This document shows positions 1 through 64,000 of a DNA stretch of 64,000 bases, in pieces (position 1 is the stretch's first letter; every line of letters begins with the position of its first letter). Position numbers and translations under genes: made by a program. The notes under the pieces are model-generated. The model was not told the DNA's origin. It worked only from the letters and a program-made list of their open reading frames with translations, and did not search any database. Origin of the DNA: Nocardioides perillae. Its GTDB lineage: Bacteria > Actinomycetota > Actinomycetes > Propionibacteriales > Nocardioidaceae. The stretch spans positions 1,860,001-1,924,000 of the forward strand of contig NZ_JACCAC010000001.1 of NCBI RefSeq assembly GCF_013409425.1, in the 5' to 3' direction.

Positions 1-1
1 C

Positions 2-256
2 GGCCGCAGCGACTTCCCCAACCAGATCAACAACGTGCTGGCCTTCCCCGGCATCTTCCGCGGCGCCTTCGACACCCGGGCCACCGCGATCACCGAGGGC
101 ATGAAGCTGGCCGCGGCCGACGCGCTCGCCGACCTGGTGGGCGACGACCTCGCCGAGGACTTCATCATCCCCTCGCCCTTCGACCCCCGGGTCGGCCCGG
201 CCGTCGCGACCGCCGTCGCGGAGGCCGCGCGCCGGGACGGCGTCGCCCGCCGCTGA
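2..256 (+). CDS. NAD(P)-dependent malic enzyme, C-terminal fragment
   Basis: The gene enters from the left edge, so only the last 84 residues are visible. The segment around [20 protein letters not shown] is the conserved C-terminal signature of bacterial malic enzymes, which oxidatively decarboxylate malate to pyruvate. Downstream helices ([19 protein letters not shown], then [10 protein letters not shown]) also match the family. The frame is open from base 2 to a TGA at 254-256. The cofactor (NAD or NADP) cannot be decided without the Rossmann domain. If the pathway genes at the right end supply C4 acids, this enzyme could drain malate to pyruvate, but that link is inference. Confidence 0.85.
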
Positions 257-271
257 CCCGCGCGCAGGCGC

Positions 272-277
272 TAGCCT
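272..277 (+). promoter_or_regulatory. TAGCCT -10 hexamer for a leaderless transcript
   Basis: A TANNNT-type hexamer ends seven bases before the GTG at 285, and no Shine-Dalgarno sequence lies between. This is the usual geometry of an actinobacterial leaderless promoter, where transcription starts on the first base of the start codon. No convincing -35 box is seen. Confidence 0.45.
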
Positions 278-284
278 CCCGCAC

Positions 285-1310
285 GTGGCGGGGGAGGCGG
301 ATCCGGAAGGGCTGCTCGCGGACCTGGTGGCCCGCGGCGCGCGCCGTCGCACGGGCCTGGTGGCCGGCGTGCTGCGCGGCGGTGGGCGCTGGGTGCGCGG
401 CGGCGGCGGGCGCGCGGGCGGGGCGCCGCCCGACGGCCGCTCGCTGCTCGAGGTCGGGTCGCTGACCAAGACCTACACGTCCCTGCTGCTGGCCGACGGT
501 GTGGTGCGGGGGGACTGGCGCCTCGACACCCCGGTGCGCGAGCTGCTGCCGGCCGGCACGGTGGTCCCGTCGCGCGGGGGCGTCGAGATCACCTTGGAGC
601 ACCTCGCCACGCACCGGTCCGGACTGCCGCGGGTGCCGCTGCCCACCGTGCGCGGGTCGTGGCAGATGCTGCGCAACCGCGACCCCTACGCTCCGCTCAC
701 GACCGAGCTGCTGCTGGAGCAGCTGGCTGCGACCCGGCTGCGCCGCACCCCCGGCACCGGCGGGGTCGGCTACAGCAACACGGGCGTCGGGCTGCTCGGC
801 CTCGCCCTCGCCCACGCCTGCGGCACCTCGTACGGCGAGCTGCTGGCGCGGCGGGTCACGGCGCCGCTCGGCCTGCACGACACCACGACGCCCGACCTCC
901 TCCACGCGGAGCAGAGGGCCCGGGTGCGTCCGGGGCACCGGCGGTCCGGACGGCCCGCCCCGTCCTGGCCGATGACGGCGATCCCCGCCGCCGGTGCGCT
1001 GCTGTCGACCGCGGAGGACGTGCTGTCCTGGCTGGCGGTGCAGCTCGACCCGCACGAGGGGCCGTTGTCCGAGGCGGTCGCCCTCACGCAGGTGCCCCGG
1101 GTGCGCGGGCGGCGCGGGGGGACCGGGCTCGGCTGGATGCGGCTGGAGGGGCCGCACGCGGCGTGGTGGCACAACGGCGGCACCGGTGGCTACCGCTGCT
1201 TCGCGACGTTCGTGCCGGAGCACCGCACCGCGGTCGTGGTGCTCTCGAGCGACGCCCGCAGCGTGGACCTGCTCGGGCTGTGGGCACTGCGGCGCCTGAC
1301 TGGGCGCTAG
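285..1310 (+). CDS. Serine hydrolase, beta-lactamase class C / D-Ala-D-Ala peptidase fold
   Basis: This 341-residue protein carries the three active-site motifs of the class C beta-lactamase / DD-peptidase fold: SLTK at residues 59-62 (nucleophile Ser59, general base Lys62), YSN at 163-165, and HNG at 296-298 in place of KTG. No signal peptide is evident, so it is probably cytoplasmic, as are many esterase-like members of the family. Its substrate cannot be read from sequence. The GTG start is supported by a TAGCCT hexamer seven bases upstream. The stop codon TAG is itself part of the next gene's likely -10 box. Confidence 0.8.
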   Translation: MAGEADPEGLLADLVARGARRRTGLVAGVLRGGGRWVRGGGGRAGGAPPDGRSLLEVGSLTKTYTSLLLADGVVRGDWRLDTPVRELLPAGTVVPSRGGVEITLEHLATHRSGLPRVPLPTVRGSWQMLRNRDPYAPLTTELLLEQLAATRLRRTPGTGGVGYSNTGVGLLGLALAHACGTSYGELLARRVTAPLGLHDTTTPDLLHAEQRARVRPGHRRSGRPAPSWPMTAIPAAGALLSTAEDVLSWLAVQLDPHEGPLSEAVALTQVPRVRGRRGGTGLGWMRLEGPHAAWWHNGGTGGYRCFATFVPEHRTAVVVLSSDARSVDLLGLWALRRLTGR

Positions 1311-1313
1311 CCT
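1308..1313 (+). promoter_or_regulatory. TAGCCT -10 hexamer overlapping the upstream stop codon
   Basis: The TAG stop of the hydrolase gene is the first half of a TAGCCT hexamer that ends six bases before the ATG at 1320. The same hexamer precedes the gene at 285. This suggests a leaderless start for the oxidoreductase with its promoter embedded in the previous gene's terminus. Confidence 0.4.
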
Positions 1314-1319
1314 CTCAGC

Positions 1320-2288
1320 ATGTTCGCCGTCTACGCCGAGTCCTTCTCCTCCGACGACCCGCTGAGCGGCCTGGTGGTGGGCGAGCGCCCCGACCCGGTC
1401 GCGCCCGACGGCTGGACCACCGTCACGGTCAAGGCCGCCTCGCTCAACCACCACGACGTGTGGTCGCTGCGGGGCGTGGGCCTGCGGCAGGAGGCGCTGC
1501 CGATGATCCTGGGCTGCGACGCGGCCGGCCTCGACGAGGACGGCAACGAGGTCGTCGTGCACGCGGTCGTCAGCGACCCGACGTGGCGCGGCGACGAGAC
1601 GCTCGACCCGAGGCGCTCGCTGCTCAGCGAGCGGCACCAGGGCACCTTCGCCGACCAGGTGGTCGTGCCGCGCGGCAACGTCGTGCCGAAGCCCGCGTCG
1701 CTGTCGTTCGAGGAGGCGGCGTGCCTGCCGACGGCGTGGCTGACCGCCTACCGCATGCTCTTCACGCAGGGCGGGCTGAAGGCCGGCGACACCGTGCTGG
1801 TGCAGGGCGCCGGCGGCGGCGTCGCGACCGCGCTGATCATCCTGGCGCGGGCGGCGGGGCTGAAGGTGCTCGCCACCAGCCGCGACGAGGGCAAGCGCGC
1901 CCGCGCGCTCGAGATCGGCGCGCACGAGGTCTTCGAGTCCGGCGCCCGGCTGCCGGTCAAGGTCGACGCCGTGATGGAGACGGTCGGCCGCGCCACCTGG
2001 TCGCACTCGGTGCGCTCGCTGCGTCCCGGCGGCGCCATCGTCATCAGCGGCACCACCTCGGGCCCGCAGCTCGACGACGCCGAGCTCACCCGCATCTTCT
2101 TCCTGCAGCTGCGCGTCATCGGCTCGACGATGGGCACCCGCGACGAGCTGGCCTCGCTGGTCACGATGCTCGACGCCACCGGCGCCCGGCCGCTGCTCGA
2201 CCGGACGCTGCCGATGACCGACGCCCGCGACGGGTTCGCCGCGATGGCCGCGGGCGACCTGTTCGGCAAGGTCGTCTTCACCCGGTGA
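1320..2288 (+). CDS. Zinc-type/quinone oxidoreductase-like MDR family protein
   Basis: A 322-residue medium-chain dehydrogenase/reductase. The N-terminal GroES-like half contains SLNHHDVWSL and ILGCDAAGLD. The Rossmann half has the nucleotide motif GAGGGVATALIILA near residues 162-175, followed by the expected basic/polar stretch of an NAD(P)H-binding fold. The structural-zinc cysteine cluster of classical alcohol dehydrogenases is absent, which points to a quinone- or enone-reducing enzyme. It overlaps the next gene by four bases (GTGA), so the two oxidoreductases are probably co-translated. The substrate is unknown. Confidence 0.8.
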   Translation: MFAVYAESFSSDDPLSGLVVGERPDPVAPDGWTTVTVKAASLNHHDVWSLRGVGLRQEALPMILGCDAAGLDEDGNEVVVHAVVSDPTWRGDETLDPRRSLLSERHQGTFADQVVVPRGNVVPKPASLSFEEAACLPTAWLTAYRMLFTQGGLKAGDTVLVQGAGGGVATALIILARAAGLKVLATSRDEGKRARALEIGAHEVFESGARLPVKVDAVMETVGRATWSHSVRSLRPGGAIVISGTTSGPQLDDAELTRIFFLQLRVIGSTMGTRDELASLVTMLDATGARPLLDRTLPMTDARDGFAAMAAGDLFGKVVFTR

Positions 2289-2983
2289 CGGCGGTGACCT
2301 CGGGGGCCCGCACCCACCTGGTCACCGGCGCCGGCTCGGGCATCGGCGCGCTGCTCGCGCGGCGCCTGCTCGACCGCGGCGACGGGGTGCTGGCGGTGGC
2401 ACGCTCGGCGTCGCGGGCCGACGACCTGCGGCGCGACCTGCCGGGAGCCGAGGTGCTGGTCGCCGACCTCGCCCACCCCGAGTCGGTCGAGGCGCTGGGC
2501 CTGCCCGAGCGGCTCGACTCGGTCGTGCACGCGGCCGGCGTCGTCACGCTCGGCACCGTCGAGGAGCTCTCGGTCGCCGCCTGGGCGGAGCAGCTGCGGG
2601 TCAACCTGGTCGCGCCCGCGGCACTCACCCGCCGCGCGCTGCCGCCGCTGCGGCGCGCCGGCGGCACCGTCGTCATGGTCAACTCCGGCGCGGGGCTGCG
2701 GGCCAACCCCGGCTGGTCGGCCTACGCCGCCTCCAAGCACGGCCTGCGCGCCCTCGCCGACGCGCTGCGCGTCGAGGAGGCCGGCAGCGGCGTGCGCGTG
2801 ACCTCGGTCTTCCCCGGCCGCGTCGCGACGCCGATGCAGGAGGAGGTGCACCGCCAGGAGGGCAAGGAGTACGACGCCGGGCAGTGGGTCGACCCCGGCA
2901 CCGTGGTCGACGCGATCGTGCACGTGCTCGACCTGCCCGCCGACGCCACCCTGACCGACCTGACCCTGCGCCCGCGGGGCTGA
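2285..2983 (+). CDS. Short-chain dehydrogenase/reductase (SDR)
   Basis: A 232-residue classical SDR. The glycine-rich cofactor motif TGAGSGIG lies near residues 13-20, a VHAAG segment corresponds to the NNAG motif, and the catalytic YAASK (Tyr, Lys) follows a serine in VNSGAG. After the active site, PGRVATPM is the usual substrate-loop signature. The GTG start overlaps the upstream TGA by four bases. It pairs with the preceding MDR enzyme, which suggests a two-step carbonyl/enone conversion, but no substrate can be named. Confidence 0.85.
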   Translation: MTAVTSGARTHLVTGAGSGIGALLARRLLDRGDGVLAVARSASRADDLRRDLPGAEVLVADLAHPESVEALGLPERLDSVVHAAGVVTLGTVEELSVAAWAEQLRVNLVAPAALTRRALPPLRRAGGTVVMVNSGAGLRANPGWSAYAASKHGLRALADALRVEEAGSGVRVTSVFPGRVATPMQEEVHRQEGKEYDAGQWVDPGTVVDAIVHVLDLPADATLTDLTLRPRG

Positions 2984-2999
2984 CCGCCCTCTCACGCCG

Positions 3000-3770
3000 A
3001 TGGGTCGGGGCCGGTTGCTCGCCGCCTGCGCGGTGCTCGCCGCAGTCGCCGTGCTCTTCGCCTCCACGGGCGTCGTCGCCGCCCTGGCTGGCGGGTCCTG
3101 GTGGCAGCGCGGCGCGGGCGTGGGCGCGGTGGTGATGGTCGTCGGGTCCGCGTGGGCCCTGCTCGGCCCCCGGGACCGCTCGGCCCGCCTGGGCCTGGAG
3201 CAGGCGGTGGCCGGCGGTGCGTGGGTGCTGGTGGTGCCGCGGCGTCCCTGGCACCGGGTAGCCGTCGTGGCGGGGGCGCTCGGAGCCGCGGTGGCGACCG
3301 CGGGCTTCGGCGCGCACGAACTGTTCGTGGAGGGCCTCGACGGTGACGAACCGCGAGGGCCGGCGAACCTCGTCCTCCTCGCGCCCGTCGTCACGGTGGG
3401 CGCGGCGTGGCTGACGGTGGCGGCGCTCCGGGGCCGGCCGCGGCTGACCTTGGGTGCCGGCAGGGTCGAGGTGGCCGGCCTGTTCGCCCCCCTGGTGATC
3501 GAGCACCGCGACGTGGTGCGGTGGCTGCCGGGCCGGGAGCCTCGCAGCAGCGTGCAGGTGGAGCTCCGCGCGACCCGCCGGCGCGACACGCACCGGGTGC
3601 TGGGCGCGGCCTCCTGCGCCTGGGACGGTCGGCAGCTCGTCGAGGTGCTGCGGTGGGTCGACGCTCACGAGCGGGAGATGCGTGTGCTCGGTCCGGGCGC
3701 GGCGCCGGACGACCGCGACGCGTTGGCCGAGACGCTCGAGGCCATCGCGCACCGGGTCGTCCGCGGCTGA
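3000..3770 (+). CDS. Membrane protein with a C-terminal PH-like domain, function unknown
   Basis: A 256-residue protein with about four hydrophobic segments in its first 140 residues (near 5-28, 32-50, 80-100 and 115-135). They are followed by a soluble stretch whose order (a strand-like segment around RPRLTLGAGRVEV, then alternating strands, then a helix) resembles a small bacterial PH-like domain. I do not recognise a named family. It starts at an ATG 16 bases after the SDR stop on the same strand and may share that transcript. The fold assignment is inference from hydrophobicity and pattern only. Confidence 0.6.
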   Translation: MGRGRLLAACAVLAAVAVLFASTGVVAALAGGSWWQRGAGVGAVVMVVGSAWALLGPRDRSARLGLEQAVAGGAWVLVVPRRPWHRVAVVAGALGAAVATAGFGAHELFVEGLDGDEPRGPANLVLLAPVVTVGAAWLTVAALRGRPRLTLGAGRVEVAGLFAPLVIEHRDVVRWLPGREPRSSVQVELRATRRRDTHRVLGAASCAWDGRQLVEVLRWVDAHEREMRVLGPGAAPDDRDALAETLEAIAHRVVRG

Positions 3771-3815
3771 GGTGCGGCTCCTGCCCTCGCGGGGCTGAGC
3801 GGGGCGGCCGACGCC

Positions 3816-3989
3816 TCAGTGGTCGCGCAGCGCGGCGTGCTGGTCGACGTTGCGCCCCGCGAAGGGGTCGGGAGGAGGACCCGGGTCGACGGCGGCGAGC
3901 GCGTCGTCGAGGCGGGGCGACGGCGGCAACGTGCGGTAGGGGCCGTCGGGTGTGCCGGCGGGGGTGGGGTCGTCGTCGCGGGTGTCCAT
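3816..3989 (-). CDS. Small hypothetical protein (57 aa)
   Basis: A short reading frame beginning MDTRDDDPTPAG and ending near GRNVDQHAALRDH, rich in Asp and Pro and without membrane segments or cysteines. The internal ATG at 3989 is preferred to the upstream in-frame GTG at 4040 because the upstream region forms the TetR terminator hairpin. There is no strong Shine-Dalgarno sequence, and I recognise no family. It lies convergent to the membrane protein at 3000. Coding status is moderately supported by codon composition alone. Confidence 0.4.
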   Translation of the reverse strand: MDTRDDDPTPAGTPDGPYRTLPPSPRLDDALAAVDPGPPPDPFAGRNVDQHAALRDH

Positions 3990-4017
3990 CCCGGTGACGC
4001 TACCCCCGCCGGCCCGC

Positions 4018-4055
4018 CACCGTCCTCCCCCGGCGCTCACCGGGGGAGGACGGTG
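4018..4055 (-). terminator. Hairpin terminator after the TetR gene
   Basis: A perfect 16-bp inverted repeat (arms 4018-4033 and 4040-4055) with a six-base loop sits 14 bases past the stop of the minus-strand TetR gene. It is very GC-rich and has no T tract, as is usual for actinobacterial terminators. Confidence 0.65.
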
Positions 4056-4068
4056 ACGTCGAGGCGGC

Positions 4069-4752
4069 TCAGGTGTCGCGCGAGCGCCAGTGCAGCGCGC
4101 CGACGAGCACCATGCGCAGCTGGGTGCGCGCGGTGGCGGCCAGCTGCTCCTCGGCCGCCCGCCGGCCTGCGGCCGCGACGATCTGCTCCGCGCGGGAGAC
4201 CATCGAGGTCACGATGAGGTTGGCCAGGATGCGCAGGTCCTCGGCCGACCAGTCCTCGGTGCCGGGCAGGCGCGCGATGTCGGTGGCGAGCTCGCGCTCG
4301 ATGAGCTCGATGCCGTGGCGGATGGCCTCGCGCACCGGCGGGGGACCGGCGATGCGCTCGCGGGCGATGAAGCCGAAGTGGTCGCGGCGGCGGTGGACGT
4401 GGTCGACCAGCACGTCCACGGAGCGGTCGATCATGTCCCAGAAGGTGGGGTCGGCCTCCTCCGGGCGGCGTACGTCGCGCAGCATCGCCCGCAGCGACAC
4501 GAGCGACTCGTCGACCAGCTGCAGCCCCACGTCGTCGAGCGAGGCGAAGTGCCGGTAGAACGCGGTCGGCACGATGCCGACCTCGCGGGTCACCTGGCGC
4601 AGGGAGACCGTGGAGAGCGTGCCCTCGGCCGCGAGCCGCAGTGCCGCGGCCACGATGGCTGTGCGGGTGCGCTCCTTGCGCTCGCCCCGCGACTCGGCGC
4701 GCACGTCCTCGCTGCGCGCAGGAGAGGCCGCATCGGGCGCCGAGCCAGGCAT
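4069..4752 (-). CDS. TetR-family transcriptional regulator, likely repressor of the desaturase operon
   Basis: A 227-residue protein with an N-terminal TetR helix-turn-helix: ERTRTAIVAAALRLAAEG, then STVSLRQVTREVGI, then PTAFYRHFASLDD (about residues 25-75). The remainder is the helical ligand-binding domain. It is divergently transcribed from the ferredoxin-reductase/desaturase pair, and an 18-bp near-palindrome (4911-4928) lies in the shared intergenic region. In Pseudomonas the TetR protein DesT controls an equivalent desaturase/oxidoreductase pair in response to acyl-CoA. By analogy this protein is likely to sense acyl-CoA saturation. The start chosen is the second of two closely spaced ATGs (4761, 4752). 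Confidence 0.85.
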   Translation of the reverse strand: MPGSAPDAASPARSEDVRAESRGERKERTRTAIVAAALRLAAEGTLSTVSLRQVTREVGIVPTAFYRHFASLDDVGLQLVDESLVSLRAMLRDVRRPEEADPTFWDMIDRSVDVLVDHVHRRRDHFGFIARERIAGPPPVREAIRHGIELIERELATDIARLPGTEDWSAEDLRILANLIVTSMVSRAEQIVAAAGRRAAEEQLAATARTQLRMVLVGALHWRSRDT

Positions 4753-4910
4753 GGGCGGCATCCTAGCCCGCGGCGGCCATCGTGATCCGGTGCACACGGA
4801 GTCACCGGGAAGCGCGGCACCTCGCCCGCGGGGCAGTGGACTGACCACCCGTGGGCGGTGTCACGTCGACGGCCCGTTGACCGAGCGGGGGCCTGCTCGG
4901 CACCATGTTG

Positions 4911-4928
4911 GGTGTACGCACGTTCACC
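4911..4928. promoter_or_regulatory. Near-palindromic operator in front of the desaturase operon
   Basis: GGTGTACGCACGTTCACC matches its own reverse complement at 14 of 18 positions and lies 19 bases before the ferredoxin-reductase start. It is in the divergent region shared with the TetR gene and is the best candidate for that repressor's site. Its GTGNACG..CGTTCAC form resembles DesT-type operators from memory. Binding is inferred. Confidence 0.5.
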
Positions 4929-4947
4929 GAACCGACCAGGAGTCACC

Positions 4948-6063
4948 ATGGGCCTCGCAGGCACGCTGCTCCGCTCCCGCGCCGTCGCGGCGCTGGCCTC
5001 GCCCCACGGCGTGGACCGCTACCTCGAGCTGGTCAACCCCATGTGGGCGGCCCACGACGTGCGTGCGCAGGTGGTCGGTGTCGTGCAGGAGACCGGGGGA
5101 GACCACCCCGTCGCCACCCTCACCCTGCAGCCGACCAGCACCTGGCGTGGCCACCGCGCCGGGCAGTACGTCCAGGTGGGCGTCGAGGTCGACGGTGCCC
5201 GCCGCACGACCCGCTGCTTCTCGATCTCCTCGGCCGCCTCGCTGCCGGGTGAGCCGTTCACGATCACCGTGCGTGCCCAGGACGACCTGCCGGGGCGCCC
5301 GAGCGTCTCGCGCTTCCTCGCCACCCGCGCCACGCCGGGCCTCACCGTGCACCTCTCGCAGGCGGAGGGCGACTTCACGCTGCCCGGCAGCCCCGCGACC
5401 CCGCACGGCGCCGCGCCGGTGCTGATGATCAGCGGCGGGTCGGGCATCACCCCGCTGATGTCGCAGCTGCGGACGCTGCTGCGCGACGGCTACGACGGTC
5501 ACGCCGGCCGCCGCGTCACCTTCCTGCACTACGCCCGCACCCCGGCCGACCAGATCTTCGCCGACGAGCTGCGCTTCGTCGACCGCGCCGACAACGGCGT
5601 CGACGTCCACCTCGTGCACGACCAGGCGGGCGGCGAGCCCTTCAGCGTCGAGTCCTTGGAACGCCTCGTGCCCGACTTCCGCGAGACCGACGCGTGGGTC
5701 TGCGGCCCCGCCGGTCTGGTCGAGAAGGTCCGCGAGGCCTACGGCGACTCGCCGCGCCTGCGCATCGAGTTCTTCAAGCCGGCCACGATCGGCACCCCGA
5801 GCGGGGCGACCGAGGGCGACGTCGCCTTCGCCCGCAGCGGCGCCTCCGCCGCCAACACCGGCGAGACGCTGCTCGCCCAGGCCGAGGCCCTCGGCCTGCG
5901 GCCCGAGAGCGGCTGCCGGATGGGCATCTGCTTCTCCTGCACCTCCCGCAAGACCAGCGGCACCGTCCGCAACGTCGTCACCGGGGTCGAGAGCTCGGCC
6001 CCCGACGAGGACGTCCAGATCTGCGTGTCCCAGCCCGTCGGCGACTGCGTCGTCGACCTGTGA
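4948..6063 (+). CDS. Ferredoxin/flavodoxin reductase-type electron donor to the acyl desaturase
   Basis: A 371-residue three-part flavoprotein. The FAD-binding barrel has RCFSISSAAS, the NAD(P)-binding domain has ISGGSGITPLMSQL, and the C-terminal plant-type [2Fe-2S] domain has CRMGICFSC followed by a later Cys (QICVSQP). This is the arrangement of Rv3230c, which passes electrons from NADPH to the stearoyl-CoA desaturase DesA3. The ATG at 4948 follows an AGGAG ribosome site and is preferred to the upstream GTG at 4858. It sits 26 bases before the desaturase gene, so the pair forms an electron-transfer operon at the inner membrane. Confidence 0.9.
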   Translation: MGLAGTLLRSRAVAALASPHGVDRYLELVNPMWAAHDVRAQVVGVVQETGGDHPVATLTLQPTSTWRGHRAGQYVQVGVEVDGARRTTRCFSISSAASLPGEPFTITVRAQDDLPGRPSVSRFLATRATPGLTVHLSQAEGDFTLPGSPATPHGAAPVLMISGGSGITPLMSQLRTLLRDGYDGHAGRRVTFLHYARTPADQIFADELRFVDRADNGVDVHLVHDQAGGEPFSVESLERLVPDFRETDAWVCGPAGLVEKVREAYGDSPRLRIEFFKPATIGTPSGATEGDVAFARSGASAANTGETLLAQAEALGLRPESGCRMGICFSCTSRKTSGTVRNVVTGVESSAPDEDVQICVSQPVGDCVVDL

Positions 6064-6089
6064 GCCCCCGAGCCGAAGGAGCCACCACC

Positions 6090-7217
6090 ATGACCAGCCC
6101 CACCGTCACGCTCACCCCCGAGCAGGTCGACGAGCTCGGCCGCCGCATGGACGACATCCGCCAGCGCGTCCTCGCCGACCTCGGCGAGGACGACGCGGCG
6201 TACATCCGCGACGTCGTCAAGGCCCAGCGCGCCTTCGAGGTCGCCGGCCGCGCACTGTTCTACCTGCCCCCGGCCTGGCCGCTGGCCGTCGCCGCGCTCT
6301 CGGTGTCGAAGATCCTCGACAACATGGAGATCGGGCACAACGTCATGCACGGCCAGTACGACTGGATGGGCGACCCCGGTCTGAACTCCCGCATGTTCGA
6401 GTGGGACAACGTCTGCCCGAGCGACCAGTGGAAGTACAGCCACAACTACGTGCACCACACGTTCACCAACGTGCTCGGCAAGGACCGCGACATCGGCTAC
6501 GGCATCCTGCGCATGGACGAGGACCAGCCGTGGCACCCCTACTACCTCGGCAACCCGGTCTACGCCTTCCTGCTCATGGTCTTCTTCGAGTGGGGCGTCG
6601 CGATGCACGACCTCGAGGTGGAGAACCTCGTCGCGGGCAAGCGCAGGATCGAGGAGAACACGGCCCTGCACGCCGGCATCATGCGCAAGGTGAAGCGCCA
6701 GGCGCTCAAGGACTACCTGCTCTTCCCGGCGCTGACCGGCCCGCTCTTCCCGCTCACGCTGGCCGGCAACGCGACGGCCAACCTGGTGCGCAACGTGTGG
6801 GCCTTCAACATCATCTTCTGCGGCCACTTCCCGGCCGGCGTCGCCACCTTCACCGCCGAGGAGTGCGAGGACGAGTCGCGCGGCCACTGGTACTACCGCC
6901 AGCTGCTCGGCTCGGCCAACATCTCCGGCGGCAAGCTCCTGCACCTCATGTCGGGCAACCTGTCGCACCAGATCGAGCACCACCTCTTCCCGGACATCCC
7001 GGCGCGCCGCTACCCGCAGATCGCCGAGGAGGTCCGCGAGGTCTGCGAGGAGCTCGGCCTGCCCTACAACACCGGCCCGCTGCACAAGCAGCTCGGCTCG
7101 GTCTTCGGCAAGATCTGCCGGATGGCGCTGCCCGACCGGCTCCCGAAGGCCGTGCCGTTCGTGGGCCGCTCGTCCCGCCAGGCGTCCGGGGCTGGTCGCG
7201 AGGCTGCGGCGGCCTGA
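6090..7217 (+). CDS. Membrane acyl-CoA (delta-9) fatty acid desaturase
   Basis: A 375-residue integral membrane di-iron desaturase. The three histidine boxes are visible: HNVMH at 83-87, HNYVHH at 118-123 and HQIEHH at 293-298. Hydrophobic segments lie between boxes, for example YLPPAWPLAVAALSV and the region around AFLLMVFFEWG. It is likely to insert a double bond into acyl chains, with electrons from the preceding reductase, by analogy with M. tuberculosis DesA3. A GAAGGAG ribosome site precedes the ATG. Its TGA overlaps the ATG of the following small gene by one base (TGATG). Confidence 0.9.
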   Translation: MTSPTVTLTPEQVDELGRRMDDIRQRVLADLGEDDAAYIRDVVKAQRAFEVAGRALFYLPPAWPLAVAALSVSKILDNMEIGHNVMHGQYDWMGDPGLNSRMFEWDNVCPSDQWKYSHNYVHHTFTNVLGKDRDIGYGILRMDEDQPWHPYYLGNPVYAFLLMVFFEWGVAMHDLEVENLVAGKRRIEENTALHAGIMRKVKRQALKDYLLFPALTGPLFPLTLAGNATANLVRNVWAFNIIFCGHFPAGVATFTAEECEDESRGHWYYRQLLGSANISGGKLLHLMSGNLSHQIEHHLFPDIPARRYPQIAEEVREVCEELGLPYNTGPLHKQLGSVFGKICRMALPDRLPKAVPFVGRSSRQASGAGREAAAA

Positions 7218-7489
7218 TGATGGTGCCCGTGCCCTCCCGCGACGACCGCCTCGACCGCCCCGACCGCGAGCGCCTCAGCCCGCTCGAGATCCGCAAGGAC
7301 GCCCTGCAGGGCACCGTCGAGGCCGCGGCGGGCACGGTCGGCCAGGTCGCGACGATCCTGACGACCGCGGTGAAGGACGTCGCGGGCGCGGTGGGCGGCT
7401 TCGCCACCGAGGTCTTCGAGATCCGCGAGTCGGTGCGCCGGGCGCGTGCCGAGCACGACCCCCGGGGTCCGGTCGACGCGCAGGACTGA
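7217..7489 (+). CDS. Small hypothetical protein of the desaturase operon (90 aa)
   Basis: A 90-residue protein translationally coupled to the desaturase through a TGATG junction. The N terminus is charged. The middle (TVGQVATILTTAVKDVAGAVGGFA) is an Ala/Gly/Val-rich amphipathic or weakly hydrophobic helix, and the C terminus is basic. This could be a peripheral membrane helix. I recognise no family. Its coupling implies a role with the desaturase, but none can be named. Confidence 0.6.
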   Translation: MMVPVPSRDDRLDRPDRERLSPLEIRKDALQGTVEAAAGTVGQVATILTTAVKDVAGAVGGFATEVFEIRESVRRARAEHDPRGPVDAQD

Positions 7490-7512
7490 GCCCGCCCGAC
7501 CCAGCACCACGC

Positions 7513-7549
7513 ACGACGCCCCGGAGGACCTGGTCCTCCGGGGCGTCGT
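7513..7549. terminator. Strong bidirectional hairpin between convergent operons
   Basis: Perfect 16-bp arms (7513-7528 and 7534-7549) around a five-base spacer that can pair further. It ends the plus-strand desaturase operon and also lies just beyond the minus-strand DUF6104 gene, so it can serve both directions. Confidence 0.8.
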
Positions 7550-7579
7550 CGCGTGCGGGCTGCGGTCAGCCCTGGCTGC

Positions 7580-7756
7580 TCAGTCGTCGGGGTCGTCGAG
7601 CCGCGCGAGCCAGGTCGCGAACCGCTCCACGGCCACCTCGTGCTCGGGGTGGGCGTCGGTGAACTCCTGCAGCCGCTCGGCGAGCCACGCCAGGGTCACC
7701 TCCTCCTCACCCCGGCGCCGCTCGAGCTCCTCGAGACCGCGGTCGGTGAAGTACAC
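7580..7756 (-). CDS. DUF6104 small protein (58 aa)
   Basis: A GTG start at 7756 opens a 58-codon frame beginning MYFTDRGLEELERRRGEEE and ending near TWLARLDDPDD. This matches the small actinobacterial DUF6104 family, which I recall as commonly sitting next to the 2-oxoglutarate dehydrogenase/decarboxylase gene. It is a soluble, highly acidic helical protein. It begins nine bases after the kgd stop on the same strand, so the two are probably co-transcribed. No function is known, and the linkage to kgd is the only clue. Confidence 0.8.
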   Translation of the reverse strand: MYFTDRGLEELERRRGEEEVTLAWLAERLQEFTDAHPEHEVAVERFATWLARLDDPDD

Positions 7757-7765
7757 CGCCGCCCC

Positions 7766-10700
7766 TCAGTAGTCGTCGCCGGCCGCGGGGCGCACCGGCG
7801 CGAACGCCGCGTCGAGCAGCCGCTTCTGCTCCTCGACGTGGCGCTTCATGGTGCCCACCGACGGCGAGGAGCTCGCGGGACGCGTGACCGGCTCGACCTC
7901 GTGGTCCAGCTGCGGCCAGACGTTGAGGGCGTAGTTGGGCCACGGGCCCATGTTGACCGGCTCGTCCTGCACCCAGCGCACGGCCTTCAGGTTCGGGTAC
8001 GACGCCAGCTCGGCCGCGATGTCCTCGACCGGGCGGGGGTAGAGCTGCTCGACGCGGCCGATCGCGAAGCGCTGGCCGTCCTCGCGCTTGCTGCGCTCCA
8101 CCACGAGGTCCCAGGTGACGCGACCCGAGCAGAGCAGCACGGTGTCGACGGCCTCCTTGTCGGCGCCCTCGTCGCCGATGAACGGGCGGAAGGTGCCGGA
8201 GGTGAAGTCCTCGGGCTGCGAGGCGGCCTCCTTGCGCTTGAGCATCGACTTCGGCGTGAAGACCACCAGCGGGCGGTGCTCCTCGCCGAGCGAGTGGCGG
8301 CGCAGCAGGTGGAAGTACGACGCCGGGGTGCTCGGCTGCGCGACCACGAAGGCGTCCTCGGCGGTCATCGTCATGAACCGCTCGATGCGCGCCGAGGAGT
8401 GGTCGGGGCCCTGGCCCTCGTAGCCGTGGGGGAGGAGGAGCACGACGCCGGACTGCTGGCGCCACTTGGTCTCGCCCGAGGAGATGAACTCGTCGATGAT
8501 CGTCTGCGCGCCGTTGACGAAGTCGCCGAACTGCGCCTCCCACAGCACGAGCGCCTCGGGACGCGCGACGGAGTAGCCGTACTCGAACCCGAGGGCGGCG
8601 TACTCGCTGAGCAGCGAGTCGTAGACGTGGAACTTCGCCTGGTCCTCGGTGAGGTTGGACAGCGGGGTCCACTCGTCGGCGTTCTGGCGGTCGATGATGG
8701 TGGCGAAGCGCTGCACGAAGGTGCCGCGGCGCGAGTCCTGACCGGCCAGGCGCACGGGGCGACCGTCCATCAGCAGCGAGCCGAAGGCCAGGATCTCGCC
8801 GGTGCCCCAGTCGATCGGGCCCTCGGTGATCGCGGTGGCGCGTCGCTGCAGCTGCGGCATCACCTTGGGGTGCACCGTGAAGCCCTCGGGCGGGGTGACG
8901 TAGGCGTCGGAGATGCGCTTGAGAACCTCGGGGCCGATCGCGGTCGCGGTCTCCCCGGCGGGCTTCTCGGGGTAGTCGGGGACGGTGGTCCACTCCGAGG
9001 GCTGAGCGGTGGCCTCGCGGACCTCGGTGAAGACCCGCTCGAGCTGCTGCTGGTAGTCGCGCAGGACCTGCTCGGCCTCCTCGACGGTGATGTCGCCGCG
9101 ACCGATCAGCGACTCGGTGTAGAGCTTGCGCACCGAGCGCTTCTGCTCGATCAGGTCGTACATCAGCGGCTGGGTGTACGACGGGTCGTCGCCCTCGTTG
9201 TGCCCGCGGCGGCGGTAGCACACCAGGTCGATGACGACGTCCTTGTTGAAGGCCTGGCGGTACTCGAAGGCCAGCCGCGCCACCCGGATGCACGCCTCGG
9301 GGTCGTCGCCGTTGACGTGGAAGATCGGGGCCTGCACCATCCGCGCGACGTCGGTGCAGTAGAGCGAGGAGCGCGACGCGCCCGGCGAGGTCGTGAAGCC
9401 GACCTGGTTGTTGACGATGACGTGGATCGTGCCGCCGGTGCGGTAGCCGCGCAGCTGGCTGAGGTTGAGGGTCTCGGCCACGACGCCCTGGCCCGCGAAG
9501 GCCGCGTCGCCGTGGACCAGCAGCGGCAGGACGGGGTAGTCGGTGCCGCGGTCCAGCACGTCCTGCTTGGCGCGCGCGATGCCCTCGAGCACCGGGTCGA
9601 CCGCCTCGAGGTGCGAGGGGTTCGCGGCCACCGAGACCTTGATCCGGTCGCCGGTGCCGGCCTCGAACTCGCCCTCGGCGCCGAGGTGGTACTTCACGTC
9701 GCCGGAGCCCTGGACCGTGCGCGGGTCGATGTTGCCCTCGAACTCGCGGAAGATCTGGGAGTACTTCTTGCCGACGATGTTGGCCAGCACGTTGAGGCGA
9801 CCGCGGTGGGCCATGCCCATCGCCACCTCGTCGAGACCCGCCTCGGCGGCCGCCTCGCAGATCTCGTCGAGCACCGCGACCGTCGTCTCGCCGCCCTCGA
9901 GGCTGAAGCGCTTCTGCCCGACGAACTTCGTCTGCAGGAAGGTCTCGAACGCCTCGGCCTGGTTGAGCTTGAGCAGGATGCGCAGCTGCTCCTCGCGGGG
10001 CGGCTTGGTGTGCGGCTGCTCCACCCGCTGCTGGAGCCACCGGCGCTGCTCGGGGTCCTGGATGTGCATGTACTCGATGCCGGTGGTGCGCACGTAGGAG
10101 TCGCGCAGGATGCCGAGGATCTGGCGCAGCTTCATGAAGCGGCGGCCCTCGCCGCCGAACGAGCCGGTCGCGAACTCGCGGTCGAGGTCCCACAGCGTGA
10201 GGCCGTGGCTCTCGATCTCCAGGTCGGGGTGGCTGCGCTGGCGGTACTCGAGCGGGTCGGTGTCGGCCATCATGTGGCCGCGCACGCGGAAGGCGTGGAT
10301 CAGCTCGAGGATCCGGGCCTGCTTGCCGATCTCGTCGTCGTGCGAGGTGGCGATGTCCTGCGCCCAGCGGATCGGCTCGTAGGGGATGCGCAGCGAGCGG
10401 AAGATCTCGTCGTAGAAGTCCTCCGCGCCCAGCAGCAGCTGGTGCACGCGGCGCAGGAACTCACCCGACTGCGCGCCCTGGATGACGCGGTGGTCGTAGG
10501 TCGAGGTGATCGTCATGATGCGGCTGATCGCGTTGCGCGTCAGCGCGTCCTCCGACGCACCCTGCCAGCCGGGCGGGTACTCCATCGCGCCGACGCCGAT
10601 GATCGCGCCCTGGCCCTTCATCAGGCGCGGCACCGAGTGGTTGGTGCCGATCGTGCCGGGGTTGGTCAGCGAGATGGTCGTGCCCTGGAAGTCGCCGACG

Positions 10701-11635
10701 GTGAGCTTGCCGTCGCGCGCCTTGCGCACGACGTCCTCGTAGGCGGTCCAGAAGGCGGCGAAGTCCATCGTCTCGGCGGCCTTGATCGACGGCACGAGCA
10801 GCTGGCGGGTGCCGTCGGGCTTCGGCACGTCGATGGCGAGGCCGAGGTTGACGTGGGCCGGGGTGATCAGGTGCGGCTTGCCGTCGACGACGTCGTAGCC
10901 GACGTTCATCTCCGGCATCGAGCGCAGCGCCTTGACCAGCGCGAAGCCGATGAGGTGGGTGAAGGAGACCTTGCCGCCGCGGGCGCGGGCCAGGTGGTTG
11001 TTGATGACGACGCGGTTGTCCCACAGCAGCTTGACCGGCACCGAGCGCACCGAGGTCGCGGTGGGCACGCTCAACGACTCGTCCATGTTCTTCGCGGTGC
11101 GCGCCGGGGCGCCGCGCAGCACCGTCACCGTCGGCGCGTCGCTGGCCTCGGAGGGGGCCGGCGGGCGGGGGTCCTTCGCGACGGGCGTGCCCTCGCCCCG
11201 CGCGGGCTCGGCGGCCGCGACCTCCGGGCGCTTGGTCGCCTTGGGCACGGGGTTCGCCTGGGCGGCGGGGGCCTTCTCGGGAGCCTTCTGGGGGGCCTTC
11301 TGGGGGGCCTTCTCGGGGGCCTTCTCAGGGGCCTTCGCGGGAGCAGAGGAGCGGGCCGGCGCCTTCGCCGGACCGGCGGAGGTGCGGGGGCCACCCGACG
11401 CCGCGGGCGCACCGGAGCCGTTCGACGCGCCGTTCGACGCACCGTGGGAGACGCCGTCGGCCGCGGCCGGGGCGGCGGTGCCCTCGAAGAACGCGCGCCA
11501 CGCCGGGTCCACGCTCGCGGGGTCCTTGCGGTACTGCTCCTGCATCTCCTCGACGAGCCACTCGTTGGCTCCGAAACCGGCGGCGTCCGCCGGCGTCGTG
11601 TCGCTGGGAGACTGGTTGCCAGGGGACTGCGGCAC
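7766..11635 (-). CDS. kgd: Multifunctional 2-oxoglutarate decarboxylase / dehydrogenase E1-E2 (Kgd)
   Basis: A 1,289-residue actinobacterial fusion enzyme of the TCA cycle. The N-terminal E1-type anchor helix is at about residues 22-52 ([18 protein letters not shown]). A flexible Ala/Pro/Lys linker with KAP repeats follows (about 91-123), then the E2 acyltransferase core (about 170-400) with DHRVIQGA at 381-388. The long thiamine-diphosphate E1 module fills the rest (HRGRLNVL, then GDAAFAGQG). It converts 2-oxoglutarate to succinyl-CoA with Lpd and the AceE/SucB system, or to succinic semialdehyde. The GTG at 11635 is chosen because a GGAAGAGG ribosome site precedes it; the longer frame upstream lacks the family N terminus. 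It is divergent to the lipoprotein gene at 11839. Confidence 0.95.
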
Positions 11636-11838
11636 GGCTGCGTTCGCCTCTTCCGGATCTGCGCGCGGGTGTGGGGTGCTGCGACGTCCCAGGCTAGTCC
11701 CACGCCGCGCCGAATGCAGGGTCCGGGGCCATGTTTCGGGCACCGTATGACCCGAGCCACACCCACGGGGTCGGTGCGCGGCGAGCGGGCGCCGCGACGT
11801 ACCCTGCCGCGTTCTGCCGACCTGCCCCCGGAGGTCTC

Positions 11839-12429
11839 GTGCCACCCCGCTCGACCCCGCTCCTCGCCGTGCTCGCCGTCCTCGTCGCCCTGCTCGCCGG
11901 CTGCACCGACGGCCCCGCGCCGGAGCGCGGCTCCGGCGACGACCCCGCGACCGCCGACCGGGCGGCCGGCCGCCCGGCGCTCACGACGACGGTCCGTCCC
12001 GGCGAGGTCGTCGGCCGGCTGCCGGTGCGGGCCCGGCGGGCGGCCCTGCGCGGGGTGCGGGAGGCCGTCGACGGGTGGGTCGACGCGGCGTACGTCGCGG
12101 GGCCCTGGCCGCGTCGCGACTTCTCGCGGGCCTTCCCCCGGTTCACCCGCGGCGCGCGGCAGCAGGCCTACCGCGACGCGCGCCTGCTGAGCAACGTCGG
12201 CATCGGCCCTCGCGTGGAGGCCGTGCAGGCCACCCAGCGGCGCGTCGTCGTCGACCTGCTCGCCCGCGACCGCCGCGTCCAGGCGGCGACCGCCCGCGTG
12301 CGCCTGGCCTTCCGCACCCGCGGCGAGGTGGAGCGCACCGTCCGCGTGCGTGGCCGCCTCTTCCTGACCCTGTCGCCCGGTGGGTGGCGGGTCTTCGGCT
12401 ACGACCTGGTGAAGGAGGGCCGGCCGTGA
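11839..12429 (+). CDS. Predicted lipoprotein, function unknown
   Basis: A 196-residue protein with a short basic start, a hydrophobic stretch [15 protein letters not shown] and a lipobox Cys near residue 21, so it is likely to be lipid-anchored outside the membrane. The mature part is Arg-rich and contains KEGRP at the C terminus. Its second half looks like a small alpha+beta, possibly NTF2-like, domain, but I cannot confirm that. A GGAGGT ribosome site directly precedes the GTG. It overlaps the LCP gene by four bases (GTGA), which suggests a joint role at the cell envelope. Confidence 0.75.
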
Positions 12430-13406
12430 CCGCCCCGTCCCGCGTGCTGCCCCGCGTGCTGCCCCGCGTGCTGCCCCGTCTGGTGCCCCGACTGTCGTCC
12501 CGACTCCTGCCCCGGGCCGCACGGCGGGGGGTCGCCCTGGTGAGCGTGCTCGCCGCCGTCGCCGTGGCGGTGCCCGACGCCGCGGTCCGACCCGCCGACG
12601 TCGTGCTCGTCGACGTGGCGCGGGCGCAGGGCGTCGACCTCACGCCGCGGGTGGTCTGGGTGCTGGCGGTCGGCTCCGACGCGCGGCCCGGCCAGCGGAT
12701 GACCCGCACCCGCGCCGACGCGCTGCAGCTCGTCGGCGTCGACACCCGCCGGGGCCGGGCGGTGGCCTTCGGCTTCCCGCGCGACTCCTGGGTGGAGGTG
12801 CCGGGCTACGGCAAGGGGCGCATCAACTCCGCCCTCACCTACGGCGGGCCCGCACTGCTGGCCCGCACCGTGCAGCGGCTGACGGGGATCGAGCCCGACC
12901 ACGTCCTCGTGACCCGCTTCCCCTTCTTCGAGCAGATGGTCGACGACATCGGCGGCATCACGGTCGACAACCCGCGCGCCTTCGCCGACGACGACCTCAA
13001 GCCGCAGGGGTTCCGGAAGGGACGCATCCGACTCGACGGCTACGGCGCGATGGCGTTCTCCCGCATCCGCAAGTCGCTCGCGGGCGGCGACTTCGACCGC
13101 TCGGCCAACCAGCAGCGCGCGCTGCGCGGCATCCACCGCGCCATCCGGGCCCGCGCCGACCGCCCCGGCTTCGTCGAGCGCGGCGTGCTCACGGTGCTGC
13201 GCCACACCGACACCGACCTGTCGCCCGCGGCGCTCTACCGCCTCGCGCAGGCGGTCGCCCAGGTCGACCCCGCGCGGGTGCGCACCTGCGTGCTGCCGGG
13301 CCGCATCGGCCGGGCGGGGCCGGCCAGCGTGGTCTTTCCCGACGTCGCCCGCGCCCGCCGGTGGGGCGCCGCCGCCGCGCAGGACGCCGCGCTGCGCCGC
13401 TGCTGA
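12426..13406 (+). CDS. LytR-CpsA-Psr (LCP) family cell-wall polymer ligase-like protein
   Basis: A 326-residue protein with a basic N terminus containing three VLPR repeats, one membrane anchor (GVALVSVLAAVAVAV) and an extracytoplasmic LCP domain. Family signatures include VGSDARPGQRMTRTRADALQ, FPRDSWVEVPGYGKGRINSA and the late AFSRIRKSLAGGDFDRSANQQ stretch, with the conserved Arg and Asp residues that bind the polyprenyl-pyrophosphate head group. Family members attach teichoic acids, arabinogalactan or other polymers to peptidoglycan. It is translationally coupled to the upstream lipoprotein. The polymer handled here is unknown. Confidence 0.85.
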   Translation: MTAPSRVLPRVLPRVLPRLVPRLSSRLLPRAARRGVALVSVLAAVAVAVPDAAVRPADVVLVDVARAQGVDLTPRVVWVLAVGSDARPGQRMTRTRADALQLVGVDTRRGRAVAFGFPRDSWVEVPGYGKGRINSALTYGGPALLARTVQRLTGIEPDHVLVTRFPFFEQMVDDIGGITVDNPRAFADDDLKPQGFRKGRIRLDGYGAMAFSRIRKSLAGGDFDRSANQQRALRGIHRAIRARADRPGFVERGVLTVLRHTDTDLSPAALYRLAQAVAQVDPARVRTCVLPGRIGRAGPASVVFPDVARARRWGAAAAQDAALRRC

Positions 13407-13416
13407 GCGGTCGGCC

Positions 13417-13463
13417 GGGGGCCAGGGGCCGGGGGCCGGGGGCCGGGGGCCGGGGGCCGGGGG
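13417..13463 (+). repeat. GGGGGCC tandem repeat with G-quadruplex potential
   Basis: About seven runs of four or five G are separated by CC or CCA in a roughly 7-bp period, directly after the LCP gene. The spacing (G-runs with two- or three-base loops) is suitable for a plus-strand G-quadruplex. It lies in a 262-bp gap that holds no gene. Confidence 0.7.
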
Positions 13464-13470
13464 AGGACGT

Positions 13471-13508
13471 CGGAGAGGGCGACCCCCATGGGCGTGCCGC
13501 CCTCTCCG
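13471..13508. terminator. Inverted repeat, possible terminator of the LCP operon
   Basis: Perfect 11-bp arms (13471-13481 and 13498-13508) with a 16-base loop, placed just after the G-rich repeat and between two convergent genes. There is no T tract. Confidence 0.5.
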
Positions 13509-13668
13509 TCTGCCTCAACGACCCGGGCGCCCGGAGGTCACGCGGGCCGCGGCGCGCACGGCGTACGCCGGGTGGTGGCGGTCGTGGGAACGCCGACGGG
13601 GCGGCCCTCCCGCAGGAGGACCGCCTCGTGGCGGACGTCGTGGTGACGCCGGGTGGCGCTGTCGGGCG

Positions 13669-15219
13669 TCAGCCCTTCTGCTTGGCGAAGATGTTCGCCT
13701 CGCCGATGCGCATGGTGAGCACGTCGAAGCCGGGCGCGATGAGCTTGAGCACGAGCGGCTTGTAGGCGCGGCCGAGGCGGCCCGTGCCCGACGGCAGCGC
13801 CGCGAGGATGCCCTCGCCGCCGTTGCCGAAGGTGAACTCGAGCGGCTTGCCGACCACGGGCAGCGGCAGCACCTGGTCACCCAGCTTGACCTTGCCCGCC
13901 ACCGTGGCGCGCTGCACGTAGGTGCGCAGCGGCTGGTTCTTGACCTTGATCAGCTTGCGGGTGTTGACCGCGACCTCGGTGGTGAGGTCGGTCAGCGTGA
14001 GGCCGGCGAAGGGGATCGAGATCTCGCCGACGTCGGTGCGCATGACGCCGCGGCTCCACGGCTGGTTGGTGACGCGGCCCTTGACCACGCGGCCGCGGGC
14101 GAAGTGCTCGCCCTTGTACATCGACTTCGCGCCGCCGACGGAGATGACGCCGAGCTGGGTCAGCAGGCTGCCGATGGCGTGGTTGCGGGTGACCCACTGG
14201 CCGCCGGTGCCCTGGCAGGGCAGGACCGCCGGGGTGTCGCTCTGGAAGGTGAGCGGCTCCAGGCCGAGCAGCGAGACCGAGAGCGGCACGCTGTGCGAGC
14301 GGAAGACAGTGCCGTAGACCGGGCCGCCGATGGCGGCGCGGGCGCGGCCGAGCTCCACCGCGGTCTGCGCCCAGTCGTCACCCCCGGTGACGTTGCCCTG
14401 GGCGTCCTTGGTGATGGGACCATCGGGGTCGACGACAAAGGTAAGCGGACGCGCAGCAGCTAGCGCGCCACGGTTGTCATCGCGCTCGACGAAGCCGCGG
14501 AGCTGGAGAGCTCCCAGGTTTGGGATGACCAGCCCGCCCGCGCTGAGAAGGGCTTTCTCCACCTCGGCGAGGAGGGCGGAGACAGGAGCGGCGCCCGCTT
14601 CTACCTGCTCAAGCAGGTCGAGGATCGGCTGGAGCTGCGGGGTCACCGGGTTGTCCCCGAGGTCCAGGTCGAAGTCGAGCAGGCTGAAGTCGGTGCGAGC
14701 GGAGTAGCCCCCGCTCTTGCTGTGTTGGGCTATGGCCTTCGAGACGACGGTGCCGAGCTCGAGGCGCGGCAGCGTGCCGAAGCCGTCGATCGGGATACCG
14801 CCCAGCTCGAGTCCGGCGAGGCGGGACACCGACTCGCTCACGTGGAGCCGGCCGCCATTCGCGGTGTAGGACCGGCTCGACGTCGAGAGAGGACCAGAGT
14901 TGATGATCTCGCGGACTTCCTCGGGCAGTGCCGCTTCGAACTGCTCAGTCAGGATGCCGCGCTCCTGCGCGGGCGCGTTCGCGACCTGGGTGCAGCGCAG
15001 CGTGGTGGCGCCGAGGCGCAGCGCGAGCGGCTCGATGCCGTCGACGACCAGCCGGCTGGCCGAGGTGTTCGCCTGGAAGGCGAAGGGGGTGCGCACGGGC
15101 TTGGCGCCCCCGTCGGCAGCCGCGGCAGCGACGGGGCTGGCGGTCATGGCCAGCGTGCCGGCGGCCGCGACGGCGGACGCGGCCGTGGCGGCGAGGGTGC
15201 GCCGCAGGGTGGTCTTCAC
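13669..15219 (-). CDS. Secreted protein of unknown function (516 aa)
   Basis: Translation from the GTG at 15219 is supported by a GGGAG ribosome site. It gives a Sec-type signal peptide (KTTLRRTLAATAASAVAAAG, then a likely cleavage after ASPVAAAA) and a large mature domain with no further membrane span. Only two cysteines are evident, in TLRCTQVAN and VLPCQGTGG. No catalytic motif is visible and I recognise no family. The middle of the gene (about 14410-14950) contains codons rare elsewhere in this window, such as ATA and CAA, so part of the coding sequence may have been exchanged by recombination. The N- and C-terminal thirds look native. Confidence 0.75.
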   Translation of the reverse strand: MKTTLRRTLAATAASAVAAAGTLAMTASPVAAAAADGGAKPVRTPFAFQANTSASRLVVDGIEPLALRLGATTLRCTQVANAPAQERGILTEQFEAALPEEVREIINSGPLSTSSRSYTANGGRLHVSESVSRLAGLELGGIPIDGFGTLPRLELGTVVSKAIAQHSKSGGYSARTDFSLLDFDLDLGDNPVTPQLQPILDLLEQVEAGAAPVSALLAEVEKALLSAGGLVIPNLGALQLRGFVERDDNRGALAAARPLTFVVDPDGPITKDAQGNVTGGDDWAQTAVELGRARAAIGGPVYGTVFRSHSVPLSVSLLGLEPLTFQSDTPAVLPCQGTGGQWVTRNHAIGSLLTQLGVISVGGAKSMYKGEHFARGRVVKGRVTNQPWSRGVMRTDVGEISIPFAGLTLTDLTTEVAVNTRKLIKVKNQPLRTYVQRATVAGKVKLGDQVLPLPVVGKPLEFTFGNGGEGILAALPSGTGRLGRAYKPLVLKLIAPGFDVLTMRIGEANIFAKQKG

Positions 15220-15487
15220 GATGTTGTCTCCCGGGGTGGAATGGTCCGCAGGCCGCACGAATCGGTGGGATCCCTCCCACGGCCTCTCGTGCGGGCAACG
15301 GCAGGATGACAACCGGGTCACGCCCGACGTGGCGAAACGGACCGGCGGTCCAGACCACTTCATGGCCCAGGTCACACCTGCCGAGACCCCGGGGTCGTGG
15401 CGGCGCTGCCGACACGGGAGTGACTCGTGGTGCCGGTGGTGCGGTGGAGCACGGCGACCCGCGCGCAGAGGCGGGTCGGGCGGTGGG

Positions 15488-15559
15488 TACCCCCGGTAGG
15501 ATTCGAACCTACGCTCCCGCCTCCGGAGGGCGGTGCTCTATCCCCTGAGCTACGGGGGC
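15488..15559 (-). tRNA. tRNA-Arg (anticodon CCG)
   Basis: A 72-nt cloverleaf on the minus strand: a 7-bp acceptor stem with a G-U first pair, D arm GCTC/GAGC, anticodon stem CCGCC/GGCGG around loop CTCCGGA (anticodon CCG), a 4-nt variable region, T arm GTAGG-TTCGAAT-CCTAC and discriminator A. CCA is not encoded. It reads Arg CGG, a very common codon in this genome, and is divergently placed next to argS. Confidence 0.95.
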
Positions 15560-15658
15560 TCGGGTGCGACCACCGTACAACCACGGCTCGCGCCGCGTGC
15601 AACCGCACCGGTCCGTCCGCGCCGGGCGACGGGTTCGGAGCGCGGCCTGGCCCGCCCT

Positions 15659-15664
15659 TAGGCT
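15659..15664 (+). promoter_or_regulatory. TAGGCT -10 hexamer for argS
   Basis: The hexamer ends six bases before the argS GTG with no ribosome site in between, consistent with a leaderless transcript. The 111-bp region up to the divergent tRNA-Arg must hold both promoters. Confidence 0.45.
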
Positions 15665-15670
15665 GGTGGG

Positions 15671-17353
15671 GTGACCCCCGAGCAGCTCTCCACCGCGATC
15701 GTCGACGTGCTGACGACGCTGTCCGACGAGGGCGCCCTGACCCTCCCCGACGGCGTCCCGACCACGGTGACGGTGGAGCGACCCCGGCAGAAGGGGCACG
15801 GCGACTACGCCACCAACGTCGCGCTGCAGCTCGGCAAGCGTGCCGGCATGGCTCCGCGCGACCTCGCCCAGCTGCTGGCGACCCGCCTCGAGGGCGTCGA
15901 CGGCGTCGCCGCCGTCGAGATCGCCGGTCCGGGCTTCCTCAACCTCACCGTCGCCGCCGGCGCCCAGGGCGCCGTCGCCGCCCGCGTGGTCGCGGAGGGT
16001 GCGGCGTACGGCCGCACGGACACCTTCGCCGGCGAGCGGGTCGACGTGGAGTTCATCTCCGCGAACCCCACCGGCCCGCTCCACCTGGGCCACACCCGGT
16101 GGGCGGTCGTCGGCGACGCCCTCGCGCGGGTGCTGGAGGCCGCCGGGGCCGACGTGACGCGCGAGTTCTACATCAACGACCGCGGCAACCAGATGGACCT
16201 CTTCGGCGCCTCGCTCGAGGCGGCCGCCCTCGGGCAGCCGACGCCGGAGAACGGCTACCACGGCGGCTACGTCGCCGACCTCGCCCGCGAGATCGTCGCC
16301 GACCGCCCGGACATCCTCGACCTCGAGGGCGCCGAGCGCACGGTGGCGTTCCGCGAGGCCGGCTACGCCCTGCAGCTGCGCCAGCAGCAGCAGCAGCTCG
16401 AGCGCTTCCAGACCCGCTTCGACGTGTGGTTCTCCGAGCGCTCGCTGCACGAGGCCGACGACGTCGCCGCCTCGCTCGAGCGGCTGCGCGCCCAGGGCCA
16501 CCTCTACGACGCCGACGGCGCGCTGTGGATGCGCACCTCGGACTTCGACGACGACAAGGACCGGGTGCTCATCCGCTCCAACGGCGAGCTGACCTACTTC
16601 GCCAGCGACACCGCCTACTACGTCGACAAGCGGCAACGCGGCTTCGACCGCTGCGTCTACCTGCTCGGCGCCGACCACCACGGCTACGTCAACCGGCTGC
16701 GGGCGATGGCGGCCTGCGCCGGCGACGACCCCGACCGCAACATCGAGGTGCTGATCGGGCAGCTGGTCAAGATCCTGCAGGACGGCGTCGAGCTCAAGCT
16801 CTCCAAGCGCGCGGGCACGCTGGTCACGCTCGAGGAGCTGATGGACCTCATCGGCGTCGACGCGCTGCGCTACACCCTCGCGCGCTACCCGGCCGACTCA
16901 CCGCTGACGCTCGACGTCGCCGAAATGACGAAGGCCAGCAGCGACAACCCCGTCTTCTACGTGCAGTACGCCCACGCCCGGGTCTCCTCCATCCTGCGCA
17001 ACGCCGCCGACCTGGGCCTCGTGCCCGACGGCGACCCGGGGAAGCTGGTCGACGAGGTCGACCCCGCGCTGCTCGCGCACGAGAAGGAGGGCGACCTGCT
17101 GCGCGCCCTCGCGGAGTTCCCCCGCGTGGTCGCCTCGGCCGCGCAGCTGCGCGAGCCGCACCGCGTCGCGCGCTACCTCGAGGAGACCGCCGGGGTCTAC
17201 CACCGCTTCTACGACAGCTGCCGCGTGCTGCCGATGGGGGAGGAGGAGCCCGGCGACCTGCACCGCGCCCGCCTGCTCCTCGTCGCCGCCACCCGCACCG
17301 TGCTCGCCAACGGCCTCGGCCTGCTCGGGGTATCCGCCCCCGAGCGGATGTGA
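15671..17353 (+). CDS. argS: Arginyl-tRNA synthetase
   Basis: A 560-residue class I synthetase that charges tRNA-Arg in the cytoplasm. The N-terminal additional domain is followed by the HIGH-type motif HLGH at residues 138-141 within NPTGPLHLGHTRWA. A KMSKS-equivalent LSKRAG sits in the middle of the protein. The helical anticodon-binding domain ends in the family's typical C-terminal Met (APERM). It heads the argS-lysA-hom-thrC-thrB-rho gene string, as in M. tuberculosis. The divergent tRNA-Arg(CCG) 111 bp away is a likely substrate. Confidence 0.97.
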   Translation: MTPEQLSTAIVDVLTTLSDEGALTLPDGVPTTVTVERPRQKGHGDYATNVALQLGKRAGMAPRDLAQLLATRLEGVDGVAAVEIAGPGFLNLTVAAGAQGAVAARVVAEGAAYGRTDTFAGERVDVEFISANPTGPLHLGHTRWAVVGDALARVLEAAGADVTREFYINDRGNQMDLFGASLEAAALGQPTPENGYHGGYVADLAREIVADRPDILDLEGAERTVAFREAGYALQLRQQQQQLERFQTRFDVWFSERSLHEADDVAASLERLRAQGHLYDADGALWMRTSDFDDDKDRVLIRSNGELTYFASDTAYYVDKRQRGFDRCVYLLGADHHGYVNRLRAMAACAGDDPDRNIEVLIGQLVKILQDGVELKLSKRAGTLVTLEELMDLIGVDALRYTLARYPADSPLTLDVAEMTKASSDNPVFYVQYAHARVSSILRNAADLGLVPDGDPGKLVDEVDPALLAHEKEGDLLRALAEFPRVVASAAQLREPHRVARYLEETAGVYHRFYDSCRVLPMGEEEPGDLHRARLLLVAATRTVLANGLGLLGVSAPERM

Positions 17354-17360
17354 GGCGACG

Positions 17361-18764
17361 GTGCCCACGCACGCGGCCGGCTGGGCCCACGCCGACGGCG
17401 CCCTGAGGGGCCCGTCCTGGCTCCGCCCGCCCACCGACCCCAACGCCCTCGTGCCCACGCTGTGGTCGCGCACCGCGCGCAAGGTCGACGGCGTCCTCGA
17501 GGTCGGGGGCGTCTCGGTGTCCGAGCTCGTCGCCGAGCACGGCACCCCGGCGTACGTCCTGGACGAGGCCGACTTCCGTGCCCGGGCCCGCGCCTTCCGC
17601 GAGGCCTTCGCCGACTACGACGTCTTCTACGCCGGCAAGGCCTTCTTGTGCACTTCGGTCGCGCGCTGGGTGGCCGAGGAGGGCCTCAGCCTCGACGTCT
17701 GCACCGGCGGCGAGCTCGCGGTCGCCCAGCGCGCCGGCTTCGACATGGCGCGCGTGGAGTTCCACGGCAACAACAAGTCGGTCGCCGAGCTGCGACGCGC
17801 CGTCGAGGCCGGTGTCGGGCGGGTGGTCGTCGACTCCTTCGACGAGGTCGCGCGGCTGACCCGGGTGGTCGCCGAGACCGGCACGGCCGTCGGCGTCATG
17901 GTGCGCGTCACCCCCGGCGTCGAGGCGCACACCCACGAGTACATCGCGACCGCCCACGAGGACCAGAAGTTCGGCTTCTCCATCACCGCCGGCGACGCGC
18001 TCGAGGCCGTGCGCCGGGTGCTCGCCGCACCGGGGTTGGAGCTGCAGGGGCTGCACTGCCACATCGGCAGCCAGATCTTCGACACCTCCGGCTTCGAGGT
18101 GGCCGCCCGCCGGGTGCTGGCGCTGCACGCGACCGTGGCCGCCGAGCTGGGTGTGGAGATGCCGGCGATGGACCTCGGGGGCGGTTTCGGCATCGCCTAC
18201 ACCACCCAGGACGACCCCGCCGACCCCGCGCAGCTGGCCACCGAGATGACCGGGATCGTCGAGCAGGAGTGCCGGGTCCTGGGAGTCGCGGTGCCCCACC
18301 TGTCGATCGAGCCGGGCCGGGCCATCGTCGGCCCCTCGACCTGCACCGTCTACGAGGTCGGCACGGTCAAGGAGGTCGCGCTCGACGGCGGGGCGCGGCG
18401 CACCTACGTCTCGGTCGACGGCGGGATGAGCGACAACATCCGCACCGCCCTCTACGACGCCGACTACTCCTGCACCCTCGCCTCGCGCCGCAGCGACGCG
18501 GCGCCCGTCCTCGGGCGCGTCGTCGGCAAGCACTGCGAGGCCGGCGACGTGGTGGTCAAGGACGAGTTCGTGCCCGCGGACCTCGCCCCGGGCGACCTGC
18601 TGGCGGTCCCGGGCACCGGCGCCTACTGCCGCTCCATGTCGTCGAACTACAACCACCTGCTGCGGCCCCCGGTGGTCGCGGTGCGCGACGGCGCGTCCCG
18701 CGTCGTCGTGCGACGAGAGACGGAGGACGACCTCTTGGCCACCGACGTGGGGGACCAGTCGTGA
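17361..18764 (+). CDS. lysA: Diaminopimelate decarboxylase
   Basis: A 467-residue fold-type III PLP enzyme catalysing the last step of lysine synthesis (meso-DAP to lysine). The PLP lysine is Lys93 in YAGKAFL. Glycine-rich phosphate-binding segments occur at [10 protein letters not shown] and EPGRAIVG. The substrate-binding loop with Cys ([14 protein letters not shown]) and a C-terminal [11 protein letters not shown] stretch complete the family pattern. It begins seven bases after argS and overlaps hom by four bases (GTGA), so the genes are one translational unit. Confidence 0.96.
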
Positions 18765-20080
18765 GCGCGCCCGACCAGCGACCCCTCGGGGTGGCCGTGC
18801 TGGGCTGCGGGTCGGTGGGCTCGCAGGTCGTGCGGCTGCTGGCCGAGCAGGCCGACGACCTCGCCGCCCGCGTGGGCGCGCCGGTCGAGCTGCGCGGCGT
18901 GGCCGTGCGCCGCCTCGAGGCCGCGCGCGAGGTCGAGGTGCCCGCCGACCTGCTGACCACCGACGCCACGGGCCTCGTGGCCCGCGACGACGTCGACCTC
19001 GTGGTCGAGGTGATCGGCGGCATCGAGCCGGCCCGCTCGCTGATCCTCGGCGCGCTCGAGTCCGGCGCGAGCGTCGTCACGGCCAACAAGGCGCTGCTCG
19101 CCGAGGACGGCCCCACCCTCTTCGAGGCGGCCGAGCGGGCGGGGCGCGACCTCTACTACGAGGCCGCCGTCGCCGGCGCGATCCCGATCCTGCGGCCGCT
19201 GCGCGAGTCGTTGGCCGGAGACCGCGTCACCCGGGTGCTCGGCATCGTCAACGGCACCACCAACTTCGTGCTCGACAAGATGGACACCTCCGGCGCCGGC
19301 TTCGCCGAGGCGCTCGAGGAGGCCCAGGCGCTCGGCTACGCCGAGGCCGACCCGACGGCCGACGTCGAGGGCTTCGACGCCGCCGCCAAGGCCGCGATCC
19401 TGGCCTCGCTGGCCTTCCACTCCCGGGTCACGGCGAGCGACGTGCACCGCGAGGGCATCTCCGAGGTCACCGCCGCCGACGTCGCCTCGGCCGCCGACAT
19501 GGGCGCCGTGGTCAAGCTGCTCGCGATCTGCGAGCTGCGCCGGGGGCCCGACGGCGAGGAAGCCGTGTCGGTGCGCGTGCACCCCGCGATGATCCCGCGC
19601 AGCCACCCGCTCGCCTCCGTCCGCGAGGCCTACAACGCGGTCTTCGTCGAGTCCGAGGCTGCCGGCCAGCTGATGTTCTACGGCCCCGGGGCCGGCGGCG
19701 CCCCGACGGCCTCCGCCGTGCTGGGCGACCTGGTCACGGTGGCGCGCAACCGCCTCGCGGCGACCCGCGGCGCCGGCGAGTCGGCGTACGCCGACCGGCC
19801 CGTGCTGCCGATGGGCGAGACGCTCACCCGCTACCACGTGGCCATCGACGTCGAGGACCGCGCGGGCGTGCTGGCCTCGGTCGCGCTGGCCTTCGCCGAG
19901 CACGGCGTCTCCATCCAGACGGTGCGCCAGGAGGGCCGCGGCGCCGACGCCCAGCTCGTCGTCGTCTCCCACCGCGCGACCGACGCACAGCTGCGCGCCA
20001 CCGTCGACCACCTGAGCACCATGGACACCGTCCGCGAGGTCACCTCGGTGATGCGCGTCGAGGGAGAGTCGGAGCAGTGA
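18761..20080 (+). CDS. hom: Homoserine dehydrogenase
   Basis: A 439-residue enzyme reducing aspartate semialdehyde to homoserine, the branch to threonine and methionine. It has an N-terminal NAD(P) motif GCGSVGSQV, then [12 protein letters not shown] and the catalytic region [15 protein letters not shown] with [12 protein letters not shown] and [13 protein letters not shown]. The C-terminal ACT domain (from about residue 355, [16 protein letters not shown]) suggests allosteric feedback by threonine. It overlaps both neighbours by four bases, in an operon with thrC and thrB. Confidence 0.96.
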
Positions 20081-21174
20081 GCACCGTGAGCACCCAGGCC
20101 CCGGAAGGCGCCCGTCACCAGTGGCAGGGCGTCATCGAGGAGTACCGCCCCCTCCTCGACATCCCTGAGGGCGTCCCGGCCGTCACGCTCGGCGAGGGCG
20201 GCACCCCGCTGGTGCGCAGCGGCTGGCTCTCCGGCCTCACCGGCGCCGAGGTGTGGCTCAAGGTCGAGGGCGACAACCCGACCGGGTCCTTCAAGGACCG
20301 CGGCATGACCACCGCCATCTCCGTCGCCAAGCACGAAGGCGCGCAGGCCGTGGTCTGCGCCTCCACGGGCAACACCTCGGCCTCGATGGCGGCCTACGCC
20401 GCGAAGGCCGGCCTCAAGCCGCTCGTGCTCGTGCCCGAAGGCAAGATCGCCGCGGGCAAGATGGCGCAGGCGATCATGCACGGCGGCCAGGTGATCATGG
20501 TGCGCGGCAACTTCGACGACTGCCTCGACCTCTCGCGCGGCCTCGCCGAGCGCTACCCGGTCGCCTTGGTCAACTCGGTCAACCCGGTCCGGCTCGAGGG
20601 GCAGAAGACCGCGTCCTTCGAGGTCGTCGACCGGCTCGGCGACGCGCCCGACTTCCACCTGCTGCCGGTCGGCAACGCGGGCAACATCTCGGCCTACTGG
20701 CTGGGCTACCGCCAGTACGCCGACCTCGGCCGCGCCACCAAGAAGCCGGTCATGCGCGCCTTCCAGGCCGAGGGGGCGGCGCCGCTGGTCACCGGCGAGC
20801 CCTTCCCCCACCCCGAGACCAAGGCGACCGCCATCCGCATCGGCAACCCGGCCTCGTGGCACCTCGCCGTCGCCGCGGCCGAGGAGTCCGGCGGGCGCTT
20901 CGCCGCGCTCAGCGACGAGGCCATCCTCGCGGCGCAGCGGCTGCTCGCCTCCCGCGACGGCGTCTTCGTCGAGCCCGCCTCCGCGGTGGGCGTCGCCGGC
21001 ATGCTCGCCGAGCTCGAGGCGGGGGAGTCGTACGCCGGTGCGACGGTCGTCGTGACCGTCACCGGCCACGGCCTCAAGGACACGGTCACCGCGCTCGAGG
21101 CGTTCGGCGAGATCGTCGACACGGTCGTGGACGCCGACGTCGAGGCCGCGGCGGGCGCCGCGGGCCTGGCCTGA
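20077..21174 (+). CDS. thrC: Threonine synthase
   Basis: A 365-residue PLP enzyme that converts O-phosphohomoserine to threonine. The cofactor lysine is Lys73 in TGSFKDRGM, and the phosphate-cup sequence [13 protein letters not shown] follows. The length fits the short class found in actinobacteria. The first GTG (20077) overlaps the hom stop; a second GTG nine bases later is a possible alternative start. Gene order hom-thrC-thrB is conserved in actinobacteria. Confidence 0.96.
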
Positions 21175-21194
21175 GCGCCGGACCGGGCGGCGCG

Positions 21195-22082
21195 GTGAGC
21201 TTCGTCGAGGGGCCGGTGCGGGTCCGGGTGCCCGCCACCTCGGCCAACCTGGGCCCCGGCTACGACGCCCTCGGCCTCGCGCTCGACCTGCACGACCACC
21301 TCGAGGCCGAGGTGACCGACGGTGGGCTGCAGGTCGAGGTGTCCGGGTCGGGCGCGGCCGACGTGCCGCGCGACGAGCGCCACCTCGTCGTCCGCGCCAT
21401 GCGAGAGGCGTTCACGCTGCTGGGCGTGCAGCCGCCCGGGCTCGCGCTGCGCTGCGACAACGTGCTGCCGCACAGCCGCGGCCTGGGGTCGAGCTCCGCG
21501 GCGATCGTCGCCGGCGTCGTGCTCGCACGCGGCCTGGTCGCGGGGGGCGAGCTGCTCGTCAGCGACGACGAGCTCTTCCAGCTCGCGGCCCGGATGGAGG
21601 GGCACCCCGACAACGTCGCCCCCGCCTTCTTCGGCGGCTTCGTGGTCTCGGCGGCCGACGGCGACGGCTTCCTCGCCGTGCGCGCCGCGGTCGACCCGCG
21701 GGTCTCCGCGGTCGTCTTCGTGCCCCCGACCGGGTTGTCGACCGAGCTGGCGCGCGGGCTGCTGCCCCCGACCGTGCCGCACCGCGACGCCGCGGCCAAC
21801 GCCGCCTCCGCCGCCCTGCTCGTCAGCGCGCTCGCCGCCCACCCCGAGCACCTGCTGGTCGCGACCCGCGACCGGCTGCACCAGGACTACCGCCGCCCCG
21901 CGATGCCGGCCTCGCTGGAGCTCGTCGACGCGCTGCGCGCCGACGGCGTGCCCGCGGTCGTCTCCGGCGCCGGGCCGACCGTGCTGGCCTTCGTCGACGG
22001 GCCCGGCCTCGAGGCGCGCTGCCCGGAGGGGTGGCGCGCCCACCACCTCGCCGTCGACCTCGACGGCGCCCGCCTGGTCTGA
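21195..22082 (+). CDS. thrB: Homoserine kinase
   Basis: A 295-residue GHMP-family kinase making O-phosphohomoserine for ThrC. Signatures include the N-terminal RVRVPATSANLGPGYDALG, the ATP-binding motif PHSRGLGSSSAAIVAG, and a C-terminal glycine-rich VVSGAGPTVLAF. The GTG start lies 20 bases after thrC. It closes the threonine cluster; the 183 bases that follow form the leader of rho. Confidence 0.95.
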   Translation: MSFVEGPVRVRVPATSANLGPGYDALGLALDLHDHLEAEVTDGGLQVEVSGSGAADVPRDERHLVVRAMREAFTLLGVQPPGLALRCDNVLPHSRGLGSSSAAIVAGVVLARGLVAGGELLVSDDELFQLAARMEGHPDNVAPAFFGGFVVSAADGDGFLAVRAAVDPRVSAVVFVPPTGLSTELARGLLPPTVPHRDAAANAASAALLVSALAAHPEHLLVATRDRLHQDYRRPAMPASLELVDALRADGVPAVVSGAGPTVLAFVDGPGLEARCPEGWRAHHLAVDLDGARLV

Positions 22083-22224
22083 GGCTGCTCCCGGGCCGGT
22101 GGGCCCTGCCGGTGCTAGGCTGAGCCGCGCGCGTCGCCCGCGACGCCGACTCCTGCTCGGCCGTGGCCCGGACCTTCTCGTCCGGCCCGCCCCGGAGCTC
22201 CACCCCACCTCACCACCACGCCCA

Positions 22225-22238
22225 CCGGTCGCGACCGG
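22225..22238. promoter_or_regulatory. Perfect palindrome in the rho leader
   Basis: CCGGTCGCGACCGG is self-complementary over 14 bp and lies 27 bases before the rho GTG. It might be a protein site or an RNA hairpin involved in rho control. A possible -10 (TAGGCT) occurs upstream near 22117. Function is unproven. Confidence 0.35.
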
Positions 22239-22265
22239 GGCGTGCACGACGTGCGAAGGACCCAC

Positions 22266-24251
22266 GTGAGCGAGACGACCGGCGCTGGTGCGCCCGACGC
22301 GGGAGCCGACGGCACCGCTGCCCCCAAGAAGCGCGGCGGACTCAGCACGATGCTGCTGGCCGACCTGAAGTCGATGGCCGCGGGCATGGGCATCGCCGGC
22401 GCCGGCGCGATGAAGAAGGCGCAGCTGGTCACCGCGATCCGCGAGGCGCAGTCCGGCCCCCCGCGCACCGAGCAGCGCGCCGAGCAGCGCCCCGGTGCGG
22501 GCGCCGAGCGGGTCGCCGAGCAGCGCCGCGACGCGGGCACCGGACAGGCGGAGGCCCGCACGGGCGCCGCCGCAGCCGCGGGTGCCCAGGACGTCGCGGG
22601 TGCCCAGGACGTCGCGGGCGAGCAGGACCGGCCGGCACGCACGGGTCGCAGCCGTCGCCGTGCCGGTGGGGCGGGTGGTGCCGAGCAGGGGGAGCCGGCG
22701 GAGCAGGCGGCGGAGGCCGGGCAGGCGCCCTCGACGGACCAACCGGCGCGCGCGGAGCAGGAGCAGCCCGGCGGGCGGCAGCGCGAGCGTCGCGACCGTG
22801 CGGCCCAGGGCACGGCCCAGGAGGGCCAGCAGCAGGGCAAGGGCCAGCAGGGCAAGGGCCAGCAGGGCCAGGAGGGCCAGGGCGGCAAGCAGGGCAAGGA
22901 CCAGCAGGGACAGCAGAACCAGCAGGGCCAGCAGGGACAGCAGGGACAGCAGAACCAGCAGAACCAGCAGGGCCAGCAGGGCCAGCAGGGCGAGCAGGAC
23001 CTCGACGACGACGGCACGAGCCGCCGCAACCGCCGTCGCCGCGGTCGCGACCGCGACCGCGACCGCCCGGTGGAGCGCGCCGGCCGCGCGCCGGGGCGCG
23101 GCGAGCCCGACACGACCGTGCTCGAGGACGACGTGCTGGTGCCGGCGGCCGGCATCCTCGACGTGCTCGACAACTACGCCTTCGTCCGCACCAGCGGCTA
23201 CCTGCCGGGTGCCGACGACGTCTACGTCTCGCTGTCGATCGTCCGCAAGTACGGCCTGCGCCGCGGCGACGCCGTGGTGGGCCAGGTGCGCCAGCCCCGC
23301 GAGGGCGAGCGTCGCGAGAAGTTCAACCCGATGGTGCGCATCGACTCGGTCAACGGCGCCGAGCCCGACTCGGCCCGCACCCGCCCCGACTTCGCCGCGC
23401 TGACCCCGCTGCACCCGACCGAGCGGCTGCGCCTGGAGACGGGCCCGGAGGACGTGGTCGGCCGCGTGGTCGACCTGCTCGCCCCGCTCGGCAAGGGTCA
23501 GCGCGCCCTGGTGGTCTCGCCGTCGAAGTCGGGCGGCACCTCCACCTTGCAGGCCGTGGCTGCGTCCGTGACCCGCAACAACCCCGAGTGCCACCTCATG
23601 GTGGTGCTCGTCGACCAGCGCCCCGAGGAGGTCACCGACTTCGAGCGGTCGGTCAAGGGCGAGGTCATCGCCTCCACCTTCGACCGACCGCCGGTCGACC
23701 ACACGACGCTCGCCGAGCTCGCGGTCGAGCGCGCCAAGCGCCTGGTGGAGCTGGGCCACGACGTCGTGCTGCTGGTCGACGGGCTCACCCGCCTCGGCCG
23801 CGCCTACAACCTCGCGGCCCCGGCGAGCGGCCGGGTGCTGCCCGGCGGCGTCGACGCGGTGGCGCTGCACCCGCCCAAGCGCTTCTTCGGTGCCGCCCGC
23901 AACGTGGAGAACGGCGGCTCGCTCACGATCGTGGCCACCGCGCTGGTCGAGAGCGGGTCGGCGATGGACGAGGTCGTCTTCGAGGAGCTCGAGGGCACGA
24001 GCAACCTCGAGCTGCGGCTGCGCCGCGACCTGGCCGACCAGCGGGCCTTCCCCGCGGTCGACGTGCTGCGTTCCGGCACGCGCCGCGAGGAGCTGCTCTC
24101 GAGCGAGCAGGAGGTGGCCCTCGTCCGCGCGCTGCGCCACTCGCTGGGCGACCTCGCGCCGCGTGAGGCGCTCGACGCGTTGCTCGGGCGGGTGCGCGGC
24201 ACCCAGAGCAACGTCGAGCTGCTCACGGCGGTGCAGCGCAGCGGGGCCTGA
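22266..24251 (+). CDS. rho: Transcription termination factor Rho with variant ATPase active site and long disordered insert
   Basis: A 661-residue Rho from a GTG with a GAAGGA ribosome site. An N-terminal SAP-like Rho-N segment (about 30-62) is followed by a charged region, then a Gln/Gly-rich tract (187-245), an RG/RD-rich patch, the RNA-binding cold-shock domain (about 290-380) and the RecA-like ATPase. The ATPase is full length and conserved in GEVIASTFDRPP, TRLGRAYN, GGVD and the arginine-finger region RSGTRREELL. However, the Walker A loop reads SPSKSGGTS where Rho normally has PPKAGKT, so Gly424 replaces the essential lysine. Gln451 replaces the catalytic Glu of DERPEE, and Gly replaces Ser in DSITR. 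Hydrolysis by this chain should be impaired. A second rho elsewhere, or an altered mechanism, are possible explanations. Confidence 0.93.
   Translation: MSETTGAGAPDAGADGTAAPKKRGGLSTMLLADLKSMAAGMGIAGAGAMKKAQLVTAIREAQSGPPRTEQRAEQRPGAGAERVAEQRRDAGTGQAEARTGAAAAAGAQDVAGAQDVAGEQDRPARTGRSRRRAGGAGGAEQGEPAEQAAEAGQAPSTDQPARAEQEQPGGRQRERRDRAAQGTAQEGQQQGKGQQGKGQQGQEGQGGKQGKDQQGQQNQQGQQGQQGQQNQQNQQGQQGQQGEQDLDDDGTSRRNRRRRGRDRDRDRPVERAGRAPGRGEPDTTVLEDDVLVPAAGILDVLDNYAFVRTSGYLPGADDVYVSLSIVRKYGLRRGDAVVGQVRQPREGERREKFNPMVRIDSVNGAEPDSARTRPDFAALTPLHPTERLRLETGPEDVVGRVVDLLAPLGKGQRALVVSPSKSGGTSTLQAVAASVTRNNPECHLMVVLVDQRPEEVTDFERSVKGEVIASTFDRPPVDHTTLAELAVERAKRLVELGHDVVLLVDGLTRLGRAYNLAAPASGRVLPGGVDAVALHPPKRFFGAARNVENGGSLTIVATALVESGSAMDEVVFEELEGTSNLELRLRRDLADQRAFPAVDVLRSGTRREELLSSEQEVALVRALRHSLGDLAPREALDALLGRVRGTQSNVELLTAVQRSGA
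22824..22997 (+). repeat. Imperfect CAGCAGGGC-type repeats coding a Gln/Gly tract in Rho
   Basis: Around 19 degenerate 9-bp units (mostly CAG CAG GGC with AAG or AAC variants) encode repeated QQG, QQN and GK steps. The tract is in frame throughout and lies between the N-terminal domain and the RNA-binding domain. Confidence 0.85.
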
Positions 24252-24254
24252 GAC

Positions 24255-24316
24255 CCCGCCCGGGCACCGGGCCGGGACCAACGGCCCCCCTTGTGAGGGT
24301 CGGGTGCCCGGGCGGG
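24255..24316 (+). terminator. Large inverted repeat directly after rho
   Basis: Perfect 14-bp arms (24255-24268 and 24303-24316) enclose 34 bases that themselves can form a small GGCCG/CGGCC hairpin. It begins four bases after the rho stop and ends before the next cassette's start region, so it may terminate the thr-rho transcript. There is no T tract. Confidence 0.5.
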
Positions 24317-24387
24317 TGCCGACCGCTACGCTGAGGCGGCTGGCCGGCGATCGCTGGGGGCACGGCCGAGACACAGGGAGACCACGC

Positions 24388-24759
24388 GTGGCGCGCATCC
24401 TCGTCGCTGACGACGACGTCGACATCCGGGAGCTGGTGGAGTTCAAGCTCTCCACCCTCGGGCACGACATCGTCGCGGTCGGCGACGGCGCGGCGGCGGT
24501 GGACGCCTGCCAGGCCGAGCGCCCCGACCTCGCGATCCTCGACATCATGATGCCGGGCATGTCCGGCCTCGACGCGATGCGCGCGATCCGCGACGACGAG
24601 GCGCTCAAGGACATCCCGGTCATCCTGCTCACCGCGCGCGCCCAGGAGGCCGACGTGGAGACCGGCTTCAGCTCCGGCGCTGACGACTACATCACCAAGC
24701 CCTTCAGTCCGCGCGAGCTCGCCTCCCGGGTGCAGGCCCTCCTCGCCCGCGCCCGCTGA
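24388..24759 (+). CDS. Single-domain response regulator (CheY-like)
   Basis: A 123-residue receiver domain with no output domain. The acidic pocket is Asp8-Asp9, the phosphoacceptor is Asp52 in LAILDIMMPGMSG, and Thr82 and Lys104 (ADDYITKPFSP) complete the switch. An AGGGAG ribosome site precedes the GTG. It is the first gene of a four-gene string with a HEAT-repeat protein, a glycosyltransferase and a histidine kinase. It is likely to be phosphorylated by that kinase and to act by protein contact rather than on DNA. Confidence 0.92.
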   Translation: MARILVADDDVDIRELVEFKLSTLGHDIVAVGDGAAAVDACQAERPDLAILDIMMPGMSGLDAMRAIRDDEALKDIPVILLTARAQEADVETGFSSGADDYITKPFSPRELASRVQALLARAR

Positions 24760-24768
24760 TCCTGCGCC

Positions 24769-25905
24769 GTGGACCTCGGCTTCTTCGCCCTCGTCGCGGG
24801 GGTGCTGCTGGCGCTCCTGTGCGTGGGGCTGGTGCTCGCGCTCGTGGCGGTGCGGCTCGGCACCGGCCGTGCCGAGCGTCGCCGCGCCGAGCTGCGCACC
24901 CCGGTCTGGCGGCTCGTGCTCACCATGACGACGGGTGAGGACGACGAGGTCGACGAGGCACTGGCCGGGCTCGAGCGCGCCTCGCGCTCCGAGGTCGCCG
25001 TGGTCGAGGCCGACGCGTTCGGGCTGCTCCCCAAGCTCCGCGGCGCCTCGCAGGAGCGGCTGCGCCAGCTGCTGCGCCACTGGGGGAGCGCTGCCCGGGC
25101 CGAGGCGCTCGTCGGCTCGTGGTCGGCGGTCCGCCGGTGCCGCGGCCTCTACCGCCTCGGCATGCTCGCCGACCCCGCCTCCCTGCCGCTGGTGCTCGAC
25201 CGCCTCGGCGACCGCGACTTCGCTGTGCGCCGGGTCGCGGTCCAGGCGCTCGGCTCGCTGGGCGACGCCAGCGCGGTGCGACCGGCGCTCGACCTGGTCG
25301 CCGGCGAGCCCGTGCTGCGCCGCGACCTCCTCGCCGCGCTCTCCCGCATCGGCGCCGCCTCGGCCCCGGTGCTGGAGCAGGAGCTGGTCGAGGCCCTCGC
25401 CGGCGTGGGCGGGGCGAGCGTCACCGGCGCCGGTCCGACGGCCGAGGCCGGTGCGTCCGACGAGCTGCGGCCCGAGGAGGCGCGCGCCCGCCGGCGCGCC
25501 CAGCTCTCCGCCGAGGGGCTCGGCCTGGTCGACGCCGTCGGGGCCGCCCCCGTGCTCGCACGCGCGGCGCTCGAGGTCGACGACGTGCCGCTGCAGACCG
25601 CCTGCCTCGACGCGCTCGGGCGCCTCGGCTCGCCCGCCGGCTCGACCGCGCTCGAGGCGGGGCTCGGGCACCCGGTCGCCGAGGTGCGCCGCACGGCCGC
25701 GCAGGCCCTCGGCCTGCTCGGTGGCCCCCGGGCCGTACCGGCGCTCACCCCGGTGCTCGAGGACCCCGCGGTCGAGGTGGCCCGCGCGGCCGCGCAGGCC
25801 CTGGGTCGCAGCGGCCCGGCCGGCGCCGCCGCGCTCGAGGAGTCGACCGCCCCGGTGGCCCGCGAGACGGTCGCCCTCGCCGCGCTCGGCACGGCCCTGC
25901 GGTGA
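24769..25905 (+). CDS. Membrane-anchored HEAT-repeat protein
   Basis: A 378-residue protein with one N-terminal membrane helix (about residues 5-30, LVAGVLLALLCVGLVLALVA) followed by a cytoplasmic alpha-solenoid. HEAT-like repeats are seen as spaced VRRVAVQALGSLGD, VRRTAAQALGLLGG and VARAAAQALGRSG helices. Such solenoids act as docking surfaces. Its place between the response regulator and the glycosyltransferase (four-base overlap, GTGA) suggests it conveys the phosphorylation state to the synthase, which is inference. GTG start, nine bases after the regulator's stop. Confidence 0.85.
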   Translation: MDLGFFALVAGVLLALLCVGLVLALVAVRLGTGRAERRRAELRTPVWRLVLTMTTGEDDEVDEALAGLERASRSEVAVVEADAFGLLPKLRGASQERLRQLLRHWGSAARAEALVGSWSAVRRCRGLYRLGMLADPASLPLVLDRLGDRDFAVRRVAVQALGSLGDASAVRPALDLVAGEPVLRRDLLAALSRIGAASAPVLEQELVEALAGVGGASVTGAGPTAEAGASDELRPEEARARRRAQLSAEGLGLVDAVGAAPVLARAALEVDDVPLQTACLDALGRLGSPAGSTALEAGLGHPVAEVRRTAAQALGLLGGPRAVPALTPVLEDPAVEVARAAAQALGRSGPAGAAALEESTAPVARETVALAALGTALR

Positions 25906-27368
25906 CCGGCGTGGTGGAGGGCTTCGAGGCCGTGATGGTCGCGCTCGGCATCGCCTTCGCGGTCTACTCCGTGCTCATCAACAGCAGCTTCCTGGTCCTC
26001 ACGGCCCTGGCCCTCGTCGACCTGTCGGGCTACCGTCGCCGCCTCGACTTCGCGGCGTACGACGAGTGGTTCCTCGACCCGAACTCCCGCGGCGTCTCGG
26101 TCCTGATGCCGGCCTACAACGAGGCCGCGACGATCGTGCAGTCGGTGCAGGCGATGACCGCGCTGCGCTACCCCGACTTCGAGGTCGTGGTGGTCGACGA
26201 CGGGTCGAAGGACGACACGGTCGAGATCCTGGTGCGCGAGTTCGACATGGTCGAGGTGCCGCTGGTGCCCGGCGGCTCGATCCCGACGAAGGGCGAGGTG
26301 CTCAGCACCTGGGTGAGCCGGCGCGGCGCGCACAACCTCGCGCTGGTGGTGAAGGGCAACGGCGGCAAGGCCGACGCGCTCAACGCCGGCATCAACCACT
26401 CCCGCAAGGAGCTGGTGTGCATGGTCGACGCCGACTCCCTGCTCGACCCCTCCGCCCTGCTCAACGTCGCGCGGCCCTTCGCCGACGACCCCGGCCGGGT
26501 GATCGCGGCCGGCGGCGTGGTGCGCGTGGCCAACGGCTCGCGCGTGGAGCGGGGCCGTGTGTCCAACCCCCGCATGCCGCGTCGCTGGCTGGCCCGCATC
26601 CAGGTCGTCGAGTACCTCCGCGCCTTCCTCGTGGGCCGCGCCGGCTGGTCGCGCGCCGGCGGGCTGCTCATCATCTCCGGCGCCTTCGGCGTCTTCCGCA
26701 AGGACGTGCTGCTCGAGGTCGGCGGGATGGCCACCGACTGCATCGGCGAGGACGCCGAGCTCGTCGTGCGGCTGCACCGGCGCCTCGGCGACGAGGACCT
26801 CGAGGGCGACGTCGTCTTCGTGCCCGAGCCGGTCGCGTGGACCGAGGTGCCGGAGGACCGCGGCGTGCTGCGCAAGCAGCGGCGCCGGTGGCACCGCGGG
26901 CTGGCCGAGATCTTCGTGCGCCACCGCGGCATGCTCTTCCGGCCCCGCTACGGCGTCATCGGCACCGTGACGATGCCCTGGTTCTTCTTCTTCGAGCTCC
27001 TGGCGCCGGTCGTCGAGGTGCTCGGCCTGGTCTACTTCGCCCTGCTGCTGGTCGCGCTGCTCCTCGACCCGTTCGTGGCCTACGAGCTGCAGACCCTGAA
27101 CGTGCCCTTCGCCTCGCTGCTGCTGACCGCCTCGATCCTCTTCGCGATCTTCGTGACGCTGGTGGCCCTCCTGGCCGAGGAGGTCTCCTTCCGCCGCTAC
27201 CGCGGCGTGCCCGACCTGCTGCGCGCCGTGCTCGCGGCGGTCGAGGAGAACTTCGGCTACCGCCAGCTCAACGCCTTCTGGCGCCTCGGCGGCATCGTCG
27301 AGGTGCTCCGCCGCTCCGCGCACGACTGGGGCGACATGCAGCGCAAGGGCTTCCAGACCGGTGACTAG
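25902..27368 (+). CDS. Membrane family 2 glycosyltransferase, likely processive polysaccharide synthase
   Basis: A 488-residue GT-A transferase. One N-terminal membrane helix precedes the catalytic domain, with Asp99-Asp100 (VVVDDGSKDD), DAD at 176-178, the general-base motif GED at 282-284 and QRRRW at 326-330. These are the D,D,D,QxxRW set of processive enzymes such as PgaC, HasA and BcsA. Two or three C-terminal membrane helices follow (about 345-440). It probably polymerises a sugar nucleotide and exports the product. The sugar cannot be deduced. It overlaps the kinase gene by eight bases. The neighbouring phosphorelay genes suggest that synthesis is signal-controlled. Confidence 0.88.
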   Translation: MTGVVEGFEAVMVALGIAFAVYSVLINSSFLVLTALALVDLSGYRRRLDFAAYDEWFLDPNSRGVSVLMPAYNEAATIVQSVQAMTALRYPDFEVVVVDDGSKDDTVEILVREFDMVEVPLVPGGSIPTKGEVLSTWVSRRGAHNLALVVKGNGGKADALNAGINHSRKELVCMVDADSLLDPSALLNVARPFADDPGRVIAAGGVVRVANGSRVERGRVSNPRMPRRWLARIQVVEYLRAFLVGRAGWSRAGGLLIISGAFGVFRKDVLLEVGGMATDCIGEDAELVVRLHRRLGDEDLEGDVVFVPEPVAWTEVPEDRGVLRKQRRRWHRGLAEIFVRHRGMLFRPRYGVIGTVTMPWFFFFELLAPVVEVLGLVYFALLLVALLLDPFVAYELQTLNVPFASLLLTASILFAIFVTLVALLAEEVSFRRYRGVPDLLRAVLAAVEENFGYRQLNAFWRLGGIVEVLRRSAHDWGDMQRKGFQTGD

Positions 27369-28992
27369 CACCCGGTCCGGACGTCGGCCCCGACCCGCGC
27401 CCGCGGGCGGGTCGACCGGCACGGTCGCGGGCCTGCTGCGGCGCGTGCAGGCGCTGGCGCTGGTCGGTGTGCTGCTGCTGGGCGTCCTCGGTCTCGCGGG
27501 CGCCGTGCTGTCGCTGCGCGCCACCTCCACGCTGACCGACGAGCTCATGCCCGTGCAGTCGGCCAACGACTCCGTCCTGCAGGCACTCACCGACGCGGAG
27601 ACGGGCGTGCGGGCCTACAGCCTGACCGGGCTCCGGACGACCTTGGGACCCTACTTCGCCGGCATCGCCGAGCTGCCCGGCCACGAGCGCGTCCTGCGCC
27701 AGTACGCGGAGGGCGACGCCGAGCTCGCCGAGCTGGTCGCGGCGCAGGAGGACGCCGCCCAGGCGTGGCTCGACGGCTACGCCGCGCCCAAGCTCGCCGG
27801 GCCGGGAGGGCCGGGGGCCTTCGACGCGGAGCTCTTCGCGACCGGGAGGGCCCGCTTCGACGCGTTGCGCACGCGGCACGCGGCGGTGAGCGAGGCCTTG
27901 ACCGACCGGGTCGTGGCGATCGAGGAGGACACCCGGCGCCGCCTGGTCGCCCTGGTCATCGGCACGGGGCTCGTCCTCGCCGCCCTCCTCGCCGGTGCCC
28001 TGGTCGGCACGCGCCGCCTCGACCGCGAGGTGGTGGTGCCGCTCGCCCGGCTCGAGGACACCGTGCACGCCCTCACCCAGGCCCGGCAGGGCGCCCGGGC
28101 GCCCGAGGCCGGACGCCGCGAGGTGCGCTCGGTCGCCGTCGCCCTCAACGAGCTCGCCGAGGCGCAGGAGCGGGCCCGCGCCGTCGAGGAGCAGGTGCGC
28201 GACGAGCTGCGCCGCCTCGACGCGGCACGCACCGACTTCGTCTCCAACGTCTCCCACGAGCTGCGCACCCCGCTCACCACCATCGCGGGCTACGTCGAGA
28301 TGGTCGCCGACGAGTTCGAGGGCGAGCTCTCGCCGCGCCACGAGCGGATGCTCGACGCCGGCCGCCGCAACGTCGAGCGGCTGCGCAGCCTCATCGACGA
28401 CATCCTCACCCTCTCGCGCGCCGAGAGCCCGAGCACCGACCTGCAGACGGTGTCGCTGCGCGACGTGGTCGCCGACTGCGTCGTCGACCTGCGCATGACG
28501 GCGAGCGGTCGCGGGGTCGACCTCGCGCTCGCCCAGGACCGTCGCGACCCGCTGCTCGTGCTCGCCGACCCCGGTCAGCTCTCCCGCGCCGTGCTCAACC
28601 TGCTGAGCAACGCGGTGAAGTTCAGCCCGGAGGGCGGCAGCGTCGAGGTGACCAGCCGCCGGGAGGGCGAGGCGCTGGTGCTGACCGTCGCCGACCACGG
28701 CATCGGCATCCCCGCGGCCGAGCTGGCGCAGCTCGGCACCCGCTTCTTCCGCGCCTCCAACGCCGTCGACCAGTCGATCCCCGGCACCGGCCTGGGGCTG
28801 CGCATCGTGCAGACGATCCTCGAGCACCACGGCGGCCGGCTCCACCTGGCGTCGGTGGTGGGGGAGGGCACGACCGCCACCGTGCGGCTGCCCGCGCAGG
28901 CGCGGGAGCAGGGGGCGGAGCTGCAGGGACCGCAGCCGCAGTCGGAGCCGGAGCCGCAGCCAGAGCCGGAGCCGCAGCCGGGAACACCGTGA
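27361..28992 (+). CDS. CHASE3-domain sensor histidine kinase
   Basis: A 543-residue membrane kinase. Membrane helix 1 (about 30-52) is followed by an extracytoplasmic CHASE3-like domain (about 55-190, with DAETGVRAYSLTG), membrane helix 2 (196-216), HAMP, HisKA with His299 in NVSHELRTPL, and HATPase with Asn417 (LLSNAVKFSP), GIGIP and GTGLGL. The C terminus has a Pro/Glu/Gln repeat tail (about 520-541) of unknown role. It is the last gene of the string and the evident partner of the single-domain regulator at 24388. CHASE3 domains are found in sensors of envelope or extracellular conditions. Confidence 0.9.
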   Translation: MTSTRSGRRPRPAPAGGSTGTVAGLLRRVQALALVGVLLLGVLGLAGAVLSLRATSTLTDELMPVQSANDSVLQALTDAETGVRAYSLTGLRTTLGPYFAGIAELPGHERVLRQYAEGDAELAELVAAQEDAAQAWLDGYAAPKLAGPGGPGAFDAELFATGRARFDALRTRHAAVSEALTDRVVAIEEDTRRRLVALVIGTGLVLAALLAGALVGTRRLDREVVVPLARLEDTVHALTQARQGARAPEAGRREVRSVAVALNELAEAQERARAVEEQVRDELRRLDAARTDFVSNVSHELRTPLTTIAGYVEMVADEFEGELSPRHERMLDAGRRNVERLRSLIDDILTLSRAESPSTDLQTVSLRDVVADCVVDLRMTASGRGVDLALAQDRRDPLLVLADPGQLSRAVLNLLSNAVKFSPEGGSVEVTSRREGEALVLTVADHGIGIPAAELAQLGTRFFRASNAVDQSIPGTGLGLRIVQTILEHHGGRLHLASVVGEGTTATVRLPAQAREQGAELQGPQPQSEPEPQPEPEPQPGTP

Positions 28993-29092
28993 TTCGCGTC
29001 GGTGTTCGCACCAGTGGCACACTTGCGTGCTGGTTCCGGCTCACACCGCGCGCGCCCGGCGCACGGTGACCCGGCGACTGAGAGGACACCCC

Positions 29093-29314
29093 GTGCAGAA
29101 GGACATCCACCCCGACTACGTGCCGACCCAGGTGACCTGCACCTGCGGCGCGTCGTTCACCACCCGCAGCACCGCGACGAGCGGCACGATGCACGCCGAC
29201 GTCTGCTCGCAGTGCCACCCGTTCTACACCGGCAAGCAGAAGATCCTCGACACCGGTGGTCGCGTCGCCCGCTTCGAGGCGCGCTACGCGAAGGCCAAGC
29301 AGGCCCAGAAGTAG
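29093..29314 (+). CDS. rpmE: 50S ribosomal protein L31, zinc-binding form
   Basis: A 73-residue L31 beginning [15 protein letters not shown]. Zinc ligands are seen as CTC near residues 16-18 and CSQC near 37-40, so this is the C+ (zinc) paralogue type that is lost from ribosomes on zinc limitation in some bacteria. A GAGAGGA ribosome site precedes the GTG. In M. tuberculosis it directly follows rho; here the four-gene signalling cassette intervenes. Confidence 0.95.
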
Positions 29315-29320
29315 CACCTC

Positions 29321-29362
29321 CACGAGCGCCGGTCACCGCCCCTGCGGTGGCCGGCGCTCGTG
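29321..29362 (+). terminator. Hairpin terminator after rpmE
   Basis: Twelve perfect base pairs (arms CACGAGCGCCGG and CCGGCGCTCGTG) extended by a G-T pair and four more pairs, with an eight-base loop. It starts six bases after the rpmE stop and separates it from prfA. Confidence 0.75.
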
Positions 29363-29402
29363 CGTCCGGCCCTGCTCGCCCGTCCGTTGGAGGAGACCGC
29401 CC

Positions 29403-30482
29403 GTGTTCGAGGCCGTCCACGCCCTCGTGGAGGAGCACGCCACCCTCGAGGAGCGGCTCGCCGACCCGGCCGTCCACGCCGACCCGCGCCTGGCCAAGCG
29501 CCTCAACCAGCGCTACGCCGAGCTGTCGGCGGTCGTCCGCACCTGGCAGGAGTGGCAGCAGCTCGGTGACGACGCCGCCGCGGCGGCCGAGCTCGGCGCG
29601 GAGGACCCCGCCTTCGCGGCGGAGGCCGAGGAGCTCGCCGCGCGTCACGGCGAGGTCGCCGAGCGGCTGCGCCAGCTGCTGGCCCCGCGCGACCCCGCCG
29701 ACGCCAAGGACGCGATCCTCGAGCTGAAGTCGGGGGAGGGCGGCGAGGAGTCCGCGCTGTTCGCCGGCGACCTGTTGCGCATGTACACCCGCTTCGCCGA
29801 GCAGCGCGGGTGGCGCACCGAGGTCCTCGACGCCACCGTGTCCGACCTCGGGGGCTACAAGTCGGTCACGCTCGCCGTGCAGGCCACGGGCACGCCGGGG
29901 CCCGGCGAGGCGCCGTACGCCCTGCTGAAGTTCGAGGCGGGCGTCCACCGCGTGCAGCGGGTGCCCGTCACCGAGTCGCAGGGGCGGGTGCACACGAGCG
30001 CCGCCGGCGTGCTGGTGCTGCCCGAGGCCGAGCCGGTCGACGTGGAGGTCGACGACGCCGACCTGCGCATCGACGTCTTCCGCTCCTCCGGCCCCGGTGG
30101 TCAGAGCGTGAACACCACCGACTCGGCCGTGCGCATCACGCACCTGCCGTCCGGCATCGTCGTCAGCTGCCAGAACGAGAAGAGCCAGCTGCAGAACAAG
30201 GAGCAGGCGCTGCGCATCCTGCGCTCGCGGCTGCTGGCGGCCGCCGAGGAGCAGGCCGCCGCCGCGGCCTCCGACGTGCGCCGCAGCCAGGTGCGCACGG
30301 TCGACCGCTCCGAGCGGATCCGCACCTACCACTACCCGGAGAACCGCATCTCCGACCACCGCACCGGCTACAAGGCGCACAACCTCGACCAGGTGCTCGA
30401 CGGCGACCTCGGGCCGGTCGTCGAGTCGTGCGTGCGCGCCGACACCGAGGCGCGGCTCGCCGCGCTGGAGACCTCGTCGTGA
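29403..30482 (+). CDS. prfA: Peptide chain release factor 1
   Basis: A 359-residue class I release factor that reads UAA and UAG. The codon-recognition PxT motif is PVT in [14 protein letters not shown], and the peptidyl-hydrolysis GGQ is at residues 232-234 ([10 protein letters not shown]). The GTG at 29403 has a GGAGGAG-like ribosome site. It overlaps prmC by four bases. PrmC methylates the GGQ glutamine, so the pairing is functional and conserved. Confidence 0.97.
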
Positions 30483-31330
30483 CGCCGCGCGGGCTGCTCG
30501 CCGCCGCGGCGGTGCAGCTCGCCGAGGCCGGGGTCGCCTCGCCGGAGGCCGACGCGCGGCTGCTCCTCGCCCACGTCCTCGCCGTGCCGCTCGGCCGGCT
30601 CCCGCTGGTCGAGGCGGTCGACGCCGACCACCAGGAGCAGTACGCCGCGCTCGTCGCCCGCCGCGCCGCCCGGGTGCCGGTGCAGCATCTCACCGGCACC
30701 GCGGCCTTCCGCCACGTCGAGCTGGCGGTGGGCCCGGGGGTCTTCGTGCCGCGCCCCGAGACCGAGCTGCTCGCGGGGTGGGCGGTGGAGCAGCTGCGCG
30801 CGCGGGTGGCAGCGGGGGAGGAGCCCGTGGTGGTGGACCTGTGCACCGGGTCGGGCGCGATCGCCCGCGCGCTCGCCGACGAGGTGCCGCAGGCGCGGGT
30901 GCACGCCGCCGAGCTGGACCCGGGCGCCCACGCCTGGGCGGAGCGCAACCTCGCCGGCACCGGGGTCGTGCTGGAGCTGGCCGACCTGGCCGCGGCCTTC
31001 CCCGAGCTCGACGGCGGGGTCGACGTCGTCGTCAGCAACCCGCCGTACGTCCCGCTCGAGGCGTGGGAGTCCGTGGCGACCGAGGCCCGCGAGCACGACC
31101 CCCACCTCGCGCTCTTCTCCGGTGACGACGGCCTCGACGCGATCCGCGCGCTCGAGGTGCGCGCGGCCGCGCTGCTGCGACCCGGCGGCCGGCTGGGCTT
31201 CGAGCACGCCGACGTGCAGGGCGCGTCCGCCCCCGCGGTGCTCACCGCCACCGGGCGGTGGGCCGAGGTGCGCGACCACCGCGACCTCGCCGGGCGTCCG
31301 CGCTTCACGACGGCGCGGCTGGCACGATGA
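30479..31330 (+). CDS. prmC: Release factor glutamine methyltransferase
   Basis: A 283-residue SAM-dependent enzyme that N5-methylates the glutamine of the GGQ motif in RF1 and RF2. The N-terminal helical domain recognises the factor. The SAM motif is [15 protein letters not shown] and the catalytic NPPY is at 187-190 ([10 protein letters not shown]). The GTG start overlaps prfA by four bases (GTGA), and its stop overlaps the next gene by four bases (ATGA). Confidence 0.95.
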
Positions 31331-32082
31331 GCCCCATGAGCGAGCGCTACCCCACCGGCACCGACGAGGAGCGCGAGGCGGCGGTCGAGGCCGCCACCCT
31401 CGCCGTGCGCCGCGGCGAGCTGGTCGTGCTGCCCACCGACACCGTCTACGGCATCGGCGCCGACGCCTTCGACCCGGCGGCCGTGCGCGCGCTGCTGGCC
31501 GCGAAGGGCCGCGGGCGCGACATGCCGCCGCCGGTGCTCATCAGCGCGGCGACCACGCTCGACGCGCTCGCGACCGCGCTGCCGGGCTACGCCCGCGCGC
31601 TGGTCGAGGAGTTCTGGCCCGGGCCGCTCACCCTCGTGTGCCGCCAGCAGACCTCGCTGCAGTGGGACCTCGGCGAGACCCGCGGCACCGTCGCCGTGCG
31701 CATGCCCGACCACCCCGTCGCGCTCGAGGTGCTCGAGCGCACCGGGCCGCTCGCCGTCAGCTCGGCCAACCTCTCGGGCAGCCCCGCCGCGACGTCCGCC
31801 GACGACGCGGAGCGGATGCTGGGGGAGTCGGTCGCGGTCATCGTCGACGACGGCCCCTCGCCGCGCCGCGACGCCTCCACCATCGTCGACGTCACCGGGG
31901 CCCAGGGGCGGGTGCTGCGCGAGGGCGCGCTGCCCCTCGAGGCGCTCAACGCCGTGCTCGAGCCGCTCGGCGCCACCCTCACCGAGGAGGGCGCGGAGGA
32001 GGAGGCGGAGGAGGCGGAGGTCGACCCCGTCCACGGCGCCGACGCACCCGCTGAGGGCACGGACCACCCCGAGCGGGCCTGA
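31327..32082 (+). CDS. L-threonylcarbamoyladenylate synthase (TsaC/Sua5/YrdC family)
   Basis: A 251-residue YrdC-fold protein that makes threonylcarbamoyl-AMP from threonine, bicarbonate and ATP for the t6A modification of tRNAs reading ANN codons. The N-terminal part has VVLPTDTVYGIGADAF and AAKGRGRDMPPPVLI; the later signature is AVSSANLSGSPAATS. The C-terminal 30 residues are an acidic Glu/Ala tail, shorter than a Sua5 domain. It is the Rv1301 equivalent and overlaps prmC by four bases. Confidence 0.92.
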   Translation: MSPMSERYPTGTDEEREAAVEAATLAVRRGELVVLPTDTVYGIGADAFDPAAVRALLAAKGRGRDMPPPVLISAATTLDALATALPGYARALVEEFWPGPLTLVCRQQTSLQWDLGETRGTVAVRMPDHPVALEVLERTGPLAVSSANLSGSPAATSADDAERMLGESVAVIVDDGPSPRRDASTIVDVTGAQGRVLREGALPLEALNAVLEPLGATLTEEGAEEEAEEAEVDPVHGADAPAEGTDHPERA

Positions 32083-32089
32083 CGGTCGC

Positions 32090-33265
32090 GTGCGCGAGTA
32101 CCTCCTGGTCTTCCTCGTCGCCGCCTCGGTCACCTACCTGCTGACCGTCGTGGCCCGCGAGATCGCGCTGCGCACCGGCGCGGTCGCCGCCGTGCGCGAC
32201 CGCGATGTGCACGCCGAGCCCATCCCCTACCTCGGCGGGCTCGCGATGCTCGGCGGCCTCGTCGCGGCGTACGTCGTGGCGCGCGAGCTCCCGTTCCTCT
32301 CCCGCGGGGGCGAGGAGGTGCTGCGCCCGGCCGGGGTCGTGCTGGTCGCGGGTGCGCTGATCTGCTTCGTCGGGGTGCTCGACGACATCTTCGACCTCGA
32401 CGCGCTCACGAAGTTCGGCGGGCAGGTGCTCGCGGCCGGGCTGATGGCCGCCCTGGGCGTGCAGTACGTCTTCTTCCCGGGCCCGGGCGGCACCTTCTTC
32501 TCCCTCGACGCGACCCAGGGCGGCCTGCTGACCGTGCTGGTCGTGGTCGCGACCGTCAACGCGGTCAACTTCGTCGACGGCCTCGACGGCCTGGCCGCGG
32601 GGGTGGTCGGCGTGGGCGCCGTGGCGTTCTTCGCCTTCTGCTACCAGCTGGCCAACGTCAACGGCCAGAGCCTCGCGATCACCGGGGCGATCTTGAGCGT
32701 CGCGCTCGCGGGGGCCTGCACGGGCTTCATCCCGCACAACTTCCACCCCGCCCGGCTCTTCATGGGCGACTCGGGGTCGATGCTCATCGGACTGGTGCTC
32801 TCGGCGTCGGCGATCACGCTGACCGGCCAGTTCCCGGCCGGTGACCTCTCCCAGGGCGCGGGCGGCTCGGAGGCGAGCCTGCTGCCGACGCTGCTGCCGA
32901 TCCTGCTGCCGGTCTCGATCCTCGTGGTGCCGCTGGTCGACCTGGTGCTGGCCGTGGTGCGCCGCACCCGTGCCGGGCGCTCGCCCTTCGCCCCCGACAA
33001 GCTGCACCTGCACCACCGGCTGCTCGAGATCGGGCACTCCCACCGCCGCGCGGTGCTGATCATGTGGTCGTGGGCCGCGCTCTTCGGCTTCGGCACGGTG
33101 CTGGTGAGCCTCGCGACCGGACCGCGGATGTGGGCCCTCCTGGGCACGATGGTCGCCGCCACGCTGGCGGCGACCTTCCTGCTGCCCGTCGTGCGCGGCG
33201 TGCCGATGCTCGACGAGGACGACACCCCCGCGCCCGAGGACGCCGCCGGCCCGCTCCCGGGCTGA
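32090..33265 (+). CDS. wecA: Polyprenyl-phosphate GlcNAc-1-phosphate transferase (WecA/Rfe type)
   Basis: A 391-residue MraY/WecA-family membrane enzyme with about ten helices. Conserved cytosolic loops include DRDVHAEPIPYLGGLAM, the Asp pair in GVLDDIFDLDALTKF, the catalytic NAVNFVDGLDGLAAG, and a FMGDSGSMLIGL loop. The HLHHR-type segment LHLHHRLLEIGHS supports the WecA group. It transfers GlcNAc-1-phosphate to decaprenyl phosphate and so starts a linkage unit or other wall polymer. It corresponds to Rv1302, placed before the atp operon. GTG start, seven bases after the upstream gene. Confidence 0.92.
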   Translation: MREYLLVFLVAASVTYLLTVVAREIALRTGAVAAVRDRDVHAEPIPYLGGLAMLGGLVAAYVVARELPFLSRGGEEVLRPAGVVLVAGALICFVGVLDDIFDLDALTKFGGQVLAAGLMAALGVQYVFFPGPGGTFFSLDATQGGLLTVLVVVATVNAVNFVDGLDGLAAGVVGVGAVAFFAFCYQLANVNGQSLAITGAILSVALAGACTGFIPHNFHPARLFMGDSGSMLIGLVLSASAITLTGQFPAGDLSQGAGGSEASLLPTLLPILLPVSILVVPLVDLVLAVVRRTRAGRSPFAPDKLHLHHRLLEIGHSHRRAVLIMWSWAALFGFGTVLVSLATGPRMWALLGTMVAATLAATFLLPVVRGVPMLDEDDTPAPEDAAGPLPG

Positions 33266-33317
33266 CCGGACCGGGGGAGCGGTCTCGAGGTACCCCGGGT
33301 ACGGCCGCCCCCAGACT

Positions 33318-33335
33318 TTGTGCTAACTTTCACAA
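33318..33335. promoter_or_regulatory. Rex-like redox operator before the ATP synthase operon
   Basis: TTGTG-CTAACTTT-CACAA has the exact 18-bp geometry of the Rex operator (TTGTGAAnnnnTTCACAA), differing at two of the fourteen specified positions. It lies 56 bases before the first gene of the atp cluster, in a region much more AT-rich than its surroundings, and may overlap the promoter. Rex is an NADH/NAD-sensing repressor reported to act on respiratory and ATP synthase genes in Streptomyces. Its gene is not in this window. Confidence 0.6.
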
Positions 33336-33391
33336 GCGCCCACCGAGAGGGTGGGAGCACTCGCCCGACCCCCAGCAGAACGGCCGCCACC

Positions 33392-33907
33392 ATGACGACC
33401 GAGTCGACGCAGGCACCCCGCGGAGCAGCCGCTCCCGGCAGCGTGACCGTGCTCCTCGGCGCCGCCGTCGCCGCCCTGGTCGCCGGGCTCGTCCTCGCGC
33501 TGGTGGGTGGCACGACCACCGGCACGGCCGCGGCCTTCGGTGCCGTGGCCGGCACGCTGCTCGTGGTGGTGGTGCTGGCCGCAGGGGCCCTGACCGTGGG
33601 CCTCGTGGCCGGTGCGCTTCCGACCGCCTCGCTGCTGGTCGCGCTGCTGACCTACACCCTGCAGGTGCTGCTGCTCGGCCTGGCCTTCCTGGCGCTGCGC
33701 GACTCCGGGCTGCTCGACGGCACCCTCGACCCCCGCTGGGTCGCCGGCGGCGTCGTGGCCGGCACGCTGGTGTGGCTGGTGGCCCAGGTGGTGCTCACGG
33801 TGCGCGTGCGCATCCCCGTCTACGACCTCCCCGCGTCGAGCCCGACGCAGCCCGCTCCGAGCCCCTCGCCGGCCGCTCCGGAGGCGCCCGAGGCAGGTGC
33901 GCGGTGA
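33392..33907 (+). CDS. AtpI-like membrane protein of the ATP synthase operon
   Basis: A 171-residue protein with four hydrophobic helices (roughly residues 15-35, 40-62, 65-90 and 112-132) and a Pro/Ala-rich cytoplasmic tail. Its position between wecA and the ATP synthase genes equals Rv1303 and the Streptomyces atpI gene, whose products are thought to assist c-ring assembly or ion supply. Sequence alone gives only the topology. The internal ATG at 33392 is preferred because the upstream GTG at 33320 lies in the Rex-like site. Confidence 0.65.
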   Translation: MTTESTQAPRGAAAPGSVTVLLGAAVAALVAGLVLALVGGTTTGTAAAFGAVAGTLLVVVVLAAGALTVGLVAGALPTASLLVALLTYTLQVLLLGLAFLALRDSGLLDGTLDPRWVAGGVVAGTLVWLVAQVVLTVRVRIPVYDLPASSPTQPAPSPSPAAPEAPEAGAR

Positions 33908-33937
33908 CCCGGCGCGGCTGCTACAGTCCGGCACGCG

Positions 33938-34183
33938 ATGGCTCAGCCAGGACCCTCCTCCCCACGAGCGCCGCACGAGAGCTCCGACGGTCACCAGGGC
34001 GATCCCTGGCACGCCTTCGGCTACCTCGTGGCCGGTGTGCTGGTGTACGGGCTGGTCGGCTGGGGGCTGGACCGGTGGCTCGGGACCTCGTTCCTGGTGG
34101 TCGTCGGGATCCTGCTCGGTGCGGTCCTGGGCCTCTACATGACCTGGGCCCGGTTCAACCGGCCGCCCGCAGACGAGACGTAG
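33938..34183 (+). CDS. AtpZ/AtpI-like small membrane protein (81 aa)
   Basis: An 81-residue protein with two helices: GYLVAGVLVYGLVGWGLDRWL and FLVVVGILLGAVLGLYMTW. The GWGLDRWLGTSFL linker followed by VGILLGAVLG is characteristic of the AtpZ / putative F0F1-ATPase subunit family that accompanies atp operons. The ATG at 33938 follows a TACAGT hexamer by about 13 bases. It probably aids assembly of Fo. Confidence 0.75.
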   Translation: MAQPGPSSPRAPHESSDGHQGDPWHAFGYLVAGVLVYGLVGWGLDRWLGTSFLVVVGILLGAVLGLYMTWARFNRPPADET

Positions 34184-34208
34184 CAGTGCAGACGACACAG
34201 GAGACACC

Positions 34209-35042
34209 GTGAGCCTGATCGCCACGACCGTGGTCCGTGCCGCCGAGGGCGAGGGTTTCACCGCGCCGGGGCCGAGCAGCTTCGAGTACCCCCCGATCGG
34301 TGGCTCCACCTCGGTGGACGTCCTCGGCCTCAGCATCGACCTCGCGGTCACCAAGCCGATGCTGCAGCTGGTGCTGGCCGCCGTGCTCGTCTTCGGCTTC
34401 TTCTACGCCGCGGCCCGCAAGGGCGCGATGGTGCCGGGCAAGCTGCAGTACGTCGGCGAGGAGGCCTACGGCTTCGTCCGCAACTCGATCGCGCGCGACA
34501 TCATCGGCAGCCACGACTTCGCGCGGTTCGTGCCCTACCTCTTCGCGCTCTTCTTCTTCATCCTCTTCAACAACTTCATGGGCTCGATCCCGGGCATCAA
34601 CTTCCCGACGTTCTCGCGCTCGGGCATGGTCTACGGCCTGGCCGCCCTGAGCTGGGTCATCTACAACGCGGTCGGCATCAAGAAGCACGGCTTCGTCGGC
34701 TACTTCAAGCTGCAGTCGGTGCCCTCCGGCGTGAAGGGCCCCATCCTCGCGCTGCTGATCCCGCTGGAGTTCCTCTCCAACATCGTCGTCCGCCCGGTCA
34801 CCCTGGCGCTGCGACTCTTCGCGAACATGCTCGCGGGCCACCTGCTGATCATCCTGTTCGCGGTCGGCGGCGAGTACCTCCTGCTCGAGATGTCCGCGGC
34901 CTACGCGCCGGTCGGCATCCTCGCCTGGATCATGTTCATCGCGATCTCCTTCCTGGAGCTGCTGGTGCAGTTCCTGCAGGCCTACGTCTTCGTCCTCCTC
35001 AACGCCATGTACATCCAGGGCGCGCTGGCGGACGAGCACTGA
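34209..35042 (+). CDS. atpB: ATP synthase subunit a (Fo)
   Basis: A 277-residue membrane subunit that forms the proton half-channels next to the c ring. The essential arginine is Arg202 in TLALRLFANMLAGHLL. Helices are visible at VTKPMLQLVLAAVLVFGFF, YLFALFFFILFNNFMG and the C-terminal FIAISFLELLVQFLQAYVFV. The GTG start lies 25 bases after the AtpZ-like gene. The order is the usual atpB-E-F-H-A-G-D-C. Confidence 0.96.
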   Translation: MSLIATTVVRAAEGEGFTAPGPSSFEYPPIGGSTSVDVLGLSIDLAVTKPMLQLVLAAVLVFGFFYAAARKGAMVPGKLQYVGEEAYGFVRNSIARDIIGSHDFARFVPYLFALFFFILFNNFMGSIPGINFPTFSRSGMVYGLAALSWVIYNAVGIKKHGFVGYFKLQSVPSGVKGPILALLIPLEFLSNIVVRPVTLALRLFANMLAGHLLIILFAVGGEYLLLEMSAAYAPVGILAWIMFIAISFLELLVQFLQAYVFVLLNAMYIQGALADEH

Positions 35043-35119
35043 GGCGCACGACCCGCACGACCGGCACCTCCCTCCCGACCCCCTAGTTCTCGCACCGAGA
35101 AAACCCGAAAGGAAGCATC

Positions 35120-35329
35120 GTGGAACTCACTGGCTCCATGAACATGATCGGCTACGGCCTGGCCGCCATCGGCCCCGGCGTCGGCATCGGTCTGATCTTC
35201 GCCGCCTACATCAACGGTGTGGCCCGGCAGCCGGAGGCCCAGGGCCGCCTGCAGTCGATCGCCATCCTGGGCTTCGCCCTCGCCGAGGCACTCGCCATCA
35301 TCGGCATCGCGCTCGCGTTCGTGCTCTGA
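35120..35329 (+). CDS. atpE: ATP synthase subunit c (Fo)
   Basis: A 69-residue hairpin of two helices joined by the polar loop ARQPEAQGR. The proton-carrying carboxylate is Glu56 in [14 protein letters not shown]. Glu rather than Asp and the lack of sodium-ligand residues fit an H+ ring. A GAAAGGAAG ribosome site precedes the GTG, which suits the high copy number needed for the ring. In mycobacteria this subunit is the bedaquiline target. Confidence 0.97.
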
Positions 35330-35337
35330 CCTCGTAG

Positions 35338-35909
<572 letters not shown>

Positions 35910-35910
<1 letters not shown>

Positions 35911-36716
35911 TGGCCTTCCGCGGAGCCTCGGCCGAGGCCGTCGCCACCCTGACCGACGCGCTGTCGGCCCGGGTGGACGGCGGGGCCGACGCCGCTCGGG
36001 TCGGCGGTGACCTCTTCTCGGTCGCCGGCGTCCTGCGCACCGAGCCGGGCCTGCGCCGGGTCGCGACCGACGCGTCGCTCGCCGCGGAGGCCAAGTCGGG
36101 GCTGGTCCGCCAGCTCTTCGCCGGCAAGGTCGACGACGCCGCGCTCGACCTGGTCGCCTCGGCCGTCGAGCGGCGCTGGACGACGACCCGCGACCTCGCG
36201 GACGCCGTCGAGCACCTGGGCGTCATCGCGGTCGTCCGCTCCGAGGCTGACGCCGGCCGCCTGGCCGACGAGCTCTTCGCCGTGGCCCAGACGGTCAAGG
36301 GGGAGCCGCAGCTGCGCGACGCCCTCTCCGACCCGTCGCGGTCCGCTGCGGACAAGCGCGGACTCGTCCGCACGCTCCTCGAGGGCAAGGCGCTCCCCGC
36401 GACCGTCGCCCTGGTCGAGCAGTCCCTGGCCGGCACCTACCGCACCGTCGGTGTGGCGCTGGCCGCGTACTCCCAGGTCGCCGCCCAGGTGCACGGGCAG
36501 GGGGTGGCCACCGTCCGCGTGGCCCGCCCGCTCTCCGACACCGACCGGCAGCGTCTGACCGACGCCCTGTCCCGCCAGCACGGCCGCGAGGTCCACCTCA
36601 ACGTCGTGGTCGAGCCCGGGCTCATCGGCGGCATCCGCGTCGAGATCGGCGACGACGTGATCGACGGGACGGTGCGCAACCGCCTCGACGAGGCCACGCG
36701 CGCGCTGGCCGGCTGA
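35910..36716 (+). CDS. atpH: ATP synthase subunit delta
   Basis: A 268-residue stator subunit joining the b stalk to the top of F1. The C-terminal region [23 protein letters not shown] carries the OSCP/delta signature. At 268 residues it is longer than the roughly 180 of E. coli and resembles the longer actinobacterial forms outside Mycobacterium; it is not the b-delta fusion of M. tuberculosis. It is coupled to atpF by a TGATG junction. Confidence 0.94.
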
Positions 36717-36798
36717 GCCGACCCGTCCGCACCCCCCGGTCCCGACCGGACACCCACCCCGCCCTCGCACCGGGCACCTACAACGTGAAGGAAGAGTG

Positions 36799-38439
36799 AT
36801 GACGGAGCTCTCTATCCGTCCGGACGAGATCCGGGACGCGCTCCAGCGCTTCGTGTCGGACTACCAGCCCGAGACCGCGAGCCGCGAGGAGGTCGGCACC
36901 GTGGCCGAGGCCGGCGACGGCATCGCCCGCGTCAGCGGCCTGCCCTCGGTCATGGCCAACGAGCTCCTCGAGTTCGAGGACGGCACGCTCGGCCTGGCGC
37001 TGAACCTCGACACCCGCGAGATCGGCGTCGTCATCCTCGGCGACTTCGCCGGCATCGAGGAGGGCCAGACGGTCCGCCGCACCGGCGAGATCCTCTCCGT
37101 GCCCGTGGGCGACGGCTACCTCGGTCGCGTGGTCGACCCGCTCGGCACCCCGATCGACGGCCTCGGCGAGGTCGAGACCGTCGGCCGCCGCGCGCTCGAG
37201 CTGCAGGCGCCCACCGTGGTGCAGCGCAAGTCGGTGCACGAGCCCCTCGCCACCGGCATCAAGGCCATCGACGCGATGACCCCGATCGGCCGCGGCCAGC
37301 GCCAGCTCATCATCGGCGACCGCGCGACCGGCAAGTCGACGATCGCGATCGACACGATCATCAACCAGAAGCAGAACTGGGAGTCGGGCGACCCGACCAA
37401 GCAGGTCCGCTGCATCTACGTCGCCATCGGCCAGAAGGGCTCCACCATCGCCTCGGTGCGCGGTGCCCTCGAGGAGGCCGGCGCGCTCGAGTACACGACG
37501 ATCGTGGCCTCGCCCGCGTCCGACTCGGCCGGCTTCAAGTACCTCGCGCCCTACACCGGCTCGGCCATCGGCCAGCACTGGATGTACGAGGGCAAGCACG
37601 TCCTCATCGTCTTCGACGACCTGACCAAGCAGGCCGAGGCCTACCGCGCCGTGTCGCTGCTGCTGCGCCGCCCGCCGGGCCGCGAGGCCTACCCGGGCGA
37701 CGTGTTCTACCTGCACTCCCGGCTGCTCGAGCGCTGCGCGAAGCTCTCCGACGAGCTCGGCGCCGGATCGATGACCGGTCTGCCGATCATCGAGACCAAG
37801 GCCAACGACGTCTCGGCGTTCATCCCGACCAACGTCATCTCGATCACCGACGGCCAGATCTTCCTGCAGTCCGACCTCTTCGCCTCGAACCAGCGCCCGG
37901 CCATCGACGTCGGCGTCTCGGTCTCGCGCGTGGGCGGTGCGGCGATGACCAAGGCGATGAAGGCCGTCACCGGCTCGCTCAAGGTCGACCTGGCGCAGTT
38001 CCGCGCGATGGAGGCGTTCGCGATGTTCGCCTCCGACCTCGACGCGGCCTCGCGCCAGCAGCTCGAGCGCGGCCAGCGCCTGATGGCCCTGCTCAAGCAG
38101 CCGCAGTACTCGCCGTACCCGATCGACGAGATGACGGTGTCGCTGTGGACCGGCACCACCGGCCGCCTCGACAAGGTCCCGACCGACGACGTGCTGCGCT
38201 TCGAGCAGGAGTTCCTCGACTACCTGCGCCGCTCGCACGACGGCGTGCTCGCCTCGATCCGCGAGTCGCTGAAGTTCGACGACGACACCGCCGCCGCGCT
38301 GGCCTCGGCCTACGACTCCTTCCTCGACCAGTTCCAGACCTCCGAGGGCCACTCCCTCAAGGCGGGACGCGAGGACCACGAGGCGCTGGCCGACGAGGAC
38401 GTCGAGCAGGAGCAGATCGTCAAGCAGAAGCGGGGCTGA
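36799..38439 (+). CDS. atpA: ATP synthase subunit alpha (F1)
   Basis: A 546-residue non-catalytic nucleotide-binding subunit. The P-loop GDRATGKST has Lys179 (Ala replaces the usual Gln), and the arginine finger region lies in [15 protein letters not shown]. The C-terminal extension of about 30 residues ([15 protein letters not shown]) resembles the regulatory tail of actinobacterial alpha subunits that restricts ATP hydrolysis. The ATG at 36799 is preferred to the GTG three bases upstream; a GAAGGAAG ribosome site serves both. Confidence 0.96.
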
Positions 38440-38442
38440 CCC

Positions 38443-39378
38443 ATGGCCGTATCGCTGCGTGAGTACCGCGCGCGGATCCGATCGACCGAGTCGATGAAGA
38501 AGATCACGCGCGCCATGGAGCTCATCGCTGCGTCCCGCATCATCAAGGCGCAGCAGCGGGCGCAGGCGGCCGCGCCGTACGCCCGCGAGCTGACCCGTGC
38601 GGTCTCGGCCGTGGCGACGTTCTCCAACGTCGACCACGCGCTGACCACCGAGCCCACCGACCCCCGCCGGGCGGCGCTGCTGATCGTGACGAGCGACCGC
38701 GGCCTCGCCGGTGCCTACAGCGCCAGCGTGCTGAAGGAGGCGGAGCGGCTCACCGAGAAGCTCCGCGAGGAGGGCAAGGAGGTCGACGTCTACGTCAGCG
38801 GCCGCAAGGGCGAGGCGTACTTCAAGTTCCGCCAGCGCCCGGTCGTGCGGGCGTGGACCGGTCACTCCGACCAGCCCACCTACGACGTCGCGGCCGAGAT
38901 CGGGGCCACCCTGATCCAGGCGTTCCTCGCCGAGACCGGCGAGGCCGCCGGCGACGACGAGGCCGTGCGGGGCGTCGACGAGGTCCACGTGGTCTACACG
39001 CGGTTCCGCTCGATGCTGGTGCAGGAGCCGACCGCCGTACGCCTGCTGCCGCTCGAGGTCGTCGAGGGCACCGAGGCGCCCGGCGAGGCCGAGCTGCTCC
39101 CGCTCTACGAGTTCGAGCCGTCGCCCGCCGACGTGCTCGACTCCCTGCTCCCGCGCTACGTCCAGAGCCGCATCTTCTTCGCCCTGCTGCAGGCCGCCGC
39201 CTCCGAGCTCGCGGCCCGCCAGAAGGCGATGAAGTCGGCCACGGACAACGCCGACGAGCTCATCAAGAAGTACACACGGATCGCCAACCAGGCCCGCCAG
39301 GCCGGCATCACCCAAGAAATCAGCGAGATCGTCGGTGGCGTCAACGCCCTTGCCGACGCACAAGCCGGGAGTGAGTGA
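38443..39378 (+). CDS. atpG: ATP synthase subunit gamma
   Basis: A 311-residue central rotor shaft. The N-terminal helix has [20 protein letters not shown], and the C-terminal signature is [20 protein letters not shown] followed by [11 protein letters not shown]. The middle domain has an insert (about residues 165-175, [14 protein letters not shown]), as in other actinobacteria. It begins three bases after atpA. Confidence 0.96.
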
Positions 39379-40836
<1,458 letters not shown>

Positions 40837-40873
40837 CCGCCACCCACCCGACAACCCCAGGAAGGACAGCACC

Positions 40874-41266
40874 GTGACCGACGCGCTGCAGGTCGAGCTG
40901 GTCTCCGCGGACCGCCTCGTGTGGTCGGGCGAGGCCACGCAGGTCATCGCCCGCACCACCGAGGGCGACGTGGGCATCCTGCCCGGCCACGCCCCGCTGC
41001 TCTCGCTGCTCGTCGACGGCGTCGTCGACGTGCAGACCGCCGAGGGGGAGACCTGGGTGGCCGCGGTCAGCTCGGGCTTCCTCTCCGTGGCGGCCGGGCG
41101 GGTCTCCGTGCTCGCCGAGTACGCCGAGATGTCGCACGACATCGACCTCGAGAAGGCGCGCCACGACCTCGAGCGAGCGCAGGCGGCCGGCGAGGACGAC
41201 GAAGCCGCGATCCAGGCGGTCCGCCTGGCCGAGGCCCGGATCCGGGCGGTCGAGAAGGCCTCCTGA
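40874..41266 (+). CDS. atpC: ATP synthase subunit epsilon
   Basis: A 130-residue subunit with the N-terminal beta barrel (VELVSADRLVWSGEATQV, GILPGHAPLLSLL) and a C-terminal helical hairpin (EKARHDLERAQAAGEDDE). It links the rotor to the c ring and can inhibit hydrolysis. A GAAGGA ribosome site precedes the GTG. It ends the operon and is followed by a strong hairpin. Confidence 0.95.
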   Translation: MTDALQVELVSADRLVWSGEATQVIARTTEGDVGILPGHAPLLSLLVDGVVDVQTAEGETWVAAVSSGFLSVAAGRVSVLAEYAEMSHDIDLEKARHDLERAQAAGEDDEAAIQAVRLAEARIRAVEKAS

Positions 41267-41323
41267 ACCACCCCGGACGGGCGCGGCGCACGCCACGCGG
41301 CCACGCCGTCGCCCGACCGTCGT

Positions 41324-41359
41324 CACCGGCGCCGACCCCCTGCGGGGTCGGCGCCGGTG
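41324..41359 (+). terminator. Terminator of the ATP synthase operon
   Basis: A perfect 16-bp stem (arms 41324-41339 and 41344-41359) with a CTGC tetraloop, 58 bases after the atpC stop. No T tract is present. Confidence 0.85.
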
Positions 41360-41383
41360 GCCGTTAGGGTGAGCGCACCCTCG

Positions 41384-41428
41384 CAGGCGCGGTCGGGACA
41401 GGCGCGGTCGGGACAGGCGCGGTCGGGA
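41384..41428 (+). repeat. Three 15-bp tandem repeats before the DUF2550 gene
   Basis: The unit CAGGCGCGGTCGGGA occurs three times without mismatch, with the first bases of a fourth copy. It ends 18 bases before the ATG at 41447 and may sit in the 5' leader or promoter. In frame it would encode QARSG repeats from an upstream GTG at 41357, but the GGAAGGCGG ribosome site downstream argues against that start. Confidence 0.8.
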
Positions 41429-41446
41429 CAGGAAGGCGGTGCGGCG

Positions 41447-41899
41447 ATGCCGTGGTGGCAGTGGCTGCTCGACGTCGCGGGCCTCCTGCTGCTGCTGCTC
41501 GTCCTCTACGGTGTCGCGCTGGTCGTGCGCCGGCGCTACCTCTCGCGCCACGGCGGCACCTTCGAGCTCAGCCACCGCGTGCGTGCCGACCGCCACGGTC
41601 GCGGCTGGGTGCTCGGGCTGGGGCGCTACTCCGGCGAGGAGCTCGAGTGGTTCCGCATCTTCTCGCTCTCGCCGCGACCGCGCCGGGTCTGGCGCCGCCG
41701 CGAGCTGCGCTACACCGACCGCCGCGAGGCGCGGGGCGTGGAGCAGATGAGCCTCTACGCCGAGCACGTCGTCGTGCGCTGCGCGACGCCGCACGGCGAG
41801 GTCGAGATGGCGATGAGCCCCTCCTCGCTCATGGGCTTCCAGTCGTGGCTGGAGTCCGGACCGCCCGGGGCGAGCTGGGAGTCCGGCCCCGTCCGCTGA
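41447..41899 (+). CDS. DUF2550 membrane protein
   Basis: A 150-residue protein with one N-terminal helix (WLLDVAGLLLLLLVLYGVALV) followed by a basic cytoplasmic domain with RYLSRHGGTFELSHRVR and GWVLGLGRYSGEELEWFRIF. This is the DUF2550 family, which follows the ATP synthase operon in many actinobacteria (Rv1312). The function is unknown; conserved linkage hints at an energy- or envelope-related role. A GGAAGGCGG ribosome site fixes the ATG. Confidence 0.85.
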   Translation: MPWWQWLLDVAGLLLLLLVLYGVALVVRRRYLSRHGGTFELSHRVRADRHGRGWVLGLGRYSGEELEWFRIFSLSPRPRRVWRRRELRYTDRREARGVEQMSLYAEHVVVRCATPHGEVEMAMSPSSLMGFQSWLESGPPGASWESGPVR

Positions 41900-41923
41900 G
41901 CCGGGCGAGGGGCTGCGGCTCAG
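41896..41923. terminator. Bidirectional hairpin built from two convergent stop codons
   Basis: CTGAGCCG (41896-41903) pairs perfectly with CGGCTCAG (41916-41923), with a 12-base loop. The TGA stop of DUF2550 and the opposite-strand stop of the gene at 41920 both lie inside the arms. Confidence 0.5.
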
Positions 41924-42357
41924 TCGCGGCCGAGGGCCGCCTGGGTCTCGACGACGAGGGTGACGAGAGCGTCGAGGTGGGCCTGCACGCGCTCCTCGAG
42001 GGGGAGCGGCACCTCGTCGTCGCCGAGGTGGTCGACGACCGGCACGACCATGACGACCGCGGTCGTCGGCCCGTCCTCGGGGTAGGCCGCGAGCGTCGCC
42101 TCCTCGGACTCGCGCACGACCACGTGCAGCGCGACGTCGTCGACGAGCGCCCGGCGGCGCTGGAACTCCGGGTCGACCGCGAGCAGTGCGACAGCGGCGT
42201 CCCACGCCGGATCGGCGCTCGGCAGGGGGTCGGCCGCGGGGTCGTCCTCGGCCTCGCCGACCCGCGGTGCCTCGACCTCCGGCGGCACGACGGCCGCGCG
42301 CCAGCGCAGGGTCAGGCCGAGCGCGGTGTCCAGCGCGTCGTCAGCCACGCTCGCCAC
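41920..42357 (-). CDS. Hypothetical protein linked to the cobalamin adenosyltransferase gene
   Basis: A 145-residue acidic protein beginning ASVADDALDTALGLTLRW, with no membrane helix, cysteine or recognised motif. The middle has alternating hydrophobic strands (ALHVVVRESEEATLAAY, TTAVVMVVPVV) and the end is helical. It begins inside the end of the adenosyltransferase gene. GTG codons at 42357 and 42348 are both possible starts; the latter gives a GTGGCTGA eight-base overlap. Co-translation suggests a linked role, which cannot be specified. Confidence 0.65.
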   Translation of the reverse strand: MASVADDALDTALGLTLRWRAAVVPPEVEAPRVGEAEDDPAADPLPSADPAWDAAVALLAVDPEFQRRRALVDDVALHVVVRESEEATLAAYPEDGPTTAVVMVVPVVDHLGDDEVPLPLEERVQAHLDALVTLVVETQAALGRD

Positions 42358-42916
42358 CGGGCACCCACAGCACGTCGCCGCGCTCGAGGTTGGCGTGGCG
42401 GGCGAGGATGAAGAGCAGGTCGGAGAGCCGGTTGAGGTAGGTGATCGCGACCTTGTTCATCGTGGCCTCGTGCTCCGCCCAGGCGGCCCAGGCCGAGCGC
42501 TCGGCGCGCCGGCAGACGGTGCGGGCGACGTGCAGCTGCGCCGCGGCCGGGGTGCCTCCGTTGAGGATGAAGGAGCGCAGTGGAGTGAGGTGCTCGTTGT
42601 ACTCGTCGCACCACGCCTCGAGCCGCTCGACGTAGTCGGGGAGGACCCGCAGCGGCGGGAACTCCGGGTCGGGCACCACCGGCGTCGCGAAGTCGGCGCC
42701 CACGTCGAAGAGGTCGTTCTGCACCCGCGTCAGGAGGGTGACGACCGCGTCGTCGAGCCCGCCGGTGGCCAGCGCCACGCCGACGTGCGCGTTGGTCTCG
42801 TCCACGTCGGCGTACGCCGCGAGGCGGGTGTCGGTCTTCGACGTCAGGCTCATGTCGCCGAGCCTGGTCTCGCCGGCGTCGCCGGTGCGGGTGTAGATCC
42901 GGGTGAGGTTGACCAT
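42341..42916 (-). CDS. Cob(I)yrinic acid a,c-diamide adenosyltransferase, PduO type
   Basis: A 191-residue PduO/MMAB-type enzyme that attaches the adenosyl group from ATP to cob(I)alamin, making the coenzyme used by the mutase at 43610. The N-terminal ATP loop is TRIYTRTGDAGETRLGD, followed by DVDETNAHVG. The later signature VCRRAERSAW and the end LNRLSDLLFILAR are family-specific. It corresponds to Rv1314c. PduO enzymes also help load and repair B12 mutases together with MeaB, which is found at 63026. Confidence 0.93.
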   Translation of the reverse strand: MVNLTRIYTRTGDAGETRLGDMSLTSKTDTRLAAYADVDETNAHVGVALATGGLDDAVVTLLTRVQNDLFDVGADFATPVVPDPEFPPLRVLPDYVERLEAWCDEYNEHLTPLRSFILNGGTPAAAQLHVARTVCRRAERSAWAAWAEHEATMNKVAITYLNRLSDLLFILARHANLERGDVLWVPGGERG

Positions 42917-43090
42917 GAGCGCACCCTAGCCGCGGCACGCACGTCCGGCGCCCGCTCGTCGCACCACGAGCCCCAGCCGCCCCACGCGTCACGTACCGGA
43001 CGGCGGAGGCCTCCGGTGCCCGGAAGCCGGTCGATCTGCTCCTGCGCGCCGCCGTGACGGTGTGGGTGCAACCCGACGGGGTACTTCTGC

Positions 43091-43104
43091 GTCACATTCG
43101 TGAC
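43091..43104. promoter_or_regulatory. GTCAC-N4-GTGAC inverted repeat upstream of the STAS gene
   Basis: Perfect 5-bp arms separated by ATTC lie 66 bases before the STAS-protein ATG, in a 254-bp divergent region shared with the adenosyltransferase gene. The region is locally AT-richer (GTACTTCTGCGTCACATTCG), which suits a promoter. The binding protein is unknown; a CRP/FNR-type regulator is only one possibility. Confidence 0.4.
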
Positions 43105-43170
43105 AGGCGTCGCACGGGCGGCGTCGGCGCACAGGTGCCCGAGCGGCTCGGGCACCGGCAAGGGGCAGGC

Positions 43171-43512
43171 ATGACCACGAGCGTCCACACCCTCTCCGAC
43201 GTCGGCGCGACCGGCGACGCCGACGGCGCCACGATCCGGCTGGTCGGGTCCTTCGACGCCCGCTGCACCGCCGAGGTGCGCGACGCGCTCCACGCCCTGC
43301 TGGCCGAGCACCGCACCGTGGTGGTCGACCTCGCCGAGGTGCACGGGGTCGACCTCACCGCGCTGCGGGTGCTGGCCGCGGCGAGCCACCAGGCGCAGCG
43401 CGAGGGCCACCACGTCGTCCTGCGCGGCTGCGGTCCCGCGGTGCGCCGCCTGCTGCACCTCAGCCACCTGATCCGGGCCGTGGAGGTCGAGCGCGTGGCG
43501 GTCCCGGCCTGA
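43171..43512 (+). CDS. STAS-domain protein (anti-sigma factor antagonist-like)
   Basis: A 113-residue stand-alone STAS domain: strand LVGSFDARCTAEVRDAL, then VVVDLAEVHGVDLTALRVLAAAS. In SpoIIAA-type antagonists the phosphorylated serine follows DS in DSSGL; here the position reads D61-L62-T63, so a threonine may take the phosphate. No anti-sigma kinase or sigma gene lies nearby, so its partner is encoded elsewhere. The ATG at 43171 has a weak AGGGGCAGG ribosome site. Confidence 0.85.
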   Translation: MTTSVHTLSDVGATGDADGATIRLVGSFDARCTAEVRDALHALLAEHRTVVVDLAEVHGVDLTALRVLAAASHQAQREGHHVVLRGCGPAVRRLLHLSHLIRAVEVERVAVPA

Positions 43513-43596
43513 GGTCCGCGCTGACTCCGGACCGACGAGGCCCCGCCGGCCGTGTGGCGTGCGTCGCACGGGGTTACCGACGAGTCGCCTGCGCCC

Positions 43597-43602
43597 TAGT
43601 CT
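43597..43602 (+). promoter_or_regulatory. TAGTCT -10 hexamer for the ethylmalonyl-CoA mutase gene
   Basis: The hexamer ends seven bases before the ATG at 43610 with no ribosome site between, indicating a probable leaderless transcript. Confidence 0.4.
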
Positions 43603-43609
43603 GCCCCTC

Positions 43610-45619
43610 ATGAGCAGCGAGAAGCGCGAGAAGGACCGTCCCTGGGTCATGCGGACCTACGCCGGCCACTCGACGGCGAAGGCGTCCAACGCGCTCTACC
43701 GCGGCAACCTCGCCAAGGGCCAGACCGGTCTCTCGGTCGCCTTCGACCTGCCGACGCAGACGGGCTACGACCCCGACGACGCGCTCGCGCGCGGCGAGGT
43801 CGGCAAGGTCGGCGTGCCGGTGCCGCACCTCGGCGAGATGCGCGCGCTCTTCGACGACATCCCGCTCACCGGGATGAACACCTCGATGACCATCAACGCC
43901 ACGGCGATGTGGCTGCTCGCGATGTACCAGGTGGTGGCCGAGGAGCAGAACCCCGACCTCTCGCCCGAGGAGGTCGCCGCGCAGCTCGCCGGCACCACGC
44001 AGAACGACATCATCAAGGAGTACCTCTCGCGGGGGACCTACGTCTTCCCGCCCGAGCACTCGCTGCGCCTGATCAGCGACATGATCGCCTACACGGTCCA
44101 CCAGATCCCGAAGTGGAACCCGATCAACATCTGCAGCTACCACCTGCAGGAGGCCGGGGCCACGCCGACGCAGGAGCTCGCCTACGCGCTGTGCACCGCG
44201 ATCGCCGTGCTCGACCAGGTCAAGGCCGCCGGGCAGGTCTCCGACGAGGACTTCCCCCGGGTCGTCGGCCGCATCTCCTTCTTCGTCAACGCGGGGGTCC
44301 GCTTCGTCGAGGAGACCTGCAAGATGCGGGCCTTCACCCAGCTGTGGGACGAGATCACCCGCGAGCGCTACGGCGTCGAGGACCCCAAGATGCGCCGCTT
44401 CCGCTACGGCGTGCAGGTCAACTCGCTCGGCCTGACCGAGGCGCAGCCCGAGAACAACGTGCAGCGCATCGTGCTGGAGATGCTGGGCGTCACGCTCAGC
44501 AAGGACGCCCGCGCCCGCGCCGTGCAGCTGCCGGCGTGGAACGAGGCGCTCGGCCTGCCGCGGCCCTGGGACCAGCAGTGGTCGCTGCGGCTGCAGCAGG
44601 TGCTGGCCTACGAGTCCGACCTCCTGGAGTACGACGACATCTTCGCCGGCTCGCACGTCGTCGAGGCGAAGGTGGCCGAGCTCGTCGCCGGTGCCCGGGA
44701 GGAGATCGACCGGGTGCAGGCCATGGGCGGCGCCATCGCGGCCGTCGAGTCCGGCTACATGAAGCAGGCGCTCGTGAGCGCCCACGCGGCCCGTCGGGCG
44801 CGCATCGAGTCCGGCGAGGAGAAGATCGTCGGCGTCAACTGCTTCGAGACCACCGAGCCCTCGCCGCTGACCGCCGACCTCGACACCGCGATCCAGGTCG
44901 CCGACCCCGAGGCCGAGCGGGCCGCCCGGCGCAGCGTGGAGGAGTGGAAGGCGCAGCGCGACGAGACCGAGGTGACCGCCGCGCTCGAGCGGCTCGCCGC
45001 CGACGCGAAGAGCGGCGTCAACCTCATGGAGGCCACGCTCGCCGCCGCCCGGGCCGGTGCGACGACCGGCGAGTGGGCCGGCACGCTGCGCGAGGTCTTC
45101 GGCGAGTTCCGTGCCCCCACCGGCGTCAGCGGCGCCGTCGGCGTCGCCGAGGCGGGCGCCGACCTCACCACGGTCCGCGAGCGGGTCAGGGCCACGGGCG
45201 AGGAGCTCGGCGGTCGGCTGCGCCTGCTCGTCGGCAAGCCCGGTCTCGACGGGCACTCCAACGGCGCCGAGCAGGTCGCCGTGCGTGCCCGCGACGCCGG
45301 CTTCGAGGTGGTCTACCAGGGCATCCGGCTGACCCCGGAGCAGATCGTCGCGGCCGCGGTCGCCGAGGACGTCCACTGCGTCGGCCTGTCGATCCTCTCG
45401 GGCTCCCACATGGAGCTGGTCCCGACCGTCCTCGAGGGGCTGCGCGACGCCGGGCTCGGCGACGTGCCCGTCATCGTCGGCGGCATCATCCCGACCTCGG
45501 ACGCCCGGCGCCTCGAGGAGCAGGGCGTGGCGGCGGTCTACACCCCGAAGGACTTCGGGCTGACCGAGATCATGGGCGGCATCGTCGAGGTCATCCGCCG
45601 GGCCCACGGCCTCGACTGA
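43610..45619 (+). CDS. meaA: Ethylmalonyl-CoA mutase (MeaA type, B12-dependent)
   Basis: A 669-residue single-chain acyl-CoA mutase. The N-terminal TIM barrel starts with WVMRTYAGHSTAKASNALY and GLSVAFDLPTQTGYDPDD, and includes TTQNDIIKEYLSRGTYVFPP. The C-terminal B12 domain has the base-off motif D547-x-H549-x-x-G552 (GLDGHSNGAE), then LSGSH and VIVGGIIP. Length and wording match Streptomyces and Methylobacterium MeaA, which rearranges (2R)-ethylmalonyl-CoA to methylsuccinyl-CoA, rather than the two-subunit methylmalonyl-CoA mutase. Its pathway partners ccr, the epimerase and meaB lie 15-20 kb away, and the adenosyltransferase is 0.7 kb upstream. Confidence 0.9.
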   Translation: MSSEKREKDRPWVMRTYAGHSTAKASNALYRGNLAKGQTGLSVAFDLPTQTGYDPDDALARGEVGKVGVPVPHLGEMRALFDDIPLTGMNTSMTINATAMWLLAMYQVVAEEQNPDLSPEEVAAQLAGTTQNDIIKEYLSRGTYVFPPEHSLRLISDMIAYTVHQIPKWNPINICSYHLQEAGATPTQELAYALCTAIAVLDQVKAAGQVSDEDFPRVVGRISFFVNAGVRFVEETCKMRAFTQLWDEITRERYGVEDPKMRRFRYGVQVNSLGLTEAQPENNVQRIVLEMLGVTLSKDARARAVQLPAWNEALGLPRPWDQQWSLRLQQVLAYESDLLEYDDIFAGSHVVEAKVAELVAGAREEIDRVQAMGGAIAAVESGYMKQALVSAHAARRARIESGEEKIVGVNCFETTEPSPLTADLDTAIQVADPEAERAARRSVEEWKAQRDETEVTAALERLAADAKSGVNLMEATLAAARAGATTGEWAGTLREVFGEFRAPTGVSGAVGVAEAGADLTTVRERVRATGEELGGRLRLLVGKPGLDGHSNGAEQVAVRARDAGFEVVYQGIRLTPEQIVAAAVAEDVHCVGLSILSGSHMELVPTVLEGLRDAGLGDVPVIVGGIIPTSDARRLEEQGVAAVYTPKDFGLTEIMGGIVEVIRRAHGLD

Positions 45620-45655
45620 GCCCGGCCACGACCGGTCGGCCCCGGCCCCGCCCCC

Positions 45656-46840
45656 TCAGTCGGCCGGGCACGACAGCTCGCGGCACAGCCACGCGTCGAG
45701 GAGCCGACGTGTGGTGGCCGCGCTCGCCTCGAGCGGGAGGGCGCTGCCCGCGCCCTCGACCACGGCCTCGTCGATCTCGAAGGCGTTGGCGAACGACGCC
45801 CGGTGCGCCGCGCGTGCCTCGGGGGCGTTGAGCGCGTCTGCCCCGCCGTAGAGCAGGAAGAGCTTGGCCTGCAGCTCACCGGCGAGGGCGTTGTTGGTCG
45901 CGACGAGCGAGGCCAGGCTCAGCGCGTCGCCGCACGGGTCGGGGTTGCGCAGGCGGCTCGCGGTCGCCTGCACCGCGGGGGAGGCGGTGGCGAAGAGCAG
46001 GGAGCGGAAGTCCTCGGCGGTCGCGCCGAAGAAGGCGTAGTTGGTGCGCTCGTCGACGCGGTCGCCGCCGGAGGCGCAGCGCTGGTGCTGGTCGCCGACC
46101 TCCTGCACGGCCGCGGGGGTCGGACCCTGGTTGGTCCACGACATCTGCACGGTGCCCGCGACGTCGCGCCACGTGGCCGCCTCGAGCTGCGCGATGGCCG
46201 CGCCCACCGAGTGGCCGACGGTCACGACGTGCCCGGCCCGCTTGCGCGGGATGCGGGCGGTGCAGCGACCGGTGCGCAGCTGCTGCACCACCTGGTGGAG
46301 CATGTCGGCCTGCGCCCCGAAGCACGTGCCGCTGCCGTCGAGCAGGGCGCTGCCGCTGCTGTCGTAGCCGAGCCGGTCGAGCACCACCGAGACGTGCCCG
46401 CGGCGCGCCAATTGCCGGGCGTGGTCGACCGCGGGGTGCCGGCCGAGGTTCCAGAACCACCGGCCGGTCGTCACGTCGTGCACGTGCAGGAGCACCCGGA
46501 ACATCTCGAAGGGGCGCTGCAGCTCGCGACGCTGCGCGAGGAGGCGACCGCGGAGCACGTAGGTCTCGCCGTCGGCGACGCAGGGCATCGCGGTGCGGTT
46601 GGTGTTGGTGACCCGGAAGGCGACGGGCCGGCTCACCACCTCGTCGAGGTCGACGCGTCGGCGCGGCGTCAGGGCGACCCGGGCCGCGGGCTGGGCGGAC
46701 GCCGCAGCGGGCGCCGGCCCGCCGCTGGCGGGCGGGGTCGCGACCAACGCGACGGGCGCAGTCAGCAGCAGCGCGGTGGCGAGGCGGGTCAGGGCACGAG
46801 CGCGGCGGGGGGTCCGGCGGGTGCGGTGCAGGGGGGACAC
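45656..46840 (-). CDS. Secreted alpha/beta hydrolase
   Basis: A 394-residue protein with a twin-Arg-like basic start (RRTPRRARALTRLATALLL), a hydrophobic signal segment and an Ala-rich cleavage region near residue 50, so it is exported. The catalytic elbow is GHSVG in VTVGHSVGAAIAQLE. Several cysteines in the mature part (for example GSGTCFGAQAD, GRCTARI, NPDPCGDAL, LCRELSC) suggest disulfides. The substrate is unknown; secreted lipase or esterase is most likely. The GTG at 46840 has an AGGAG ribosome site. It is divergent from the oxidase gene at 46923. Confidence 0.8.
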   Translation of the reverse strand: MSPLHRTRRTPRRARALTRLATALLLTAPVALVATPPASGGPAPAAASAQPAARVALTPRRRVDLDEVVSRPVAFRVTNTNRTAMPCVADGETYVLRGRLLAQRRELQRPFEMFRVLLHVHDVTTGRWFWNLGRHPAVDHARQLARRGHVSVVLDRLGYDSSGSALLDGSGTCFGAQADMLHQVVQQLRTGRCTARIPRKRAGHVVTVGHSVGAAIAQLEAATWRDVAGTVQMSWTNQGPTPAAVQEVGDQHQRCASGGDRVDERTNYAFFGATAEDFRSLLFATASPAVQATASRLRNPDPCGDALSLASLVATNNALAGELQAKLFLLYGGADALNAPEARAAHRASFANAFEIDEAVVEGAGSALPLEASAATTRRLLDAWLCRELSCPAD

Positions 46841-46922
46841 GGGGGCTCCTCTCGACACCGCGCTCAACGACCGGGTGTGACCTGCGTTACGCAGGCGTGG
46901 TGACCTGCGGCACACTTCCGGC

Positions 46923-47882
46923 GTGGGCGCGGGAGGCGGCAGCACGCGGGTGGTCGTGGTCGGGGCGGGCGTCGTGGGCCTCACCTGCGCCGTGCGGCTG
47001 CTCGAGGCGGGCCACCGCGTCGACGTGCTGGCGCGCGACCTCCCGCTCGAGACGACCTCGGCCGTGGCAGCCGCGCTCTGGTACCCCTACCGCGCCCTCC
47101 CGCAGGAGCGGGTCACCGCCTGGGCGGCGACGTCGTACGCCGTGCTCGACGCGCTCGCCGACACCGAGCCGGAGGCGGGGGTGCGGGTGCTCGAGGGCAC
47201 CGAGGTGCTCGCCGCGCGCACGCCGGACCCCTGGTGGCGCCCGGCCGTGCCGGCGCTGACCCGCGAGACCGCACTGCCCGCGGGGTGGGGCGACGGCTGG
47301 ACCTTCCGGGCGCCGGTGGTCGACACCGCGGTGCACCTGCCGTGGCTCGCCGCGCGGGTGCACGCGCTCGGGGGCACCCTCACGCGCGCCGCGCTCACGG
47401 CGCTGCCCCGCGCCGACGGTGTGGTCGTCGTCGACTGCGCGGGCCTGGGTGCCCGCCTGCTCGCCGGGGACCGCTCCGTGGTGCCCGTGCGCGGCCAGGT
47501 GGTCCACGTCGAGCAGTGGGGCCTCGAGCGCTGGTGGCTCGACGCCGCCGGACCGACGTACGTCGTGCCCCGGGGCGAGGTGGTCGTCGTCGGGGGCACC
47601 GCGCAGGAGGGGGAGTGGAGCCGCAGCCCCGACCCGGCCACCGTCGAGGAGCTGCTGGCCCGCGCGGCCCGGCTCGTGCCGGAGGTGCGCGGGCGCCGGG
47701 TGGTGGCGCACCGTGTGGGACTGCGACCCGTGCGGCCGGCCGTGCGGGTCGAGCGCGTCGGCGACGTCGTCCACTGCTACGGCCACGGCGGGGCGGGCGT
47801 CACGCTGGCCTGGGGGTGCGCCGAGGAGGTCGTGAGGCTCCTCGCCCGGAGCGGCGACGCGCCGGCCGCCCCGACGTCGTAA
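46923..47882 (+). CDS. FAD-dependent D-amino-acid oxidase-like protein
   Basis: A 319-residue DAO-family flavoenzyme. The FAD motif VVVGAGVVGLTCAVRL lies at residues 10-25, followed by the DAO-type ALWYPYRA segment. Later come VDCAGLGARLLAG, PVRGQVVHV, TYVVPRGEVVVVGGTAQ and the C-terminal GHGGAGVTLAWGCAEEV. It would oxidise a D-amino acid (or a related amine acid) to the keto acid with O2. The lack of a peroxisome-type tail is expected in bacteria. GTG start, 82 bases from the divergent hydrolase start. Confidence 0.88.
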   Translation: MGAGGGSTRVVVVGAGVVGLTCAVRLLEAGHRVDVLARDLPLETTSAVAAALWYPYRALPQERVTAWAATSYAVLDALADTEPEAGVRVLEGTEVLAARTPDPWWRPAVPALTRETALPAGWGDGWTFRAPVVDTAVHLPWLAARVHALGGTLTRAALTALPRADGVVVVDCAGLGARLLAGDRSVVPVRGQVVHVEQWGLERWWLDAAGPTYVVPRGEVVVVGGTAQEGEWSRSPDPATVEELLARAARLVPEVRGRRVVAHRVGLRPVRPAVRVERVGDVVHCYGHGGAGVTLAWGCAEEVVRLLARSGDAPAAPTS

Positions 47883-47900
47883 CCTCGGGTCCGTCGGTGC

Positions 47901-47950
47901 CGTGCGGCACCCTGGAGCACCGTGCGGGACCGTGCGGCACCGTGCGGCAC
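47901..47950 (+). repeat. Five 10-bp phased repeats upstream of the PAS kinase
   Basis: Units CGTGCGGCAC at 47901, 47931 and 47941 are exact, that at 47921 has one change and that at 47911 is degenerate, all in perfect 10-bp register. The first unit is part of a GGTGCCG/CGGCACC palindrome. The array lies 50 bases before the kinase start. Confidence 0.7.
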
Positions 47951-48000
47951 CGGGTCGAGCCGCCCGCGTGGCCGCGCGGGCGACGGCGAGAGGAGGCGGC

Positions 48001-49452
48001 GTGGACGACCAGGTCGACCCCGTGCTAGCCCAGGCGCTGCTCGAGCACAGCCCGGACGCCCACCTCGTGGTCTCCGCCGAGGGCGAGGTGCTGCACGTGA
48101 ACGCCGCGGCCGAGACGCTGCTGGGCCGGTCGCGCGGCGAGCTGGTCGGCAGCAGCGTCCTCGCCCTGCTCCCCGAGCGGCTCGTGGAGCGCGTCGAGCT
48201 GGGACTGGGCCGCTACCTCGCCGACCCCGTGGCGGTGCCGATGGACGGCACCCACGGTGGTGGGCTGGCGCTGCTGCGCGCCGACGGGAGCGAGGTGGCG
48301 GTCGACGTCTCGACGACGCCGGTGCGCGACGCCGCCGGGCGCACGGTGCTCGGGATCGGGCTGCGCGACGCCGCACGTCGGCAGTCCACCGGCACGCTCT
48401 TCCGCGACCTGCTGGAGGCGGCCCCCGACGCCATGGTGATCGTCGACGCCGACGGCCAGGTCGTGCTCGTCAACGAGCAGGCCGAGCGGATGTTCGGCTG
48501 GTCCCGCGCCGAGCTGGTGGGTCAGCCGGTCGAGGTGCTCGTGCCCCACCGCTTCCGCGGTGGCCACCCCGAGCGCCGCGGCACCTTCTCGCGTGCCGCC
48601 ACCCACCGCCCGATGGGCGACGAGCAGCTCTTCGCGCTGCGGCGCGACGGCACCCAGTTCCCGGCCGACATCTCGCTCTCGCCGCTCGCGACCGGCGACG
48701 GCGTGCTCTTCTCCGCCGCCGTCCGCGACGTGAGCGACCGCCAGCGGGTGCGCGACGAGACCGACCGCATCCGCGACGAGCTGATCGCGACCGTCTCCCA
48801 CGAGCTGCGCACGCCCCTCACCTCGATCCTGGGCTACACCGAGCTGCTCGCCGACCTCGACGACGACGAGCTGGGCCCGGTGGCGCGCCAGATGCTGTCG
48901 GTGGTGCAGCGCAACGCCACGCGGGAGCTCAACCTGGTCAACGACCTCCTCACGGTCGCCTCCGTCCACGCCGAGCAGCTCGCGCTCGACCGCGAGCCGG
49001 TCGACCTCGGTTCCGTGGTCGCCGGGGCGGTCGAGTCGGCGCGCCCGCTGCTCACCGACGCGGGCCTGGAGCTCGTCGTCGACCTCGACGCGGTGCCGCC
49101 GGTGGCCGGCGACCCGCGCCGCCTCGGGCAGCTGCTCGACAACCTGCTCACCAACGCCGCGAAGTTCACCCCCCGCGGGGGGTCGATCCGGGTGCAGCTC
49201 GGCCGCGACGAGGACGAGGTGCTGGTCCGGGTCAGCGACACGGGTGTCGGCATGAGCGAGCAGGAGACGCGCCTGGTCTTCGAGCGCCTCTACCGCGCAC
49301 CGTCGGCGGTCTCCTCCCACGTGCAGGGCGCGGGTCTCGGGTTGTCGATCGTGCGTGCCGTCGTCGAGGCCCACGGCGGGAGGGTCGAGGTGGCCAGCAC
49401 GCCGGGGGAGGGGAGCACCTTCAGCGTCTGGCTCCCGGTGCCCGCCGCCTGA
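48001..49452 (+). CDS. Soluble PAS-PAS sensor histidine kinase
   Basis: A 483-residue kinase without membrane helices. It has two PAS domains (about 10-125 and 132-250; the second includes APDAMVIVDADGQVVLVN), a HisKA domain with His267 in TVSHELRTPL, and a HATPase domain (LLDNLLTNAAKFTP, DTGVGMS, GAGLGLSIV). It would sense a cytoplasmic signal (redox, gas or ligand); no heme or flavin residue can be assigned. No response regulator is adjacent. An AGAGGAGG ribosome site fixes the GTG. Confidence 0.9.
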   Translation: MDDQVDPVLAQALLEHSPDAHLVVSAEGEVLHVNAAAETLLGRSRGELVGSSVLALLPERLVERVELGLGRYLADPVAVPMDGTHGGGLALLRADGSEVAVDVSTTPVRDAAGRTVLGIGLRDAARRQSTGTLFRDLLEAAPDAMVIVDADGQVVLVNEQAERMFGWSRAELVGQPVEVLVPHRFRGGHPERRGTFSRAATHRPMGDEQLFALRRDGTQFPADISLSPLATGDGVLFSAAVRDVSDRQRVRDETDRIRDELIATVSHELRTPLTSILGYTELLADLDDDELGPVARQMLSVVQRNATRELNLVNDLLTVASVHAEQLALDREPVDLGSVVAGAVESARPLLTDAGLELVVDLDAVPPVAGDPRRLGQLLDNLLTNAAKFTPRGGSIRVQLGRDEDEVLVRVSDTGVGMSEQETRLVFERLYRAPSAVSSHVQGAGLGLSIVRAVVEAHGGRVEVASTPGEGSTFSVWLPVPAA

Positions 49453-49500
49453 GCCGGACCGCCGGGTGCCGCCCTCGGCGACCCGGGTGCGGTGTCGGGC

Positions 49501-50175
49501 TCAGAAGAGGCGGTGCTCGGAGTCGTCCATGCCGCGCAGGGCGTCGTAGTCGACGACCGCGCACGCGATCCCGCGGTCGGCGGCGAGCACGCGGGCCTGC
49601 GGCCTGATCTCCTGGGCGGCGAAGATCCCGCGCACGGGCGCCAGCAGCGGGTCGCGGTTGAGCAGCTCGAGGTAGCGCGTGAGCTGCTCCACCCCGTCGA
49701 TCTCCCCGCGCCGCTTGACCTCGACCGCGACCGAGGCGCCCGCGGCGTCGCGGCACATGAGGTCGACCGGACCGATGGCGGTGGGGTACTCCCGTCGCAC
49801 GAGCGTCAGCCCCTCGGCCAGCGAGGCGGGGTGCTCGGCCAGCAGCTCCTGCAGGTGCTTCTCGACGCCGTCCTTGACCAGGCCCGGGTCGACACCGAGG
49901 TCGTGGCGGGAGTCGTGGAGCACCTCGTCGACGACGATGCGCAGGGTGTCGTCGTTCTTGCCGGTCACCACCCACTCGACACGGCCGTCCTCGCCGACGC
50001 CCTCGCGCACGGTGCACGGCGGCGACATCCAGTTCAGCGGCTTGTAGGAGCCGCCGTCGGAGTGGACCAGCACGCTGCCGTCGGCCTTCAGCATGAGCAC
50101 CCGGGTGGCCATCGGCAGGTGGGCGGTGAGCCGACCGGCGTAGTCGACCTGGCAGCGGGCCACGACGAGTCTCAC
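49501..50175 (-). CDS. nucS: Mismatch-specific endonuclease NucS/EndoMS
   Basis: A 224-residue nuclease that cuts both strands at mismatches and replaces MutSL-type repair in most actinobacteria. The N-terminal DNA-binding part has [16 protein letters not shown] and [10 protein letters not shown]. The RecB-like active site is seen as GPVDLMCRD (Asp138) and EVKRR (Glu152, Lys154). The C terminus is DSEHRLF; a beta-clamp binding motif may reside there. The GTG at 50175 matches the family N terminus (VRLVVARC) better than the TTG three codons upstream. It corresponds to Rv1321. Confidence 0.94.
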
Positions 50176-50290
50176 GGGCGGCAACCTACCCCGACGGGGG
50201 TCGGGGGTCGGGTCACGGTGCGGTCACGGTGTGCGCCTGCTCACCCGTGCGGGTTGCGCCCGCTGGGGCGGTGGGGTTGTGTGGTGGACC

Positions 50291-51889
50291 ATGTCAGCGA
50301 CCACACCCCTGCTGCCCCTCGCCGGAGGCCCCGCCGTCGCCACCCCCGACCGCGTCGCCCTGGCGGCCGAAGCCACCCAGGACGGCTGGCTCGGCGACCT
50401 GGAGACCGCGATCAGCGACGGCTTCGACCCGATCGCGACCGCGGTGGCCGACGTCATCTTCTTCAGCGTCACGATCGGGTCGGTCACCTTCCCGCTCATC
50501 GTCTTCTGGCTGGTGGCTGCTGCCGCGATCTTCACCGTCTACTTCCGCGGCATCCAGTTCACGAGCTGGCGCACCTCGGTCGACCTGGTGCGCGGGAAGT
50601 ACTCCCGCCAGAGCGACCCCGGCGAGGTCAGCCACTTCCAGGCGCTCTCCTCGGCCGTGTCCGGCACGGTCGGCCTCGGCAACATTGCCGGCGTGGGTGC
50701 CGCGGTCGCGCTCGGTGGGCCCGGCGCGACCTTCTGGATGATCGTCGCCGGACTGCTCGGCATGTGCACGAAGTTCGTCGAGTGCACCCTCGGCGTGAAG
50801 TACCGCGAGATCCACGAGGACGGCACGGTCACCGGAGGCCCGTTCAAGTACCTCCCGGTCGCCTTCGCCCGCTTCGGCACCCTCACGAGCACCGTCTTCA
50901 CCGGCATCTTCGCCGTCGCCCTGTTCTTCTTCGGCGCCGTGGGCGGCAACATGTTCCAGGCCAACCAGACCTTCGCGCAGGTGCGCGACGTCACCGGTGG
51001 CGAGGACGGCCCGCTCGGCTCGGCCGGCGCGGCCCTGGTCTTCGGCATCGTGCTCGCCGCGCTCGTGGGCGCCGTGATCATCGGGGGCATCACCTCGATC
51101 GGCAAGGTCACCGCGCGCCTCGTGCCGGCGATGGCCCTCATCTACGTCGTCGCCTGCCTGCTGGTGATCCTGGGCAACGTGGGGCAGGTGCCCGAGGCCA
51201 TCGGCGCGATCGTCACGGGGGCGTTCGCCCCGGAGGGCGTCGCGGGCGGTGCCGTCGGCGTGCTGATCATCGGCTTCCAGCGCGCGGCCTTCTCCAACGA
51301 GGCGGGTGTCGGCTCGGCGCCGATCGCGCACTCGGCCGTCAAGACCAAGCACCCGGTCAGCGAGGGCTTCGTCGCGCTGCTCGAGCCGTTCATCGACACG
51401 GTCATCATCTGCACCATGACGGCGCTGACCATCGTCATCGCCGACACCGCCTTCTACGCCGACGCCCAGCAGCAGGCGCAGGAGGGCGACGTCCCCGACG
51501 GCGTGCTCGTGACGGCCGATGCGTTCGACACCTTCCTGCCCGGCTTCGACATCGTGCTGACGGTCGCCGTGGTGCTGTTCGCCTTCTCCACGCTCATCAC
51601 CTGGAGCTACTACACGATGAAGGCGTGGACGACGCTCTTCGGCCGCACGCGGACGAGCGAGAACGTCTTCAAGGTGCTCTTCTGCCTCTTCACCGTCGTC
51701 GGCACGGTCATCTCGTTCGGCTCGGTGCTCACCTTCGCCGACTCGATGCTCTTCGTCTGCGCGATCTTCAACCTGCTGGCCTGCTACATCCTGCTGCCGA
51801 AGGTGCGCGACGAGCTGCGCAGCTTCCGCGAGGGACGGCGCACGGGCGAGATCGCCGAGGTCCCGGTGGAGGAGCGCGCCACCACGTGA
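50291..51889 (+). CDS. Alanine:cation symporter (AGCS family)
   Basis: A 532-residue transporter with about eleven helices. Signatures include FPLIVFWLVAAAAIFTVYFR, ISHFQ-like VSHFQALSSAVSGTVGLGNI, and IGFQRAAFSNEAGVGSAPIAH. AGCS proteins import alanine or glycine with Na+ or H+. The N terminus has a roughly 40-residue extension before the first helix, shortened here by choosing the ATG at 50291. It stands alone, divergent from nucS. Confidence 0.92.
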   Translation: MSATTPLLPLAGGPAVATPDRVALAAEATQDGWLGDLETAISDGFDPIATAVADVIFFSVTIGSVTFPLIVFWLVAAAAIFTVYFRGIQFTSWRTSVDLVRGKYSRQSDPGEVSHFQALSSAVSGTVGLGNIAGVGAAVALGGPGATFWMIVAGLLGMCTKFVECTLGVKYREIHEDGTVTGGPFKYLPVAFARFGTLTSTVFTGIFAVALFFFGAVGGNMFQANQTFAQVRDVTGGEDGPLGSAGAALVFGIVLAALVGAVIIGGITSIGKVTARLVPAMALIYVVACLLVILGNVGQVPEAIGAIVTGAFAPEGVAGGAVGVLIIGFQRAAFSNEAGVGSAPIAHSAVKTKHPVSEGFVALLEPFIDTVIICTMTALTIVIADTAFYADAQQQAQEGDVPDGVLVTADAFDTFLPGFDIVLTVAVVLFAFSTLITWSYYTMKAWTTLFGRTRTSENVFKVLFCLFTVVGTVISFGSVLTFADSMLFVCAIFNLLACYILLPKVRDELRSFREGRRTGEIAEVPVEERATT

Positions 51890-51960
51890 GGCCACCGCGG
51901 GCCCGGCCCGGCCCGGGCGAGGCGTGACCGACGTCTCAGCCCGGGTCGCGGACGGACCCT

Positions 51961-51972
51961 TACTGACCGGTA
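51961..51972. promoter_or_regulatory. TACTG-AC-CGGTA palindrome before the hydroxyacyl-CoA dehydrogenase
   Basis: A 12-bp near-palindrome with one arm mismatch, 24 bases before the ATG at 51997. A near-identical TACCG-GG-CGGTA lies at 61141-61152 before ccr. The form is typical of TetR-family operators. The position, just before the start, would suit repression. Confidence 0.45.
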
Positions 51973-51996
51973 GCACGCGGTGTCACACTGCCGCGC

Positions 51997-53178
51997 ATGA
52001 CCTCCTCCGGTGCCACCCCCGCCCAGCTGACCGACACCCTGGTCCTGCCCTACCTCAACCACGCCGTGCGGATGTACGAGTCGGGCTACGCCACGGGCGC
52101 CGACATCGACGCCGCGATGCGCTTCGGCTGCGGCTACCCGGTCGGGCCCCTGGCGACGATCGACCAGCGCGGGGCGGCCGCGGTCCGCGACGGGCTGGCG
52201 GCCCTGCACGCCGAGACCGGCGACCCGCTGCACCGGCCCGCGGACCTGCTGGAGAAGCTCGCGGTCGAGGGCCGCACCTTCGCCGAGGAGACGACCGACG
52301 GCACCGTCGACGAGCCCCGGCTGCGCCGGCCGGTCGCACGTGTCGGCGTGGTCGGCACCGGCACCATGGCCGCCGGTATTGCGCAGGTCTTCGCGCAGAG
52401 CGGGCTGGAGGTCGTCTACGTCGGCCGCACCGACGACAAGGTCGCCGCCGTGCGCGCCGGCATCGAGAAGGGCACGGCCAAGCTGGTCGAGAAGGGCCGC
52501 CTCGACGACGCCGCTCGCGAGCAGGTGCTCGCGCGGCTCACCGGTGCGACCACCCGCGAGGCGCTCGCCGACGTCGACCTGGTCGTCGAGGCGATCGCGG
52601 AGGACCTCGCGGTCAAGACCGAGCTCTTCGCCGACCTCGACCGCATCTGCCGGCCGGGCGCGATCCTCGCGACGACCACCTCGTCGCTGCCGATCACCCG
52701 CCTCGGCGAGGCGACCTCACGACCGCAGGACGTCGTGGGCATGCACTTCTTCAACCCCGCCACCATCATGAAGCTGGTCGAGGTCGTGACCACCGAGGCC
52801 ACCGCCGCCGACGTCGACGAGACGGTCCAGGCGCTGTGCGCCCAGGTCGGCAAGGTGGCCGTGTCCTGCGGCGACCGCTCCGGCTTCATCGTCAACTGCC
52901 TGCTCTTCCCCTACCTCAACGACGCCGCGAAGCTCGCCGAGACCGGTGCCGCCTCCCTGGCGGAGCTCGACGCGGCCGTCAAGGAGCACGCCGGCTTCCC
53001 GATGGGTCCCTTCCAGCTGCTCGACGTCGTCGGCAACGACGTGTCGCTGGCGATCCAGCAGCAGCTGCACGCCGAGTTCGGCGAGCCGGGCTTCGCGCCG
53101 GCCGCCTCCCTCGAGCAGGCCGTCGCCGAGGGCCGGCTCGGTCGCAAGACCGGTCAGGGGTTCCACGACTACCGCTGA
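51997..53178 (+). CDS. 3-hydroxyacyl-CoA dehydrogenase with an extra N-terminal C-type domain
   Basis: A 393-residue enzyme likely to oxidise or reduce 3-hydroxyacyl-CoA (such as 3-hydroxybutyryl-CoA) with NAD(P). Residues 12-65 resemble a truncated copy of the C-terminal helical domain (PYLNHAVRMYESG, YPVGPLATID). The NAD domain follows, with VGVVGTGTMAAGIAQ at about 116-130 and catalytic His250 in GMHFFNP, and then the full C-terminal domain (FPMGPFQLLDVVGNDV). The double arrangement recalls larger actinobacterial family members. It could supply the acetoacetyl-CoA reduction step of the ethylmalonyl-CoA pathway, but beta-oxidation is equally possible. Confidence 0.88.
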   Translation: MTSSGATPAQLTDTLVLPYLNHAVRMYESGYATGADIDAAMRFGCGYPVGPLATIDQRGAAAVRDGLAALHAETGDPLHRPADLLEKLAVEGRTFAEETTDGTVDEPRLRRPVARVGVVGTGTMAAGIAQVFAQSGLEVVYVGRTDDKVAAVRAGIEKGTAKLVEKGRLDDAAREQVLARLTGATTREALADVDLVVEAIAEDLAVKTELFADLDRICRPGAILATTTSSLPITRLGEATSRPQDVVGMHFFNPATIMKLVEVVTTEATAADVDETVQALCAQVGKVAVSCGDRSGFIVNCLLFPYLNDAAKLAETGAASLAELDAAVKEHAGFPMGPFQLLDVVGNDVSLAIQQQLHAEFGEPGFAPAASLEQAVAEGRLGRKTGQGFHDYR

Positions 53179-53205
53179 GCGGGCGTCGCGTCGGCGCGTC
53201 GGGGC

Positions 53206-53748
53206 TCAGGCCTCGGCGCGCCGCTGCCGCTCGCGGTAGGCCGCGACCGCGGCCCGGTTCGTGCAGCCGGTCGAGCAGTAGCGGCGCGAGCGGTTGCGCG
53301 AGAGGTCGAGGACGAGACCGTCGCAGTCCTCCTGGTCGCACACCGAGAGGCGCGACATCTCGTCGGCGCGCACCACGTCGACCATCGCCATCGCGGTCTC
53401 GACGCTGATGCGCACCGCCAGCGGGCTGTCGGGGTCGACGGCGTGCAGGTGCCAGTCGAAGCGGTCGTGGCGCACGAGCTGCGGCAGCGCACCGGCCTCG
53501 GCCAGCATCGCGTTGACCTGCTCGACGGCGTCGTCGCGGCTGCTGGTGAGCAGCCGGCGCAGGCGCGCGCGCAGGGCGCGCACCTCGTCGAGCTCGGCGC
53601 GGGTGCGCTCGTGGCGACCCGTGAACTCGTAGCGCTCGTAGAAGTCGTCGAGGTCGGCCACCTCGGTGAGGGTGTCGGGCTCGCCCGCGGAGTTCACCAG
53701 CTCGACGGCGGACTGCAGCGAGACCTCCGTGTCATGGGTGAAGAGCAT
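53206..53748 (-). CDS. CGNR zinc-finger (ABATE domain) regulatory protein
   Basis: A 180-residue protein with an N-terminal helical ABATE-type domain (about 5-120) and a C-terminal zinc finger. The finger ligands are seen in LSVCDQEDCDG and YCSTGCTNRAAVAAYRERQR, where CTNR replaces the usual CGNR. Such proteins are putative transcription regulators. It is divergent from the EamA transporter at 53787 with only 38 bases between starts, so it probably controls that gene. The ATG at 53748 lacks a clear ribosome site, consistent with a leaderless transcript. Confidence 0.88.
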   Translation of the reverse strand: MLFTHDTEVSLQSAVELVNSAGEPDTLTEVADLDDFYERYEFTGRHERTRAELDEVRALRARLRRLLTSSRDDAVEQVNAMLAEAGALPQLVRHDRFDWHLHAVDPDSPLAVRISVETAMAMVDVVRADEMSRLSVCDQEDCDGLVLDLSRNRSRRYCSTGCTNRAAVAAYRERQRRAEA

Positions 53749-53786
53749 TTTGACACCTTACCACCGCAGGCGTACCGTCATGTGCC

Positions 53787-54791
53787 ATGACCGCCGTGAC
53801 TCGTGACAGTACCGCCCGCTCCACCGTCGCCCCCGGGGCTGCGAGCGCGGCCGCGAGCGCCCACCCCGGGCTCGGCCCCGGTCTGCTCCTCGCCCTCGTG
53901 TCGGCGCTCGCGTTCGGCACGGCGGGCGCGGTCGCCCGCGGCCTGCTCGACAGCGGCTGGAGCCCCGGCGCCACGGTGCTGGTGCGCGTCAGCATCGGCG
54001 CGCTCGCGGTGCTGCCCTTCGGCGTCCACGCCCTGCGCGGTCGCTGGGTGCTGCTGCGCCGCAGCGCCGGGGTGGTGGTGCTCTACGGTGCCCTCGCCGT
54101 CGCGGTCGCGCAGTTCTGCTACTTCTCGGCGGTCCAGCACATGCAGGTCGCGCCCGCGCTCCTCGTCGAGTACGCCGCGCCCGTCGTCGTCGTCGGGTGG
54201 ATGTGGTGGCGCCGGGGCGAGAAGCCCTCGGCCCTGACCCTTGCCGGCGCCGCCGTCGCCGTGGCCGGCCTCGTGCTGGTGCTCGACCTCTTCTCCGGGG
54301 CCGAGGTCAGCGTCGTCGGCATGGCGTGGGCCCTTGCCGCGATGGTCGGGCTCGCCGGCTACTTCGTCATCTCCGCCGACGAGCGCAACGGCCTGCCGCC
54401 CATGGCGTTGGCCTCGGGCGGGCTCGTCGTCGGCGCCGTGCTGCTCGGCCTGCTGGGCCTCACCGGCCTGATGCCGATGTCGGCCTCGACCGCCGACGCG
54501 CAGTACGCCACCTTCGCCGTCGCCTGGTGGGTCCCGCTGGTGGTGCTCGGCCTCGTCAGCGCCGGCTTCGCCTACGGCACGGGCATCGCCGCCAGCCGCC
54601 GCCTGGGCTCGCGCCTGGCTTCCTTCGTCGCGCTCCTCGAGGTGCTCGCCGCCGTCGGCTTCTCCTGGTGGCTGCTCGCCGAGCTGCCCGGGGCGGTCCA
54701 GCTGGCCGGCGGCGCGCTGGTCCTCCTCGGCGTGGTCGGGGTGCGGGCCGGCGAGCGCCGGGTCGTGCGGCGCGAGCCGCTGCCGGCCTGA
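53787..54791 (+). CDS. EamA/DMT-family transporter
   Basis: A 334-residue protein with ten predicted helices in two EamA repeats (LGPGLLLALVSALAFGTAGAV at the start of the first, VVGMAWALAAMVGLAGYFV in the second). The last helix is followed by a short basic tail (RAGERRVVRREP). Family members export amino acids or other metabolites. Neighbouring AzlCD and PLP genes make an amino-acid role plausible. The divergent CGNR protein is the likely regulator. Confidence 0.88.
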   Translation: MTAVTRDSTARSTVAPGAASAAASAHPGLGPGLLLALVSALAFGTAGAVARGLLDSGWSPGATVLVRVSIGALAVLPFGVHALRGRWVLLRRSAGVVVLYGALAVAVAQFCYFSAVQHMQVAPALLVEYAAPVVVVGWMWWRRGEKPSALTLAGAAVAVAGLVLVLDLFSGAEVSVVGMAWALAAMVGLAGYFVISADERNGLPPMALASGGLVVGAVLLGLLGLTGLMPMSASTADAQYATFAVAWWVPLVVLGLVSAGFAYGTGIAASRRLGSRLASFVALLEVLAAVGFSWWLLAELPGAVQLAGGALVLLGVVGVRAGERRVVRREPLPA

Positions 54792-54817
54792 CCCGGCCCG
54801 GGTGCCAGGCTAGGCCC

Positions 54818-56038
54818 GTGATCGACCTCGACGCCCTGCGCCGCCAGCTGCCCGCGCTCGCCGACGGCCGGGCCCGCTTCGACGGCCCGGGCGGCTCGCT
54901 CGTGCCGCGGGCGGTGGCGCACGCCGTGGCCTCGACCCTGGCCTCCGGGATCTGCCAGCGTGGCCCCGGGGAGGTGGGCTCGCGCGCGGAGCGGGTGGTG
55001 GTCGAGGCCCGGTCCGCAGTCGCCGACCTGCTCGGCGGCGACCCCCGCGGTGTCGTCTTCGGCCGCTCGATGACGCAGCTGACCTTCGACCTGGCCCGCA
55101 CCCTGGCCCACGACCCCGCACGGCCGTGGCGCGCGGGCGACGAGGTCGTCGTGACGCGGCTCGACCACGATGCCCACGTGCGGCCGTGGGTCACCGCGGC
55201 CGAGCGCGCGGGCGCGACCGTGCGCTGGGCCGACCCCGACCCGGCCACCGGTGACCTCCCGGACGAGGTCGTGACCGCCCTCGTCGGCCCTCGCACGCGC
55301 CTCGTGGCGATCACCGGCGCCTCGAACCTCATCGGCACGCGGCCCGACGTCGCCGCGGTCGCGGCGGCCGCCCACGCCCACGGCGCGCTGGTCAGCGTCG
55401 ACGCGGTCGCGCTCGCCCCGCACGCCCCTGTCGACCGCGCAGCGCTCGGGGCCGACGTGGTGCTCTGCTCGCCCTACAAGTTCCTCGGCCCGCACCTCGG
55501 TGCCATGGTGGCCGACCCGGCGTGGCTCGAGACGCTGCACCCCGACAAGCTCGCGCCCTCCACCGACGCGGTGCCCGAGCGCTTCGAGCTCGGCACGCTG
55601 CCCTACGAGCTGCTCGCCGGCACGACCGCGGCCGTCGAGGTGCTGGCCGGGCTGGCGCCCGGCGGCGGCGACGGTGGCGCCGAGGCGCCGCGGCGCGCGC
55701 GGCTGCGCGCCTCGATGACCGCCGTCGAGGAGCACGAGCACGCTCTGCTCGCGCAGCTGCTCGCCGGCCTCGATGACCTCCCGCACGTGCGGGTGCAGCC
55801 GGCCCCGCCGCGGCGTACCCCGACGGTGCTGCTCCACGTCGACGGCCTCGCCCCCGCCGAGGTCACCGAGCGGCTGGCCGCGGCGGGCGTCGACGCCCCG
55901 GCCGGCACGTTCTACGCCCACGAGCTCGGGCAGCTGCTCGGCCTCCACCCCGCCGGCGGCGTGCGGGTCGGGCTCGAGTGCTACACCACCCCCGACGAGG
56001 TCGACCGCCTCGTCGCCGCGCTCGCCACGCTGGCGTGA
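54818..56038 (+). CDS. Aminotransferase class V (cysteine desulfurase-like) PLP protein
   Basis: A 406-residue fold-type I PLP enzyme. The cofactor lysine is Lys221 in LCSPYKFLGPHLG, preceded by VSVDAVALAPHAPVD with the PLP-binding Asp. N-terminal FDGPGGSLVPRAVAHAV is typical of the class V group annotated as cysteine desulfurase-like proteins. The reactive Cys loop of true IscS/SufS desulfurases is not evident, so the activity may be a lyase or aminotransferase on another amino acid. The GTG overlaps a CAGGCTAGGC promoter-like stretch. It overlaps azlC by four bases. Confidence 0.82.
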   Translation: MIDLDALRRQLPALADGRARFDGPGGSLVPRAVAHAVASTLASGICQRGPGEVGSRAERVVVEARSAVADLLGGDPRGVVFGRSMTQLTFDLARTLAHDPARPWRAGDEVVVTRLDHDAHVRPWVTAAERAGATVRWADPDPATGDLPDEVVTALVGPRTRLVAITGASNLIGTRPDVAAVAAAAHAHGALVSVDAVALAPHAPVDRAALGADVVLCSPYKFLGPHLGAMVADPAWLETLHPDKLAPSTDAVPERFELGTLPYELLAGTTAAVEVLAGLAPGGGDGGAEAPRRARLRASMTAVEEHEHALLAQLLAGLDDLPHVRVQPAPPRRTPTVLLHVDGLAPAEVTERLAAAGVDAPAGTFYAHELGQLLGLHPAGGVRVGLECYTTPDEVDRLVAALATLA

Positions 56039-56724
56039 GCGGGCTGTCCCGGCCGTCGCCCCCGCCCGGGTCGCCCCGCGACTCCTTCCGGCGCGGCGTG
56101 CGCGCGGGCGTGCCCCTGTCGCTCGTCTCCTTCCTCCTCGCGCTGTCCTTCGGCGTGCTCGCCGTGCAGTCGGGCTTCACCGTGGCGCAGGCGGTCGCGA
56201 TGTCGGCCCTGGTGCACGCGGGCTCCGCCCAGTTCGCTGCCACCTCGATCGTGACCGCCGGTGGCGGCCTGCTGCCGGGGGTGCTCGCCGGCACGCTCAT
56301 GAATGCCCGCTTCCTCGCGATGGGCATCGCGCTGGCACCGTCGTTGACGCGCGGGCCGGCGGTGCGCGCGCTGCAGGGCCAGACGGTCGTCGACCCGTCG
56401 TGGGTGCTGGCCAACCGCGGCGACGGCACCTTCGACCGGCACCTGCTGATGGGCGCCACCGTCCCGCAGTACGCCGGGTGGCTCAGCGGCACGCTCGCCG
56501 GGGCGGTGGCGGGCGACCTGGTCGGCGACACCGCCCGCTTCGGGCTCGACGCGGTCTTCCCCACCTTCTTCCTCGCCCTGCTCGCCGCCGAGCTGCGCGA
56601 CCCGCGCTCGCGGGGTGTCGCCGTCGCCGGGGCGGTGGTCGCGCTCGCACTGGTGCCCGTCGCGCCGCCCGGGGTCCCGGTGCTGGTGGCCGCGGTCGTC
56701 GCGCTCGTGGGGCTGGCCCGGTGA
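56035..56724 (+). CDS. azlC: AzlC-family branched-chain amino acid exporter, large subunit
   Basis: A 229-residue membrane protein with about six helices. The N-terminal signature RRGVRAGVPLSLVSFLLALSFG and SALVHAGSAQFAATSI are AzlC hallmarks. With AzlD it exports branched-chain amino acids or analogues. The GTG start overlaps the PLP gene, and its stop overlaps azlD by four bases, so three genes are translationally coupled. Confidence 0.9.
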   Translation: MSGLSRPSPPPGSPRDSFRRGVRAGVPLSLVSFLLALSFGVLAVQSGFTVAQAVAMSALVHAGSAQFAATSIVTAGGGLLPGVLAGTLMNARFLAMGIALAPSLTRGPAVRALQGQTVVDPSWVLANRGDGTFDRHLLMGATVPQYAGWLSGTLAGAVAGDLVGDTARFGLDAVFPTFFLALLAAELRDPRSRGVAVAGAVVALALVPVAPPGVPVLVAAVVALVGLAR

Positions 56725-57026
56725 CGGTCTGGCTGCTGATCGCGGCGCTCGCGGTGAGCACCGCCCTGGTCAAGGCGGCCGGGCCCGTGCTCCTCGGCGG
56801 CCGGTCGCTGCCGCCGCGGTGGGCGGGCGTGGTGCGGCTGCTGCCGCCGGTGCTGCTGGCGGCGCTCGTGGTGACCTCCACCCTGGCCGACGGCGCGCGG
56901 CTGCAGGTCGACGCCAGCACCGCCGGCGTGGCGGTCGCGGCGGTCGTCATCTGGCGCCGCGGGCCACTGCTGCTGGCCGTGCTCGTGGCGGTCGGCGTGA
57001 CCGCGGTGCTGCGCGCCGTCGGCTGA
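56721..57026 (+). CDS. azlD: AzlD-family transporter small subunit
   Basis: A 101-residue protein with about four helices, including WLLIAALAVSTALVKAAGPV and RLLPPVLLAALVVTSTL. The latter is the typical AzlD core. It partners AzlC. Its stop lies 14 bases before the stop of the convergent AI-2E transporter gene. Confidence 0.88.
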   Translation: MTVWLLIAALAVSTALVKAAGPVLLGGRSLPPRWAGVVRLLPPVLLAALVVTSTLADGARLQVDASTAGVAVAAVVIWRRGPLLLAVLVAVGVTAVLRAVG

Positions 57027-57039
57027 GGCGGGACGGGAG

Positions 57040-58104
57040 CTAGCGGGCGTCCTGGCGGCGGACGAACACCTCGCGGGTCAGCAGCAGCACCGCCGCGGCG
57101 GTCGGGATCGCGAGCAGCGCGCCCACCACGCCGAGCAGGCCGGCGCCGAGCAGCGCGGCGACCACGATGAGCGCGCCGGGCATGTCGACCGAGCGCGACA
57201 TCACGCGGGGGTAGACCAGGTAGTTCTCGACCTGCTGGTAGATCACGTAGAACACCACGCACGCGATGCCGATGCGCACGTCGGTGGCGAAGCCGATGGC
57301 GCTCACGAGCACGGCGCCGAGCGTCGCCCCGATCATCGGGATGATGTCGAGGAGCGCGACGGTGAAGGCGAGCGCCACGGCGTACTCGCCGAGGCCCACC
57401 GCGAAGAGGAACACCAGCGAGGTCACCCCGGCGACGGTCGCCACGACGAAGGCGCCGGAGACGTAGGCGCCGATGTTGGCCAGGATCCGGTCGCCCAGCA
57501 GCGAGACGCGCTGGCGCCGGCTGGCCGGGGCGAGGCGGTAGACCGACTCGGTGATCGAGGGCAGCGAGGCCAGGAAGTAGAGGGTCAGCACGATGATGAA
57601 GAAGGTGTTGACCAGCGCCGAGAGCACGGCGATGCCGAAGCCGAGGACGCCGCCGAAGGCCGCGGAGGCGAAGTCGCCGTTGGCGACGTAGTCGCGCAGC
57701 TTGTCGACCACCTCGTACTCGGCGTTGAGCTCCTGGACCCGCGGGTTGTCGAGCAGCGCGTCGAACCAGCCGGGGGCGTTCTGGGTCAGCCGCTGCACCT
57801 GGTCGCTGATGACCGGCACGAGCGTGACGAGGAAGAGCGCGAGGGCGCCGAGCACGGCCAGCGTCACCGCCAGCACGGCCCAGCCCCGCCCGAGGCCGCG
57901 GCGGGTGAGGAACGTGACCGCCGGGCTCAGGCCGACCGCGAGGAAGGCAGAGACGACGATGAGCAGCAGGCTCGAGGTGACGGTCTGCAGCTGGGTGGCG
58001 AGGAAGATCGCGAGCAGCGCGCCCGAGGCGCCCAGGAAGCCGACGTAGAAGGGGGAGTGCGCCGCCAGCGGCACGCCCGGCGCCCCCAGCGGGTGCTCGG
58101 GCAC
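57040..58104 (-). CDS. AI-2E family transporter
   Basis: A 354-residue membrane protein from the GTG at 58104, with about eight helices in the AI-2E/UPF0118 pattern: two N-terminal pairs, a soluble middle (VQRLTQNAPGWFDALLDNP) and the late signature TVALLDIIPMIGATLGAVLV. Family members are permeases or Na+/H+ antiporters rather than proven autoinducer exporters. The frame stays open upstream to 58248 with a Pro/Gly/Glu-rich stretch. A CTG there would overlap the previous gene's TGA (CTGA), so the true start may be earlier and non-canonical. Confidence 0.85.
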   Translation of the reverse strand: MPEHPLGAPGVPLAAHSPFYVGFLGASGALLAIFLATQLQTVTSSLLLIVVSAFLAVGLSPAVTFLTRRGLGRGWAVLAVTLAVLGALALFLVTLVPVISDQVQRLTQNAPGWFDALLDNPRVQELNAEYEVVDKLRDYVANGDFASAAFGGVLGFGIAVLSALVNTFFIIVLTLYFLASLPSITESVYRLAPASRRQRVSLLGDRILANIGAYVSGAFVVATVAGVTSLVFLFAVGLGEYAVALAFTVALLDIIPMIGATLGAVLVSAIGFATDVRIGIACVVFYVIYQQVENYLVYPRVMSRSVDMPGALIVVAALLGAGLLGVVGALLAIPTAAAVLLLTREVFVRRQDAR

Positions 58105-58244
58105 GAAGACGTGCGCCCCCCGCGGGACGGGCTCGGGCTCCGGTGCCGGCGCGCGCAGCGGCTCCGGGTCGGGCCCGGACTGCGGCCCCGGCCGGGGCTC
58201 GGACCCGCCGCCGGGCGGGTCCGACGGCGGGGGCGCGGCGCCGC

Positions 58245-59540
58245 TCAGGACGCGTCCTCGTCCTCGGCGAAGCCCGCCACCACGTCGCGCAGCGCACCGA
58301 GCTGCGCCGCGATCGCGTCGCGGCGACGGGTCATGCGCGTGACCTCGGCCGTGACCTGTGCCAGGGCGCGCTCGGCCTCGGCGTTGCCGGAGGCGGTGAT
58401 CGACTCGGCCTGGGTGCGGGCCGAGGCGACGACCTGCTCCGCCTCGCGGCGGGCGCGGGAGAGGATCTGCTCCGACTCGGTCTGCGCCTGCTGCCGCTGC
58501 GCGGTGGCCTGCTGGTTGGCCTCGGCGGCGCGGGCCTCGGCGGCGGCGGCGCGCTGCTCGGCCTCCTCGACGAGGCGGCGGGTCTCGGCCATCGCGCTCG
58601 CGTGGTGGTCGGTGGCCTCGCGCGCGAGGCGCTCCTTCTCCACCGCCAGCGTGCGCCGGGCCTCCTGCACCTCGCGGTCGGCACCGGCGCGCAGCTGCTC
58701 GGCCTCGCGGGTCGCGCCGGTGCGCAGCTCGTTGGCCTCCTGCTGGGCCGCGAGGCGCAGCTGGTCGGACTCGCGTCGCGCGGCGGCGCGCAGGTCCTCG
58801 GACTCGCTGCGGGCCAGCACGCGCTCGCGCTCGGCCTCGGCGAGCACCCGCGCACGCTGCTCCTCGAGGTCCTTCAGCTGCACCATGCGCATGTCCTCGG
58901 CCTCGCGCTCGGCGTCGGCGCGCGCGGCGCGGGCGTCGCGGGTGGCCTGCTCGCGGATCTCGAGGGCCTCGCGGTGGGCGGCCTCGCGGATCTCCGCGGC
59001 CTCCTCCTCGGCCAGGCGCAGCATCTCGCTCGCGCGGCCGCCGAGCCCGGCGTACGACGGCGACTCCGCCTCCGCCGCGCGGCGCTGCAGCTCCGCGACG
59101 TGGGCCTCGAGCTGCTGCGCGCGCTGCTGCAGGCCGGCCAGGGCGCCGCGCAGCTCCTCGCGCTCGCCCTGCAGGCGTCGCACCCCGTGGTCGACCGCCT
59201 CGCGGTCGTAGCCGCCGCGGCGCACGACGGGGAAGGTGACGGCCGCGGCCGGGGGCGGCGGCACGGCCGGGGCGGCGGCCGGGGCGGGGCTGCCTGCCGG
59301 GGTGCGGGCCGGGGGAGCGGCGGTCGCGCCCGAGGCCCGGGTCGGCGGGGTCGCCGGGCGGGGGGCGACGGCGGGGATCACCTGCGTGGCCTCGGCGTCG
59401 GGGCCCTCCACGTCGGCGCCCTCCCGGTCGGGCCCGTCCGCAGCGGTGGGGCGGGCCGGCGCGGCTCCGGCGGCGGTGCTGCCGCCCTTCGGGCGCTCGC
59501 CGTCGGGCTCGTCGAAGATGGACAGGCCTCGGTCGCTCAT
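58245..59540 (-). CDS. Long coiled-coil protein of the Scy/FilP-DivIVA type
   Basis: A 431-residue protein. The N-terminal 120 residues are Pro/Ala-rich and disordered. A short DivIVA-like motif follows (VRRGGYDREAVDHGVRRLQG, near 125-145), then about 260 residues of continuous heptad-like coiled coil rich in Glu, Arg and Ala. In Streptomyces, Scy and FilP lie in the same place beside the methylmalonyl-CoA epimerase gene (SCO5396-5398) and organise the polar growth machinery. A role as a cytoskeletal scaffold is inferred. The ATG at 59540 has a GGAAGAGGA sequence about ten bases upstream. Confidence 0.82.
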   Translation of the reverse strand: MSDRGLSIFDEPDGERPKGGSTAAGAAPARPTAADGPDREGADVEGPDAEATQVIPAVAPRPATPPTRASGATAAPPARTPAGSPAPAAAPAVPPPPAAAVTFPVVRRGGYDREAVDHGVRRLQGEREELRGALAGLQQRAQQLEAHVAELQRRAAEAESPSYAGLGGRASEMLRLAEEEAAEIREAAHREALEIREQATRDARAARADAEREAEDMRMVQLKDLEEQRARVLAEAERERVLARSESEDLRAAARRESDQLRLAAQQEANELRTGATREAEQLRAGADREVQEARRTLAVEKERLAREATDHHASAMAETRRLVEEAEQRAAAAEARAAEANQQATAQRQQAQTESEQILSRARREAEQVVASARTQAESITASGNAEAERALAQVTAEVTRMTRRRDAIAAQLGALRDVVAGFAEDEDAS

Positions 59541-59561
59541 CGCGTCGCGTTCCTCTTCCTG

Positions 59562-59611
59562 GGTGCAGGTCGGTGCAGGTCGGTGCAGGTCGGTGCAGGT
59601 CGGTGCAGGTC
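59562..59611 (-). repeat. Five 10-bp tandem repeats upstream of the coiled-coil gene
   Basis: GGTGCAGGTC (plus strand) occurs five times without mismatch, 22 bases before the coiled-coil protein's start and between it and ccr. The period equals about one turn of DNA. In frame it would encode TCTDLHRPAP repeats from an upstream GTG, but the start at 59540 has the better ribosome site. Confidence 0.85.
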
Positions 59612-59664
59612 GTGCGGGCCGGGGTGGCCGGCGAGGTCCCAGTCTGGCCGATGCCCCCACAGCA

Positions 59665-59699
59665 CGACACCCCGGCGCGCGGGGCGGGCCGGGGTGTCG
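59665..59699 (-). terminator. Terminator hairpin after ccr
   Basis: Perfect 12-bp arms (59665-59676 and 59688-59699) with an 11-base loop, 40 bases past the ccr stop on the minus strand. A GGGTGGTGC-type short repeat lies between the stop and the hairpin. Confidence 0.7.
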
Positions 59700-59739
59700 C
59701 GGGTGGTGCGGGTGGTGCGGGTGGCGCGGGTGGCGCGGC

Positions 59740-61077
59740 TCAGACGCCGCGGAAGCGGTTGATCGCCTCGAGGTGCTCCTCGCGCATCTCGGGGTTGCGC
59801 ACGCCGAGGCCCTCCTCGGGGGAGAGGCAGAGGACGCCGACCTTGCCCTGGTGCTTGTTGTGGTGCACGTCGAGCGCGGCCTGGCCGGTCTCCTCGAGGG
59901 TGTAGGTGCGCGACAGGGTGGGGTGGATCTTGCCCTTCGCGACCAGGCGGTTGGCCTCCCACGACTCGCGGTAGTTGGCGAAGTGCGAGGAGACGATCCG
60001 CTTGAGGTTCATCCACAGGTAGCGGTTGTCGTACTCGTGCATGTAGCCGCTGGTGGAGGCGCAGGTCGTGATGGTGCCGCCCTTGCGGGTGACGTAGACC
60101 GACGCGCCGAAGGTCTCGCGGCCGGGGTGCTCGAAGACGATGTCGATGTCCTCGCCGCCGGTCAGCTCGCGGATGCGGGCGCCGAAGCGCTTCCACTCCT
60201 TCGGGTCCTGGGTGCGCTCGTCCTTCCAGAACTGGTAGCCCTCCTCGGAGCGGTTGATCACCAGCTCCGCGCCCATCGAGCGGGCGATCTGGGCCTTCTC
60301 CTCGTTGGAGACGACGCAGACGGGCGTCGCGCCGCCGTTGAGGGCGTACTGCGTCGCGAAGCCGCCGAGGCCGCCGGACGCGCCCCAGATGAGGACGTTG
60401 TCGCCCTGCTTCATCGCGCCGCCGTTCTTGGAGACCAGCTGGCGGTAGGCGGTGCAGTTCACGAGGCCGGGGGAGGCGGCCTCCTCCCACGTGAGGTGCT
60501 CGGGCTTCGGCATCAGCTGGTTGGCCTTGACCATCGCGACGTCGGCGAGGCCGCCGAAGTTGGTCTCGAAGCCCCAGATCCGCTGCTGCGGGTCCATCAT
60601 CGCGTCGTCGTGGCCCTGCGGGTCCTCGAGCTCGACCGAGAGGCAGTGCGCGACGACGCGGTCGCCCGGCTTCCACTTCGTGACGCCGGGGCCGACGGCC
60701 AGCACGACGCCGGAGAGGTCCGAGCCGACGATGTGGTAGGGCAGGTCGTGGCGCTTGGTGAGGTCGGACTGGCGGCCGTAGCGCTCGAGGAAGCCGAAGG
60801 TCGAGACCGGCTCGAAGATCGAGGTCCACACGGTGTTGTAGTTGATGGCCGAGGCCATGACGGCCACGAACGCCTCGCCCGGGCCGAGCTCGGGCAGCGG
60901 CACCTCGTCGACGTGCAGGGACGCGCGGGGGTCCTTGTCGCGGGTGGCGACGCCCTCGAACATGTCGACCTCGTCCTTGTGCACCGTCACGGCGCGGTAG
61001 GACTCGGGCAGGGCGAGGGAGGCGAAGTCCTGGGCGGTGGAGTCCTCCGCCTGGATCGCGTCGAGGATGTGCTGCAC
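59740..61077 (-). CDS. ccr: Crotonyl-CoA carboxylase/reductase
   Basis: A 445-residue MDR enzyme that reductively carboxylates crotonyl-CoA with CO2 and NADPH to (2S)-ethylmalonyl-CoA. The N-terminal half includes FVAVMASAINYNTVWTSIFE and YHIVGSDLSGVVLAVGPGVT. Cofactor binding is at IWGASGGLGGFATQYALNGG. The CO2 pocket residues of the family are consistent with NCTAYRQL, FEHPGRETFGASV and the late SSHFANYRE. Length and wording match Streptomyces Ccr. The GTG has a GGAGA ribosome site. It is preceded by the epimerase gene on the same strand, with 106 bases between and an operator-like palindrome. Confidence 0.94.
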   Translation of the reverse strand: MQHILDAIQAEDSTAQDFASLALPESYRAVTVHKDEVDMFEGVATRDKDPRASLHVDEVPLPELGPGEAFVAVMASAINYNTVWTSIFEPVSTFGFLERYGRQSDLTKRHDLPYHIVGSDLSGVVLAVGPGVTKWKPGDRVVAHCLSVELEDPQGHDDAMMDPQQRIWGFETNFGGLADVAMVKANQLMPKPEHLTWEEAASPGLVNCTAYRQLVSKNGGAMKQGDNVLIWGASGGLGGFATQYALNGGATPVCVVSNEEKAQIARSMGAELVINRSEEGYQFWKDERTQDPKEWKRFGARIRELTGGEDIDIVFEHPGRETFGASVYVTRKGGTITTCASTSGYMHEYDNRYLWMNLKRIVSSHFANYRESWEANRLVAKGKIHPTLSRTYTLEETGQAALDVHHNKHQGKVGVLCLSPEEGLGVRNPEMREEHLEAINRFRGV

Positions 61078-61140
61078 GGTGCGTCTCCTGTCTGGTGGGT
61101 GGCGCGGTGCCCGCTGGCGGGGGCAGGGGCGAGGCGAAGG

Positions 61141-61152
61141 TACCGGGCGGTA
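61141..61152. promoter_or_regulatory. TACCG-GG-CGGTA palindrome before ccr
   Basis: Perfect 5-bp arms with a two-base centre, extended on the plus strand as GGTACCGGGCGGTAAC. It lies 64 bases before the ccr start and just after the epimerase gene. It resembles the site at 51961-51972, with eight of twelve identical positions including TAC and CGGTA. Confidence 0.45.
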
Positions 61153-61183
61153 ACTTCGGGTGGGTCGAGGTGTGGCGCGACTC

Positions 61184-61657
61184 TCAGTGCGCGGCGGTGC
61201 CGTGGCCGCCCGCCGCCGGCTCCACGAGCTCCACCAGCACGCCGCCGGCGTCCTTCGGGTGCACGAAGTTGATGCGGCTGTCGGAGGTGCCGCGCTTGGG
61301 GGCGTCGTAGAGCAGGCGCACGCCGCGCTCGCGCAGCACGGCCGACACCGCCTCGACGTCGGTGACGCGGTAGGCGAGCTGCTGCAGGCCCGGGCCCGAG
61401 CGGTCGAGGAACTTCGCGATCGTCGACTCCGGGGTCAGGGGAGCGAGGAGCTGGATGCACGAGCCGGAGTCGCCGACCGCGACCATCGCCTCGCGCACGC
61501 CCTGCTCCTCGTTGACCTCCTCGTGCACCACGTGCATCCCGAAGGTGTCGCGGTAGAAGGCGGTGGCCTCGTCGAGGTCCGCCACGGCGATGCCGACGTG
61601 GTCGATCGCGGTGAAGAGGTGGCCGGGGACGTCCAGGGGTGCGGTCATGGCCGACAT
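61184..61657 (-). CDS. Methylmalonyl/ethylmalonyl-CoA epimerase
   Basis: A 157-residue VOC-fold metalloenzyme. Metal ligands are expected at the His of [12 protein letters not shown], a Gln or His in CIQLLAPL, and Glu in VLVELVEP. Signature text includes [24 protein letters not shown] and [20 protein letters not shown]. It interconverts R and S forms of methylmalonyl-CoA or ethylmalonyl-CoA, linking Ccr to Ecm. It corresponds to Rv1322A. Two ATGs nine bases apart (61657, 61648) are possible starts with no clear ribosome site. Confidence 0.93.
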
Positions 61658-61814
61658 GGTGGCGCCGGGGCTCCGCCGCGCGCGAGGGGGTGTGACGAGC
61701 GCGACACGGCCGCGGGCGCTCCGGCTGGGCGGCAGGCCTGTCGGGGCGCGGCGTGCCGTGGGTATGGTCGCCGGACTGCCCGACCCCGTCCGCCCCGTCC
61801 TGTGGAGGCCCCTC

Positions 61815-63014
61815 ATGTCCGACCGTTCCCCGAGCGTCATCGTCGCCGGCGCGCGCACCCCGATCGGCCGCCTGCTCGGCGGGCTCAAGACCCTCACCGC
61901 CGCCGACCTCGGCGGCGTCGCGATCAAGGGCGCCCTCGAGAAGGCCGGCGTCTCGGGCGACCAGGTCGACTACGTGATCATGGGCCAGGTCATCCTGGCC
62001 GGAGCGGGGCAGAACCCCGCCCGCGGCGCCGCGGTCGCCGGCGGCATCCCGATGAGCGTCCCGTCCATCACCATCAACAAGGTCTGCCTCTCGGGCCTCA
62101 ACGCCATCGCCACGGCCGACCAGATGATCCGCGCCGGCGAGTGCGAGATCGTCGTCGCCGGCGGCATGGAGTCGATGACCAACGCCCCGCACCTGCTGCC
62201 GAAGTCGCGCGAGGGCTTCAAGTACGGCGACACCGCGCTGGTCGACTCGATGGCCTACGACGCGCTCTTCGACCAGGTCACCTCGCAGGCGATGGGCCTG
62301 CTCACCGAGGAGTGCAACGCGGCCTCGGCCAACCTGACCCGCGAGGAGCAGGACCACTTCGCCGCCCAGTCGCACCAGAAGGCCGCGACGGCGTGGAAGA
62401 ACGGCGTCTTCGACGAGGAGGTCGTGCCCGTCGAGATCCCGCAGCGCAAGGGCGACCCGGTCGTCGTCGCCACCGACGAGGGCGTGCGCGGCGACACCAC
62501 CGTCGAGTCGCTCGGCAAGCTGCGCCCCGCCTTCCGCAAGGACGGCACCATCACGGCCGGGTCGGCCTCGCAGATCTCCGACGGCGCCTGCGCCGTCGTC
62601 GTCATGAGCAAGGCCAAGGCCGAGGAGCTCGGGCTGGACTGGCTGTGCGAGATCGGCGCCCACGGCATGGTGGCCGGCCCCGACTCGACGCTGCAGCTGC
62701 AGCCGGCGGCCGCCACGGCGAAGGCGTGCGAGAAGGAGGGCATCAGCCCGACCGACCTCGACCTCGTCGAGTTCAACGAGGCCTTCGCCGCGGTCGGCAT
62801 CTCCTCGGCCCGCGAGCTCGACCTGCCCGACGAGAAGGTCAACGTCAACGGCGGCGCGATTGCGCTGGGCCACCCCGTCGGGATGTCCGGTGCCCGGGTC
62901 GTGCTGCACCTCGCGCTCGAGCTCAAGCGCCGCGGCGGCGGCGTCGGCGCGGCCGCGCTCTGCGGCGGCGGTGGCCAGGGCGACGCGCTGATCGTGCGCG
63001 TCCCGGGCGCCTGA
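61815..63014 (+). CDS. Acetyl-CoA C-acetyltransferase (thiolase)
   Basis: A 399-residue biosynthetic-type thiolase. The acyl-accepting Cys91 is in [10 protein letters not shown], the catalytic His in [14 protein letters not shown], and the second Cys in [11 protein letters not shown]. It condenses two acetyl-CoA into acetoacetyl-CoA, the entry step of the ethylmalonyl-CoA pathway, and can also act in ketone-body or PHB metabolism. A GGAGG ribosome site precedes the ATG. It is divergent from the epimerase and corresponds to fadA4 (Rv1323). Confidence 0.94.
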
Positions 63015-63025
63015 GCGCCTCCGAC

Positions 63026-64000
63026 GTGACGCCCTCCTCGTCGCCGCGCGCCCCGCGCGGCGCGACGGGGAGGGCGTCGTCGCGCGCCGTCGACGTGCCC
63101 GCGCTCGTCGAGCAGGCACGGGCCGGGCAGCCGCGCGCCGTCGCCCGGCTCGTCTCGCTCGTCGAGGACGCCTCGCCGCTGCTGCGCGAGGTGATGGCGG
63201 CACTCACGCCGTACGCCGGTCGCGCGCACGTCGTCGGCCTCACCGGTGCCCCGGGCGTGGGCAAGTCGACCACCACGAGCGCCCTCGTCACCGAGCTGCG
63301 CCGCGCGGGCAAGCGGGTCGGCGTGCTCGCGGTCGACCCGTCGTCGCCCTTCTCGGGCGGCGCGCTGCTCGGCGACCGGGTGCGCATGGCCGAGCACGCC
63401 CTCGACGAGGGCGTCTACATCCGCTCGATGGCCTCCCGCGGCCAGCTCGGCGGGCTGTCGTGGTCGACCCCGCAGGCCGTGCGCGTGCTCGATGCGGCCG
63501 GCTGCGACGTCGTGCTGGTCGAGACCGTCGGCGTGGGCCAGAGCGAGGTCGAGGTGGCGGGCCTGGCCGACACGACCGTCGTGCTGCTGGCGCCCGGCAT
63601 GGGTGACGGCATCCAGGCGGCGAAGGCGGGCATCCTCGAGGTCGGCGACGTCTACGTCGTCAACAAGGCCGACCGCGAGGGCTCCGAGGAGGTGCGGCGG
63701 CACCTGCGCGGGATGCTCGCGCTGGCCGACCGCCCGGCGGCGGCGTGGCGACCGCCGATCGTGCGCACCGTGGCCGCGCGAGGCGAGGGGCTCGACGAGC
63801 TCGCCGCCGCGCTGGCCGACCACCTCGCGTGGCTGGGGGAGGACGGGCGCCGGCGCCGGGCGCAGGTGCGCCGCGCCCGCGACGAGGTCGAGGCGATCGC
63901 GCTGGCCTCGCTGCGCGCCCGGTGGGGGGACCTCGGGGACCACCGCGGCCTCGACGAGCTCGCGGCCCGCGTCGTCGACGGCGACCTCGACCCCTACGCC
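63026..64000 (+). CDS. meaB: Methylmalonyl-CoA mutase-associated GTPase MeaB, 3' end cut by the window
   Basis: The frame runs from a GTG at 63026 to the window edge (325 codons, no stop), so the C terminus is missing. The N-terminal helices are followed by a SIMIBI GTPase: Walker A GAPGVGKSTT with Lys80, AVDPSSPFSGGALLGDRVRM, the switch-like VETVGVGQSEVEVA, and the guanine motif NKAD. MeaB (ArgK family) gates cofactor loading and protects B12 acyl-CoA mutases, so it would serve Ecm at 43610 together with the adenosyltransferase at 42341. It starts 11 bases after the thiolase stop and is probably co-transcribed with it. Confidence 0.94.
   Translation, partial: MTPSSSPRAPRGATGRASSRAVDVPALVEQARAGQPRAVARLVSLVEDASPLLREVMAALTPYAGRAHVVGLTGAPGVGKSTTTSALVTELRRAGKRVGVLAVDPSSPFSGGALLGDRVRMAEHALDEGVYIRSMASRGQLGGLSWSTPQAVRVLDAAGCDVVLVETVGVGQSEVEVAGLADTTVVLLAPGMGDGIQAAKAGILEVGDVYVVNKADREGSEEVRRHLRGMLALADRPAAAWRPPIVRTVAARGEGLDELAAALADHLAWLGEDGRRRRAQVRRARDEVEAIALASLRARWGDLGDHRGLDELAARVVDGDLDPYA

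Follow-up and report, generated by a model that had tools for sequence, protein, structure and literature searches.

The window, i.e. the whole stretch of 64,000 nucleotides of Nocardioides perillae DNA that was analyzed, contains a rho gene whose upstream neighbor is thrB, which bears out its earlier description as lying at the canonical rho locus. From the likely GTG start the gene encodes a protein of 661 aa; the first GTG of the ORF, at 22242, would give 669 aa, with a single open frame either way. The protein matches the NCBIfam Rho model TIGR00767 with 557.7 bits, above the curated cut-off of 509.45, and its Pfam domains occur in the order of the Rho family, i.e. Rho_N, OB RNA-binding, and RecA-like. 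Its features are listed below, with E. coli residue numbers taken from an alignment to 1pv4.

22266..24251, plus strand: rho gene, 661 aa from the likely GTG start (SD-like gaagga at 22255-22260, stop codon at 24249-24251)
22341..22454, plus strand: Rho_N N-terminal helical domain, PF07498 (Pfam match)
22455..23126, plus strand: Gln/Gly/Arg-rich low-complexity linker, seen in the sequence (aligned region in M. tuberculosis Rho, 7oqh)
23148..23369, plus strand: Rho RNA-binding (OB) domain, PF07497, with the equivalents of F64, R66, Y80, E108, and R109 kept
23463..24074, plus strand: RecA-like ATPase domain, PF00006 (Pfam match)
23517..23540, plus strand: P-loop SPSKSGGT, read from the sequence
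23535..23537, plus strand: Walker A Lys K184 changed to Gly, codon GGC (GGT, not GKT)
23616..23618, plus strand: catalytic Glu E211 changed to Gln, codon CAG (DQRPEE)
23778..23780, plus strand: Walker B Asp D265, kept (175/175 in the genus)
23961..23963, plus strand: R-loop Lys K326 changed to Ala (alignment)
24081..24083, plus strand: arginine finger R366, kept (alignment)

The ATPase site of the window Rho and its copy number

The best match in the PDB is M. tuberculosis Rho (7oqh, 8.5e-168), to which the core aligns over its full length. The fold of the window Rho is predicted from this alignment, an AF2 model of the core (20 rows) being too poor for this purpose (pLDDT 61.7). The first-pass annotation had described a Rho with a dismantled ATPase site, in which Gly424 replaces the Walker A Lys and Gln451 the catalytic Glu. 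Both substitutions are real: the GGC codon lies at 23535-23537 and the CAG codon at 23616-23618 is the equivalent of E. coli E211, with both residue numbers fitting a start at 22266. The same annotation held the rest of the domain to be conserved, which is correct for the Arg finger and most of the Q-loop, but missed the change of K326 to Ala. Three further changes that it listed are present (A182 to Ser, P180 to Ser, and S266 to Gly), but two of them are ordinary in Nocardioides: among 175 aligned Rho of the genus, P180 is Ala or Ser in 97 and S266 is Gly in 117, including many with an intact motor, and these two changes are therefore not part of what is odd in the window Rho. Ser at A182 is found in 26/175.

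The window Rho retains K181, G183, T185, D210, R212, D265, K283 (as Arg), D290, R347, R353, F355, and R366. Two translocase features, the Arg finger R366 and the Arg valve R212, are thus present, and three are missing, namely the Walker A Lys, the catalytic Glu, and a basic R-loop residue. The protein is a Rho by descent and by curated score, yet it fails in the residues of an ATP-driven translocase, and we therefore class it as a recurrent, selected, putative pseudo-ATPase form of Rho in Nocardioidaceae.

Downstream of rho, four genes (24388-28992) encoding a lone receiver-domain response regulator, a HEAT-repeat protein, a family 2 glycosyltransferase, and a CHASE3 histidine kinase separate it from an L31 leader (RF03158, 29030-29079). 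Among the 20-kb regions of 60 relatives, only four contain relatives of the HEAT-repeat and glycosyltransferase genes. In four predicted proteins (P0041, P0044, P0187, and P0221) a Rho domain is annotated together with one of ribosomal protein L31, perhaps through read-through into a neighboring gene.

The first-pass annotation had considered that this Rho might work in mixed hexamers with a second, active Rho, and had proposed searching the genome for one. At the TIGR00767 cut-off no second rho was found in the window genome (3,613,620 bases, one contig), in which the two further weak matches, with 63 and 32.5 bits, are a FliI-like ATPase and the atpD of the window. Likewise, each of 210/215 genus genomes has a single rho match at E<=1e-60. 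Up to seven first-look candidates were scored per genome, and all candidates in the window genome and 94 others. With one rho found in a complete single-contig genome, and a single match per rho-bearing genus genome (210 in all), mixed hexamers are hardly conceivable.

Genus rho scores run from 639 to 399 bits, with one fragment at 233; the cut-off is passed by 161/215 genomes, and some of the more eroded relatives fall below it. Only fragments were found in G191, G193, G198, and G211. Two genomes have no match (the G127 assembly breaks inside thrB, and G202 is 77% complete), and none of the 215 demonstrably lacks rho. A genome of the same order (G052) encodes a second Rho (540 bits) with the catalytic motif GERPEE alongside a canonical one; G370 has two identical-scoring rho matches 118 kb apart on one contig, reflecting duplication or an assembly artifact; and in G411, which belongs to another family and is assembled as one contig, a frameshift or a sequencing error divides rho between two ORFs that overlap.

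Spread and recurrence of motor-residue loss

Rho cores were aligned from 175 of the 215 genus genomes; left out were 30 genomes at 611-630 bits, four scoring lower (G148, G176, G194, and G215), four that were too short, and the two without a match. K184 is kept in 108/175 and replaced in 67 (27 Ala, 25 Arg, 11 Thr, two Val, one Gly, and one Ile), and E211 is retained in 131, with substitutions in the other 44 (21 Ala, 21 Thr, one Gln, and one Val). Both residues are lost in 43 genomes and at least one in 68. In contrast, R212, P213, E214, E215, and D265 are invariant (175/175), R366 is found in 172 of the 173 sequences read at this position, and T185 and G183 are each present in 174/175. The window Rho, presented at first as a single odd protein, has the substitutions ascribed to it but belongs to a recurrent, graded loss that runs through its family.

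Outside the genus, both K184 and E211 are present in all 22 outgroup rows of the same order and in 53/53 named loci (46 from other families and seven without an assigned family), which were chosen by similarity and are our sole sample beyond this order. In two sister genera, 7 of the 13 rho that were read lack K184 (replaced by Arg or Asn), although these 13 were picked for low score from 58 genomes of the same family; all 13 keep E211, and among the seven the Arg finger is changed to Asn in three and to His in one. The low-scoring rho of other families that were read retain GKT and DERPEE and are either fragmentary or split between ORFs. One motor-less Rho was also compared with a database of 5.8 billion proteins: of its 120 best relatives, 104 lack E211, and K184 is absent from 101 of the 117 P-loops that could be cleanly read. 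These relatives, which include proteins from N. alpinus, N. hwasunensis, N. zhouii, N. eburneiflavus, N. lacusdianchii, N. astragali, and N. seonyuensis, are labeled transcription termination factor Rho in the database; the P-loops of N. alpinus and N. hwasunensis read PPRTGAT.

A sequencing or assembly error could be suspected because Gly184 and Gln211 each occur in the window genome alone among the 175, and because no relative more than 78% identical to the window Rho is found among the matches listed. However, a change from Lys to Gly takes at least two base changes, and the same two sites are altered across many genomes and sources (K184 or E211 is missing in 68/175 genus genomes vs 0/53 named loci), so that error, already judged unlikely at first reading, is not a fair account and deserves almost no credence.

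To place these losses, a species tree of 61 genomes was built by a quick search from the prfA, atpA, atpG, and atpD proteins (named by NCBIfam; 1681 columns). Intact and eroded species are intermingled at starred forks of this tree. The minimum number of changes is 13 for K184, 3 for E211, 15 for K181, 12 for R353, and 14 for K326, counts that do not separate loss from regain or transfer of an intact rho. There are 11 independent pairs differing at K184 on starred branches, and the tree of rho itself, computed with the catalytic columns removed, requires at least 10 K184 changes. The minimum of 13 K184 changes on the four-gene tree indicates that the loss is recurrent, and among related genera, whose alignment was one of the checks suggested at the outset, it extends to the seven low-scoring sister-genus rho mentioned above.

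The losses are also nested. Across seven positions in 172 genomes, 43 of the 44 that lack E211 also lack K184, and 65 of the 66 that lack K184 also lack K326; F355 is missing in 44 of these 66. All six of K181, K184, E211, K326, R353, and F355 are gone in 35/172. When only independent pairs are considered, co-loss of K184 and K326 has a median p of 0.03 (range 0.008-0.5), or 0.07 with pairs drawn on K326; among the eight couples of residues compared, K181-K326 gives p 0.06 and the six others at least 0.25.

Erosion and selection in motor-less Rho

To determine what erodes and what stays, we scored the 68 genomes that lack K184 or E211 at 162 sites whose residue is conserved between E. coli, 47 intact genomes, and the outgroup. 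The OB domain and positions 217-262 retain 0.958 and 0.951 on average, the P-loop and the R-loop 0.547 and 0.528. Among the most eroded sites are K184 (0.01), K326 (0.03), M327 (0.07), K181 (0.15), and A182 (0.18), followed by R347 (0.22), R353 (0.28), F355 (0.34), and E211 (0.35). F64, R66, D78, Y80, and E108, which we take to be the primary RNA-binding residues of Rho, are retained in 68/68, and a Rho_N-like stretch is present in 65/68.

For a permutation test we used eight motor residues (K181, T185, R212, D265, K326, R353, F355, and R366), a list drawn in part from PMC8828861; K184 and E211 were excluded because both define the set of 68 genomes. The eight residues keep 0.596 vs 0.817 over 160 sites (p 0.025), radical changes amount to 0.292 vs 0.073 (p 0.005), and outside the large motor-less clade retention is 0.682 vs 0.848 (p 0.033), in a comparison biased toward K181, R353, and K326 since the intact reference set was chosen by these residues. 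Erosion extends beyond the motor, a pattern that generally faster evolution would be expected to leave: of the 160 sites (K184 and E211 excluded), 29 are kept in fewer than half of the 68 genomes, including W381, I267, and L139. These three are among the most eroded sites and, like some others there, have no known motor role. Motor residues are thus eroded more than other conserved sites, though not exclusively, and the test is modest. In motor-less genomes D265 and R212 are invariant and R366 nearly so, which suggests some remaining importance of the pocket; in M. tuberculosis Rho, R212 corresponds to the Arg valve and R366 to the Arg finger (PMC8828861).

The cores are also shortened C-terminally by clade, to ∼355 residues in the large motor-less clade and 326 in G104/G106/G128, compared with 374 in the window. 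Stops within the match were reported for G104, G122, and G089; the G104 core ends early, and the other two are taken to run past the C-terminal stop.

Selection was assessed by dN/dS under codon models (GY+F3X4, IQ-TREE), with between-set comparison being safer than absolute values since synonymous sites are probably near saturation. The ratio is 0.029 for intact rho (46 genes), 0.016 for the large clade that lacks both K184 and E211 (32 genes), and 0.057 for the other, scattered K184-less rho (35 genes), a set-wide figure that includes the window rho. For 49 rho in which K184 and E211 are present but K181 or R353 is missing, it is 0.045. The corresponding values are 0.053 (intact set) and 0.043 (K184-less set) for atpA, and 0.044 and 0.035 for atpD. 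The motor-less relatives of the window rho are under purifying selection. The early view that the intact frame speaks against decay is upheld by the open frame and by the clade dN/dS that had been put forward as a check, i.e. 0.016 and 0.057 for the K184-less sets vs 0.029 for the intact one.

These values bear on the idea that Rho is dispensable in Nocardioidaceae and that the gene is drifting to loss under relaxed selection. The scattered K184-less lineages do evolve at about twice the intact dN/dS (0.057 vs 0.029), the losses are repeated and graded, erosion reaches many non-motor sites, and C-terminal truncations exist. However, 0.057 is near the 0.043-0.053 of atpA, the large motor-less clade stands at 0.016, frames are open, no genus genome demonstrably lacks rho, and the primary RNA-binding residues are retained, which makes relaxed selection quite improbable. 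Decay, sequencing error, and mixed hexamers are all unlikely accounts of the window Rho. We consider it probable that it is a selected pseudo-ATPase, the option that had been named first at the outset and that the open frame, dN/dS, and residue losses support.

The partner protein NusG was also surveyed. The region of Rho that faces NusG is conserved, and NusG itself scores above cut-off in 31/31 genomes tested. Its I164-F165-G166 loop, which makes key contacts with Rho (PMC7593976), reads IFG in 29 of 30 sequences, including all 16 from genomes with an eroded Rho (14 are K184-less, whereas G001 and G023 keep K184). In the outgroup genome G045, which has an intact Rho, the loop is ILGR, not IFGR.

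According to PMC13323073, coding-strand purine bias fades in Bacilli where rho was lost, so the bias should relax if Rho ceased terminating. In four genes the bias is 0.375 for 18 K184-less genomes vs 0.404 for 16 others (p=0.014, uncorrected). Over all genes called in the 20-kb regions p is 0.07 uncorrected, and after phylogenetic correction it is 0.53 for K184 and 0.13 for the number of residues lost.

Possible action of a motor-free Rho and comparison with known systems

Laboratory mutants provide a guide to what such a protein might do. As described in PMC4499133, E. coli Rho E211A and M. tuberculosis Rho E386A keep oligomer formation and ATP binding and lose ATP hydrolysis; E386A also keeps RNA binding, and loses helicase activity and efficient transcript release. 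The same source notes that M. tuberculosis Rho is active though it has Thr at the K326 position. Because E211A and E386A lose ATP hydrolysis, the window Rho is predicted not to be a motor; its ATPase would be lost by analogy with these mutants, whereas conservation suggests that it may assemble into hexamers and bind NusG. A residual or weak ATPase may persist since K181, T185, R212, D265, R353, F355, and R366 are kept.

What motor-less Rho retain is the RNA-binding face, the RPEE stretch, the NusG-facing region, and NusG itself. A motor-free ring might bind RNA, join RNA polymerase via contacts of the NusA/NusG type, inactivate the polymerase, and stop there, so that it would act as a stoichiometric clamp on nascent RNA or on the elongation complex. 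In E. coli, Rho can join RNA polymerase via NusA and NusG and inactivate it while the ring is still open (PMC11829017, PMC7819879). On balance, we lean toward the reading in which the window protein, the sole Rho found, forms a ring predicted not to hydrolyze ATP, which likely binds RNA and NusG and holds or stalls RNA polymerase without translocating. That its mode of action is specifically an elongation-complex clamp, as the E. coli case might suggest, is plausible but somewhat doubtful; the inefficient transcript release by the laboratory E386A mutant may count against it, and so may the purine-bias values given above. A bolder version, which we hold only tentatively and deem rather unlikely, is that Nocardioidaceae have repeatedly made Rho into a motor-free RNA polymerase trap, binding alone being enough to terminate or silence, with another helicase or a nuclease clearing the transcript.

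Two other readings leave ATP a part to play. ATP might serve as a switch, with the ring closing on RNA when ATP is bound and opening by exchange, without a hydrolysis cycle. This would agree with the conservation of T185 and G183 (174/175 each), D265 and R212 (175/175 each), and R366 (172/173), and with the finding that changing the catalytic Glu to Ala leaves ATP binding and oligomerization in E. coli Rho (PMC4499133), but K184 is gone, and F355, whose M. tuberculosis equivalent F530 stacks on adenine (PMC8828861), is lost in 44/66 K184-less genomes. The large clade is expected to bind ATP poorly; the window Rho keeps F355. We regard the switch as unlikely yet worth bearing in mind. Alternatively, the window Rho could be a slow but working motor that hydrolyzes nucleotide via compensating residues, e.g. 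K181 in place of K184, as would fit with its K181, R353, F355, and R366 and with 25 of the 67 K184 losses being changes to Arg. Such compensation is hard to reconcile with the 35/172 genomes that lost all six of K181, K184, E211, K326, R353, and F355, or with the strong purifying selection on a clade of 32 that lacks K184 and E211, and appears improbable.

Whether Rho must translocate to end transcription is a long-argued question. Structural work points to an inactivation of RNA polymerase that precedes helicase action (PMC7819879), and the closest precedent is M. tuberculosis Rho, for which motor-free termination was proposed and later contested (PMC4499133). In a literature search that left most subscription papers outside, no paper pairing Nocardioides with termination factor Rho was found, and none among the matches listed describes a natural Rho without catalytic residues. 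A family in which the catalytic residues of the sole Rho found have disappeared repeatedly, in nested order and with selection acting on the gene, offers a natural experiment, for which sister species with an intact Rho can serve as controls. Bicyclomycin is predicted to have no effect on motor-less species. Annotation based on sequence names such proteins transcription termination factor Rho regardless of their active site.

Pseudo-ATPases and other pseudoenzymes keep the fold, have lost catalytic residues, and are still selected, often beside an active paralogue; none was found beside the window Rho. With canonical Rho (E. coli 1pv4 and M. tuberculosis 7oqh) the window Rho shares Rho_N, the OB RNA-binding site, a predicted RecA fold, the Walker B Asp, the Arg valve R212, the Arg finger R366, and a basic Q-loop residue, and with M. 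tuberculosis Rho also a low-complexity insertion. Unlike canonical Rho, it is without the Walker A Lys, the catalytic Glu, and the R-loop Lys, and many of its relatives are also without K181, R353, and F355. It resembles the E211A and E386A mutants (PMC4499133) in the loss of the catalytic Glu, but whereas these are inactive laboratory mutants, here the change is fixed, in the sole copy found, and in many species under purifying selection. Finally, it resembles the translocation-independent inactivation of RNA polymerase in E. coli (PMC7819879) in the proposed binding of polymerase, NusA, and NusG and in an open-ring trap; helicase action is believed to follow in E. coli, whereas in the window Rho that step looks absent.
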